Source: Epinephelus fuscoguttatus (Eukaryota > Chordata > Actinopteri > Perciformes > Serranidae). From it: a stretch of DNA of 64,000 nt. Both the position numbers and the translations under genes were made by a program. Within the stretch, counting starts at the first letter, position 1; every line of letters starts with the position of its first letter. Of this stretch, positions 1 through 64,000 are shown one piece after another. The notes below the pieces were generated by a model that ran no database searches, was not told the origin of the DNA, and saw nothing but the letters and a program-made list of their open reading frames with translations. The stretch spans positions 27,111,603 through 27,175,602 of the forward strand of contig NC_064770.1 in NCBI RefSeq assembly GCF_011397635.1. The letters run 5' to 3'.

Positions 1-850
1 AGGATTAATGCTCAGCAGATGCCCTTGTTATCCCCAGCAGACACTCTTGTAGGCAAAGTTTGTTTTTCTGGTTATTCTCGTAACAACAACAGTTCCATAA
101 GAGCTCTGTTCCAAAGAGATACTACTACATTACTGCATGTGATTTCATATTAGAATCAATTTGTGGATGGTATTACATGGAAGAAGGCCTGCTTTTACCT
201 AACTGATACTTGGTTACAAATAAAGTTAAGGAAATCTCTTTTAAACTCATTCACAAATTCTATCAGCTAAAAAATATATCAAAAAAAAAAAAAAAAAGAT
301 TTAAAAAGGAAATTGATGTGAGTTGTAGTTTCTGTGATGACGATCCTGATACTGTTGTTCATTTATTTTGGTATTGCCCTGTTGTTAAAAGATTCTGGCA
401 GAGCTTATGTGATTTTGTTTGTGATAATATTGATGCTGATTTTGATTTGCTTTGGAAGAATGTAGTGTTTGGTCTCTTAAAAAATGATAATGCACAGAAA
501 AAAAATACACACATACATGATTCATTTTATTATTATAATGGCCAAATTTCATATTCATCGATGTAAGTTGACGAATAGAAAACCTTACTTTGTTGCTTTT
601 GACAAAGAGATCAAATGATACATTCACTCAATCCAGTACTCTCAAAACTAAAAGCAATTAGAACTGTGACTGCTTGCACTATGTTAAATATATTTTTGTA
701 GCTCTCTTTATACTGGTTATGCCCTAGCAGTGTTCTGTGATGTTAATGAAAAAGTACTTTTTTTCATTGTACTTAATAGGCCTATTATTCTTACTATGTA
801 CTTTTTACCTGTTTTATAAATAAAATAAAAAAAAGAAAAGAAAAGAAATG
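1..850 (+). mobile_element. 3' end of a LINE (L1/Tx1-like, zf-RVT type)
   Basis: This is a truncated non-LTR retrotransposon. Positions 210-566 encode a C-terminal ORF2 piece with the pattern VTNKVKEISFKLIHKFY, then C-x2-C (CSFCDDDP), then HLFWYCP. That arrangement is the zinc-binding segment found after the reverse transcriptase in L1/Tx1-like fish LINEs. A run of A at 281-297 disturbs the reading frame, and the frame ends without the usual remainder of the protein. An AT-rich 3' tail of AAAAG repeats closes the element near 849. The 5' part lies outside the window. The family call rests on remembered motif patterns, not a search. Confidence 0.75.
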
Positions 851-1018
851 GTTATCCAAAATAAAGATGAATAAAAGAATTTATAATTTTATTTTACTGC
901 CTTCCCTCATACAATTTGTTTTTTTTTTGGGAAGATGAGCTTAACATTTCGATACTTTGGAAACAATTTTCAGAACAATTTACAAGACGAGCTCTTTGAT
1001 GATGAAAGCTAATGTTGT

Positions 1019-1090
1019 CTTCCGGCGCTGTTTGATGACGTCACGTTTCGACACCGGAAAATGAATATTTTTGTAGTTCGGTCAGGAGTT
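1019..1090 (+). promoter_or_regulatory. Candidate fbxw9 core promoter (CRE and ETS sites)
   Basis: A perfect palindromic cAMP-response element, TGACGTCA, lies at 1036-1043. It is flanked by ETS-type cores: CTTCCGG at about 1019-1025 and ACCGGAA at about 1053-1059. There is no TATA box. CRE plus ETS without TATA is typical of vertebrate housekeeping promoters. It lies about 600 bp upstream of the fbxw9 start codon, so a long 5' UTR or a 5' UTR intron is implied. The exact start site cannot be read from the sequence. Confidence 0.5.
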
Positions 1091-1644
1091 CGCCAAGGCA
1101 ACGGTCAATATTCCTGCACTACATGAGATTTCCGTCTTAATTTAGTTTATATCTTGACAGTGGCTGACCGCTTAGTCACACTGACTCACTCGACGACTTT
1201 TAACCACCGGCTATCACTGTCAACGGCTGGACTTGTTACCAGCGACCAGTATCGTTTGTACTTTAAGCTAACGTTAATCTGCTGTCCGTTAGTAAACATT
1301 ACGTTAATTGTTTGTTCTGTAACGACAGTTTTTGTATTTATTCGACAGACACCTGTTGCTGACACAGTCATCCAGCGAAACCGAAAAGAAAGGGATTTTA
1401 CTCTCGGGCAACGTTAACTAAAGCTTTGCAAAAATATTGTATGTCTGAATTGTAACGTTACCAATGTAGCCGACGCTAAGCTAAGTCCTTAAGAGCTAAC
1501 ATTTTGTCACGTTTCGTTGTCACAGTATTCAAGGTTTTATGTAATAAAACACATACATGCGACAATAGAAAATGGAGGTAGTGTAAAGTAATGTTGGCTG
1601 ATAGTATATGAGTGGTGGTCTTGTGCTGAAAGGGGGAAAAGGTG

Positions 1645-4600
1645 ATGTCTGAGGTCAGGGTTGACTTGTATGAACAGGAGGCAGGGACAAACTGTGACCA
1701 GGGTGGACCCTCTCCTGACCCTGTGAAATCCCCCACTGTGGAAGCTTCTGGGCCTGACCTGCAGGGGTGAGACTTTCTTTCACACCCAATTAACTTGCTG
1801 TATATGAAAGTATATGAGATCACATTTATGTTCATATTCCCTCCAGTCTTCTGCCTGCGGGTCCCCCATCCTCATCAGACGTCAGCCCCTCACCCTCCAC
1901 TGAGACAAGTGGCTTGTTGTCATTACCATGGGAGATGGTGACCCACATTGCCTCACACCTTCCCGCTCAGTGTGTCATCACTGTGCTGCCAAAGGTTAGT
2001 TTTAAATTGCTTTTGGCTCATCGCTTCCATAAAGTTCCTCTGAAGTTGTCTTGTTGGCTAATTTTCATGCTAATTTGTTTGTTCAAACACAATATCACTA
2101 AATAACTATGTGATATATCTGTCTGTTTCACTCTGTACCCTCAAAATATATTAGGAAAACTAACAGTCTTATGGCTTTTCAGTAAAGTTTATCTCTGAAA
2201 TGTATTTTTGGATGGTGGCTCGTCTGTGACGTGCCAAACAGCGTAGGAGAAACACTAATTTGTAAATTGAAAGTGCTTTATTCAGTGTTTTGACTGGTTT
2301 TAACCTTCTGGTTTGTTTGTGTTGGAGAGGATTAGACCTCTGCGGATAATTTTGCTCTCGGTAAAAACCTTCTGAACAACAAACACTGAAGGAGTTCTGA
2401 CTGTCAGAAGTTTCAGCTGGTTGTAATCTGCAATCCTCACATTTATGAAGCCATTTTTTAAAAGTATTTTGAATCCTGCATTGTTTATATTCATGCTCAC
2501 AAGCGCAGTTTTCCTCCTCCCTGCCTTTGTTGGCACATTGCTGTGTTTGTTGGTGTGTTACTGCCACATATTGATCAGTGGAATAGAGTGAAGCCATTGA
2601 CAGGAATGTGCAGGTGTATCCAGTTCATATCGCTATTCTAGTTCAGAAACTCCACAGTGAGCCTTATGACTTTATCAATCTGTAACATATTGGACATTTT
2701 CCCTCTTCCTCCTCTTTTCAGGTCTGTCATGCACTGGGCAATGTGGGTAAGGACAACACCGCTTGGCAACTCAGGGCACGCAGACTAATAGGATCCCGAG
2801 CTGGCTTCCCAGTGGGGCCAAGGGAGGACTTTGACTGGCCTTCCGCATGCCTAGAGATGGAGCAGCTGATAACCTGCTGGACAGGACAAGCACACCTTGT
2901 GGCCAGACAGACCCAGGAGGATGCGGGTGAAAGGGACCAAGTGAGGCAGCAGCAAAGGGCAGGGCAGGATGGGGAAGCCATAGCAGAAGCGCAGGAAGAT
3001 GGTAGAGAGGATGAGGTGGAAGGGGTGGGAGTGGAAGCGCAGGAGGTTGCGTATGATGTTGATGAAGGGATGGAGGTGGCAATGGAGGGTGAGGATGAGG
3101 AAATGCAGCCCATCATCGCAGGTGGAGATCAACTGGCACGATTGAGAGAGGAGTTTGAAGAGAGGCTGGAGGATGATGCAGCAGCACTAATGGAAGAAGA
3201 AAGGGACCACGCGATGGTGTTTGGTGGTAACGAGGGGCAAGATGATGCTCTTAATCACCAAGAAGACTTGGTGGACCCCAGGAATCTGGGTAATGGAAGA
3301 CAGGGAGCAATGGAGCAACGTCAGACCCCCAGAAGTCCTAGCCCACCTCCAGCGCTGGAGTGCATCACCCTACCTTCAGGCCACATTGCCCAGGTCAACT
3401 CAGTGCTCCTTGTGGGGGGAGTGGGGGCAGTTTGTGCCACAGGCTCCAGAGACTGGAATGTCAAACTGTGGGATCTACAGGCAGGCCCTAGTGGCACGCT
3501 GCTGCATACACTGGGAGGACAAGGTGACTTCAGCACTCATCGGGGCTGGGTGTGGTGCCTGGCATCTCAGGGGCCTCTGTTGGCCTCAGGCGGGTTCGAC
3601 AGTACGGTGAGGCTGTGGGACCTACAGGCCGGTGGTGCAGAGAGGGGCCTGATCAGGGCTGGAGCTGCTGTCCTCTGCCTGTCCTGTCAGACGGATGTAT
3701 TGCTGGCTGGTACATTTGACAAGAGGGTCAGCATGTATGACACCAGAGGTGAGGGGGTTTAGCATATCACTTGCTTTTCAGTTTTAGTGTGCATGAAGTG
3801 CAAATAAAATCTAAAAATGTGATGATAGAGCGATGACGTGTGTCATAAATCTTAAATCAATACACTTCTCAATTAATCTTTGATAGCAGTTAGCTTTGTA
3901 AGAGATTATAGAAAGAAATCACTATATGACATAATTCTGTCTACAGCTGCTGAGCCCCTGGTAAAAAGCCTCCGTCTCCATGGTAACGCTGTAATGTGCC
4001 TAGCTGCAGATGACAAGTACATCATCTCTGGGAGCAAAGACTGCACTGTGGCCATCTATGACCGTAGGGCAGGCAAGGGCTTGAAGAAACTTCGGGTAGA
4101 CGCAAACACACAAACACACATTGCATTGCATTTGTGTGCATATCTGCGCAGATGCACCTGTACATAAAGACTAACTCCAATCAACCACTCCATTTCTAGC
4201 TGAGCTCTTACCTGCTGTCCATGAGCTACAGTGGCTGTGAGGTATGGGCAGGAGACAACAGCGGTATGCTCCACTCCTTTTCCATGCAGGCGGGGACCCT
4301 AAAACCCCTGTCCCAGTTTGATGTGGGACACACAGCTCTGGTCACTGGCATCCACAGGTCCCCTGGGAGCCTCTACACCTGTTCATCTGATCGCACTGTC
4401 AAGGTCGGATGAGGCAGATTCATTGTTAGCTGTTAAACCAACTCCTGAACAGTCTTTATTGTAAATTCTGGTCTGTATTGCAGGTCCATATCCCTTGTGC
4501 TCCTCCGAGGACGTTATGCACACTGAATCACCAAACTGCAGTCAATGGGGTGAGTGCTTTGTGTCACAACATATAGATGATTAAAATGTGCAGTTGTTTA

Positions 4601-5297
4601 CCTTTTGAAGATGGTATTGTTACTGTAATCATACGAAGATCATTTTTATTTAACAAGGCTTTATGTTTGTGGCCTGTGTGAGAAGATAGCCTGAGTGGAT
4701 GTCACAAAGGTTTGTTAAGGGGGGAGCTGATGATCCTCTCAGCCATCTTGACAAGTAGCCACAGGTCTTTCTTTTCAGAGTCCTTAGAGAGAATATCCTT
4801 TTGCTGGGCTCTTTTGATGATGTGGGAGGTGTTCAGACTACAGGTCAGGTCCTCTGCAATGCGCACCTTCAGGAACTTTGCCTCTGCCCTGATGTCCCTG
4901 CTAAGAATACCAGGCTAGCTTTTTCTTACAGCGAGCTGTTAAAGCTTCATGCACTTCTCCTAGGAGATCTTACCCGCTCACAAAAGTCACATAGTGCAAG
5001 AACAGGTGCTCGGGGCACAGCGTGGAAATCAAACGGGCACCATTTTCCCTATTACAAATCGTTCTACCAATAGAATGATTTTGAAGCTGTTATTCCAAGG
5101 TAAAAACTTGCATAATGTTGCTTTAATACAGTTGTTAGTGTGGTTTTGCTATGTTTTTAAAGACTATTCCAGGCTCATCGTTATTTCTGAAATGTTCTTC
5201 CTCTTCTTTCTTCAACCATCAGCTCAGTGTGGAGGCTGGAGTCCTCGCCGTAGCCTCAGGGGATGTGTCTGTGGAGGTCTGGAGGCCCAGAAAATGA
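1645..5297 (+). CDS. fbxw9: F-box and WD repeat protein 9 (seven coding exons)
   Basis: Inferred exons are 1645-1766, 1847-1994, 2722-3748, 3947-4095, 4200-4403, 4484-4549 and 5223-5297. Phases agree across all junctions and the product is 596 aa. The start is supported by an in-frame stop at 1627-1629 just upstream. Residues 67-105 form an F-box (LPWEMVTHIASHLPAQCVI), which would bind Skp1 in an SCF ubiquitin ligase. Residues of about 150-300 are a very acidic linker rich in Glu and Gln. From about 300 to the end come WD40 strands: GSRDWNVKLWD, GGFDSTVRLWD, GTFDKRVSMYD, GSKDCTVAIYD, a degenerate AGDNSGMLHSF, SSDRTVKV, and a final GDVSVEVW, suggesting a seven-blade propeller for substrate binding. 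Adjacency to gng14 and dhps supports fbxw9 over other FBXW genes. The donor after exon 5 (GTCGGA) is weak. Substrates are unknown from sequence. Confidence 0.9.
4700..4990 (-). mobile_element. L2-like LINE reverse-transcriptase fragment in fbxw9 intron 6
   Basis: Read on the minus strand, 4712-4918 encodes a peptide with KVRIAEDLTCSLNTSHIIK followed by AQQ. This resembles the late reverse-transcriptase region of fish L2/Maui LINEs (GVxISEDLTWxxNTxxxxKKAQQ). It is short, frame-disrupted and lies wholly inside an fbxw9 intron, so it is a dead insertion. The DNA just after it, to about 5070, may belong to the same or another repeat, but I see no ends. Confidence 0.5.
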
Positions 5298-6318
5298 ACA
5301 CTTGAAAGCAGGTGGTGAGGCCATCTGAAGCCTATCGACACCACGCTGACATCGTTAGCATTTTGAAATTTACAACAACTACATAACTGAAACAAAGAAA
5401 CAGCTCTCTTGCTCTGCAGGCTGGCTTTATCAAGACAGATGTTAGCAGTAACTGATCAAATGGACACAGGCAGGTAGGACTGGAAGTAAAGACAGTGGAG
5501 CTGTGTGTGGTACATACTGTATGGCCAAACTGATTATTTTATTTTGCAGCTCTGCCAAACTGACATGTTGGAAATAGTCACTACCAGTTGTTTAATTTAG
5601 TTGTAATGCTGATTAATTTTTAATCCATTCTTCTTTGTTCTTGTGTTTATGTATTGTTACGTGGTAGAGGTGAGGTTGGGAAGGTTCAAATCACTTGCGT
5701 ATTGAGATTAACCTTTTTTTTTATTCCTTGTTTGATCCTGTTGGGAGATTTATTTATATTGTGAACACAAGAAATGTGTTTGTTGTTAATGTTTGTCTCA
5801 TTCACATATGTACCATTTTGTGCCAGAACTCAAACCTTACAAAGACATTTGTGGAAGTTTGTCTCTCCTCTTTTAGATACTGTGTGTTTTTATCATGTTT
5901 ACATGCTCCAAAATTCATTCAAAGTCCATTACTATAACTGACATCGTACCGAAAGCATTAGTTACTTGTCATGTACAGTGTAATACTTATATCCAGGTCC
6001 TCTGTGACATGCTGATTGTATTTGTAAAGCTATTTATTTGAACACTCTCCTCAGTGCTTTTCAATAGGTATGTCTGCCGTGTGTGTGTTAGGTTTAAAGG
6101 ACTATTTAATTGCTTGTATGAATCTAACTATTAATAATTTGCACAATACTTGACTGATGCATTCATGAAAACACATTTAAAGACCATTTCCACAGAAGAC
6201 GCCATCAAATGGCCTGAAAATGTAGAGTCTGACTTGTTGGCTGAACGTGTTCGCTGTTCTGTTTGGAGTTACCACTGAACAGCTTTGTGGTGAATGTTTG
6301 GACAAAGCAGTTATTAAA
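5298..6318 (+). other. fbxw9 3' untranslated region with candidate poly(A) signal
   Basis: About 1 kb of AT-rich sequence follows the fbxw9 stop codon with no further coding signal. The best poly(A) signal I see is ATTAAA at 6313-6318. The transcript end is therefore inferred to lie near 6335, just before the repeat that starts at 6529. Confidence 0.45.
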
Positions 6319-6528
6319 ATTTCAAATTGTTCACTTGAATCCTGAGTCATGTGACCTCATGTGATTCCTGACTATTAAAAGGTTGCGATCAAACACTTTA
6401 AGGGACAAATATATTTATTACTCTCCTTTGTAAAGAAGCAGAAAGAAAGCCTTTCAGAAACTCTGCAAAATGCTAAACCATTACCGTAACTTTTCACATT
6501 TGTTCTTCACTTGTGGCTAGTGCTGTCT

Positions 6529-8034
6529 TTAAAGGTCCAGTGTGTAGGATTTGGTGGCATCTAGCACTGAGATTGCAAACAGTGGCGCCCTCTAGAGGCG
6601 GCCCCTGCTGATGAAAATAATTGGTGGCCTATGTTAGGGTTTTCAAGAGGCTGTGGTGCGCTCTTTTTTTCTTTTGTTTTAAGCTAATGCAAAGGCATCG
6701 ATTGGTACCAGCCATCTTGGCAGAGCTTGTCAGGAAGGGGACTAAGTAACATAAGGTAACAACTAAAGGCCTTTGCACACTGAGTCTGTTTTTTACAGAT
6801 GCGTGTCTTTATCTGTCAATATGTCAGTCCTTGCACAATGTGTTATTGATGTGTTTTTGTGTCGCAATACGTGACAAGATAAAAAAAGACATTTCCCTCT
6901 CTGCCTCTCTCCTCTGGAGTTATCTGTCTGACTGACATCACTTCCTCCATGTCTTTCATTTGGCACTGCGGCTGGTGGAGCTGGAGCTGTCCTCCCTCTC
7001 TCTCTCCACATTCTGTGTGCGGTCCACATCCTCCTCTTCATCATCACCTGCCTGAATATTACTATCTGACCTGGTGAAAGTAGCTATCTGAGTTTAGCAA
7101 TGATTCTGTGCGCCCTGTTCCTCTGTCTTGTCGCGGCTGTGTCCTGCTGCCACATTTTCTTCACTGATTCTTGGTCCAGCGTTTCTAAATGCACTGACAG
7201 ATGCGAAAAACACAAAATAGAACCTGTTTCGAAACTTTTAATGACGGATGAAAGTATTGGACTCAGTGTGCAAATGTAAAGTCTTATTTATCTTTAGATG
7301 TGTGACAATTCTGGACGAAAAAACAGACTCGGTGTGCAAAGGCCTCAACATGGTCATTTTCAAAGAGGGTTCCTTGGGTCCCACCTCAAGATATCCGAAT
7401 GCTTTGAATACTCGTCAACTTGAGACATGTTCCTAGTAGATGTTTTTGTTCCTTTCAATCAATGTACTCCTTAAAATTAAAGCTGTATATTTGTCTTTTA
7501 AAGGAAAACCTACTTGAAGAACAGTGAATCGCCGAACACTTATATAGATACGTAACACATTAAAACAGGATTGTCCTGGAACTCAAAATATTAACTGTAC
7601 CAGTACTCGTCTATGCACATCAGATAATTAGCAATGTTAACTGTAAAATAAGAAACCAATAACAGCATGACATAGCTGTAACTAGCAGATATACTTAAAC
7701 AGCGGACGTGAATACCTTAAATTCAGTTATGCATTTTGGTTTTGGTGAGCCACCCCAAAATCTTCAGTGGCCTCATTTGGCCACCCCTGTGAAAAATATC
7801 TGGGGGCACCACCTGTTGCAGAACTGAAACTTCTCCTGTGTGCCAAGCATGTAGGTGAGCTACAGTAGCCAACGTGAAAACACTTTGTATGGAGATATGA
7901 ACGGCTCATTCTAAGGTAACAATAACACAGTGATTCTTATTTTTAGGTGATGATAAACTAATGAAAACAGTCATGAGTATTTTATACCATTTATACCAAT
8001 AAATGCAGCTAAATCCTTCACACAGGGCCTATTA
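6529..8034. mobile_element. TTAA-type MITE-like repeat, copy 1
   Basis: The left end is TTAAAGGTCCAGTGTGTAGG at 6529-6548. The right end at 8011-8034 is a worn inverted copy (AATCCTTCACACAGGGCCT). The right interior, such as CGGCTCATTCTAAGGTAAC near 7900, matches the right arms of two further copies at 33.1 kb and 53.8 kb. TTAA at the ends fits elements that duplicate a TTAA target (piggyBac or Kolobok style), but no transposase is present. A separate inverted-repeat element at 6768-7344 sits inside this copy. Confidence 0.6.
6768..7344. mobile_element. Nested inverted-repeat element of 577 bp
   Basis: The left end reads GGCCTTTGCACACTGAGTCT, continuing into GTTTTTT. The right end at about 7316-7344 is its inverted copy with one change (CACACCGAGTC). 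The terminal repeats are about 27 bp. No convincing coding sequence or clear target-site duplication is visible, so the superfamily is undecided. It interrupts the larger TTAA-type repeat and is therefore younger than it. Confidence 0.6.
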
Positions 8035-8118
8035 TGTTGTACACATTTATCAGTAGAAAATCTGAAGACATGAGTTGTCCTTATGGGAGTCCGTTATGTG
8101 GTGATAATCTCCAAACTG

Positions 8119-8530
8119 TCAAAGCAGCACACAGGTCTTCTTGTCTTTGAAAGGATTGGCTGAGGCAGCGATGCCGGTGAGCAGAGGGTCACTGCGCCTG
8201 TGCTCCTGACAGTACCGGACCAAGTCAGCTGCTGTCAGGGAGATCTGCTGGGACAGAGGTGGACAGGGTACTGAAATATCAATGTAAAAAACTATTTGGC
8301 ATTGGATGTTTATGATAGAAACGTGGAGCATATATTCTGAGCTGTAGAAATCTTCAAACCACTGATCTCATGTGGTGCAGTTCAGGTCTATGATGAAGCT
8401 ATCATGCATACAGATGATCAGATTGTTAACCTACCTTGATTCTCTCCATGCCCGCCTCCACCCGCAGCTGATCCACCAGTTTTTGTGCCTGAATAATGCT
8501 GTTGCTGCTGCTGCACATCTTTCCTGACAT
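8119..8530 (-). CDS. gng14: G protein gamma subunit, two exons (probably gng14)
   Basis: Exon 1 is 8435-8530 and exon 2 is 8119-8244, read on the minus strand; the product is 73 aa. Exon 1 gives an N-terminal helix (QAQKLVDQLRVEAGMERIK). Exon 2 gives LTAADLVRYC, then DPLLTG, then NPFKDKKTCVLL and stop. The order of helix, DPLL and NPF followed by a CaaX box is diagnostic of heterotrimeric G gamma subunits, which pair with G beta at the membrane. The final Leu of CVLL predicts geranylgeranylation. The two-exon layout and 73 aa length fit the family. I chose the acceptor that leaves ERIK-ISLTAADL, aligning with ERIKVSQAAAEL of relatives. The paralogue name rests mainly on position beside fbxw9 and dhps; gng8-type subunits also end in CVLL. 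Confidence 0.85.
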
Positions 8531-9849
8531 TACCTTCAGTATAAAAACCCTGCTATCAGGACTCGGTGTCCTTTGTCACGACCAAAAGGAGCAGCAGGAA
8601 AATGATTTCGAGCCGTATGAATCCAAAGAGCCGGCACAGGTTGTGCAGGAGTCTGGTCAGAGGAGCTCCTGACTGCCCTTTCTCACCTGTGCCCCCTTTT
8701 TATTCACTGTTGGGGCCAGTTCAAAGGCCCTGTGATATGAAAGGTCATACAGCACAGGGTTGTAAAGGTCACACACATCACACATCACTTCACAGACACT
8801 ACTGATGAAAAGATTATCGGCTGGGGCATTATGCTACGCTGCAAGTGTGCTTTCTGACTTGAAGCTACTATGTGTGTGTTTGCTTTTTACTAAAGAGGCA
8901 GGCGACTCATTCAAAAGAGGAAGAGTGTGTTTATGGAACAATAGAAAGGTGGGGCATTTGAAGTCTTTGGGGAGAGAGTGAGGGCACATCTCATCAATAT
9001 ATTGACAATAAATAGAGAGAAAAAGAAAATGCAACGCTACAATAGGCCCCCATGCACTGCTGTCCGGAATAATCACTAGCAAATGTAATCATGACCTTAA
9101 ATAAACTTAACAAATTCAAAAGTCACACAAAACAGAATAAAGGTCACAAAAGCAGCAGTTAGTTGCAGGGGGCTCTATACAGAGGCACACATCTGCTTTA
9201 CCTGGCTGTAAAGTTGTCAGTGACGTCATTACGTGTCAGCTCCTGAGTGAGTTCCGCATCGGTGCTGGCGGCAGACACACCACCACATGTTCCTGTGCTG
9301 TTGTTGAACGCAGTTTTGTGTCAATGGGCTGAAGTTTCAAAGAACTTCGCTCAGCAGAGGCAACTGACAGTGCTGTAGCGACGCCCACATTTCCCATCAT
9401 GCCTAGCGCTAGGCTGGGTCGTGTGTATTCTGAAGTAAAGTTTGCTGTTTTTTTGCTCCAAAACGCAAATGTCATATTTTGTTAGATTTTATAATGTGTC
9501 TGTTTTAAAGCAGTGGTTTATGCTGATTGTTGTAATTTTATCTTAGTTTATGAGTGACACCATTAGTGAGTTCGCTATTACACTTCGTTATAGCAGCTTT
9601 CGTCGGATGGGTGTTTATAGACTAAAACCAATGTTTGGGCGCTTCAGCAGATCTGCAGCAAACTCACATTGGTCTCATCTATATGTGTGAAAATTAAAAT
9701 ACCGTGAACAGAAACGAAGTCAATGAATCAGAGAGAATATCTGCCGAATTTGACTGTCGGAGAGAACAATAATGAAAGCGAAGTGAAGCATGGTAGCAGC
9801 GCCACCCAGTGTGTTAACGGCCGAGAGAAAGTTCAATTAAAGTTCTCAG
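8531..9849. other. Intergenic DNA upstream of gng14
   Basis: No supportable gene is seen. It must hold the gng14 promoter on the minus strand; a weak AATAAAAAG TATA-like stretch lies near 8698-8707, but I cannot fix a start site. Confidence 0.3.
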
Positions 9850-10445
9850 CGTCCACTTTATTAGGTACACCTTGCTAGTACCAGGTTAGACCCATTTTAC
9901 CTTCAGAACTGCCTTAATTCTTGGTGTCATAAATTCAACAAGGTGCTGGAAACATTCCTCAGAGACTTTGGTCCATATTGACATGATAGCATCACACAGT
10001 TGCTGCAGGTTTGTCGGCTGCACATCCATGATGTGAATCTCCCGTTCCACCACATCCCAAAGGTGCTCTATTGGACTGAGATCTGGTGACTGTGGAGGCC
10101 ACTGGAGTACAGTGAACTCATTGTCATGTTGAGATGATTTGATCTTTGTGACATGGTGCATTATTCTGCTGGAAGTAGCCATCAGAAGATGGGTACACTG
10201 TGGTCATAAAGGGATGGACACGGTCAGCAACAATACTCAGGTAGGCTGTGGTGTTTAAACCATGCTCAGTTGGTACTAAGGGACCCAAAGTGTGCCAAGA
10301 AAATATCCCCCACACCATTACACCACCACCACCAGCCTGAACTGTTGATACAAGGCAAGAAATCCAGACTCATCAGACCAGGCAACGTTTTCCCAAACTT
10401 CTATTGTCCAGTTTTGGTGAGCCTGTGTGAACTGTAGCCTCAGTT
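9850..10445 (-). pseudogene. Broken Tc1/mariner-like transposase with one terminal end
   Basis: Read on the minus strand, this fragment holds WSDES (about 10370), then GVMVWGIFSWHTLGPL, then APCHKD, then WPPQSPDLSPIEHLWD. These are the second and third parts of the Tc1 DD(E/D) catalytic core in the right order. The N-terminal DNA-binding half is missing and frames break near 10320 and 10130, so no active enzyme is encoded. The low-coordinate side ends at CACTTTATTAGGTACACC (about 9854-9871), the familiar terminal repeat of this group. No opposite terminal repeat is seen. Confidence 0.85.
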
Positions 10446-12089
10446 TCCTTCAGCTTTCAATTCTAGTATGGTACTGGATAGTTTAATAAAACTGGTGCCT
10501 CGTATTTTAAGTGTTATGTTCTGTGAGGAAAGTCTCAGTCTGCAAAGTAACCAGTATAACATGTCAGATAAACTCTGTCAGGTAAAAAGTAGTAGTACAA
10601 TGTTTTCCTCTGAAGTACAATCAGAAGTACACAGTAAGTGAGTAGTGGTGTTGCGTTGCATTTTTTCAAAGTGCTTTGGGGGCTTTCTGTAAGTTATTTT
10701 GGGGTACAATTAGTAAGAATAGCAACATAATTTAATATTTTTCAAATCTGAACATCATAATAAATCTGTTGCTGTCTGGGGTCCAGGTGTATTGCTTAGG
10801 AAAGTGTGGTGTCGAGTGTGAAGTTGTTTGTATGAGCGGTTCTCAAGAAAGCTGCAAACAGCAATATCACAGGCCAAGCATGTGACCTGTTCTGAACAGG
10901 CACGTTTTAAGAAGGAAGTTTCTTTCAAATGTATTAAAAAAGGGAAAACTAGAATGTACTATGACGGTTATATTCGACAGTGATTCAGCAGTATTATACA
11001 GTACTATACGAACAGTATAGTGTGTGCACTTTTCCTGCACAGCCCAGGCCCCAGGAAAGTGTGCCTGTCTTTGAAGCCAATATTCATAGTGGTCAAACAG
11101 CAGTACTGCAACTACCAGGGTCTGTCATGTGATACCAACGCCCAAAGGAAAGTTTTGCTGACAGTCACAATGCTCACAGCGGTCTAGTCTTTGTCTCGTC
11201 AAAAATAAAGAGATAAAATACTGAGAGTTGAGATCAAATTGCTGAAATTGTGCAGGCTCCTTTATGAGCCAGTCAACACTTCTTTTGGATCTTACTGTTA
11301 TCTCAAGAGCTTGAATAAAGATTACTGCAGTGAGAGAGGGAAAAGAGCATTTTAAGATCTTAAATTATCTCATATTGATGTTATACTGAGCTCAGTTATG
11401 TCTGGGAGAAATAGGTTGGACAAAGAACACATTTTATTTTGACTTTTCCTTTCATCTTTGTGGCCCCAAAATACATTTTCCTTTCGACTTAAACTGGGAA
11501 AGAGATGTCTATAAGTTAGTGAATACATTCTGTTGAGTGTCACAACTTCTGCAAAGTGACTCGTTCCACTATAAAGATTTAATCCATTTACTTTAATAAC
11601 ATTTCCAAAGTCTAAAAGAGCTGCAAGATTAAATTATGCTATCCCCTTGAAGATAGCGGAGCACAAAACCTGAAGTCAGTTCCAATACATCCATGGTGTG
11701 CCCCTCAATCGTATGATCTAAGATTGAAACTGTTAAGGTAGAGGGTTAGCCCCCCCACATGTATAATAGTTGATTACGGCCCTGCTTCACAATATCATTT
11801 TCTTTTAGATACATACAGTAAATACAATTTACTCCATACAAGTAATACTTAATATGCTTGTGCAAATTTCAAAAGCAGCACACTGACTTTTAATGGTGTC
11901 AATCAAGTGTGGTGTTGAGAAGTTAGAGTAGCCCCAACTCATCCATCTCTGGTCAACAAAGGCTTATTTAAATGTTTGATTATTGCAAATAACTGAATCT
12001 AGTAAATATAGTAATTAAAACAAATTGTTTACTATTATATTCAGAAGACAATGTATGTATTAAAGACTGTATTTCTACTGTCGGACTTG
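10446..12089. other. Intergenic DNA between Tc1 relic and dhps
   Basis: About 1.6 kb of AT-rich sequence with no open frame, RNA gene or repeat end I can defend. Confidence 0.4.
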
Positions 12090-12276
12090 AGCGCGAATAT
12101 AGTTTTGCCCCTTTTGTCCCTTCGCGCTTTCCGTAGAGGGAGCTCTCTTGCCGCAGGGGAGACACATGCGTTGTTTACAGTAATGCACGCATTCAATAAC
12201 CGTCTTTCTGGTGTCTTTCGGTGACAGACAGTTACTTCTTCACCATCTTCATCAATTGACGCCTCGTCAAGAGCTG
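12090..12276 (+). promoter_or_regulatory. dhps promoter region and untranslated first exon
   Basis: A locally GC-richer stretch (GCGCGAATATAG, CTTCGCGCTTTCCG) precedes a likely noncoding exon ending at 12276, where a strong donor GGTATGT follows. No start codon compatible with dhps occurs here, and the next acceptor at 13002 leads directly to the dhps ATG. The transcription start is inferred to lie around 12150-12220. Confidence 0.5.
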
Positions 12277-13007
12277 GTATGTTTGTATTTCTGTCTTCTA
12301 ATGTTTAATTAGGATTAAAGTCAGTCGAGAACCAGCTAACAGCTAGCTTGTATGCTAGCTAACATCATACCACCACACTGCCTGAAATAAAGGGTCTCAA
12401 CGCTTAAATGAGGAGTTCAGTGTTTGATACAGTTGCAAACAAGTCTTAAAATGTGTTTCCACTTTGTCGTTATAGGTTATTGTGTGTAATTGAAGTTAAA
12501 AAAGTAAATTTAACCTATTTTAAATGAAGTCTGTAACACTAAGCACTTCAAGTGAAGGGGTCTGAATACTGTTCTTTCAGCAACTATATTATATATAGCA
12601 ACTATACAAACACTAAAGCAAACAATTATTTGCATCAGGAATGTTCTTTTCAACCTGTTTATGCAGGCCAAATCAAGTGAGACTGGTTAAACTGGATATT
12701 CAGTTGTCTTCCATTATATAACTGAACTTGAAATTTGCCAAAAACAAACAAGACAGCCAGTCCCATCAACACCCCTGACTCCTTCCTCTGAGTCCCCTTC
12801 ATCGATTAGTGTCTTTGGCCGAGGCGTGTGACCCAGAGGCTTTCTCCAGAGCCTGTACTTGAGTATGTTTCATGATTCAGTGAGCTGAGATTTTCTGTAC
12901 ATGTCAGGGCAGAGCTGCAACCTGTCACCACACTCTGAGCAGATAAATGATTGTTACTTTAGGACTCTACTAACCCACCAACATGCTGTTTGTGTTTTGC
13001 AGAAAAC

Positions 13008-18245
<5,238 letters not shown>

Positions 18246-18594
18246 ACGGTTGCTCCCTCACATGTTCTGTTAGAAACAACCAACTTTATTCCCTTTATTT
18301 CCTCTTTCCTTTGTTGGACTTAGTGCAGATATACCCTTGATCTTAAAAACATTTCTGTTGGATGTACATGGCTAAAGTTTGGCAACTTTAAGAAGATTAC
18401 AAACAACGCTGCAATTTAAAACTCTTTTAATGGGATTCAGTGGTGAGGGCTTGAGGTCGTCTTAAAGCTTTCCATAACGATATTTACATGTCAAAACAGG
18501 TACAGTTTTTTTCTCTCCATTCAGATAGCTGGAATAGTATGGGCAGCATGCTATTGCATGTACCAAAGAGACTGCCTAGAAGTCAGGGTTTGGC

Positions 18595-18638
<44 letters not shown>

Positions 18639-18839
18639 AGTGAGAGAGAGAGAGGGAGAGAATAGCTACACACTCGTGAGGCATTGTTTTTTAGGGGTTT
18701 TGATTTATTTCAGTCGAGCTGTGGGTGGCGTGACACACTATCACATCACTTGAATATTACCGTGTTGCTTCTCAGTTTTTATATTATCCAAACCTTTCAC
18801 TGTTTCAGGATGAAAGATGTGCCTGTGTAACTTAATAAA
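18246..18839 (+). other. dhps 3' untranslated region with poly(A) signal
   Basis: The 3' UTR runs from the TAA stop to a canonical AATAAA at 18834-18839, with transcript cleavage expected near 18855. A (TG)n microsatellite of about 38 bp (18598-18636) lies inside it. Confidence 0.7.
18598..18636 (+). repeat. (TG)n microsatellite in dhps 3' UTR
   Basis: An uninterrupted TG dinucleotide run followed by GAGA repeats; likely polymorphic between individuals. Confidence 0.9.
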
Positions 18840-19648
18840 TCATAAATGGATAATTTGTTAGTCTTTGTGCAGTAGGTCTGTGTGAGGAGGCCACACGGGG
18901 TCCATCATGTGACTGTTAATTTCACATGACTGTCTTTGTTGTATGAAAGGACATAAGAAATTGCATTACAGAGCGCACAACACATAACTGCTGATCTGTC
19001 ATAGAAAGATATATTTAGAGGGTTAAAGAAGGACTGAAGCTCCTCAGTTTAGGGCTGTGACTCATGATTTTTTCATTATTGATTAATCAGCCTGTTATTT
19101 TCTCGATGAATTGATTGTTTTGTCAGTGAAAGGTCAGAAAATAGGGAAACAGGCCTCCAAGAACACACCTCTAAATCCAACTAACAGTCCAAACATCCAA
19201 AGCTATTAACTTATAATAATGTAGGGCAAAGAAAAGCATCACATTTTCTAATTTAAGAAGCAAGAACCCAGCAAATGTTTTGCTTTTCTTCTTTTAAAAA
19301 AATGGCAATTCAATTGTTAAAATATTTGCTAATTAATTTTGTGACTCATTAATTTATTGTCTAATAGTTGCAGCTCTACCTCAGTTGCATACGTATGCGA
19401 TATGTGCACTGCAGAAAGTGTTGCTGTTATTGTAACTTACAGGATACACTCAGTGACCACTTTATTAGGTACACTTGAGCAGTTTGATGCAATTTCAATG
19501 CAACAGCTCTGCCATTAATTCTGCATTTACAAAGTTTGTAATGTTCAGTTTTTGGTGACATTGTGGGAATCAAATTAGGGTAAAGATAAGTTAGGGCTAA
19601 AAGATACAGAGAAAATGAAATACTACAATATTTTTTGACCAAATACCT

Positions 19649-20159
19649 AGGGATGGGAATCTCCACAGGATCCACGATTCAATATTTTTAAGAAACGACA
19701 CCATATTATTATGATTTTAAATATGTTGCAATGTGTTTAGTATTGCAATAAAATATATTGCAATTTATTACCTTTTTCATCTGTAAATTATGTCCCCAAA
19801 GTAAAACATTGTCAACATCTGTTTTATTCAATAAGATAAAGTTTTCAGTCTGAACATCTCACTTCAGACATTTTTTAATAGCAGCAAAATGAAATAGCAA
19901 ATGACTACATTATTCCAGTGGGCTACCTAAAGTTTAATTTGTAATATTAATAATCTATATAAAGAAAAATACTTGGTTAAAGGGTTTTTCTGGGGGGGAG
20001 TTTTTCCTTATCTGCTGTGGGGCAAATTGTGATTTGTGATATTGGGCTTTATAAATAACATTGAATTGAATTGGGACAATACAATACTGCCACACAAAAA
20101 TATTAAGATACTATGCTGTATTGATTTTTTTTTTTTTTTTTTAATTCCCTCGCCCCTAC
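19649..20159. mobile_element. hAT-like element with perfect 8-bp target duplication
   Basis: The 8-mer AAATACCT occurs immediately outside both ends, at 19641-19648 and 20160-20167. The ends are AGGGATGGGAATC on the left and AATTCCCTCGCCCCTAC on the right, an imperfect inverted pair. No coding capacity remains. It lies inside the Tc1-like element 19445-20564 and contains a retroposon-like 3' tail at about 19980-20073. Confidence 0.7.
19980..20073 (+). repeat. Retroposon-like 3' tail, copy 1
   Basis: The segment from AAAGGGTTTTTCTGGG to the TATTGGGCTTTATAAATAA / ATTGAATTGAATT tail is near-identical to 23000-23135. It is a worn 3' end of a common fish retroposon whose tail is a short ATTGA-type repeat. 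The class (SINE or LINE) is not decided. Confidence 0.6.
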
Positions 20160-20606
20160 AAATACCTCCATATCAATATTGCGACAATATAGGGTCAACA
20201 GTTGGTGCTTGAATGTAATCTTTTGTTAAATAATCATCAGTAATGTGGATATAATGACTAAAGCACGACTTGCATGGGACTAGTGTCACGTGGGGACCTC
20301 TTGATTTAGAAATTACCCACCAATATAAGATGATATAAGGCCTCATATTAAAATATTGATATCACGATTTTGCCCAGCCCTACTGTAAATATTAAAATAG
20401 AATATTAGAAACACCTCTGAGTACAGTCCAGAACAACACCATCACTAACTGCTGAAACATGTATTTTATCTATAAACTTCTGACAGTGTCAACAAATACA
20501 GAACATTATAGGCATCATAAAAGTCGACTTCATGCCAGAACACATAAAGCGGTCACTGAGTGTATTTATCTGTTTTATAAGCCTTACAGTTTATAACCTG
20601 TTTTTC

Positions 20607-20635
20607 TTTATATATATATATATATATATATATAT
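20607..20635. repeat. (TA)n microsatellite
   Basis: Uninterrupted TA dinucleotide run of about 29 bp. Confidence 0.9.
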
Positions 20636-21451
20636 GGAGAGTCTCAAACATCCTTCTGTAAACTCTATTTCTGCTTCCAACCTTTTTCTGGTCACAATAA
20701 ACAAGACAGAACTCAGCACTGTGGACTCTGTTTCTGCAGCCGGAGTTTGGATTAAAAAAAAAAAAAGTTGTAAGCATCTCATTCACATGTGCAAGTGTTG
20801 GCAAACTCGCTCAGCTACAATCCACTGAGTGACGAATGCAGGGCTTAAATAATGTTTGCGCCTCCAGTCACCTTAATGCTGTTTGAAAGATCCTCCCCTC
20901 CAATCCCCCCAGGGGCTCATAAGAGCATCACAACTTGTGCATGTGTGATCGGTGCTTGCTCAGTAGGTGGGACTCGCAGCTCCTCGCCGGTCTGCTGTCT
21001 TCAGCAGAATCGACCGCTTAATGTAGCAACAATGATAAAACCATTTCCCATTACAATACATCAGGCTGCAATTGTGGGAGTGGATATTTCCTCTGGCTAA
21101 TCACTGCTTCCATATCCTTTACACACACTCACTGTTACATCAGTTATATTTGCAGACTCTGCGATGGAAATGTGGGTAGTTATTGTGTCAAGTGTGTGCA
21201 TAATCCTATTTTTCCTTGAGTTGTTCAAAGCATCAGAGTGGCTTTTTTTAAGTGGGGATGGTGACCTTTTCTTTTTTGGAAACGGAGATGGAGAAGTGGA
21301 ATTGGAACTGGGATAAGGTCAACTTTCCCAAAACCTCAGCCCCATGTGTCACTCACACACACGCATATGTGCGCGTGAACGAGTTGGGCGTTCCTGTCTT
21401 GGTACAAACTGCTTTTCCATTCAGTCCGTGTATCATTTCCTATTGGTGGTG

Positions 21452-21454
<3 letters not shown>

Positions 21455-21530
<76 letters not shown>

Positions 21531-21540
21531 GCGCGCGCGT
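21455..21540 (+). repeat. Long (GT)n microsatellite ending in GC-rich steps
   Basis: About 70 bp of uninterrupted GT followed by GCGTGTGCGCGCGCGT. The alternating purine-pyrimidine composition is prone to Z-DNA. Cys-Val open frames across it are artefacts of the repeat. Confidence 0.9.
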
Positions 21541-21684
21541 GTTTACCCAGGGCTTGACAGTCAAACGACTTCTTTAAAAGGCAGCGGTTTATGGATTTTC
21601 AGCCCTATAGAAACGTGTGTTTGCTCTACACTTAATGGAAAGATTACAGAGATACAGAGAGGGCTGAAAAGAGTTAAGATAGAG

Positions 21685-21686
<2 letters not shown>

Positions 21687-21725
<39 letters not shown>
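21687..21725 (+). repeat. (TG)n microsatellite
   Basis: A second TG run, about 39 bp, only 150 bp beyond the longer (GT)n tract. Confidence 0.9.
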
Positions 21726-21728
<3 letters not shown>

Positions 21729-22430
21729 GATGAGCTATAGTCACGCTATCATAATATTGTGTGGCGTCTGCACAGAGCAGACAGTGTTTGCCCCCTCCTC
21801 CTCTGTGGAACAATCAGTACACTGTGTGATGTGCAGGCCCACAGCAGTCATAATGGCAATTATGTCTCCTCCCCGCCAGATTGGAAGCTCTTTTTTTTTT
21901 TTTATGGTGAGAACCAAAGAGCCAGACGGAGGGAGAGTTGACCTGCTGCACAGCTGCAGGGTGGGGTGGATCTTTGAGGAGTGGAGGGAGAAGAAAGGAA
22001 ATACACAGTGGATAGATCTGTGCACATTTAAATATATATCTATCTATCAATTTAAAACTGTCTGCGTAGGGGTGTAATTTCCAGTGAGGATAGTTGGGGT
22101 CAGGCCCCCTTTACTTTTCAAAATCCTGTTTTTTTTTCTGCTCACTTTTAGTGTTTCAGGTTGGGGTTTTTTTTTTTTACTGAAGTCTCTGAACAGAAAA
22201 GAAGTGCTGATAAAAGTGTTGATATGTTTGTCTGAGTTGCCTTATTACCCTATGCTCACAGAAACTGTTCTAACAAGCTGTTTGCAGACTTATTTGCAGT
22301 CTGCTCTACCTTATTGGTGAAGAGCTGTGCTGGAAATCACTCCCTATGTACTATAAAGTTCATCACGTTTACTGTCCACCATTTTATTTCAGAGTCACAA
22401 TTTTAAGTGTGTAAATGTGTCCACTAGCAT

Positions 22431-23379
22431 GGTGTTTACAGGTATCAGACACTAAAGACTTTTAAGACCATTTCAAAACACTTTTCGACCAATTTAAGAC
22501 TGATTTTTGGGACAAATCATCTTTTTCTTATATTATTCAAGCATAAAGTATAAAGGTAAGTATCTACCTTATGTGGTCCCATGCAGAGGTAAGTTTTATG
22601 TAGGTTGATCTACACTTTTTGTTGTGCAAACATTTGTTTTTATTAACAGATGCTCAAACTACAGTCCAGGAGCAGATCCAACAATGTGTCGGGTGTGAAA
22701 ATATTATTTTAAAAAGAAAATATATAAGTAAAAGGACAAAGATACTTATCCAATAAGCATAAGAAAAGAGGCAAAAAAACAAAAGAAAAATACAAACACA
22801 CACACAAAAAAAATTAATTAAATATAAAGATACTATTCCTTAAATATATACAGAGAGGATGTACTAAAACTAGACCTTAGGATATTTTGACGTACAAACG
22901 TACTTTAATAAATTCATGAATGGATCGTCTGTCCGTCCTGGAAGAGGGATCCCTCCTCAGTTGCTTTTCCTGAGGTTTCTACCGTTTTTTCCCCGTTAAA
23001 GGGTTTTTTGGGGGAGTTTTTCCTTATCCGCTGTGAGGGTCCAAAGGACAGAGGGATGTTGTATGCTGTAAAGCCCTGTGAGGCAAACTGTGATTTGTGA
23101 TATTGGGCTTTATAAATAAAATTGAATTGAAAATTGAAATTGAATTAAAGCAAAAGGACAGCATTAGGTTTAGTGACAGATTTAAAGATTTGCAATATAA
23201 CAAACTTTCATACAGAAGAACATGACTCTGTTTGACAAAAAGAAATTAAAACATGGCTTAATTAAATAAGAAAATCTCAGAATTTCAATTACTTTTAAAA
23301 CCTAATGTTTATACAATTGAGTTTAAGACATTAAACCTTAACAACATTAAAACTTTCAAGGACCTGCAGACACCCTGAC
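22431..23379. mobile_element. MITE-like element with GGTGTYTRCAGGT ends
   Basis: The left end (GGTGTTTACAGGTATCAGAC, with AAGACTTTTAAGACC inside) is an inverted match to the right end (AAGTTTTAATG ... GGACCTGCAGACACCCTGAC read inward). Remnants of the same family occur at about 51000-51160. A retroposon tail at 22925-23150 is nested inside. No transposase is visible. Confidence 0.55.
22925..23150 (+). repeat. Retroposon-like 3' end with ATTGA tail, copy 2
   Basis: A fuller copy of the family seen at 19980: CCTCCTCAGTTGCTTTTCCT, then GGGGGAGTTTTTCCTTATCC, then GTGATTTGTGATATTGGGC, ending in ATTGAATTGAAAATTGAA. The short-repeat tail and lack of coding sequence point to the 3' end of a retroposon. 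Confidence 0.65.
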
Positions 23380-23821
23380 TATATATATTGCCCCCTATGA
23401 AATTCCATGAAGGATGAAAAAAGTATAAAGTCCATTCATTTTCTGCTGACAGCCTCACGATGCATGTTCCACATGAGAAAATTACTATAATGGGTCCATA
23501 TAGCTGCCGGTGATGACGCAAAGTGACGATCAATAGTAAGAATTTACCGCTTACTATAAACTATCTATTGTCCATTATAGTAAATGAGTGAACGAGACAC
23601 ACACACAGACGACGTTGCTGGGGCAATGTACAGCCTGACAAGAATACCTGCAGACTACAGTCAGGACTGACAAAGTGTTTTTCAGGTTTAAGAAATAAAG
23701 TCTACAGCTAATAGTTTCCTAGAAATATGCTCAAGTTAAATATTGGCCAACAGTAAACAACAATGCTCTGTAGAAAAGTCATGATTATCATCTTGTACTG
23801 GATATATAAAGAAACAATAAT

Positions 23822-25681
23822 TTAAAGGGATAGTTCGGATCTTTTGAAGTGGGGTCGTAATGAGTTACTTATCCATAGTCTGTGTGTTACAAACAGTAGA
23901 TATCAATGGGCACGACCCCAATTTGGAGAAGCAGGCTGCAGTACTGATATGGACGCTCAGCAATGCACTGCTGTCCCACCTAAAAAAATCAGTATCAGTT
24001 TAAGAGCATGCTATAGTTAGAATATTTTCACTGCTTCACCTTGCCGATTTCCGATAGGGAAATGGAGCCATAATTTCGTTGTTTTCTAAGCCAGACTTCA
24101 TTGAGAAAAACTGTGATTTAACATTGCTGGTCTCTGCTGCCTCAGTCATTTATTCTGCTTGTGTTACTGCGAGACGGAGTTTGAAAGGATTAGTCTGAAT
24201 TCACCAAAGTAACCACAATGACACAGACAATCTAACAGATACAGGCAGCAGTAGACCGACAGCTTCAAGCAGCAACCTTTGGGACTGAAAAATGAATCAC
24301 AGCCGTCACAGAAGTGCCAAAAACTGGCAATTGGCTCCAGAAGCAAGTCAGTCATAGACCCCAGACCACAGCCTGGTACAAAAGCAGTTTTGGTCTCTTG
24401 TTTATTTCCCCCTTAATGACAGCTATACTGGTGATGATTTTTTGTCATAACTCACCTGTTTCCATTTTATTAACGCTTAAAGTTATGCGTGCCACTTTGT
24501 GTGAGAGGCTGCTTGCTGATAGTGGCTGAATCCAAGTCCGCACTTGCAGACTCGGGGATTTTGCGGGCATATTCCCATGAAGTCTGGGAGCGCTCAGTGC
24601 TGTCCAATCCACAATTCAGCCAGTCCACAAGGGGTCTCAAGCGGACTTTCTGCACACTTCCAAGGAGTCCACTTTGGGTGCAGACTTCAGCAGACTTCAC
24701 TGACTTAATAACCCACAGTTTATTGCCATATGGAAGTGACATGTTTTTTTTTTTATTGCCTAACAATAAAAAAAGATGAATATGTAAAATAGTTATTGAT
24801 AGTTAGGTTAGAAATAATATTCAACCACATCATGATACAGAAATATGTATTGTATAGACTGTAGAGGGAATGAGGGAATAGCCTATCAGGCTATGCAGTG
24901 TAACATAGCATATACTATACTACAGTATAGTATTGAGTATTTATTGAGCTATACATAGTTATAGTTAATTATTCACAAACATCATTATAGAGGTGTATTC
25001 TGTTCAGTCACAAAAAATGCTAACCATGTGATTTATATCTCGTTATCTGCAGGAACAGATGAGTAGGCACTGTTCATCAACTTATATGACCGCAGTGATA
25101 GTTGAACGTTTCCGCAGCAACGAGTAAAACAGTCTCGAGGGCTGTCTGCCAGCCACTTGCAGTCTGCCGTCGCAGCCTTTACGTGATGACAGTAAATACA
25201 TCACACTACGTCCAACTTAAGTGCAGGAGGCCTCAGTCCACTAGCCCAGAGGGGGGACATTTGGATGCAGCCAGTGTCCTCGGCTTCTTAGTCAGATCCA
25301 CCTCCTCACTCCTCCACAGCGCCACCCTCTGAGTCCACAACCTGATGGGTGATGTCATGGTAGCTAGATCCATTGTTTTTTTTTACAGTCTCTGAGCTGC
25401 TCCCATGTTTAGTGAGCCAAAGTTACTGTTCCGTCAACGGGGTTGGGTGACTGTGACAAGGCGCATAACGGCTTCCCTGTCAGAACGGGTGATAAAGCGA
25501 TGAAATAATCTCAATATAGCGTACACTTGAAGTGTTACAGATTATTTTTTTTAGGTGGCTAAAATATGTTTTGCAGCCGCAGTACATTGCTTAGCTTCCC
25601 TGTTGGCACTCCTGCCTGCTTCTCCAAACTGGGGAAGTACCAATACAACCCCACTTCAAAATGTCGGAATTATCCCTCTAA
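23822..25681. mobile_element. 1.86-kb MITE-like element with ~100-bp inverted repeats
   Basis: The left end is TTAAAGGGATAGTTCGGATC and continues TTTTGAAGTGGGGTCGTA. The right end at 25640-25681 is its inverted copy ending in CCCTCTAA. Similarity extends inward through ACCCCAATTTGGAGAAGCAGGC on the left and GCCTGCTTCTCCAAACTGGGG on the right. TTAA on the left and CTAA on the right are consistent with a TTAA target duplication with one mutation. The interior (24.4-25.3 kb) appears to hold further inserted repeat pieces. No transposase is seen. Confidence 0.7.
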
Positions 25682-25704
25682 GGGCGACAGTAGCTCGGTC
25701 CATA
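25682..25704 (+). mobile_element. 5' part of a tRNA-derived SINE (split copy)
   Basis: GGGCGACAGTAGCTCGGTCC followed by ATA holds an A-box-like TAGCTCGGTCC of RNA polymerase III promoters. It joins the sequence resuming at 26395 if the intervening element 25705-26390 is removed. Confidence 0.6.
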
Positions 25705-26390
25705 GAATGTGCCAGGGCTGACGTCAAAACCCGGAAGTTTAGCATCGCGCTGGTTCCCAGAAGAGAAGGTGAATGTGATTTTTGCATTGTGTTTTGGATT
25801 ATGTCAGAAAATAAGCTCTGTGGCTAACACAAGTTTATGATACTTACAGGTTTTGTTCAGTGAGATAATCTTCACATATGAACACCTTTCATACCACATT
25901 TGAAGCTTAAATGCGATCGCCAGAAGTAAAAAAACTAACGTTAGGCTTTAACGGACTACGTGACTACTCCGCGGTCGCATGACTCTTGATGTCACCGCCA
26001 CTAAGCTTTCAACTGATTTCGGCCGCTTTATTTTAAAAACATTGTATAATGGGGAAATCAGACTGTTTAAGCTAAATAAGAAGCTGTAATGGCGGACTGC
26101 CAGCACTCTCGTCTGTTCGGGGGTGATGACGTTTAATGTCCCCGACAGGGTTTGTAGTCGTATTGAGCAACTTGTTAGCAACCGCCTTTTTTACGACACG
26201 TAAAAGCTTCAAAATTAACAAGTGTTTTATATCGTAGAACAAAACCTGAAACTCGCTTAAGCTTTTGTTAACCACAAACCTTATTTGAGGCATTTTACCA
26301 AAATCTCATTCAAAAAACATACTGACTTTTAGACGAGAGAACCGGAAGTGCTAAAAGCGCTAACGGAGTTCCGGGTTTACTGGCACACTC
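25705..26390. mobile_element. 686-bp inverted-repeat element inserted inside a SINE
   Basis: The left end GAATGTGCCAG, then ACCCGGAAGTTTAGC, is inverted at the right end (GCTAACGGAGTTCCGGGTTT, then CTGGCACACTC). It is flanked by CATA on the left and TATA on the right. It carries no transposase. Its position divides one SINE into two pieces. Confidence 0.65.
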
Positions 26391-26394
26391 TATA

Positions 26395-26540
26395 GGGACT
26401 TGGCTTGGGAACTGGAGGATCACGGGCTCATGTCCCTGCGCGCACCAAGTGTGGACAGGTAGCTGGAGAGTTGGCAACACCGCCGAGGTGCCCTTGAGCA
26501 AGGCACCGAACCGCCAACTGCTCGAGGAGCCCGCCTAAGG
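26395..26540 (+). mobile_element. 3' part of the split tRNA-derived SINE
   Basis: The sequence resumes with GGGACTTGGCTTGGGAACTG, a B-box-like GGGCTCATGTCC (about 26433-26444), then AGGTGCCCTTGAGCAAGGCA, CCGAACC and CAACTGCTCG. That wording is a hallmark of a widespread fish tRNA-derived SINE. The end is set where the similarity stops, near 26540. Confidence 0.7.
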
Positions 26541-26584
26541 CTTTTAGCTAAAAGTAATGTTAACAACTATTAACCGGTAGCTAG

Positions 26585-27646
26585 TTACTGTGTTATTTAT
26601 TAATGGGTACATTATTTATATTTATATTTATATTTATTTTATTTTAACTGTTAGTTAACTTATTATATAATCGTCACCAGCACGCAATGCATCTTGGGAT
26701 AGGCTGGGCCACGAGGGATTCATCCGTTGCATCCTCCAAATTCTGTGAAAGGAGGCTGCATTTGAAGGAGCCTTTGAAATGGGACAACCTTGGCTGCACG
26801 TATGTGACGCAATTGGTGACTCCACTTAGGCCCTGATCACACAGGACCTGCAAAACACAAGGCGTGCCGCACTGTTTTTTTTTGTTTTTTGTTTTTTTTT
26901 TAAACCAAATGCTACTAGTAAAAAGAAATGCCTGCTGCACCTTTATATTGTTGCCAGGCAGCCACCCCATCACCTCCTAACATTCCCATATAATCAATGT
27001 ACTGTTTATTTATCTGACAGTGATTAGTAAGACAGCTCTGGTTGAGGGTGAGAGGCTATCGGAAGGAAGGAAAGGAAGGAAGGAAACAGATCTGTGTGGG
27101 TACATGAGACCTCTAAAAAAAGGCTGGATCAAGGTACCACCGGTTGGTCCAGGAGCTTCACCTCAATTGTGGCTGTTTCCAGGCATATTTTAAGATGACT
27201 CGGGGGTAGTTTGACAACCTGCTGTCTATCGTTGGGCCGTATAGCCGTTGTCATGACCACCACAGGAGGCCCACCTCTCAAATCATCCGATTGGACAATG
27301 GGGAAAAGGCAGAGAAGACATAAGGCGTTTTTCTGAGTTGAAGTTTTTTTCAATGCGAGGAACTTCAGAGCACTCTGGCAAAAACGGCAGGTGCTTAGAG
27401 TGCAGAGATGTGAGGCGCGTTGCAATGCAAGAACCATGAGCAAAAAGCTTCATTCTCATTAAAACCAGCTGCTACAACGCGTCCTGTGTGATCACACCCT
27501 TAGACACCACACATAAAAATACAAATGAAACAATATACAAAGAGCTATAAATGACTATGAAATAATAATTTACCACTAACTCAATAGCGCTGAATTTACT
27601 CCTTAAATATAAATAATGTACCCATTAATAAAAAACACAGTAACTT
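26585..27646. mobile_element. Inverted-repeat element enclosing a Harbinger-like insertion
   Basis: About 42 bp at 26585-26627 (TTACTGTGTTATTTATTAAT, GGGTACATTATTTATATT) is found inverted at 27606-27646 with few changes. The arms flank the 671-bp element at 26829-27499, so the outer element is older and the inner one landed within it. Without the insertion it would be about 390 bp. Confidence 0.55.
26829..27499. mobile_element. PIF/Harbinger-like element with TTA target duplication
   Basis: The left end is GGCCCTGATCACACAGGAC and the right end is the inverted GTCCTGTGTGATCACACCC. TTA occurs immediately outside both ends (26826-26828 and 27500-27502). A 3-bp TWA duplication is the mark of PIF/Harbinger transposition. 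The interior has a long open minus-strand frame (27129-27443), but I recognise no transposase motif in it, so I treat this as a non-autonomous copy. Confidence 0.7.
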
Positions 27647-27649
27647 AAA

Positions 27650-28480
27650 TCATAAAAAATAACCCAAAACATAATGTGTGCAGTTACTATGGTTACATAT
27701 AAATGTCTTAATGGATTTTTTTTTTCCACACTTGTGAAACCAAACATACGGCCTCGTGTGAATGGGTGAGTCCTCTGTCCTTTCTTATCTCCACCTCTGT
27801 TTACCTGTTATGTCGCCATGGCAACTCCCACCTTGGAAGCCCATTGGCCAACCTGTAGCGGCAGGTGAGGGAGTGCATTGTGCAAGCGCGTGGGTCTGAA
27901 CTGAACGAGGGCGGGAGAGCGAGGAGGGGCGGACATAAAGACAAACAGTCATATAGAGGGGGAAACAATGGAGCAATAAACCTATAGAAGGCGGGTAAAG
28001 ATAACCGGAAGAGAAGTAGAGGACGAGAGATAGCGATCACAGGGTAGGTGACTATTACCTCCACCCTCCGCCTCGCGCTGCTTTCTCAGAAACAGGAAGT
28101 CGCCGGTTGAACCGCCGTCTCCTCTAATGACGCAGCTGGCTGATGACGGCCATGTGTCACTGTTGCTATAGTAACCACCCGGGAGGGACAAACATCCGGA
28201 TGGCTGCTTCACTGTCGTGTCGCCATTTTTGCATCACAACCGTTGCAGTCGTAAGCTGCCGTCACTGGCCACCATGGCGACCGGTAAATAAAGAGCCTAC
28301 CTCTCTGACGTGTACATTCCCCGGTGAATACCCTGTTAACAACACGGTTTATTTAACGTTAAACATGTTACCATAACTACAGGGTTTAGAGACAGCTGGA
28401 AAAAAAAAGCTGAAAGTATTGATGTGGGGTTTTCATACAGTGTCTTATTTATGTTAAACCATAGGAACAATTTAAACACT
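27650..28480. other. Gene-free spacer
   Basis: No gene, RNA or repeat boundary can be supported. The section 27820-28290 is GC-richer, with ETS-like CCGGAA and GGAAGT words. It could be a promoter, but no exon is visible next to it. Confidence 0.3.
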
Positions 28481-28530
28481 GAATTATTCACATTTTCTGT
28501 GATTTACAGGCATACACAGACACAAAATAT

Positions 28531-29445
28531 CAAAGTAGGATATTACCATATAGATGTAAAATACTGTTTAAGTTTTTATTTCTTACCTTTTTCTGCTGTA
28601 TTAGTGTGTATGAATAGTGAAATGAAATTTTATAAAAGCATTTTGGCCAACTATGAATGAAGATTTTGACATTTTTATAGGCACCTTTATCGCTTTGCTT
28701 GTCGGTTGCACAGACTTTTAATGACCAATGGCACAAAAACTAAAGCGGGATATTATCAATTTAGATGCAAAAACACTGAATAATTTTTTATTTCTTACCT
28801 TTTCTGGTGTGTTTGTGTGTATAAATAGTGAAACTATTTTTTTACAACCTAGATCTGTTCTACAATAACATTTTGAGCAATTATGAATGAAGATCTGGAC
28901 ATTTTTACAGGTGCCTTTGTCGCTTTACATGTATTTTCATATATTTTTGGTTACACAGGCTTTTATTGAACAAAAGCACAAAAAAATCAAAGTGGGATAT
29001 TACCAGTTTAGATGTAAAAACACCGTATACGTTTTTATTTCTTACTTTTTCTGCTGTATTTGCGTGTATAAATAGTAAAACAATATTTCTTACAACCTAG
29101 ATTTGTTCTATAAAAACATTTTGAGCAATTATGAATAAAGATTTGGACATTTTTATAGGTGCCTGTCTCATTTTCCATGTATTTTCATGTATATTCGGTT
29201 ACACAGACTTTATGAACAAAGCCACCATAAAATCAAAGTGGGATATTATCAGTTTAGATGTAAAAACACAGTATACATTTTTTCTTTATTTATTTTTCTG
29301 TCATATTTGTGTATATTAATAGTGAAATAATATTTTTTACAATCTAGATTTGTTCTATAAAAACATTTTTGAGCAATTATAACTGAAGATTTGGACATTT
29401 TTATAGGCGCCTGTGTCATTTCTCATGTATTCTCAGTTGCTGGCA
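28531..29445. repeat. Short satellite: four tandem units of 210-248 bp
   Basis: The phrase AAAGTGGGATATTA with small variation starts at about 28531, 28741, 28988 and 29234. Each unit continues through TTTTTATTTCTTAC, CTGCTGTATTTG, ACAACCTAGATTTGTTCTAT, AAAACATTTTGAGCAATTAT, GACATTTTTATAGG and a GTTACACAG step. The first unit is shorter (about 210 bp). Open frames inside are products of the repeat, not genes. Confidence 0.85.
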
Positions 29446-29613
29446 GCTTTATTCTTTATTCGGAGTCAGTTAAGTTTATTGTTACCATGCATATAGTTTA
29501 ATGCAGCAAAAATTAACCAAAATCTACCTGGACTCCAATGTACACAAAGTGTAAACAGTTGCATAATGTGTTATAATGATATGTCAGAGGAGGTAAAGGG
29601 ATGGCAGCAACTT

Positions 29614-29637
29614 AAAAAAAAAAAAAAAAAAAAAAAT

Positions 29638-29698
<61 letters not shown>

Positions 29699-29706
29699 AT
29701 AGATAT
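29614..29706 (+). repeat. Poly(A) run followed by (AT)n and (GATA)n
   Basis: An A run at 29614-29636, then ATACATACAT, then about 30 bp of AT, then AGATAT steps. It may be the tail of a retroposon that then expanded. Confidence 0.8.
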
Positions 29707-31200
29707 ATATGATATGTTCTATTTAAAGGAAATAATTGTTAGCTTTGTCAGTGTAATCGTGCAAATATGTCAACATTTCCTGACATTACTAGATACAGAT
29801 GTCAAGGATTGAAGCAAGCATGGTGACAAAACTGACACTGCACGCTCATAGTTTAGATGCATTTGTTTCAACTTCAAGGCACTTTGTGAAAAACAAAGGC
29901 TCAACATAAATCTTAAATTTGTAGTTACAGATCTGTATTATATGAATTCTTTCTTTAATTTGGCTTTTGATCCGTTACTCTCGCTTCCTTTTTCTAAACC
30001 AGCGTCTTGCTAGAATAGTTATGTGTTCTCTCATTAACATGGCATCATGGAACTTGATTGTCAGTTTTCTTTTGTTGTACTTTTCCACCATGTAGTCATC
30101 TCTGGCAAATTTTTAGCTATGCAAATGTATGGTTAAGGTGTTGGAGCGTGCAGAGATTAAAAGAGATAAAAAGTTAATGTTGCATAATTGTACCGAGACA
30201 AAGCTAAAGCAACAGATCAGATAATAAATTTTTGCTCCAGTAAAATTAGGTCGTGGACAGGCAGTTAGGTGCCTTGAGGGCATGCAGACTTTCATCGAAA
30301 CCAAAGACATAAGTCAGCACTTTACACTACTGTCTGTCAGTGTGAACTCTGCTTTGTTTAGAATAGAGAAACCGCATTTGATGTTTTGTTCTTAATCTGG
30401 AACAAGAGAAAAGGTGATAAAGATATAGAAAGATAACCCGTAAGAAGGGTTTATAAATATAGCCTGTATATTGTGTTTTTATGTAAGATTTATTCTATAG
30501 TTGTAGGCACAGTTGGAAAAAAAACACAAGACAGACTGCTTTTTATTTTATTTTTTTTAAAGAATTTTAATAAATTTAAAATAAATTTAATTAAACCACA
30601 CACAGCCATCACATTTATTTTATACATTATGGTTCGAAAAGCAAAGGCACATAAGAAAAAACTGCAAATTAGCCCCTCTTGTATTTTATTTTATTTTTTT
30701 TACAAACATGGTACCAACAACAGACAATGAAACATTACAAGGCAATTTTGTTTTTAAAGCAACACATACAACAGCATTGAAACAAACATCGCAGTAGACC
30801 TCATAAAATATATATTATTACAGGCAAGCTATGCATTTCAAAGCCTATCTTTTTCTTATTTTTACATTGATTTCTGACTTAAGTGGCTTATATGGTTGCA
30901 TGTAAATTAAAGATTTTAATGGTCTGTAAATGCAATAAGAGATCAGGCATAACTCCAAGCAAAGTGTTTCATTACAGAATGTGAGTGTGTACATCTGCTG
31001 ACAAAAACATGTTGCAGCTGAGAGCCCAGTGAGACAAATAAATGGTTAACATCACCCAAAATAATACACCATAATCACAGTCACTTAAACATGCATGTAT
31101 GCATCGAGACATTAAAATGATATCTCAGGCTGCAGTTATTACGGTGGCATTAAAGTGAGCAGTGTGTGTGTTTGTACCGCGTGTGTTTGTGTGTGTGTGG
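29707..31200. other. Gene-free AT-rich spacer downstream of mir-24
   Basis: No coding or structured RNA signal was found. If the microRNA primary transcript is long, its 3' end falls here, but no termination site can be chosen. Confidence 0.3.
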
Positions 31201-31205
31201 AAAGG

Positions 31206-31285
31206 AGACCAGTCCCCTGTTCCTGCTGAACTGAGCCAGCCGACGTCACACACTGATTATCAGCACAGCAGGCACAGGAGACCGA
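31206..31285 (-). ncRNA. mir24: mir-24 precursor hairpin
   Basis: The minus strand contains TGGCTCAGTTCAGCAGGAAC followed by AG at 31217-31238, an exact match over 22 nt to the conserved vertebrate miR-24-3p as I know it. The facing arm at 31252-31275 (GTGCCTGCTGTGCTGATAAT, then CAGT) is a variant of miR-24-5p and pairs with it around a short loop (GTGTGACGTCGGC). miR-24 is processed from the same primary transcript as miR-23 and miR-27; it is the most 3' member here, as in other vertebrates. Seed GGCUCAG is intact. Confidence 0.95.
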
Positions 31286-31434
31286 CCCAGCATGGGGCGA
31301 GGGAGGATAGACACAGGTGACTACACACAAACACACACACACGCACACACACAGAAAAGCCAGACAGACACTGATGCTCATGCAGACATCAACAGGTGGA
31401 AGTGTAAACAAAATATGAATGCAAACACAAAGTT

Positions 31435-31435
<1 letters not shown>

Positions 31436-31465
<30 letters not shown>
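31436..31465. repeat. (CA)n microsatellite
   Basis: CA run of about 28 bp just upstream (in minus-strand sense) of mir-24, preceded by weaker CA-rich sequence at 31325-31353. Confidence 0.85.
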
Positions 31466-31472
<7 letters not shown>

Positions 31473-32240
31473 ACTGAGAGACCCTGGCAGCCAGTGATAC
31501 AAATGACGACATAGGATGACATGTTGCTCGCCCTACAGGAACAGGAGCCTTCTTCGACACTAATGAGACAGCTGACATTTAGCAGACACTGACACACTGA
31601 AGCCCCACAATTTTAGCTAATTCAACACATTACCAGTTATTATTACCAGCAGCTTCTGGGCAGTGATACCAGCTCCCATAAACCCCTTTCAGCCACAGTG
31701 CATCGCCCTTTTTTTACGCTTTCACAACACAATAGTGAGTCATCTGTGGACCACGTGCACACACTGTCGAACCCTCAACACACACGCTGTCACGGCAGAG
31801 GTGATTACGTGTGAGATTGACTTTGGTGGGCCCATAAAACCAGACTCTTTGAGTCAAACCTAGCAAATGAGGAGCGGTGCGTTTTTTTCCTCTTTATCGA
31901 CAGTTTTAAAGGGGGAAGTCTGTGATGAGCAGTTTTCACATGTCACCTGGCAACGAGATACACTATACTGTGTAATCAAGTTTCCATCCAAATTTAGCAC
32001 AAATCTTAAAAGCGAATTTCCTGGCAAGCTGCGAAAGAAAATGCAAATTTATGCACATCTCCATCCAACAGCTGTCGGCCCTAATTCTCCAGTCAGGTAC
32101 CATTAAACTGCTGCAGAGCTGAGGGTACAATGAGATAAACCAGACCTTAAACCAGTGCAGATGATGATTTAACTATGATGGAAATATGCCGTTTATGTTT
32201 GTTTCATGTACAATTTTGAGGGAGGTTACAGTGTCTTCAT

Positions 32241-33213
32241 TTAAAGGAACAGTGTTTGAGATTTAAGGGGATTTAAGGGGGGTTAGTGGTGTCTCGTGGT
32301 GAGGATCGCAGATTGCAACCAGCTGGAACTTCTCTCGGTTAGATTTCCTTCAGTGTTCATTGTTCAGGAGGTTTTTACTGGGAGGTCTGCTCCTCTCCAA
32401 AACAGACGGAGTGTGTGATTAAAACTGGTAAAGTAGTTTCACTTTACAAATCTGTGTTTCTCTCATGCAATCTGGCTCGTTGCACACGCTGTTAGCTTCA
32501 CACCTGCTAATGTGTGCTCGCCTCTTTTCTCTGATAACTTCAGATGCAGACGTCCAGGAGGTTTTTAACATGAGCCGAATTAGCCACAGAGGTCTCCTTC
32601 TCTTCACGACAAACAGATAAGGTGATTTAAACCGATAAAAATCACTGAATAAAGCAGTTTCACGTTAGAAATCAGTGTTTCTCTGACACAGTTTGGCTTG
32701 TCAGAGATGGGCCACTAGCCCAGCACCTGCTCATGTGTGCTCACCTTTATTCTCTGATAACTTAAGATCCAGACATTCAGGAGGTTTTTACCATGAGCCG
32801 AATTATCCGCAAAGATCTCTTTATCTCCAAAACAACCAGAATCAGTGATTTAAACCGATTAAAAACACTGAATAAAGCAGTTTCATGATAAAAGATCTCT
32901 GTTTTTCCAACACTCGTCATGGACAAGCTGCTAACTATGATAGCTGATATGAAAACATAAATGTCCCTATCTAGAGCCAGTGTTTGGTTTGTCCATTCTG
33001 GGCTACTGTAGAAACATGGCAGTGCAACTTGGTGATCTCTGTGAACGAGGACCTGCTACCTATGTAGAGATAAACGGCTCATTCTAGGGTAACAAATACA
33101 CAATGCTTCTTATTTTCAGATGATTGTACACTAAAGAAAACATACTTATATACTTATATTGCATTCAATTTCTGCTAATATATCTCCCTAAATCCTACAC
33201 ACTGGACCTTTAA
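32241..33213. mobile_element. TTAA-type MITE-like repeat, copy 2, inside the microRNA cluster
   Basis: The left end is TTAAAGGAACAGTGTTTGAG and the right end is AATCCTACACACTGGACCTT followed by TAA. TTAA stands at both ends (32241-32244 and 33210-33213). Inside, a unit of about 220 bp recurs (AGGAGGTTTTTAACATGAGC / CCGAATTATCCGCA / TAAAGCAGTTTCACGTTA), giving two to three partial tandem units. The element occupies most of the gap between mir-27 and mir-24. Confidence 0.75.
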
Positions 33214-33439
33214 ATTGAAAGTATCATTAAAACAGGTGGATAGAGACGCTTTAAATCTAAGGAGTTTCATATCTGGGGTCTCTAAAGGATATAAAATGGC
33301 CGTAGCTCGACCATGTGTAAGCAGCTTTTTGCAGGAGATGCTGTCATGCTCATCTGAGGTCTGGTGTTGATGTGAAGAGCAGTGGTTTAATGCAGTGCAG
33401 CCCCTCCCTGACCTTTACTCTCCTGCTGCCGGCTGCAGC

Positions 33440-33520
33440 CCTGTGGCGGCAGAACTTAACCACTGTGAACATGGCGAACACTCACTGTTCACATGTGGGT
33501 TAAGTCCTGCCGCCGCACAG
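33440..33520 (-). ncRNA. mir27: mir-27 precursor hairpin (27c-like)
   Basis: The minus strand of 33449-33469 reads TTCACAGTGGTTAAGTTCTG then C. This is miR-27-3p with T instead of C at position 11, the form I associate with fish miR-27c. The opposite arm (AGGACTTAACCCACATGTGA, then ACA; about 33486-33508) carries the compensating changes and pairs along most of its length. The strong imperfect palindrome, TGTGGCGGCAG facing CTGCCGCCGCACA, extends the stem below the mature region. It lies about 190 bp downstream of the mir-23 mature sequence on the same strand. Confidence 0.93.
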
Positions 33521-33591
33521 CCAGGTCGAGCATCTGTTCGTGACAGCATATGCAAATCAGTAACATGGGTGTGACTGTGTGTGAGTTAGCA

Positions 33592-33622
33592 AATTAGTGT
33601 GTGTGTGTGTGTGTGTGTGTGT
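33592..33622 (+). repeat. (GT)n microsatellite between mir-27 and mir-23
   Basis: GT run of about 26 bp between the two hairpins; on the transcribed minus strand it is a (CA)n tract. Confidence 0.85.
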
Positions 33623-33647
33623 ATGCTCGAGAGAGGTTGCTTTCTTC

Positions 33648-33734
33648 ATGTCAGCCATTGGAAATCCCTGGCAATGTGATTCAGTCCTGTAGTCTCAAAA
33701 ATCACTCTGCCAGGAATTCCCCTGGCCAACAGAG
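33648..33734 (-). ncRNA. mir23: mir-23 precursor hairpin
   Basis: The minus strand of 33660-33680 reads ATCACATTGCCAGGGATTTC then C, the exact miR-23-3p (miR-23a form). The 5' arm at about 33698-33721 (GGGAATTCCTGGCAGAGTGA, then TTTT) is complementary and resembles miR-23-5p. It is the most 5' member of the cluster, giving the conserved order 23-27-24. Confidence 0.95.
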
Positions 33735-36072
33735 ACGACTAGACAGTCTGTGGTGAGTGAGGGACTTGAAAGCATGCAAATACAAATAGTACACACAATA
33801 ATAAACCTCCTCCATCATTGTCATCTCTCACGTAAGATGCTCTATCCCTCATCTATACCTCTGTGTGAAAGAATTATCACAGTAGTCCGATGTGCTATGT
33901 CTTTGTCATTCACAGGTCGTAGTCACTGCGCTTTCTCAGCCCCTTGTGCACTGTATGTACGTGGTTCTCGCGACTCCCAGACTTCCCGTGGCCTCTTATA
34001 AAAATAGCTTTTCAATGACAGAATGGAGAATTAGGTTAGAAGGAAGTGGCCAGTCAAGTGGCACTCCCTTTAAAGACGTTTGCCCCGCTCTGCTCTACCC
34101 CTTTATCTGTGCCCCTTGTGTGGGGAAATTAAAAGAAAAAAAAAGAGCAGGAGAGCAGTGGGCCGTGTTTCCTCTGCTGCTGCTGCAAAAATCTCCTCAG
34201 AAATTATGAGGAAATTCCATGTCGAGTAAAGAAAGCTGATACTGTATTTATATGTTACTGCTTCTTATTAGTGCCTGTCAAATGAGACCTGATATCAACA
34301 AGCATGTGCACTCATCACCCCTGCAGCAGCAACTATTACTCTGAATTCCTTTTTGGTGATTTTTACCTGTCTGGACAGGACATATTTCCCTCATCGAGTG
34401 TCATTCCTCAAGCTCCAGATCCACACTGAGTGCAATTTGCCGTCCACTTCAAGTCTCTTTATTTTCAGCTGCATGAATATTCCACCATGTACAAGGTATG
34501 AGTCAGTGGGACACTTTTGGGGAACTCCAGACTCTAAATAAGTTTTAGCCGGCTGCCTGTTGTCACTGCGGGCCTGCTGCTGAGCTGTGCCAGGGACACA
34601 GTGAACTTGGGCCCTGTCACTACCACTGTATCACTGTTGTCACAAGTCTGCTGCAGCCAGGTCCGAGAGTTTGGAAAGAGGTTTCCGAAAATAGTACAAA
34701 AGCATCTTTAAGGAAGCTGAATGTTTTAAATACCACTCAGAGAGGTTGTATTCCAATCTCTGAGCGGCCAACCTAAAACTTGGTTGGTGCAGAATGAAAA
34801 CTCTGTTTGATGTGCAGATATTTTCTCGTTCCCTCCAGGCCAATGTTCTTTCTGTCAGACTGTGGTCAGATCAACCAATAACACCAAATTATAACCACTC
34901 AGGACACACTGTGATTTTGTTGCTGCAGGGAAGAAATTAGAAAACCGATGTTTCTTTCTCTGTCTGCTCTCTGTCTTTGTGAATGGCTGCCTTTCACACC
35001 GTCTCACAGATTACACAACATGAAGCATTCTGTTTTAGGTGTTTTTGTCACTCGATTCAAGGAAAACTACCTAAAAGTGAATCTCTGAACACTTAAGTTG
35101 TGAGCGTCTCCTTAAATTCAGTTTTATTTTATGAGATGTGCTTTATATCCCTCGGCCGGCCTCCACATGTTCACAATAAAACGTGCTGTCTCAAGAGAGA
35201 AGGTCATTTAAGGTCCCGGCACCCATCAAAGACAGTGCGCTAACTCCTTTTTAACTCCTCTCCTCCATCAAGCTAAAACCCTGTATCCCGCCATCCTTTC
35301 ATCTGGCAGTGGCGCGTCTCGTGTGTTATTTTCTCTGCCTTTTCATCTTTTCCATCGGTTTCTCTTCCCCTCCGCGTTCCCCCCGTCGAACCCGCAGCCG
35401 TTAATGTCTATGAGCTCATTCCTTCCCTTCCCCTGTAATGACGGCATTCTGGTTGACGCACGCTGTCCAACACCTCACCTCAAACACTCGCTGTGAGGAT
35501 CCCAACACGTCTCACTTTTGCATTTGGCCTGTCGTGTTTTTTGGGTGCTGCGGCGGAGCCAAGCGATCCTGTTGTTACACTTTTCTCAAATTGGATGTTT
35601 ATTATGGTTAGGAATAATGATAAGGTTCTACCATGTGGGCTGCGACTTATTGGCAGCTCGTAATTGTGCCAACGTGTTGCATCCTGATGGAGGCGTAGAA
35701 TAGGAAAATTAGTGTCACCGGGTGACGATCGGCAGCAGATGTGCCCCAGTAGAGTCAAAATGTTTTTAGAGAGCGTCTTCGTGGCTTGCAGCCTTGTGTG
35801 TGGGTGCTTTGAAGGTTTTAGGGTGTACACTTTTACGCTTTGTGTGTGTTCTGCTGAGTTTATATTCGCGCACACGACATATGGAGGCCCCAAGTGTAGA
35901 CGTGGCCACTGGCTGTTTTCTCAAACCGTCTCTCCCCTTCAGCCACAGTCCAGAATTGACATTGCCGTTTACACAAGGGCACACAGTTAAGTGGAAAAGC
36001 CTCTGTTGAGACAGCTGGATCTCAACCCCTTGTTGCTTCAACACATATCTTCTCTCTCCCTATGCCCTTGTG

Positions 36073-36106
<34 letters not shown>

Positions 36107-38500
36107 GATGCACTAAGAAATGCACACATGCTCACAGGCAAGACGCAATCTGCCTCTCCGCACATAATATGCTCACTATCAATAAACAAACACAGTTATG
36201 TCAGTGGGCTGCTGGGCAAACATGGCATGTGCGTTAGCCGGGTTCTCGCCCTGTCTCATAACCAGAAATAGTACAAATACATACCAGTCTGACATCATTC
36301 ACACCTCCGGCCTGTGAAACACTTCACAGAGCAAACAGTGAGCGGGGCTACCCATGGGCCAGCTGCACTCTGCTATTGTGCACTTTATTAATAATTAGGA
36401 ATCAAACCAAAGCCTACACAACTTTTGTATCTTTCCATTGCATCAGAGAATTTCACAGAGGGCAGTTTGTTTCCAGCCCCAGCCTCATGTGAAATCAATC
36501 TATCTAAGTCTCAAGACGTTATGTCAACACTGGGGCACAAGGGTTACAATAATGTCTGAATTCCCCTCTTAAGTGTAAATAAGGCACATTTGCTTTTTAT
36601 AATTGCTGTCGTGTCAATTACACCTCTTAAACACACACACACACACACACACACTGATGAGAGCAGAGGAAGAAATGTAACTATTAACCAGATCAGCTGA
36701 GTTCAGAAAGGAGACAAGATGAGCACACAACACATCCCAGCGACTTAAACCTAGATCTTTGAACTCACACACCTTACAGTACAGCGGCACCACACCCTGG
36801 CCCTCTTGCTACCAGACAGACTGTGCGTCTGGGTTGTGTGTGCGCATGTGAGCAAGATTGTATTTGTTTCATGTTGCGTGTGAGGGCGTAATTATTGCTG
36901 AGGCCGTGACATTCAGTGACATTCAAACAAGGACTCGCGCTCTACTATGGGCCCTCTCTGTTGCAGTTTTCCTGAATCAAAAGAGGGGGACGTTCATTGG
37001 CTGGCCTGGAATCAATGGAACGCACCACATGTGGGACATTAGTCTGAGAATAAAAAAAAAGTATTTCCAGCTCCAGATTTAAAAAAAAAAAAAAAAAAAA
37101 AAGAGAGAGAGAAGAGCTCAAAGTCTCTTCGGGCTGTAAAGCTAGCCTCAGCCCAGCCCAAGCCCGTGGTCCGCTCCCTGTAGCCCAATGCGTGTAACCC
37201 TATCCTCAGCCTGATTCGTTGCCAAACACCCTTACCACCACCAGCCCTGTACTTAGTGTACAGCCGCCCTGCTGCAACTGAACCACCACACATGCACAAA
37301 TGGATGCAGAAACTACACACACACACACACTTTTATTCCACTACGCCACGGTTTCCTGAGCCTGGGCCCATTCCTACGAATTGCTGCTGGGCACACCCAC
37401 CCACCCAGCCACACCACCAAAGCCAAGGCAGTCCTGGATCCCCACCTTCTCTCCTGCTCAAGCTCCCTCTGTCCCCTCTTTCCTCCATCCATTCATCCCT
37501 TTAGCTTTCCCTCACGGGCTTTACAATCTAATGATTCCTCGCTTTAAAAGGCAGAATAACTCCTACCTCTCTCCTCTTCCCCGTGTCTTTCGGCGTAGAG
37601 GTTATCTAAAGTCAGAGCAGAGCAAAGCAACAGATCCCTCTGCCGAACTATATTAACTCCTTTCTTCTGCGCTTCAGCTTTAATCTCCTTCAGCTCCATT
37701 TTCGCCCTCCACTGCCAAATTTCTTCTATACCAACACTCCCAGAGGAGCACTAGACAGGACGGTGGACAGGAAGACAGAGACCGCCAGCCCTGAGCTATA
37801 GCTGAGACTATTAGCTACAGTAGCTGCTGGATTCCCTTCCTTTCATGGAGGTTTGGGAGCTCACAGACTTACAGGGCCTCTGAACAATGAGAGGAATGTT
37901 TGAGCGGCTCCGGCCCTCGCTTCGCCACTACCATTACAACTCTCGGCTGCTTTTCTTGAAACTTTTTATGACCTCTGTTCTCACTCTTTGCTGCCAACGA
38001 CGCCCCGCCGAGAGGCACACAGACTGATGGACATGAAGACAGATAGATGACACGCATGTGGTAGACGGATGACGTACTGTGAGCAGACAGTTGTAAAGGA
38101 AGGCAGACAAACAGGTAGAGGCAAACTAATTATGTGGCAAGTCATTCAGACGGTTGGAAATATAATCCCTAAATCAAACAGACAAACATATAAGCAGACA
38201 GACTGACAGACATACAAGCAGACAGACAGACAGAAATTAAGCCATCTCATTCAAAGGAACTATTTACGTCTGACCTTTGTAATAGAGCCGGTCCACAGTG
38301 ACAGACCACAGATCAGGGCAATATTCCAGTGCCAATATTACAGTACATTTGAACAGCAGGCACACTTTACTGTCGCTCCGTGTGAATGTCTGTACTGATC
38401 AACAGGTTGCAGGAATTGCTGTGAAGTGAGTGTGAAGTGCCTCTCTGTGGAAGACCAGCGGTTCAAGACAAAAAAACAAACAAAAAAAAAGTCAAAGAAA
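33735..38500. other. Gene-free upstream flank of the microRNA cluster
   Basis: No protein gene can be supported over almost 5 kb. Open frames at 35480-35893 and elsewhere lack recognisable domains or splice context. A (CA)n tract lies at 36070-36103, another at 36632-36654, and an A run at 37081-37102. The primary microRNA transcript should start somewhere in or beyond this stretch on the minus strand. Confidence 0.35.
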
Positions 38501-38639
38501 AGCATACAGATCTGCCGGGTCATAAAGTCATAAAGAAATAAAACAAAAGCAACAATCTGAGAAGAGTCGGACGCGATGCTGCACCTACCTGAGACAGCAA
38601 GTTTTTACTCCTTTCCTCCGTCTCACTCTCCTCATGCCC

Positions 38640-38910
38640 TCCAGTGTCACACTCCTGAAGTTGAACTTCACAGTTGTTGTCCCCCCCCTCCCCCCTCCTC
38701 CTCCCTCTATCTCTCTCAGTGTTTGTCTGTGTCTCCCACTCTTCGTCTCGTCTCGTGGGTCTGTTTCTCCTTCGACTGTGCAGACAGGAGTGTGTGTGAA
38801 CGCGAGTGTGTCTGGGAGCCAGACAGGGTGAGAGTAAGAGAGTGGGCGGGCCCAACCCAGTGCAGGGGATTCCTTTATGACGATGTCAGAGGAGAGGAGC
38901 CCTCCCCTTC
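38640..38910 (-). promoter_or_regulatory. Candidate GC-box promoter or noncoding first exon
   Basis: This is a GC-rich island in AT-rich surroundings, with a GC box (GGGCGGGC, about 38845-38852), long pyrimidine tracts (38681-38715) and a CRE-like TGACGATGTCA. It is the most promoter-like segment upstream of the minus-strand microRNA cluster, about 5 kb from mir-23. Strand and function are inferred only; it might equally start a plus-strand noncoding RNA. Confidence 0.25.
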
Positions 38911-39554
38911 CTCCCCTCTCCTCTCCTCCCTCTCTGCTCCTCTCCTCGCCTGTGCATGGCCGTGGCTGCTGCTAGAACACAGGAAAGGGGGCAGGGAGAT
39001 AATTGGCTGCACAGCTGCTAATAAATGAGCAAAGGCTGTTTGAGTCAATAGCAGGCAGGAAGACCAGGCTGAATGTGCAGTGTTTCAGTGGACAAACACA
39101 CTGAGATGTTTGTTACACCGTCTTGTATGTTGACGATAATCTGTAGCGAGATGAAAGTTGCAGATAGTGATAATTTATCTCTTCGAATGACAGTAATCGG
39201 AGTGAACAAGACACTGTTAAATCAAGCAGCTGTTCAGATGTCAGAAAAGGCTCTCAGTGCTATGTTGCAAGTTTGTTTCGGGATGTTTGTGAAGTTCTTA
39301 AACAAGATTATGCATGTGTGTGTGCATCATGTGGATGAGTGTATTCGCAGGAAAATGATTCGTGATAAAAACATGAAACACTTTTCAAACACTTCACTAG
39401 AGAAAATGATCACCAAGGGCCCAAAGTAAGAATGAAACCAAGGTAAAAGTCATACAAACTATAATATAAAGATGAGCATTAAAATACGATTTTTAAAGAT
39501 GGCACGTGTTTAGGTTAAAGTCATATTAAGTCAGATTTTGAGCATATTTGAACA

Positions 39555-40330
39555 TTAAGGTAAGGTAAGACTTTAATGTCCCAGAGGGGCAATTTGGGAC
39601 ATAGACAGTAGCCATAAGTAAAACAAAACCGACAGCACAATACATAACACACAGAATCCAGTATCGCACCCTGTCAGGGAGAAATCATGGACAATTAGTG
39701 GTCACCAATGGTTAAGATAAGCAATAGCAGACGGGACAAAGGACAATGTGTAATGCTTAGTGCTACATTTAGGCAGGCAAAACCTCCGGCCTGATGGAAG
39801 CATGTGAAACTCAACATGGTGAGACTGAGCTTTAGATTCATGAACATATTTCTAAAATGTTCCAGTTTTATCAGGAAATCAATATTGAGTGTAAAGTGCA
39901 TTGTAGGTTGTTCCACGAGTCCGGAGCACAGAACCTAAAAGCATCATAGATTATAATTTCACTGTACACATCATCTTTCACTGTGAATAAAAATCCAACA
40001 TGCTGCATATACAGTACACATGCACTGCACACACTCATACAGCCTATATTTATCCACTCAGTATTTATTTCTTTGCAATATTTGTACTTTTATGTAGACA
40101 TTTTATTTTATTCTATTGTTGGTCATTGCTAATGTTAATTCATATTTATGTTATATTTATATAAACACATATTCTTTCTCATACTTGTGAACATAATTGT
40201 CTTGTCTATTCTTTTCCTTTATTTTCCAGCTTTGTTTGGAGCTGTTATGTCTGTTTCTGTGTAAGTACATCGAGGGCAATGCAAAACAAATACATAAAAA
40301 CTGAGTCAAGTTCCTTGTATGTGTACACAA
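39555..40330. repeat. Degenerate LINE-like sequence
   Basis: Phrases such as GACTTTAATGTCCCAGAGGG, GCAGACGGGACAAAGGACAA and CCGGCCTGATGGAAGCATGT resemble 3' ORF and UTR pieces of fish L2/Rex1-type LINEs. The sequence then turns AT-rich, ending with CCTTGTATGTGTACACAAAC. No intact frame persists. Confidence 0.4.
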
Positions 40331-42646
40331 ACTTGGGCGAAAGAGTCGATTGTTATTTTAAAGCTGTTGCTCTGAATCACACTTTCAGTAAAAGGCTGAT
40401 GATTTGACCTTACATAATAGTGCGTCCATGCCGAAATAGTGTCTGTTGAAGTCATTACCTCATCAGTTCTGAATCATTACTGTGACGTTGTTGTGAAGTG
40501 CTCTTGTCTCTTGTTTTGGGGAAACTTTAAGCTGCTTTTTTATGTTGAGAGAGACTTAAACTGGGGCAGAAGTGCAAGGTTACACTAATCTAAGCAAAAA
40601 GAGATGAAGCAAGGTTGATTTTTCCAGATCACTCAAAGCTAGAGACTATTTTAAAATGGAAATCATCTCTATGGGTGTGAGCGTAGGTGTAGATTCTCAG
40701 ACATCCTCCTCAGTATTTGGAACATATGCGTTTGTCCCCACAAAAAACAAAAAGTAGTAGACTTTAACAAAACTTTTACAAAAAGACATTAACACCATAA
40801 ATTGATGCAGAAAAAAGGCACACATTGGTGCATAAATTCACCAGATTGCAGCAAATTAAGTGTTTAATGCAATTGTTTCTGTTAGTTGACCGCCAACCCC
40901 CTCTTTCATATGTTTCCTCATTCAAAGTTGAAACGAAACCTACGCCCTTGGGCATGAGTCAACAGATGTAGTTCAAAGTGTAAATTTAAGTGCACCAGTT
41001 AGCATGACCTTAACGTCCGAGTCATAGCAGGGGAAAGCCGTCTCCCCTGCGTTTTACTGACAAATATTTATAAATCATCAATGATGCATCAGTAGTGACA
41101 GAAATCACCCACTTGTAGTGAACATCACATGCATTACTGTCTTTGCAACTTTAGATTTGGGTTCAACTGTTGTATTATGAGAGGTGTTTGTGTCCGAGCT
41201 TGGTTTGATCTGCACCTGTCAAGCAAAGGACCCCCTCCACCCACCCCCCACCTCCCACCTATACACACTCCCCTTCCCCACAGAGAGACAGTAACACGAG
41301 CTTCAGAGAGGGGCTATTAGAGGCTTTATGACTTCCCCTTCTTCCCCTGAAGCCTTTGGGTGTGTGTGTGTGTGTCTGAGCGGCAAAGTCCCGCACAGAC
41401 AACCACGCCCCTGTGTGAGAGCGGACGTCACACATTCCACACACACATACACACTTATGTGTCTCCTAGCAACACATACACTCAGGCTTAGTGAAATGAC
41501 TATGCCAGTAAGACACATGACCGCGACACATCGTTTATCTTCGGATGGGATAATGTTTTGTTTATGGACCTCAGTTTCTATGTTGTCTTCAGAGGGGATT
41601 TACAACTTACAGAACAGCCGGAGTTGAATGAAGTATAATAACTTTTTGATTGTTAGTTTGCAAGGATTACATGTGGCGAGAGTGAACTTGGCTATGATGG
41701 AGTGGAGCAGAGCTTCATAAATTTCCAACTCTTCCTCCTTGTCTTTTTTCTCTTTATGTCTATATGTGTGTCTGTATCACTGCATGACCACTGACTATCT
41801 GTTCATATCATGTAAAAGGTCAATGTGAGACTCAATAGTTGAAAAGTCTTCAGACAGAGTTAAGTGGGTCGCCTGTGATAAATTCGTCTCTGGTTAAAAA
41901 AAAAAAAAGTTTCCATCTCCATTCTGTGGTCTAAACCTCGATGCGTGTCATGCGCACTCCTCTCTTATTTTGCCTCACAGAGGTGACAATTAGTATCACC
42001 GCACGCAACACCAGTACTGTAATGACTGAGATACAGTTCTGAAAGAAAGATGCTCTCAGATGATACTCATCACAAGAAATCCAGAGACAACTTTCAGTTC
42101 CGACCAATACCAGATCTTTCAGCCTGGGCGAAATATGATCCAAATAAACTCGGTATGAAAGGAGGCCATATCTTGCTATTTTTCCACCGATGCCAGTTTA
42201 TTGAGGGCAAACTCTGGTGCGCAATGTTCTGCAATCATTCCTGCTGGCAGTGCGGGTAGTGGTATTTGGAAAATGGTGCTGAAAGGGAGTTCTGTGCTTC
42301 TTGTTGCCCCGAGGCCATACTCTCGTCTTTATGGTTCTATAAAACATCATCAGCTCTATGGAAAGTGTAGTGATATGTCACAGAAGGAGAATGAGAGTAG
42401 AACGGACACTGGACTGTTTGCCATTGTCATTTGACAAGTACAACACAAAATGGCCATTATTGTTAGTTGCTACAGTGACAACACATGGCAGCAGGGCTGT
42501 AAAGTGTGTGACACTCACTTCTTTAAGAACTCATTTTTGGTCTGTTCTTACCCCTGTTTTTTCTTTTAAAGCTTAATTGGCTTATTTCATCGTAAAACAC
42601 TTCATTCAAACTCAAGAAAACCAAAATAACACTCACCAACACTCTC
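40331..42646. other. Gene-free spacer
   Basis: No supportable gene or RNA. A short TG tract lies at 41360-41374. Confidence 0.3.
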
Positions 42647-42649
42647 ATG

Positions 42650-44035
42650 CTGTTCACACTATAACAGCATGGCCAGCTACATTATCGCTGAGTCGCTCTT
42701 GAAGTGTTGCTTAAGCGCTTGTTAATGTACTTTTGTTGTCACAGGCTAGTGTGTGTCTGCTACTTGCCACAAAGCGCCCCATTTGAACATCATCTAAAGT
42801 TTGTAGGCCAATTTGGTCAAAAAATATCAGTGCTTTTAATCAATGTCTGAGTCCAATGTCAACATCATATTTGACACCCCTTTGCATCCCCGTGTGCACC
42901 GCAATGCACATAAAGCTAGCATAGCATCAGCTAACTAAAATAAATAACACAGTAGAACAGCTAGAAACAAAAATATAGACCCTTTTACTGTTGGTAAACA
43001 GTATGATGTTTGGGTGGGCAGGGCTTAGCTGGAGGCAAAACAATTCTCCACAGACGTTAGCTAGCACTAATTAACAAGTTCTCTTGGCATGTTTTATGCT
43101 TGGCATGTAGCAGCAGAGCACCAAGCAGAGTGAATGTGTGATTAACTTCACCATTTGTCAATTCATGTATAATGTTTCTTTGACCAACAGGTCTCTCCTT
43201 TTAGTGTAGAGCATCAGGCTGACTTAATGAATGCACCATGTCAGGTCACTCACTCTCCGGGACTGTGAGTTTTACGTGAAAAAGTAAACACTGACCAACA
43301 GGGCCGGACTGGCCGACCCGTATGCTCTCACTCAGTGGTTGGATGATGTCACAGGAAGCTTTGTGGCTGATTACTATGCCAATTTTGCAAAGGAGGAAGA
43401 CACTAAAACGGTTTCCTCCAGTTTGTTTTGCTATCAAAGCTAATGTTAGCTAATGCGCTAAAAAGTTAGCGTTACAGAGAAATCCAATATTCCTCCTAAT
43501 ACCTCCCCAATTTCTGATTATGTGGACATGATAACCCTTAATACACACGTTATTCATCCCTACAACGGGAAATACCTTTTCCCTAACCTGATATGAAGTG
43601 TGCACTGCAGCTTTTTTGATGATCGCTTCCGTCCAGTCCTTTCATCTTATCACATTTAACCACAGTTGCCTTTGTTTTTGTTGACAGGCAGTGGCAGCTG
43701 GTATGTGATAAAATTTAGGTTTTGAGCCATGACTCCTTCTATTCTGGCTCCCAGTAACACAACAAGACGACATTTTAAGACTCCTATGTAGCCTACAGCC
43801 CTGTGAGTCGTATTTTGCCTCCAGCTAATAAAACTATGTCATCATGAAGTTGGCCCTAAAAGGGTCCGTATAATTTGGTTGATGCTTCACCCCGTCATTC
43901 GAGTGTTGAACACAGTTGAGGCCAGCTCAACTTTGATTTGTAGCGTGTTGCGCCTGTCTGTAGTGACAGACGACAGTTTGTAGTTTCATGCCACCAACTT
44001 CCATTGAAAATGACTTGTTTTGCTCATAGTGTGAA
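42650..44035. mobile_element. Nested pair of inverted-repeat elements
   Basis: An outer pair, TGCTGTTCACACTATAACAG at about 42648-42668 and CATAGTGTGAACAGCA at about 44026-44041, encloses an inner pair. The inner pair has GACCCTTTTACTGTTGG ... AGCTGGAGGCAAAA at 42978-43050, inverted as TTTTGCCTCCAGCT ... GGCCCTAAAAGGGTC at 43815-43867. Both pairs are diverged. No transposase or certain target duplication is seen. Confidence 0.45.
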
Positions 44036-44041
44036 CAGCAT

Positions 44042-44889
44042 TAATTAGTCTTATTAGTCATCTAGTTAGTTAGTGACTGATCCAGCACTCACCAACTCTG
44101 GTTTGGTCGAAACAAACCCTTAATTCACAGAGTTAAATGCAGATTACAATAATCTGGAAAGTGGACTTTTTTGTCCATCTGCCACTGTGGCTGGTGGATT
44201 CCAAAATCTACCAGCCACTGAACAGATTACCACTGCTTTTGTGGCTGGTGAGTGAAGCAAATCTAGCAGCCACTTGCATATTTTACCAGCATTTGGGGGC
44301 TGGTGCTAATTTCTAGCTGCTGTTTATCCTTTAGTCTCTGCCTGTCTGCTGTACTCTGAGGAGCAGCTCTCGCTCGTTTGATGTTTCAACATACATGCAA
44401 TAAATTGCAGCAAAAGAAACAGGAAAATATTTTAACGGATTTCTAATTTTCAACTTGCCACAAGTCTGTTTGTTTATACAGTAGTTAGCCTGCTACAATG
44501 GTTTCAATGGCACACATACAATGAAAATGGCTGCCGATGTAACCATCCAGAGTCAGTCTGACTCTCATTCTATGTCCGTGTGACATGTAAGCATGGTTGT
44601 AAATGTTCCCACCCTGTGTGTGTGCCTGTGTTTCAACTGATGTGCCCATTTTCAAAAGATAAGGGGCAGGTGTATCCATAGCAATATGTGTGTAGTTGTG
44701 TGTACAGTATGCATCTGTGAAATACACAAGTCATTCATTGCAACACTGTGAACTGTAGATCGTGAACCACAGGGGGTGAATTTGTGAAGTCATGGTTGAA
44801 TTGTGTCATCGTTAGTTAATGGTTCATTGAGAAATATGCTCCATAGTATGTTCTGCTCTGGTGAGGTCAAAGAACAGACCTGCAGTGTA

Positions 44890-44922
<33 letters not shown>

Positions 44923-46498
44923 CTGTATGTACTAATGCATACGTGTTTCGAAACATGTATGTACTGTGCCTGTATTTCAGTACATATGTATGTCTGTACT
45001 GTGTACATGTGGAGATGTGTGTGCGTCAGTGGGTCACACAGGACATTTGACTGAGTGACCATCATAGACAGTGAGTCAGTCAACAGTAAGCGACTCTAAT
45101 CTGGGCCACTGGGTTTGGGCCTAAAAAAAAAGAAAAATCAACTTCCATTTGGTTGTCATGGTGAGTCAGATCCAATTATGCAACAAGCAGTGGAAAATGG
45201 TTTGGAGAGAGAAAGAAATGCGGGAGAATGAGAGAAAAGGCTGCAATCTGTGCCAGCTGATCTGTGAGGTATCAACATTAAACTTATTTAACCAGACACT
45301 ATTGGCTATAAGAATGCATTTTATTAACAGCAAAGGCTTCTTTAGGGAGAGGGAGAGCTGCAGCCACACATTCACACGGAAAAGTTTGCTCCTGATCACT
45401 GCAAAGCCCCGCAAATACCTCGCCCAAGGACACTTTGACAAAAAGTTCTTACAGGCAAGCAGAGCGGGACATGTTCATGTCTTCAACCCCTGCAATTTTT
45501 TACAAATTTAAATCACTACCCAACACAATCCAGTCCACTTACACCACATGCAGATAATAGGATAAGTCCAAATATTGACCTACTTTTTGAATCTAGCTAA
45601 AAAATAGAAAACAAAAACTACAGGCTTTCTGCCTATTGGACAAAGATACTTTCTCTTTAGTGGTATGTATGTGTGTATATAATATTTACTAAGCGTGGAT
45701 TGTCTCATTTTATACCAGTATTTGTATTTATTTTTTTAGGCAACTCAATAGAAGACATACAAAGTCTTGACATCACCTCCGAGCTAGCCTCTGTTCCACT
45801 AGCTTCCCCAACTTGTAGCGTGTTCCCAGGGTTTGCTTTCCATATTCTACAATGAAACAGTATTACAGCACTTGCTATAAGAAGTTTAAACCTTTGTGAA
45901 GTTAAAAGATGATTCATTTGTTAGCATACGAAACAACTGCAGGTCATAAAAATTTGCCAGTGTGGCAATGTCCATACTTAGTTATCTATCACTGCTACTT
46001 TCCATAGATGTGTTCCAAATTTTTGCCTGTAATCTTCTGTCTAAAAACATCTACACCATTAAGTTTTCTCTGTCCAGCTGTTATTACAGACCTGGCTGAA
46101 TTAGTCACGACCCGTCTCCTTGCCCATGGACTTGCCTCTTTTGTTGAGCTGTGATGTTTAACCCATGATGGTGCTGGGCTCATGGGCAATGGTGTTCATT
46201 AGAGGCAGCTAAAAACAGTTGTTTTAAACAATAATACAATCCTTATCTAGACATACAGAGTATACTGCATGACAAACTGTTGAGAAAGGCAATGTTCTAC
46301 AGTTGGGTTTTATGCTATTTGTGTAATGATAGATCTGATCTGGTAGCCTGGCTACCCGAAGAAAATATTGGCATTGGACGTTTCTACAAACCATTAATAC
46401 GTCACATTTCATATGTATCATATCCATGCTCCTAAAGTGACATATTGTATAATAAGTAGTGTATAAGCTTTGTCAGTGGGAGGAAGCAGCGATGGTAG
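44042..46498. other. Gene-free spacer with microsatellite
   Basis: No gene supported. A (GT)n tract is at 44892-44922. Open frames around it and at 45149-45511 show no domain, splice or codon evidence. Confidence 0.3.
44892..44922 (+). repeat. (GT)n microsatellite
   Basis: About 30 bp of GT repeats. Confidence 0.9.
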
Positions 46499-46529
46499 AT
46501 GGCTTGTCATCTGTGTGAGTTGCCTGCTG

Positions 46530-47030
46530 AGCTGCAGATCACTACAGATTACGGTTTAAGACCAACAAAACCGGCTTCCCACCCAACGTGGATGTTTTGT
46601 GGCCGTTCCCTGCTGTGTTTCCAGCGGCTTTTCATCCATCAAATGTTGTTTCTCAGCATCCCATTGCTGTATTTCTACCAGGAACAGTGCTATGAAAAAC
46701 GGTTGTTTTTTTACCGAGACACTGCTGTATTTCCCACCTGGCACCTGGACAGTGCTACCAAAATCAGGTATTTCAAGCCAAACACATTATCTTTTCCCAA
46801 ACATAACCAAGTGGGTTGTGTCCTAAACCTAACCACACGTTAACCACAGTGTTGAAACGTAAAGAAATGTTTCAAACCATCTGTTGCATCATATCCAGTG
46901 GTGTGGTGGTAGGTAATGAGGTCAGTGTGCTACTTGTTAGATGGTGCATGCTTTTCATTTACATCAGAAAACAACATAAAATACCTAAAGGCTGCTGTGT
47001 GGTGGGATGAACTACCAACATGGTAAAAAA
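46530..47030. repeat. Probable dispersed fish repeat
   Basis: Internally echoed phrases (CCCTGCTGTGTTTCCAGC, CATTGCTGTATTTCTACC, CACTGCTGTATTTCCCACC) and a CCTAAACCTAACCACACGTT tail look like a teleost interspersed repeat. No ends are identified. Confidence 0.4.
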
Positions 47031-50000
47031 AAACAACGCTCCATATCTAAGCTGCCAAACCAAAAAACTGAGCTTTTAAGCAATTAGATGTAGGCATCAA
47101 CGAGACAGTGTGGGACCACCATGGGATCCTGACACTCTCTATACGTGCAGTAAGCATATTGCTAATTTGGCCAGGCGAATCATAGAGGCTGAAGCTAACG
47201 AAGCTGTGTAAAGCCTGGTTTTGATCTTGGTTAGGTAATTGATGATCATACCTGGTGATTCGATGAAATAGTTGTAAGTATCAAAGAATTTTTACTTGTG
47301 GACATTCAGTGAGTTTGTCAATGTAATGTTTCCTCTCTTGTAGACATACAGTGCTAGAATAATCCTGAAATCTTATGTTTTCAGATAGCTACAGGCATTT
47401 TGTTAGCGTTTCAGCCTTCTGTTGCAGATTGTGGCGCCGGCTTTTTTCCCCTCCAGTGGCATGGTTTCAGGGTGTGACTCACTGTGCTCTCTCTCTGTCC
47501 TGGTGTGCCCTGGAGCTTTGATTTTTTTCTTTTTGTTTGCTGTGGTTTACCCTGCACCAGCTGGCACCAGGGAGGGAAGCACTACTGTTTGGGGTATCCT
47601 CAGGTTTTGGGATTTTGAATACTTCTGGATCAGAACCGAGAAGCTCGGTTTCACTTTGTTTCTCTACAGGAAGACTCAACAGATGGGTTTCTCAGACTAG
47701 ATAGTAGCTACATTTATTTTATGGATGTTTAGCTTACTGTAAGACATAATGACGCAATGCATTTTGGGGGATTTGGTAATCTCCGGTTTTACTTCTGCAA
47801 CTGTATATAAATAGTTTCTGAGTATCTTGAGCAGGGGTATTGATGCTGGTAGCAGTATTGTGTAGGGTTTCTGGAGAGGACTGAACCAGATGGCCTCCCG
47901 ACTCAACCTGTCAATCCTTCATCCCTCTCCTCCTCCTCCTCCTCCTCAGCTCCACCCTGAATTAACAGCCTCGGGCACTTTCCCCCTCATTCCCGGCCTC
48001 TTTTTCCCCCCATCCACCCTTGACCCACTCCTGGGACATTTGAGGTCATAACTCTTCTACATCATCCATGCTGGACCATGTCACTGGAAACCAGTCCAGA
48101 ACTCGGTCATTAAGTCCAGCACATCTAAACCGAGCTCAAACCGGCCAGCAAGGAGGCTCCGAAAGGATCCACTTGACTCTGACTGGTCTTCTTTTATTTT
48201 CTCTTTCCTATGCTGTCTCTCTCTCTCTCCCCTACCTCTCTGGTATTTATGTGTTGGCAGTTGCCGTGGCGACAAGACACACAAACACTGTGGCGGTAGA
48301 CAGGAAGTGCTGCGGAACCACAATGGCGTCACTGCGGCTCTTGCGCTTGCTCTCCCCTCTTTCTCTCTCTGTGTCTGCCCCAGCCAGCGTGCATGCTATT
48401 ATCCTTAGCAAGCTATATGGAGACCACACTGCTCTCTCCTTCTCTCTGTTCTCTCTCATTTCCCTCATTATTATTAGCATTGCTTTTTCAGCTGTGTGTC
48501 TCTCGCTCGCTTCAACTTTGTACCACATTAGCTGGAAAATCTCTGTCTGATTTGTGGTGTCTGGAATGCCTAGTTGATGTGCTGAAAAGCTGTTGGGCAC
48601 CGGCCGCTTTTAATGTTCGACCTGTCTGCAGGGCGTTCACTGTCGAGAAGCTGCTCCCCTGCTTCAAAACTGGGTCAAGAATGTGTGCGTACTGTATGTT
48701 TTGAGAGGCTTCGAAGGGCGAAAAACACCAGCGTCAGTTGGTTTTATGATGAATAAATATGTATGAGGGAGTGAGGTGATATGCATACTGTATGTGTACT
48801 TTGTATAGGGTCGGGTGAGTCAACAGGTGAACGAGTAAGAGGCAGATATAGCGAGGGCCGTGCCACAGAGAGAATAAAAGGAATGTGTGTGGTCCTATTG
48901 CACACTCTTACATCAGACTGACATTAGTGTACAGTGCACATCCCTCCTGTTCTCCCCTCTCTGTCTTTTTTACACATCCCAGCTCTAAATATACTCCTCT
49001 GGAAAAACCCCTTGAGAAGATACCGCCCTCTCCCACTCTATGCTAAAAATATCCAGCCAAGACCACCTTTACAACCCCCTCCTCACTCGCTTTTCTTTCT
49101 GTCCTCACTCCCTTCATTCGCTGGACTGCTGCCCCTCTCACTTGTCCATGTCCAGCTCTCAACGCCACTTCATTATCTTGCACGACTCCTAAATCTTCCA
49201 CATGATGCGACTCCTTAACTTTTGTTTTTTCCTGCTACTTCAACTCCCTTCTCTGCACACACCTCCTCCCTGTATCGCTCCCCTCTCTGATAGCGGCATC
49301 TCCTTCCAGTCCCTCAAGGCTGCTTGGCATTTCTGCTGACATAGACATCCATCCATCCATCCATCCATCCATCCATCCATCCATCCTTCCATCATGCCAG
49401 CCAATCAGACATCCAGCCAACCAGTCTGTTGACTAACCAGCTGACCACCCAGCCGGCCAGCTGGCCAGATGAAGCGTGGTCCAGCTATCAGGGTCTTGGC
49501 TGGTGGTGAAACCCGGTGAACAGATGAGTTCTCAGGACACAAACACAGAGGAAACAGAGGTGGATTTTTGTGAAGTCGGCTCACAGCATGGCTGCGAGTG
49601 AGTGAGTGAGGGAGCAAATCAAGAAGAGAGATGGAAAGATTAAAAACACATGTGCCAGAGTATCATCACAGCTCCTTCTATTTACAGGGTTCCTACAGTT
49701 GGTTACTTTAATAAAAATAACTGTCATATTTGCTGAAACTGTCACTATGTTTACGCAGCACTAAATGAGACAGATAATCTGTGGAAAAAAATCATATTCC
49801 TCTGTCCCCTTGAATTGCTTCTCAAGGCCTTGCTGCACATGAATGAAAGCAACCAATCAGAGGCGAGGAGTCTCTAAAGCAGCTGTCAGTCATATCAGTC
49901 ACAGCTGATTAAATATGAATCATCGCTCTGTCACTGCATTGCCTTTTACTCACCTCCGATGTTCTCAGAAACATATTTCAGTGGACTGTTTAGCTGTAAA

Positions 50001-50585
50001 ATGAGAAAGCAGGTCTGGCTCGTGCTTTGTACTTCAGGCGACTGTTTTCAACATGGTGGCTGGTTTACAAACTTTCTCATTTGACTTGTATAATTGTTGT
50101 TTTGTAGACACACAGTACTTCTGCTTCCATGTTTTGTCTTAATTTTGTTTCTGGGTGAAAAAGATCAACACACGGGTTGGATTGTGGATGTTGGATGATA
50201 AATATATAGAGAATTAATAACATGAGAATAAAAATTTTTTAAAACTCTTTAATTTGGTTCTTCAAGTAGGTACATTACTAATAGGCACATCAACTGTGGA
50301 GATATGCAAAAAATTGTGTTTCCTGAATGACCTTCATTTCAAAATATATTCCTGTAGTTTCACATGCATGAAATGTCCTGACATGACCACTCTGCCCACC
50401 AATTTATTTGAACAGTATATGGTAATTACAGGATTTGCGGTTTAGGGTCAAGCTGCAGATCTTGTGTCGACAACTTGGGTCGGGTTGCCGAATGAATTGG
50501 TCGTGTGTGGGTGGTGAGTTGGTTGCAGATTTACACATGGCTGTGCCGGATCAGAAGTGAGCCTTCCAAATCAGACCCATGTATG
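47031..50585. other. Gene-free spacer
   Basis: No gene supported. A (CTC)n patch is at 47930-47947 and an (ATCC)n run at 49346-49385. The frame at 48068-48550 is low-complexity Ser/Leu and is not credible as a protein. Confidence 0.3.
49346..49385 (+). repeat. (ATCC)n microsatellite
   Basis: About ten tandem ATCC units; it may mark the tail of an RTE-type LINE, but nothing coding is adjacent. Confidence 0.9.
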
Positions 50586-50589
50586 ACGC

Positions 50590-50845
50590 TGATTGGAGAT
50601 GGGATTGGAGGCATGGCAGAGACAAGGGCAGGACAGAACCAGGAAATATCTGGTGTTTGTTGGTGGGTTTTCTCGCTGATTTTGTGTTTCTTACTCTGCA
50701 CGTGGGTTTCCATTGTTCGTTTGATAAACTTTTTTTTTTTGCATAAAATACATCGAGCTTTGAATGTATTGCCTTGTAGCAGGTTCAGCAATGCTGCTAA
50801 ATCTTGGTTTAATTGCCAGTTTTCATTGAATTTGCAATTCTCCAT
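50590..50845 (-). pseudogene. BED-like zinc-finger fragment of a hAT-type transposase
   Basis: The minus strand encodes FNENWQLNQDLAALLNLLQG, then KARCILCKKKKFIKRTMETH, then VQSKKHK. A leading FNExW segment, KAxCxxC and a terminal H-x5-H form the N-terminal BED-type finger seen in several fish hAT transposases. Only this finger remains; the residues after KHK do not look like a transposase and the frame stops near 50531. A host gene exon with the same finger cannot be excluded, but no flanking exons were found. Confidence 0.5.
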
Positions 50846-50989
50846 TTTATGAATGGTACAGCAGAGCTATCAGACAGTGGGTTCTCTGCTTTGAGCATCC
50901 CGTCCAGAAACAAAATGGTGTTGATTTTGCCATCCTGATGCAGTGACGTTAATGCAGAGGCATTCAGTCAATTAGTTTTTAAAAAATTA

Positions 50990-51160
50990 TTAACAATTAT
51001 TTTAATATTTCAGGAGGCAAAGTCACAAAAACCCCACATCTTAGCATTTTTAAGACCTTTGAAATATTGATTTAAGGCATTTTAACACCAATTAAGGCCT
51101 TATTTTTAGATTTATGAATTCAATGCCTTTTAACACTTCTTAAGGATCTGTATTTATGAG
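50990..51160. repeat. Remnant of the GGTGTCTGCAGGT-family MITE
   Basis: Repeated phrases such as TTTTTAAGACCTTTGAAAT, TTAAGGCATTTTAACACC and AATGCCTTTTAACACTTCTT match the style of the element at 22431-23379. It lacks clear ends. Confidence 0.4.
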
Positions 51161-52309
51161 CTTTCTGTGTTGGTGTGAGAATAAAGATTGAAACAGCAAC
51201 CGCAGTAATAACTGTGAATTAAATGGTGGTAGCAAAGATGCTAATGGCACTGCGGCTGTAAAAAGAGAATCACAAAGAAGAAGTGTTTGTCAGTAAAAAA
51301 TAATTTAGAATGAAATGTAGTTGTGCAACTGACGAGTGGTTACATTCGACTTTTTGCGTTTGAGGAAGTGATTAAAAGTAGTACACTGTACACGTAAGAC
51401 AGCAATTTTCTTTGTTTGTGGTGGTCAACGAGAGAGGAAGCCTATCTGTGGCCATATGGTGTTTCTGTTCCTCTGTTCAACCGCTGACATCATGTGGAGT
51501 GACACACGGCCGGGTGACTTCCTCCATCTCATTAATCACTTGTGTGTTAACAGGCGCACACACTCTCCCCAATTCCTGTACCCTTTACAGCTCCACACCA
51601 CATTCCGCCCTCCCTCGTTAGCTTCCCGGCTCCAACATCAGCCTCCAACGCTCTTTCCCAGCTGGCCTGCCCACTTAGCAGTGACCTTTCACCCTTCCTC
51701 ATTCTCCCCTCCCCATAAAACCTCCAACCTCTGTGCCACTGCTTTCTCCACCTGCTGCTCACCTGCTGTGTGGGGGATGATCCCAGATGAAGGAGGATCT
51801 GTCTTTAAACACGCCTAGGGGGGGAAAAAAACAGACTGATTTTTATCAAGAAAGGCATCTTGTTTTTTATCTGGAGCTTTGTTCAGAGTTGCAGTGTGTA
51901 CTTTGGCTCTCCTGCACGTGTTGTTCAACTCCAAGTGAAAAAAAGAAGGAAAAAAAAAATGAAACAACCCACAGCCGTTAGAGGACAGGTGATACTTTTA
52001 GTGTGTTATCTCTACGCAGATAAACCTGACAAGAGGGATCATCAACACTGGCCTCTGATTGGCTGTTTTCAGCTGAACTTTTGAACATTGGAGAGTTAAA
52101 CAGAGAGACTGAAAGTAGGGTAAAGTTGCACACAAAGAAAGTGAGACATATTTCATTTGTTTCAGATTTTAAAGGAGTCTATGTTATACTGTAGATATTG
52201 GCGATTATGTATATTACTGTACTTTATAAATATTACTCTATGCAGTGTTTGCAAATAATAATGCACCTTAATGAAGTCATTATTTACTGTTGCAGTACCA
52301 AAGCCATAT
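51161..52309. other. Gene-free spacer
   Basis: No gene or repeat end supported. Confidence 0.3.
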
Positions 52310-53971
52310 CTTCCCATAGGAGATAAAGGGGGATTAAGTAGGATGAGGATTGCAGATTGCAACCAGCTGAAACTTCTCCTGGTTAGAATTCCCTCAGTGT
52401 TCATTGTTTAAGAGGTTTTTACTAGACGCCAAATTATCCGCAGAGGTCTCCTCCTCCCCAAATCAAACAGACCAGGGGTCTCACTAATAAACATTGCACA
52501 AAATTAGGCCTGAAAGAGGTGTAGGCCACTTCCCATGGAATAGTTGTGATCTATAAAAACACTAGATGGGAGAAACTTTAAACCATGCTTAGAAACATTT
52601 CAGAGACAGGAAATTGGTGACGCAGATGGTGAGGTGGAAGCCTGATTGTAGGAATTGTCGAATATTTTTTTGGCGCACGCCATTTTTGGCTTTTGTCTGT
52701 ACTTCAGTTTTTGGTATGGATCCTACACGCTGTTTTTTAAATGAGACCCAGGTGTTTAAGCCAGCAAAAACACTGATTAAAGCAGTTTCACATAACAAAT
52801 CACATTTCTCCTCACTTGCCACATGCTAATTTGTGCAGGTTTTCACAGGGAGCCAAATTATCCGCAAAGGTCCCTTTCTCTCCAGAACAAACAGACTAGA
52901 TGATTTAAATCAGCTAAAACGCTGAATAAAGCAGTTTTACAAAAAACAATCAATCAAACAAATCAACGTTTTTCCTACGCTGTTTGGCTTGTCGGTGATG
53001 GACGGCTGGCTCCACATGCTAATGTGAGCTCACCTTTTTTCTCTGATATCTCAAGATCCATACATACAGGAGGTTTTCACAGGGAGCCAAGTTATCCGCA
53101 AAGGTCTCCTCCTCTTCAAAGCAAAATATCCTGGTAATTTAAACCAGTAAAAACACTAAATAAAGCAGTTTCATGTTACATATCTGTTTTTTTCTGATGC
53201 TGCTTAGCTAACTACGGTGGCTGACGCGAAATGTTAAAAAACGAAAATGCAAATGAACCTATCTGGAGCTAGTGTTAGGTTTGTCTGTGCTGGGCTACTG
53301 TAGAAACATGGTGGTGAACATGGTGATCTCCATAAATAATTATACAGCAGTAATATGTGTAACAAAGTCAAATGTACATTTGTAATATCAGGTATTATAA
53401 TTACACAAAATTAGTTTCAGTTGCTATTACCTGACATGCTTAGGCCTCCATAGTCAATATGTGGAACATTTGCTACTTTGGGGGTACCTCACCTATGAAG
53501 GCGTGTCTCCCGCCTCTACCTCTCCTTTTTTTACTCCATGGGAGAGGTGAACGACATTGCTCTCGTAGTAACGTCGGTGTTTTAGCGCTGTTAAGCTATG
53601 TTTACAAGTTCATTTTTCAGCCTAAACGTATTGTGTAATATGTAACATGGCCGCCCTTTTGCTGTTGTACTCCATGGGAGAGGGGCTTGAGTTATATGGT
53701 CGTAACTGGTGGATTTTGCCTCTTGCTGTCAGCTGTCAGGAATAAACTGAGATCGCCTCCAAAGATATCCACGGTCTGGGCCTCTTCATATCAACACAAC
53801 ACAGACAATACTAGAATGGTTACACCTATACAGATGTAAACTGCTCATTCTAAGGTAAGGAGACACAGCAGTTCGTAATTTCAGGTGATTTTACGCCAGA
53901 GAAAACATACTTATCATATTATATTCCATTTCTGCCAGTATATCCCTAAACCCTACACACTGGAGCTTTAA
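52310..53971. mobile_element. TTAA-type MITE-like repeat, copy 3, expanded interior
   Basis: The right end (CCTAAACCCTACACACTGGA, then GCTTTAA) matches the family. The left end is damaged near 52320, but GATTGCAGATTGCAACCAGC follows as in copy 2. The internal unit (AGGAGGTTTTCACAGGGAGC / CAAATTATCCGCAAAGGT / TAAAGCAGTTTCACA) recurs at about 52430, 52840 and 53075, so this copy has more units than copy 2. About 480 bp of unrelated sequence lies at 53340-53830. Confidence 0.65.
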
Positions 53972-56900
53972 AGCTCACGAAATGGAACTGACTGCAGAAG
54001 ACAAGAAAAAAAAGATGGAAAGAGAAAGAGTCATAAAGCCGCTGAGTGGAAGTTAGTAGTCAGCTCTGTGAAGTGGAGCAGTGAGAATGTGCAGTATATC
54101 AACTTTTATGATTCTGTAAAAAAAAAAAAACACCCCAGATCCATCTCAGCAGGGAGATTAAGGGGTCCGCACGGTGGTCTATTTTCTGCCACTCTGTCAG
54201 GGTCAACAGAAGCCAAGACACATAGTCAGCGTGGGATGAGCCATGGTCTGTAACTGTGAGTAAATCACGGCCTACCCACACATAAATCTGCAGACTCCTC
54301 AGTGTAAATAAAGTTAGTCATCCCCACCACCTAAAGGACTTCTCCACTGAAACTACAGGTCATGGGAAAATAAACCCGTCAGTCATAAGGGACAGAAATG
54401 ACGAACATAAGAACAATCAAATTATTTATTTTCTCAAAACATTATGTGACCAGCTCTGTCGTCAAAAAAAAAAAACTTTCCGCTTTCTTCTGTTTGTCAC
54501 CAAAAAAGACTCAATGTTGTGCTCAACCAGGTGGCCTTCCTAAATGTGTAGGCGTCAGACAATAAATGGGTGGTTTAGCAAGTTAAGCCAAGGTGTGCAC
54601 AAACTGGGTGTGTCTGTGTGTGTGTTTCCGCTCCCCCCACCCATGTGAAGGGTGCTCTTGGGAGAGGGTATGTGCCCGCACTCGTGCCCCTCTGGTGCTT
54701 CGGCTTCCCTCCATTTTGGCGTGTGCACGCCCCTGTCCCAGCTCTTTGTCTTTGCTCCTTTCATCTTTCTTACTTGCAACTTTACTTTTTGTTTCTTGAT
54801 TTTGTCGGGGTGAGCACCAAACGCCCAACTCGTTCCCCCTCTCTTTTCTTTTTTCTGCCCTCGCGCTCTCCCTCTCCGTGCATGTTGGTGTAGCTGTCCT
54901 TATTTGGCTTCCCTTTGAGTGAGTGGGAGTGTGAGTATGAATGTGACTGTGTGTGTGTGTTTCCTCCTGACTGTGAGTCACTGCTTGTCTGACTCACGAG
55001 CGCTAACAAAAACACACAGTTGCCATGGGGACACACTCACCCCCCCCCTCCCCTCCTTCCTCTCCCATCTCTCTCTGTCTCCCCCTCCCTGTCAATCTCT
55101 GGTTTCTCTCTTCTTGTGGGCACCGCTGCATCCCAGGCAGCCCTGGCACTGTTACAAGGGTGGCACTCTAACTTGGGTGGGATGGTGGTGGTGGTGGCGA
55201 GGTGGAAAAACACAGAAAAAAAAAAAACCCAGAATAAATGGAAAGGTGAAAACTAAAAAAAAAAATTGTTGATACTGAAAACTTAAATTAAAGTCCAGAA
55301 AGCTGCAGGGGGACACAAACCCAGGGTGCGAGACAAGCAATCATCTATCATCAGTAGTAAGTAGAAATGCCTGCATTGGCTGCGACAGGCTAAACAGAAA
55401 GTGCCCACCTGTGGCTCTATTCTCTGCTTCTGTTCTGCTTTTTACTGCTCTGAAATCGCAGACTGCTTTGAACTGGGCCTGTCCTTTGATGTGCTGGCGT
55501 CACCACTCGGCCTTGCCATAACCTCCAGGGAGCTTGATAATGTGCCCACGTGTGGCATTACATTTCCACAAAGATCAGGTAGGGCACTGGATGTACCCAC
55601 AGCCTCGAGCTGCTGGGGTTTGGCTTAGCCTACTTCCTGGATGTTAAATGCTGGCTGTGCACCACCTAGTGGGCATACAGTAGGTTTTTGTTTCTTCATA
55701 ACTGACAGATAATGTTGCACTGGTCCATTTTTGGATTATAGTGTCATAATGACAATAATGGTTTGACTTACCAACGGATCACTGACATGTCTCAGATGTC
55801 TAGTTGTTAACGGTTCCACCCAAAAGATATCTCTAAACTTTCTACACTTCTCATATTAATTTCATTTTAATAACTGTTTAAGGCCCAAAGAGGCAAAACT
55901 ACCTAACATTTCTTTTTAAATACAGCTAAGATTAGAGAGAAGTACAAAACACAAAAGTAGATCTGTGTTGCAGAACCCCTCAGTGTTCAATCATTCAATA
56001 ATTTTTTTAAATATATATTTTCATGGAAAAGTAGATGAAGAACTGTGTTTGATGGTCGTCATAAGTGTGACCAATGGCTTAATGTGTTGTATCTACCATT
56101 TACTGACCAAATTAACATAATCTCCTATGCAGCCATCAAAACACTTACATATCCCAGCTCAGTTATTAAAACATCTAAAACTCTGTCACAGGCAGTCCTG
56201 AGCATTGCCACTAGAATCATCATCATATCCTAGGGTTACTACTTTACATATCAAAAACCCTTACCCTTACATACATGCTTTGTCAGTGGCCTTTTACATT
56301 CACATATGATGTGCTAAGTACTCATCTCCGTCTGCTGTTGATGTTCCAGGACACGCAACCAATACCGTGACATCAACAGAAGCATGTGGATAGGTTTAAA
56401 AAAAAAACACATCTTGGTTTGGCATTTGGGAAGGGAACACTCAGCTCCTTGGTGAAAGTCCAGGGTTTGTTGGACACATCCAGCCCCCCCCACCCCCTCC
56501 TTTGCACCCCATATGGGCTTTACTGCTCTTGATATTATGTCATTATCAGCAGCATTTCAACCTGACCACACCCTGCAGTGTATCATACCGCCATGATAGG
56601 TACCGTTCGGCCAACCAGTGGCATATCATAATAACGCTAAAGGTTATGTCATTGTCATTGCATAAGTTCAGCATTAGAATTCAACAGCCTGGCTGGCAAA
56701 TAGCCTGTCTCCCCTCATAGCCTATATCTGACCCATTTCTGTCACAATCACTGAAGACAGCATCTTTGTATTTTTAGACAACTGTAAGGTCGTATGCCTT
56801 GTCTGGGCCGTCACCTAGATCCCACATATCCAAAACTTTACTCAAAGTGAACCTAAAGAAAGAAGAGTTAAAGGTTAGGTAGAACAAGAACTATGTATGT

Positions 56901-58060
56901 GTGTAAGTACGTGTACATTTAGATGCACAGTTTTATCCCACTGGTCACTATTGTTGCCATCAACATGTTCAATAATTCTGTGACCCCACTGAACAGAGTT
57001 GAGTAACAAATGCACATGTCAATACTTGACACTTTAAAGATAATGTGTACAAACATTTCTGCCATATCCTTATGTTAACAGACTTTACCATCCTTTTGTT
57101 TTGGAGCTTTGATGCAGCCATCCTCGCCTGGTGCAACCAGGAAGTAAACAGCTCTGGTCATGTGACAATTTACAGTAAACACGTGACACTGCACATAGTT
57201 CATTCATATATTTGCTGGAAATATGTTGATAAATCATTCGGTAATATTTTTAGAGCCTTATATCTGAAAACTTTTTTCATGGTCATGGGATTAAATGGGT
57301 TAAGGATCATGCTATCATGTGTTGTGATCATCATTATTGTACCTGGCATATTTTTTTCTGTAAAAAAAAAAAGGTCATTAAATCTGTCTTTATTCCACTG
57401 ATTTAATGCTCCACTCAGCAAGCGCGCTTAGTGACCCAAATTACATCCACATAACATGTCACCAACAGGTGCACGCTGAGTCGAGCTAACATGCTAAATA
57501 CTAAAAAGCTCACGATGGATCCACCAGCTGTCATTTCTACGTTCACTTTTACCTTCAGTGAGGTGTGTGAGGCCTTTCTGCTGTTTGTGAACACTTTGAG
57601 GAGTGCAGAGTCTGAATGGACTGGTTACACTGGGACTGAGAGACTAGGCGGACTGGTTATATCATACTCTGAGAATGAACGAGCGGAGAAGTTGAACCCG
57701 GAGCATACATAATATGACACACACAGTGAACTCACTGTACAAATGAGGATGTCAACAACCACTGCGTTGCCTAGCAATGTAGTTTTGTGCGCGCACGATG
57801 TGGTGTGCAAAAACTGTGCAGTTTCTCTTTTGACGTAAAATGTGTGTTTGTGGCTTCAGTTGCTGTGCAGTTTAAACTGTTGATAACTCTCTGTGTTGGC
57901 TGCCTTGGTGATGATTTATTCTGCTGTTGATTCTGTAAGAAGTGGCAGGTTATTTAACGTTAGTCCAACAGTGCTCAGTGCACTCACCCTAGTGTACATA
58001 CATGTTTTTTCCTGTCGTCCCTTTTTGTGTCATTCTCTGAGTTTTGTCTCTTAAATCCAT
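53972..58060. other. Gene-free spacer
   Basis: About 4 kb with no supportable gene. Low-complexity patches include A runs at 54117-54130 and 55217-55228. Overlapping open frames at 54555-55036 arise from CA/GT-rich sequence. Confidence 0.3.
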
Positions 58061-58061
58061 A

Positions 58062-58570
58062 ATCCGTTAAGTGCACAGGCTGCCGTCTATAGAGGTAGAA
58101 TCCATCCATCCATTTTCATCTGCTCTTCTGAGGCCAGGTTGTGGTGGCAGCAGGCCAAGCAAAGCACCCCAGACGTCCCTCTCCCCAGCAATGCTTTCCA
58201 GCTCCTCCTGGGGGACCCCAAGGCGTTCCCAGGCCAGATGAGATATGTAATCCCTCCAGCGTGCTCTGAGAATTGCCACCTTAATGTGGTGGAGGGGTTT
58301 GCGTGTCCCTTTTAACGTGGGAGCTGTGTTGTCCTGGGCTTATAGCCCCTGGTAGAGTCTCCCGAGGCAAAGCGGTTCCAGGGGTCAGAGTAAGAGCGAT
58401 TCAAGAAGACCTTGATGAAACGGACCACTCGGACTTTGAGCACTTTGCCCAATAAGGGACGCTGGGGCCTCCTTGTCGAGCCAGACCTGAGGGGGAGCTC
58501 GCCAGCTAGTATCTGGTGGCCAGGCCTTGCGCAATGGGGCCGGGTCAGGTTCAGCCCAAATACATAGCAC
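58062..58570. mobile_element. LINE fragments in opposite orientations
   Basis: On the minus strand 58120-58279 encodes RARWRDYISHLAWERLGVPQ, then EELESIAGERDVWGALL, a typical C-terminal end of a fish LINE ORF2. It ends next to a CATCCATCCAT tail at 58100-58114. From about 58270 on the plus strand, CCACCTTAATGTGGTGGAGG, then TAGCCCCTGGTAGAGTCTCC resembles the 5' region of a fish LINE. The two pieces abut, suggesting two insertions or a 5' inversion. The clade is not settled. Confidence 0.65.
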
Positions 58571-58571
58571 A

Positions 58572-58876
58572 CATATAGTACTCTTTCTACACTGTAATGG
58601 TTAAAACTAGCTTCACCTCAATCAGCTACACCAGTAAAATGCTGCTTACACATTAATGCATCATTAACTCTATTATACATTAGTAAAGGGACAATTTTCC
58701 TGCCTGACCACTTATTTTAATTTTAGTAATTTATGTATATTTAGCTGATAAAATTCCTGGACTTCAACTCAGACAGGATTCAAAGTTTTAAATGAGGGAC
58801 TTCTACTTGTAATGGAGTATTTTAACATTGTTCTACCTGTACTTTGGTAAACAGACACTTCTTTCACCACTGTTTT
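58572..58876. repeat. Remnant of a fish MITE ending in CACCACTG
   Basis: Worn phrases (TACTTGTAATGGAGTATTTT, TACCTGTACTTTGG, ACTTCTTTCACCACTG) match the common CAGTGGTGGAAGAAGTAC-type teleost element; only one end is recognisable. A smaller piece of the same family (AGTGGTGGAATGTAACTGTG) is in a dhps intron at about 16532. Confidence 0.5.
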
Positions 58877-59669
58877 GTCGAAGACCAAATACACAAAGAC
58901 TGGATAAAGATGCAGACAAAAAACACCCACACCCAAGTGCTGAACACCTCAACCCTGACGCACATGAAAACCTCCGTCACCCCCACCACACAGACAGACA
59001 TGTTCACACGAATACACTTTTGACCTCTGTTTAACCTCTGCGTGGCCTGAAAGCTCACAGCAGCTGGCTGGTGGTGAATTGTGAGAACAGGCTGAAAGTG
59101 AAACTGTACGCCGGCATAATCCTCAGCAAGAGAGATGGAGAGAGCGCGGGGGCTGAGAGGGAAAGAAAGAGTGGAAACAGCAGCGAATGAGAGACATTGT
59201 AATAACAGAGAGACCAATAAAAAAGGAGGAATGTGAGAGGGCGAAATAGTTTCGGTTTGCACAGAGAGGTTCAAAACAAAGTTGTGGAAAACAAAATGTT
59301 AAGCATTCAAGAGACGACAGAGACAATTTAAAATATTCCAAAACGCCATTGTCACACTTTATTGAAAAAAATGCAACCTGCCATATATACTGTATGCTTT
59401 ACTGTATATACATCAGCCATGGTAACATAGAGTTTTTGCTGTGACTGTTAGAACAAACAGAGTGAGCCCTACTCCACACACAGACGGATGTACGAGGATG
59501 AATCTAGACACTACCGTTAGAGTAGTGTGTGTGCTCTGTAAAGGGTGTGAATGGATACAAAACAAAGACAACATGTCCACATAGATGACTCTCCACTTGT
59601 TGTAATGCATTGTGTCAACACTGCGTGGATTGCGGCATGTATACCTTCTCCAGTCCACACATACACAGA
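58877..59669. other. Gene-free spacer
   Basis: No gene or repeat end supported. Confidence 0.3.
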
Positions 59670-59870
59670 TCATGCTCCAAATGTGTGTAAGACAGCTGTC
59701 CCTGTGTGTGTGTAGTAATCCTCTGTACGCTCCATGGCTCCCACAGTCTCTTTCACTAGATCCTTCAGAGCATCTCTGACCTCACTGTGTAGCTTCTCCT
59801 GCTCTCTCTCCGCCCCACGACCTGCTCACACTCATGTTGCACTTCTGAGCCTCTTTCCTCACCCTGTTCT
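59670..59870 (-). pseudogene. Possible orphan exon or decayed coding fragment
   Basis: On the minus strand one frame reads EREQEKLHSEVRDALKDLVK, then ETVGAMERTEDYYTHTG, and stops at 59670-59672. An upstream frame (EVQHECEQVVG) would join it if one or two bases changed in a (GA)n run near 59808. The charge pattern is helical and coiled-coil-like, unlike chance translation. I do not recognise the family and see no good splice acceptor. It lies downstream of the minus-strand gene ending at 62540, so it could be an alternative last exon or a dead copy. Confidence 0.3.
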
Positions 59871-59872
59871 TA

Positions 59873-62539
59873 TTTAAGGAATAATATGACTTTCCTGGGA
59901 AATACTCTTGCTTTCTGTTGGAAAGTTAGACAAGAAGATCTGTAATGCTCTTATGTCTGCATGTTCAATATGAAGCTAACGCAAGCAGCCAGTTAGCTTA
60001 GCTTAGCACAAAGAGTAGAAACAGGGGAAACAGCTAGCCTGGCACCCCGTAAGTTCACTAATTAGCCTGTTATGTCTTGTTTGTCTACAAGTATAAAAAC
60101 TACAATATGCAGTTTTGTACCAGACTGTTTCTTGGCCTTGAGCTGTTGCCAGGCAACCAGTGAATACTCCAGGAAGTTATGGCTCCTAACTAAGGCCTTG
60201 TGTAAACGTATGCAAATATTTGTGTCTACTTTTTTTTTTTGCCTCATCTCCACGCAATCAGAGTTGTAGGTCTCTGAAAGGTTTTCTAAAAGTTCAGTTA
60301 CTGTTTATCTGTGTGGGCGTGTAAAACAGAACGTGTGGTAAATGATCTCCTTAATTTGTGCATGCCCAACCCAGTCTCACTTAAAGTCAGACACTAACAA
60401 AAAAACAAAACAAAACTGTCCTTTAATGTTGGCAAGATAAATGGCCAGTCGCCATTTTGGTTTAACAGTGCTCAGGGGGAAATGAGCAGGACGAGAATGG
60501 AAATAAGATGGCGAAAGTGCGAGTAGGGCAGGCGAGAGGGGTGGTGGATGGGTCCAACAAACACTGACGTTCACCTGGGAGAGTGGTGTTTGCGTCCCCT
60601 GAGATTATAAAGCCAAACCCATTATTTTTTCCTAAAGGAAAAAAGCGTCAATTTGCATTGTTGCACTGACATAGTGCGTTTATTTTGAAAGAGACTGTAT
60701 GTAAATGTTAAATTTTCTGGGAAAATGGAAGTGTATTTTGAAAGAAGACAATGCATGTAACTGGCAGAACTTGACAGTGTCCCAGAATGTCAACAACCAT
60801 CGCACCCAGGATACCTTGCATGTAATATGTGGACATGGAAAGTCCATGACCAAATGTCAATATGTAAAGAGGTCAGAGTGAGACTGTATTGGCATGCCTA
60901 CTTTGCAGACCAACAGAGTTGTCAGCTGCACCCAGGACCCCAGGAACCCTCGGGATTTTTTTCAAGTGGCCCCTTGCAGTATTGCAGCGAAAAAAATACC
61001 CTGCAACATCTGTCAAACTATTGACGAGACACCTCAAACTGCACACAAGGTCAATTATGACTTTATATGATGCGTTTTTGAGCCATGGAGATTTTATATA
61101 TGAAAACTCAAGCTAGTAAATGTGATTTAAAATCCATGACATCATCACAATGTGAAGTCTCTAAGTTGAGCAGGACCTTGTGGGTGGAGCGACTGGAGAA
61201 ACACTACATGCTGAAGTAAACCTGGAAGCTTTAACACTTCTTGGCGTATTTCCTTTAGAACAAATAGGCGCCATCTTGGGGTCCTGTATTCTGTTATCTT
61301 TAAATATATGGCTGCATCCAATGGTTTTGCTCCAGCTCAGCACCTGCAGTTTAGAGTCCTCCAGAAACAACAGTTTTGGATCAGACTTGGTTGAACAAGC
61401 AGATAGTGGGACACTTTCTGGAGCGGGATTTCAGCATGTCCAGAGCATCACTCGTATCAGAATTATCTTATAAAACAGAGGGGAAAATATAAGCTTTCAA
61501 AAATATCTGTATATGTGTAAACAAGGCCTGAGAAACAGTCCGACACAACCCCCATTAAAAAAGCCAGGATAAACATTTAGTCTGTTTAGTTTAAGTGTCA
61601 AGAGGAGCCTGTATTTGTGGTGTCAGGTTGCCCTCTGCTGCACACATCAAGCACCCTCTAATGATTCACTCATTCATCATGCCCTGAGAAAACCTTCCTT
61701 TCTAAGACGTTCCAGTTTCCATTGTTTACTTTATCAATAAATTTAATGTTAGTGGTGCTTCCCTTGGTTATGCACGTCCACTGGAGCACTTTGGGAAAAG
61801 AGGTTAGTGGTGATACATTAGTAAGACTGAGTGCTAATATAACAAGTAAAGCCGAGCTGATCTGACGACCAGTTAATTAACTCTATGTAAAAATACAAAT
61901 ACATGTAGGAGATGTTACACAAAGCCATCCTTTTCTTTGTCAGTGATTGTGATCAAACATCTGCGTGGGCTCGAGGTGGAGGGTCTCAACTCTTTCACAG
62001 TGATCTTCTGCCAACTTTGGGCCAAAACTCCCACAATGTCCACAATCATTAATGTCACAGTGTCCATAAAACTCTTTAAAATGCAGTCCGTGATGATGGG
62101 ATGCTGTTTTTTTAATAGGTGTTTATACTTTTTAAATATAAAAATAACTATCTCCCTTATTTGAGTCTCTATGAGCGGGGATAATGGGGTGATCAAAGTG
62201 GAGAAAAGGTGATGAGGATTTAGGCAAATTTGTGAAAACTTGATTGCAAGACTCCCATCTAATAGAAGTACACGTATCTGGAGCTTTTCAAAATGCTCTT
62301 CCTTCTGAACAGTGTGATTGTAGCAAAGTATACACAGTTTTTGCAGTCAGCACTTTGTTTTGAAGAGGGTAACATAGCTGGTAAAGAGTCTCCATAGTGG
62401 CTTAAAAGAGAATCCGTCGTACAACCTTTTCCTTTCGTCACATTGAATTCCAGGAACAAAATATCTTCGGTTGTATGAGGGAGCGAGCTGCAGAGAGCTC
62501 AGATCTGTGGTGTTTACAGAGTCCACGGAGGGGAAAGTC
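59873..62539 (-). other. Spacer that includes the 3' UTR of the gene ending at 62540
   Basis: No further coding exon is convincing. The minus-strand 3' UTR must begin at 62539 and run toward lower coordinates; I could not choose a poly(A) site with confidence. Confidence 0.35.
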
Positions 62540-62917
62540 TCAGAAGTTGCTGAACAGCTCGTATTTCTTCATCCAGTCCATCTGCGGCGCCTTCTTCTTT
62601 TCTTTGGCGTGGACCTTCATCTTCTCTTCTGCTGCCGTAGCGCTCAGACTCAGGCCCATCTCGGCAAAAGGGTCCATCCGGCCACCGTCATCATCCGCCA
62701 GCTAGACGGGGGTATTATTGAAGGTGGAGAGACAGACAGTGAGTTTCATGTGAGGGACAAATGACCGAACACAGCACCATACCTGAACCTACACCCACCT
62801 GTGTGCTGTTGCCCTGGCTGCTGAGGTCGGAGTGTGTGGACCTGATGGACTGTGTGGTGGAGCTGCCGTTGATCTGAGGGTTGGGGGAGCCGTTGGATAT
62901 GGACGGACCATCGTAGT
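62540..62917 (-). CDS. Last two coding exons of an unidentified gene (partial)
   Basis: Exon A is 62799-62917 and exon B is 62540-62701, both minus strand, with proper AG acceptors and a GTGGGT donor after exon A; phases agree. Exon A encodes a Ser/Asn/Gln-rich, probably disordered stretch ([18 protein letters not shown], then [15 protein letters not shown]). Exon B encodes [20 protein letters not shown], a Lys-rich segment ([13 protein letters not shown]) and a C-terminal [12 protein letters not shown] before TGA. The acidic-then-basic tail, codon structure and splice sites make this a real gene, but I do not recognise it. A DPF motif in the tail would suit an adaptor-binding protein, which is speculation. 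The rest lies beyond 64000. Confidence 0.7.
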
Positions 62918-63009
62918 CTGTGGAAACAAACAATGCGCACAGAGGGCATCGGGTGAAGAACAGAAAAGCACAGAGATTGTTGTTTTACACTCCAGTACAG
63001 ACTTGATAA

Positions 63010-63170
63010 TCTTTAGGCCTGGGCAATGTATCGTTATTGTCCTATGAGTATGGATATTGCCTTCAATTTTGGATAGCGTAATATCAAACCTACCAGACTG
63101 TTCAATTATTTGATGATGACGATACCCAACAATATCATTGCAATATCAATATTGAGGTATCTTTATGCAT
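63010..63170. repeat. hAT-type terminal remnant in an intron
   Basis: TAGGCCTGGGCAATGTATCG followed by alternating ATATC/GATAT phrases (CAATATCATTGCAATATCAA) is the familiar end of fish hAT-derived MITEs. A matching opposite end is not seen. It lies upstream of exon A of the minus-strand gene, so presumably within its intron. Confidence 0.5.
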
Positions 63171-64000
63171 AGTTCATATTCAAAGGGACAGGATCTCAGT
63201 CAACAAGTTGTAGTCTTAAGAGTTTTGTCGTATTATATTTTAACATCTGACAATGTTTCATGAGTTGAGAACGACACTTTTCTCTGACTTTGCGCAGTGA
63301 GCATAAACACATTTTGGTAACGATTAAAAGAGCGCTGCAGGAGTGAGTCCTAAAACGCGGATATGAGGTAGCATTTTAGCACGCGGTTCCCTCATCTCAT
63401 AGTCAATAGGTTAGATGCCTGAGATAAGGTCTGTGGTTAGCACAAGCCTAAGAGACTGTTATGTTTTGTTCTACGACAAAATATGTCAGTAAATACCCCA
63501 CTCAAGAAGCTTTAACGTGTCTTAAGCAAGTTGTTGTAACAAATTAGCTCTTTACTTCTGGCCATTGCATTCAGGCTTCAGAAATCATAGAAGTGATGTT
63601 CATTTGTGAAGATTATCTTGCTCAACAAAACTTGTAAGCATCATACACTTTTGTTTGCCAAAGATTTTATTCTTTGCAAATATCCAAAATCCAATGGAAA
63701 AATCCCAGTGACTTTTTGACAAGGGGACCACGGACGATGCTAACTTCTGGGTCGGCCAACAAACAAATGTCATCCCTGCAGTACTCTATTTCACAGGTGT
63801 GTAACTTCCTAACCATTTCCTTGTAAGTTTTCTACAAAGGATGATGTAATTTGATAAACAAATATAGGAAAACTGAGACAGTGTTCAAGTGGTTTAATTT
63901 CAATTAATTGTAACCTTTAATATTTTACTCAATGCACAGCAGGTCAGCTGAGAATGTAACAAAGTGAAATTTGTGGGGAATAAGAAGTAAGTTAATAAGA
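63171..64000. other. Right edge, presumed intron of the minus-strand gene
   Basis: No exon was recognised up to the window end. Confidence 0.3.

Follow-up and report, generated by a model that had tools for sequence, protein, structure and literature searches.

In the stretch of Epinephelus fuscoguttatus contig NC_064770.1 analysed here (64,000 nt, referred to as the window), a TTAA-bounded repeat lies in a microRNA cluster, in the spacer that separates mir-27 from mir-24. Our preferred reading, with a probability of roughly 0.85, is that a Kolobok-like element inserted long ago into the spacer of a mir-23a-type cluster, that the insertion was most likely neutral and that a single transcript was kept. 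The repeat has the look of an ordinary insertion and does not seem to be what split mir-27 from mir-24. A previous examination of the letters (here referred to as the sequence-only reading) saw a real element but overstated its importance.

Anatomy and class of the element

The sequence-only reading placed mir-27 and mir-24 about 2.2 kb apart, with a TTAA-bounded, MITE-like repeat with inverted ends filling much of the gap between them. The distance is 2159 nt on the minus strand, TTAA stands on both sides of the repeat, and the inverted ends are 78% complementary over 37 nt. The repeat does lie in the gap, and its share can be refined: it is 965 bp long, TTAA excluded, or 45% of the 2159 nt, and it is one copy of a dispersed family. 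When pairs near the element were skipped, none of up to 20,000 random window pairs of the same spacing matched the inverted-end score, and 1 of 5000 reached it when such pairs were kept in. The left end begins with AGGAA and the right end, read on the minus strand, with AGGTC, giving overall termini of AGG...CCT. At 6 of 22 positions the left end differs from the right end, which at first suggested decay of the left end. This reading was rejected, because among the 20 other copies with a left end this end starts with AGGA in 10 and with AGGT in five, and left/right mismatch is common in the family.

The internal tandem units mentioned in the same reading were recovered as three diverged units, and TRF lists no tandem array at the repeat. 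Direct repeats inside the element have spacings of 190–223 nt, and the longer families of them are 70–84% alike. Moreover, identity between units is no higher within the window copy (66–75%) than it is against units from two further family copies of the window (63–77%). The array therefore probably arrived as part of the element; the units were probably present already in the inserting element, with no expansion at the window locus.

The ends and the target site alone lead us to infer a Kolobok-like, TTAA-targeting, non-autonomous element. According to excerpts of PMC9587614, TTAA duplication and 5'-RR...YY-3' termini together separate Kolobok from piggyBac. The window copy has the 4-bp TTAA target duplication on both sides and RR...YY termini (AG...CT); piggyBac shares the TTAA, yet the ends of the window copy are RR...YY. 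Kolobok elements are described, in part of PMC6004289, as mobilised by a transposase with DDE, THAP and H2CH motifs. A transposase supplied in trans, presumably of Kolobok type, probably opened the target at a TTAA, integrated the element there and so left a TTAA on either side. The same part of PMC6004289 also describes Xenopus T2-MITEs, with a TTAA site and AGGRR ends, and Xmix, with an amplified internal segment. By description, the window copy is like T2-MITE/Xmix in its TTAA, its AGG terminus and its amplified internal segment. However, the right end AGGTC does not fit AGGRR, although the left end AGGAA does, and the repeat is therefore labelled Kolobok-like and is not filed as a T2-MITE.

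Table 1. Positions of the cluster, the element and its relatives in the window, and lengths of the mir-27/mir-24 gap in the six clusters of the genome.
Feature	Position	Strand	Basis or length
mir-24 hairpin	31214..31282	-	Rfam RF00178, 71.3 bits; fold z -5.87
mir-27 hairpin	33442..33517	-	Rfam RF00644, 67.6 bits; fold z -7.66
mir-23 hairpin	33653..33727	-	Rfam RF00642, 57.2 bits; fold z -6.92
Putative Kolobok-like non-autonomous DNA transposon copy, including both TTAA	32241..33213	+	Ends and TTAA in sequence; inverted-end control; genome-wide family
Left TTAA target-site copy	32241..32244	.	Sequence; left-end TTAA in 15/20 other copies
Right TTAA target-site copy	33210..33213	.	Sequence; right-end TTAA in 18/28 other copies
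Left terminal inverted repeat, AGGAACAGTG...	32245..32275	+	Sequence and self-alignment
Right terminal inverted repeat, AGGTCCAGTG... read on minus	33179..33209	-	Sequence and self-alignment
Three diverged internal units, starts near 32363, 32553 and 32776	32363..32960 (array end approximate)	+	Self-alignment, unit identities
Truncated family copy	2215..2440	-	blastn
Two family end fragments (from 6529; 7888-8030)	6529..8034	.	Parts of a single copy with an insert, or of two separate copies
Further family copy, interrupted by other sequence, left end not delimited	52344..53971	+	blastn matches including 52344-52423, 52840-53330 and 53824-53972
CpG-rich patch, candidate promoter	35001..36000	-	1.3-2.3 kb upstream of mir-23; 400-bp windows
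mir-27/mir-24 gap	C15, 17.25 Mb		498 nt
mir-27/mir-24 gap	C10		1763 nt
mir-27/mir-24 gap	Window cluster		2159 nt
mir-27/mir-24 gap	C15, 21.04 Mb		2284 nt
mir-27/mir-24 gap	C18		2731 nt
mir-27/mir-24 gap	C6		3785 nt

The repeat family and its age

A search of the genome (1.047 Gb in 26 contigs) with the element returned 9133 candidates at first look. Forty of these were scored, and the list of matches has 48 entries. The family is spread over numerous contigs, and many of its members have TTAA sites of their own. Two features of MITEs are found in the repeat, terminal inverted repeats and high copy number, and its 965 bp are long for a MITE. We compared the window copy with 35 of the 39 other scored places. 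All of these were picked for likeness to the window copy, so the age and TTAA figures given below come from a biased set, and the true spread is probably wider.

With up to 5 mismatches in 20 allowed in end calling, the left end was found in 20 of the 35 copies, the right end in 28 and both ends in 16. TTAA adjoins 15 of the 20 left ends and 18 of the 28 right ends and stands on both sides in eight of the 16 two-ended copies, and its background in those loci is 0.8% of positions; the flanks are other than TTAA at five of the 20 left and 10 of the 28 right ends. TTTAAA had been suggested as the duplicated site by four ends in the window and was rejected: in the wider set the bases outside TTAA vary across copies, and the duplicated site is therefore the four bases TTAA. 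The 16 two-ended copies are 737–777 bp (12 copies), 947–975 bp (three copies) or 1213 bp (one copy) long, with the window copy in the middle class, and these steps fit differing numbers of the ~220-bp unit.

The right-hand module of the window copy has a K2P distance of 0.126 from the consensus of the 35 other copies, or 0.097 with CpG-type sites masked, and those copies, chosen as above, are themselves 0.122–0.189 from the consensus. Among the fetched relatives, the nearest to the window copy is at K2P 0.209 and the median is 0.233. The history of the family looks like one old burst. At assumed substitution rates of 2–5 x 10^-9 per site per year, the age would be some tens of millions of years.

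We also looked for the family in collections of viral and genome contigs. An exact scan for the family end gave no match in either. A second pattern, taken from the core, had no match in the viral contig collection and one in the genome contig collection, in LNZM01000161.1 (an Epulopiscium MAG in GTDB). At about 567–955 this contig is 73.8% identical to the family core by blastn, or 78.5% with gaps left out, and only the similarity of its right part is firm, with an E value of 9e-29; its left part is weakly similar to the left part of the element, and six of 2000 random window pieces scored as high. Epulopiscium is an inhabitant of surgeonfish, and we take the family copy, which lies in the first part of LNZM01000161.1, to be DNA of the host; fish and bacterial sequence appear to have been joined in this contig. 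Patterns of mature miR-27 and miR-24 gave no match in the viral contig collection, and no fish orthologue of the locus came from the family-end, core and mature-miRNA scans of the viral and genome contig collections. The literature search, which included Kolobok MITEs in fish, did not turn up the family end sequence.

Other repeats were also seen in the window. A tandem array at 28521–29435 has about three copies of ~248-bp units. The segments 25729–25930 and 63551–63752 are 75% identical in inverted orientation, and the first of them lies in CpG-rich sequence. A zf-RVT match at 207–563 on the plus strand, just below the Pfam cut-off, is probably a LINE remnant.

Spacing in the six clusters of the genome

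The genome contains six mir-24, six mir-27 and five mir-23 loci above the cut-off, which form six clusters (Table 1). In all five clusters that have mir-23, the 23-27 gap (135–1278 nt) is shorter than the 27-24 gap. The remaining cluster, C15:17252000-17256500, is a mir-27/mir-24 pair with no mir-23 above the cut-off in its 4.5 kb, and all five mir-23 loci of the genome belong to other clusters. Excerpts of PMC1388199 give four or five copies of the mir-23~27~24 cluster in its fish species and discuss fish copies with a lost member, there mir-27; cluster distances are described as enlarged in fishes in part of PMC4144971. Set against these two sources, the window cluster is like the vertebrate clusters in its order 23-27-24, in the presence of several fish copies and in its enlarged distances, and unlike them it has a MITE-like copy in the 27-24 spacer. 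Numeric spacings for other fishes were not found in the literature search.

The sequence-only reading had offered the insertion as the explanation of an unusual spacing, and had set down beforehand that a long spacing without the repeat would speak against this. Such spacing is found in paralogues of the same genome: the gaps of four of the five other clusters span 1763–3785 nt, and none of the 36 family matches in the five cluster regions at E up to 1e-6 lies in a 27-24 gap. At the looser E of 1e-3, six of 82 family matches fall inside the C10 gap, each of them 28–31 nt long. C10 has one family copy near the cluster, on the far side of mir-24. The window gap minus the element and one TTAA is 1190 nt. 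A long 27-24 spacer is thus usual in these clusters, and the insertion is not needed to explain it.

The same gaps bear on the idea that the repeat has been a common part of the mir-23 locus since ancient times and was duplicated along with the clusters. The repeat is old relative to its family, which would suit such an origin, but the five paralogous gaps without a match at E up to 1e-6 contradict it for the paralogues, and the relatives of the repeat lie on numerous different contigs, many of them between TTAA sites of their own. We regard this origin as scarcely credible.

Two of the paralogous gaps, in C10 (L047:3305-3499) and in the C15 cluster at 21.04 Mb (L050:3278-3477), have a common block that is 77% identical over 202 columns, in the same direction relative to the clusters and at similar places in both gaps. 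It is possibly a conserved spacer block. Pieces of it turn up again elsewhere, one of 51 nt (90%) close to a repeat copy on C24 and one of 33 nt (88%) at 40782–40814 of the window, and the block is therefore probably a dispersed repeat. Part of the C18 gap likewise recurs several times near the C15 cluster at 17.25 Mb. Taken together, the block and the C18 piece suggest that other repeats probably sit in the paralogous gaps too.

Across the six clusters the 27-24 spacer ranges from ~0.5 to 3.8 kb, and its length is probably weakly constrained, so no particular reason has to be sought for a transposon copy within it. Among the clusters of this genome the spacer was probably long beforehand or could lengthen freely, and we infer on this ground that the insertion was most likely neutral.

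Transcription and processing of the window cluster

In the window, mir-23, mir-27 and mir-24 all exceed their Rfam cut-offs, lie on one strand (minus) in the order 23-27-24 and fold well (Table 1); mir-23 and mir-27 are 135 nt apart, and mir-27 and mir-24 2159 nt. Mature miR-24 of the window cluster matches the known mature sequence exactly. A CNNC motif is located 17 nt past the mature end in mir-24 and starts at 18 in mir-27, while the motifs of mir-23 start further out, at 21 and 24. Ranked by score among the clusters of the genome, mir-24 and mir-27 from the window each come fifth of six and mir-23 comes fifth of five, which gives no sign of decay in mir-24 alone.

An (AC)n tract at 31437–31474 and a (GT)n tract at 33597–33622 are complementary over 26 nt; they bracket an interval that runs from mir-27 almost to mir-24, and the transcript could form a pairing between them. 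This pairing across the gap was treated as chance, because the window has eight tracts of this type of at least 22 bases.

Left of the cluster, a protein-family scan matched exon-like pieces to a WD40 protein, a G-protein gamma subunit and deoxyhypusine synthase, and right of it there is a match to the C-terminus of an EBP50/NHERF protein. We take the WD40 and gamma-subunit pieces to resemble fbxw9 and gng14, and the neighbourhood presumably resembles the human 19p13 region near MIR23A. Fourteen ranked pieces were scanned in all; the three from the interval 14.5–62.5 kb had no match, so the cluster is provisionally taken as intergenic. The CpG observed/expected ratio reaches 0.94 in the patch at 35.0–36.0 kb, against a window median of 0.39, and judging from base composition this patch is a plausible promoter of the cluster.

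Under the preferred reading of a neutral insertion, one long primary transcript of the minus strand most likely still yields all three hairpins, and the element falls in the portion that is discarded. As reported in excerpts of PMC1904203, human tissues generally show co-expression of microRNA genes that are separated by up to 50 kb. The sequence-only reading had proposed that the insertion could uncouple mir-24 from the other two, and this could occur if a sense AATAAA ended the upstream transcript or if a promoter was brought in. The only minus-strand AATAAA in the gap is indeed inside the element (32746–32751), and a mild CpG rise (o/e 0.71) is present at 31701–32100, between the element and mir-24. 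But one AATAAA is fewer than the 2.7 expected by chance, five more are located downstream of mir-24 (30542–30695), and the stronger CpG-rich patch is upstream of mir-23. Moreover, four paralogous clusters have gaps of 1763–3785 nt with no family match at E up to 1e-6. The uncoupling was left unsupported by these data, and we consider it very unlikely. The gap also contains an ATTAAA at 33386–33391, with 1.4 expected by chance; judged by the motifs, this or the AATAAA at 32746–32751 could in principle end the transcript.

It is likewise quite improbable that the sequence or structure of the element RNA alters processing of the adjacent hairpins, for example through weaker cluster assistance between mir-27 and mir-24. 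Compared with 20 shuffles, the element read on the minus strand folds better (z -4.18), as such an effect would lead one to expect, but the inverted ends and the related units probably account for at least part of this fold. Besides, cluster assistance is described for suboptimal hairpins, whereas mir-24 folds well and has its CNNC at +17, and long spacings exist without the element.

A further reading, in which the old copy was put to use and its sense AATAAA or structured RNA splits or tunes the primary transcript, is in our view highly unlikely. If it were true, miR-24 of the window cluster would be expressed apart from miR-23 and miR-27, unlike in the paralogous clusters. With their different spacers, the six clusters of this genome form a natural comparison for the effect of spacing on miR-24 output.
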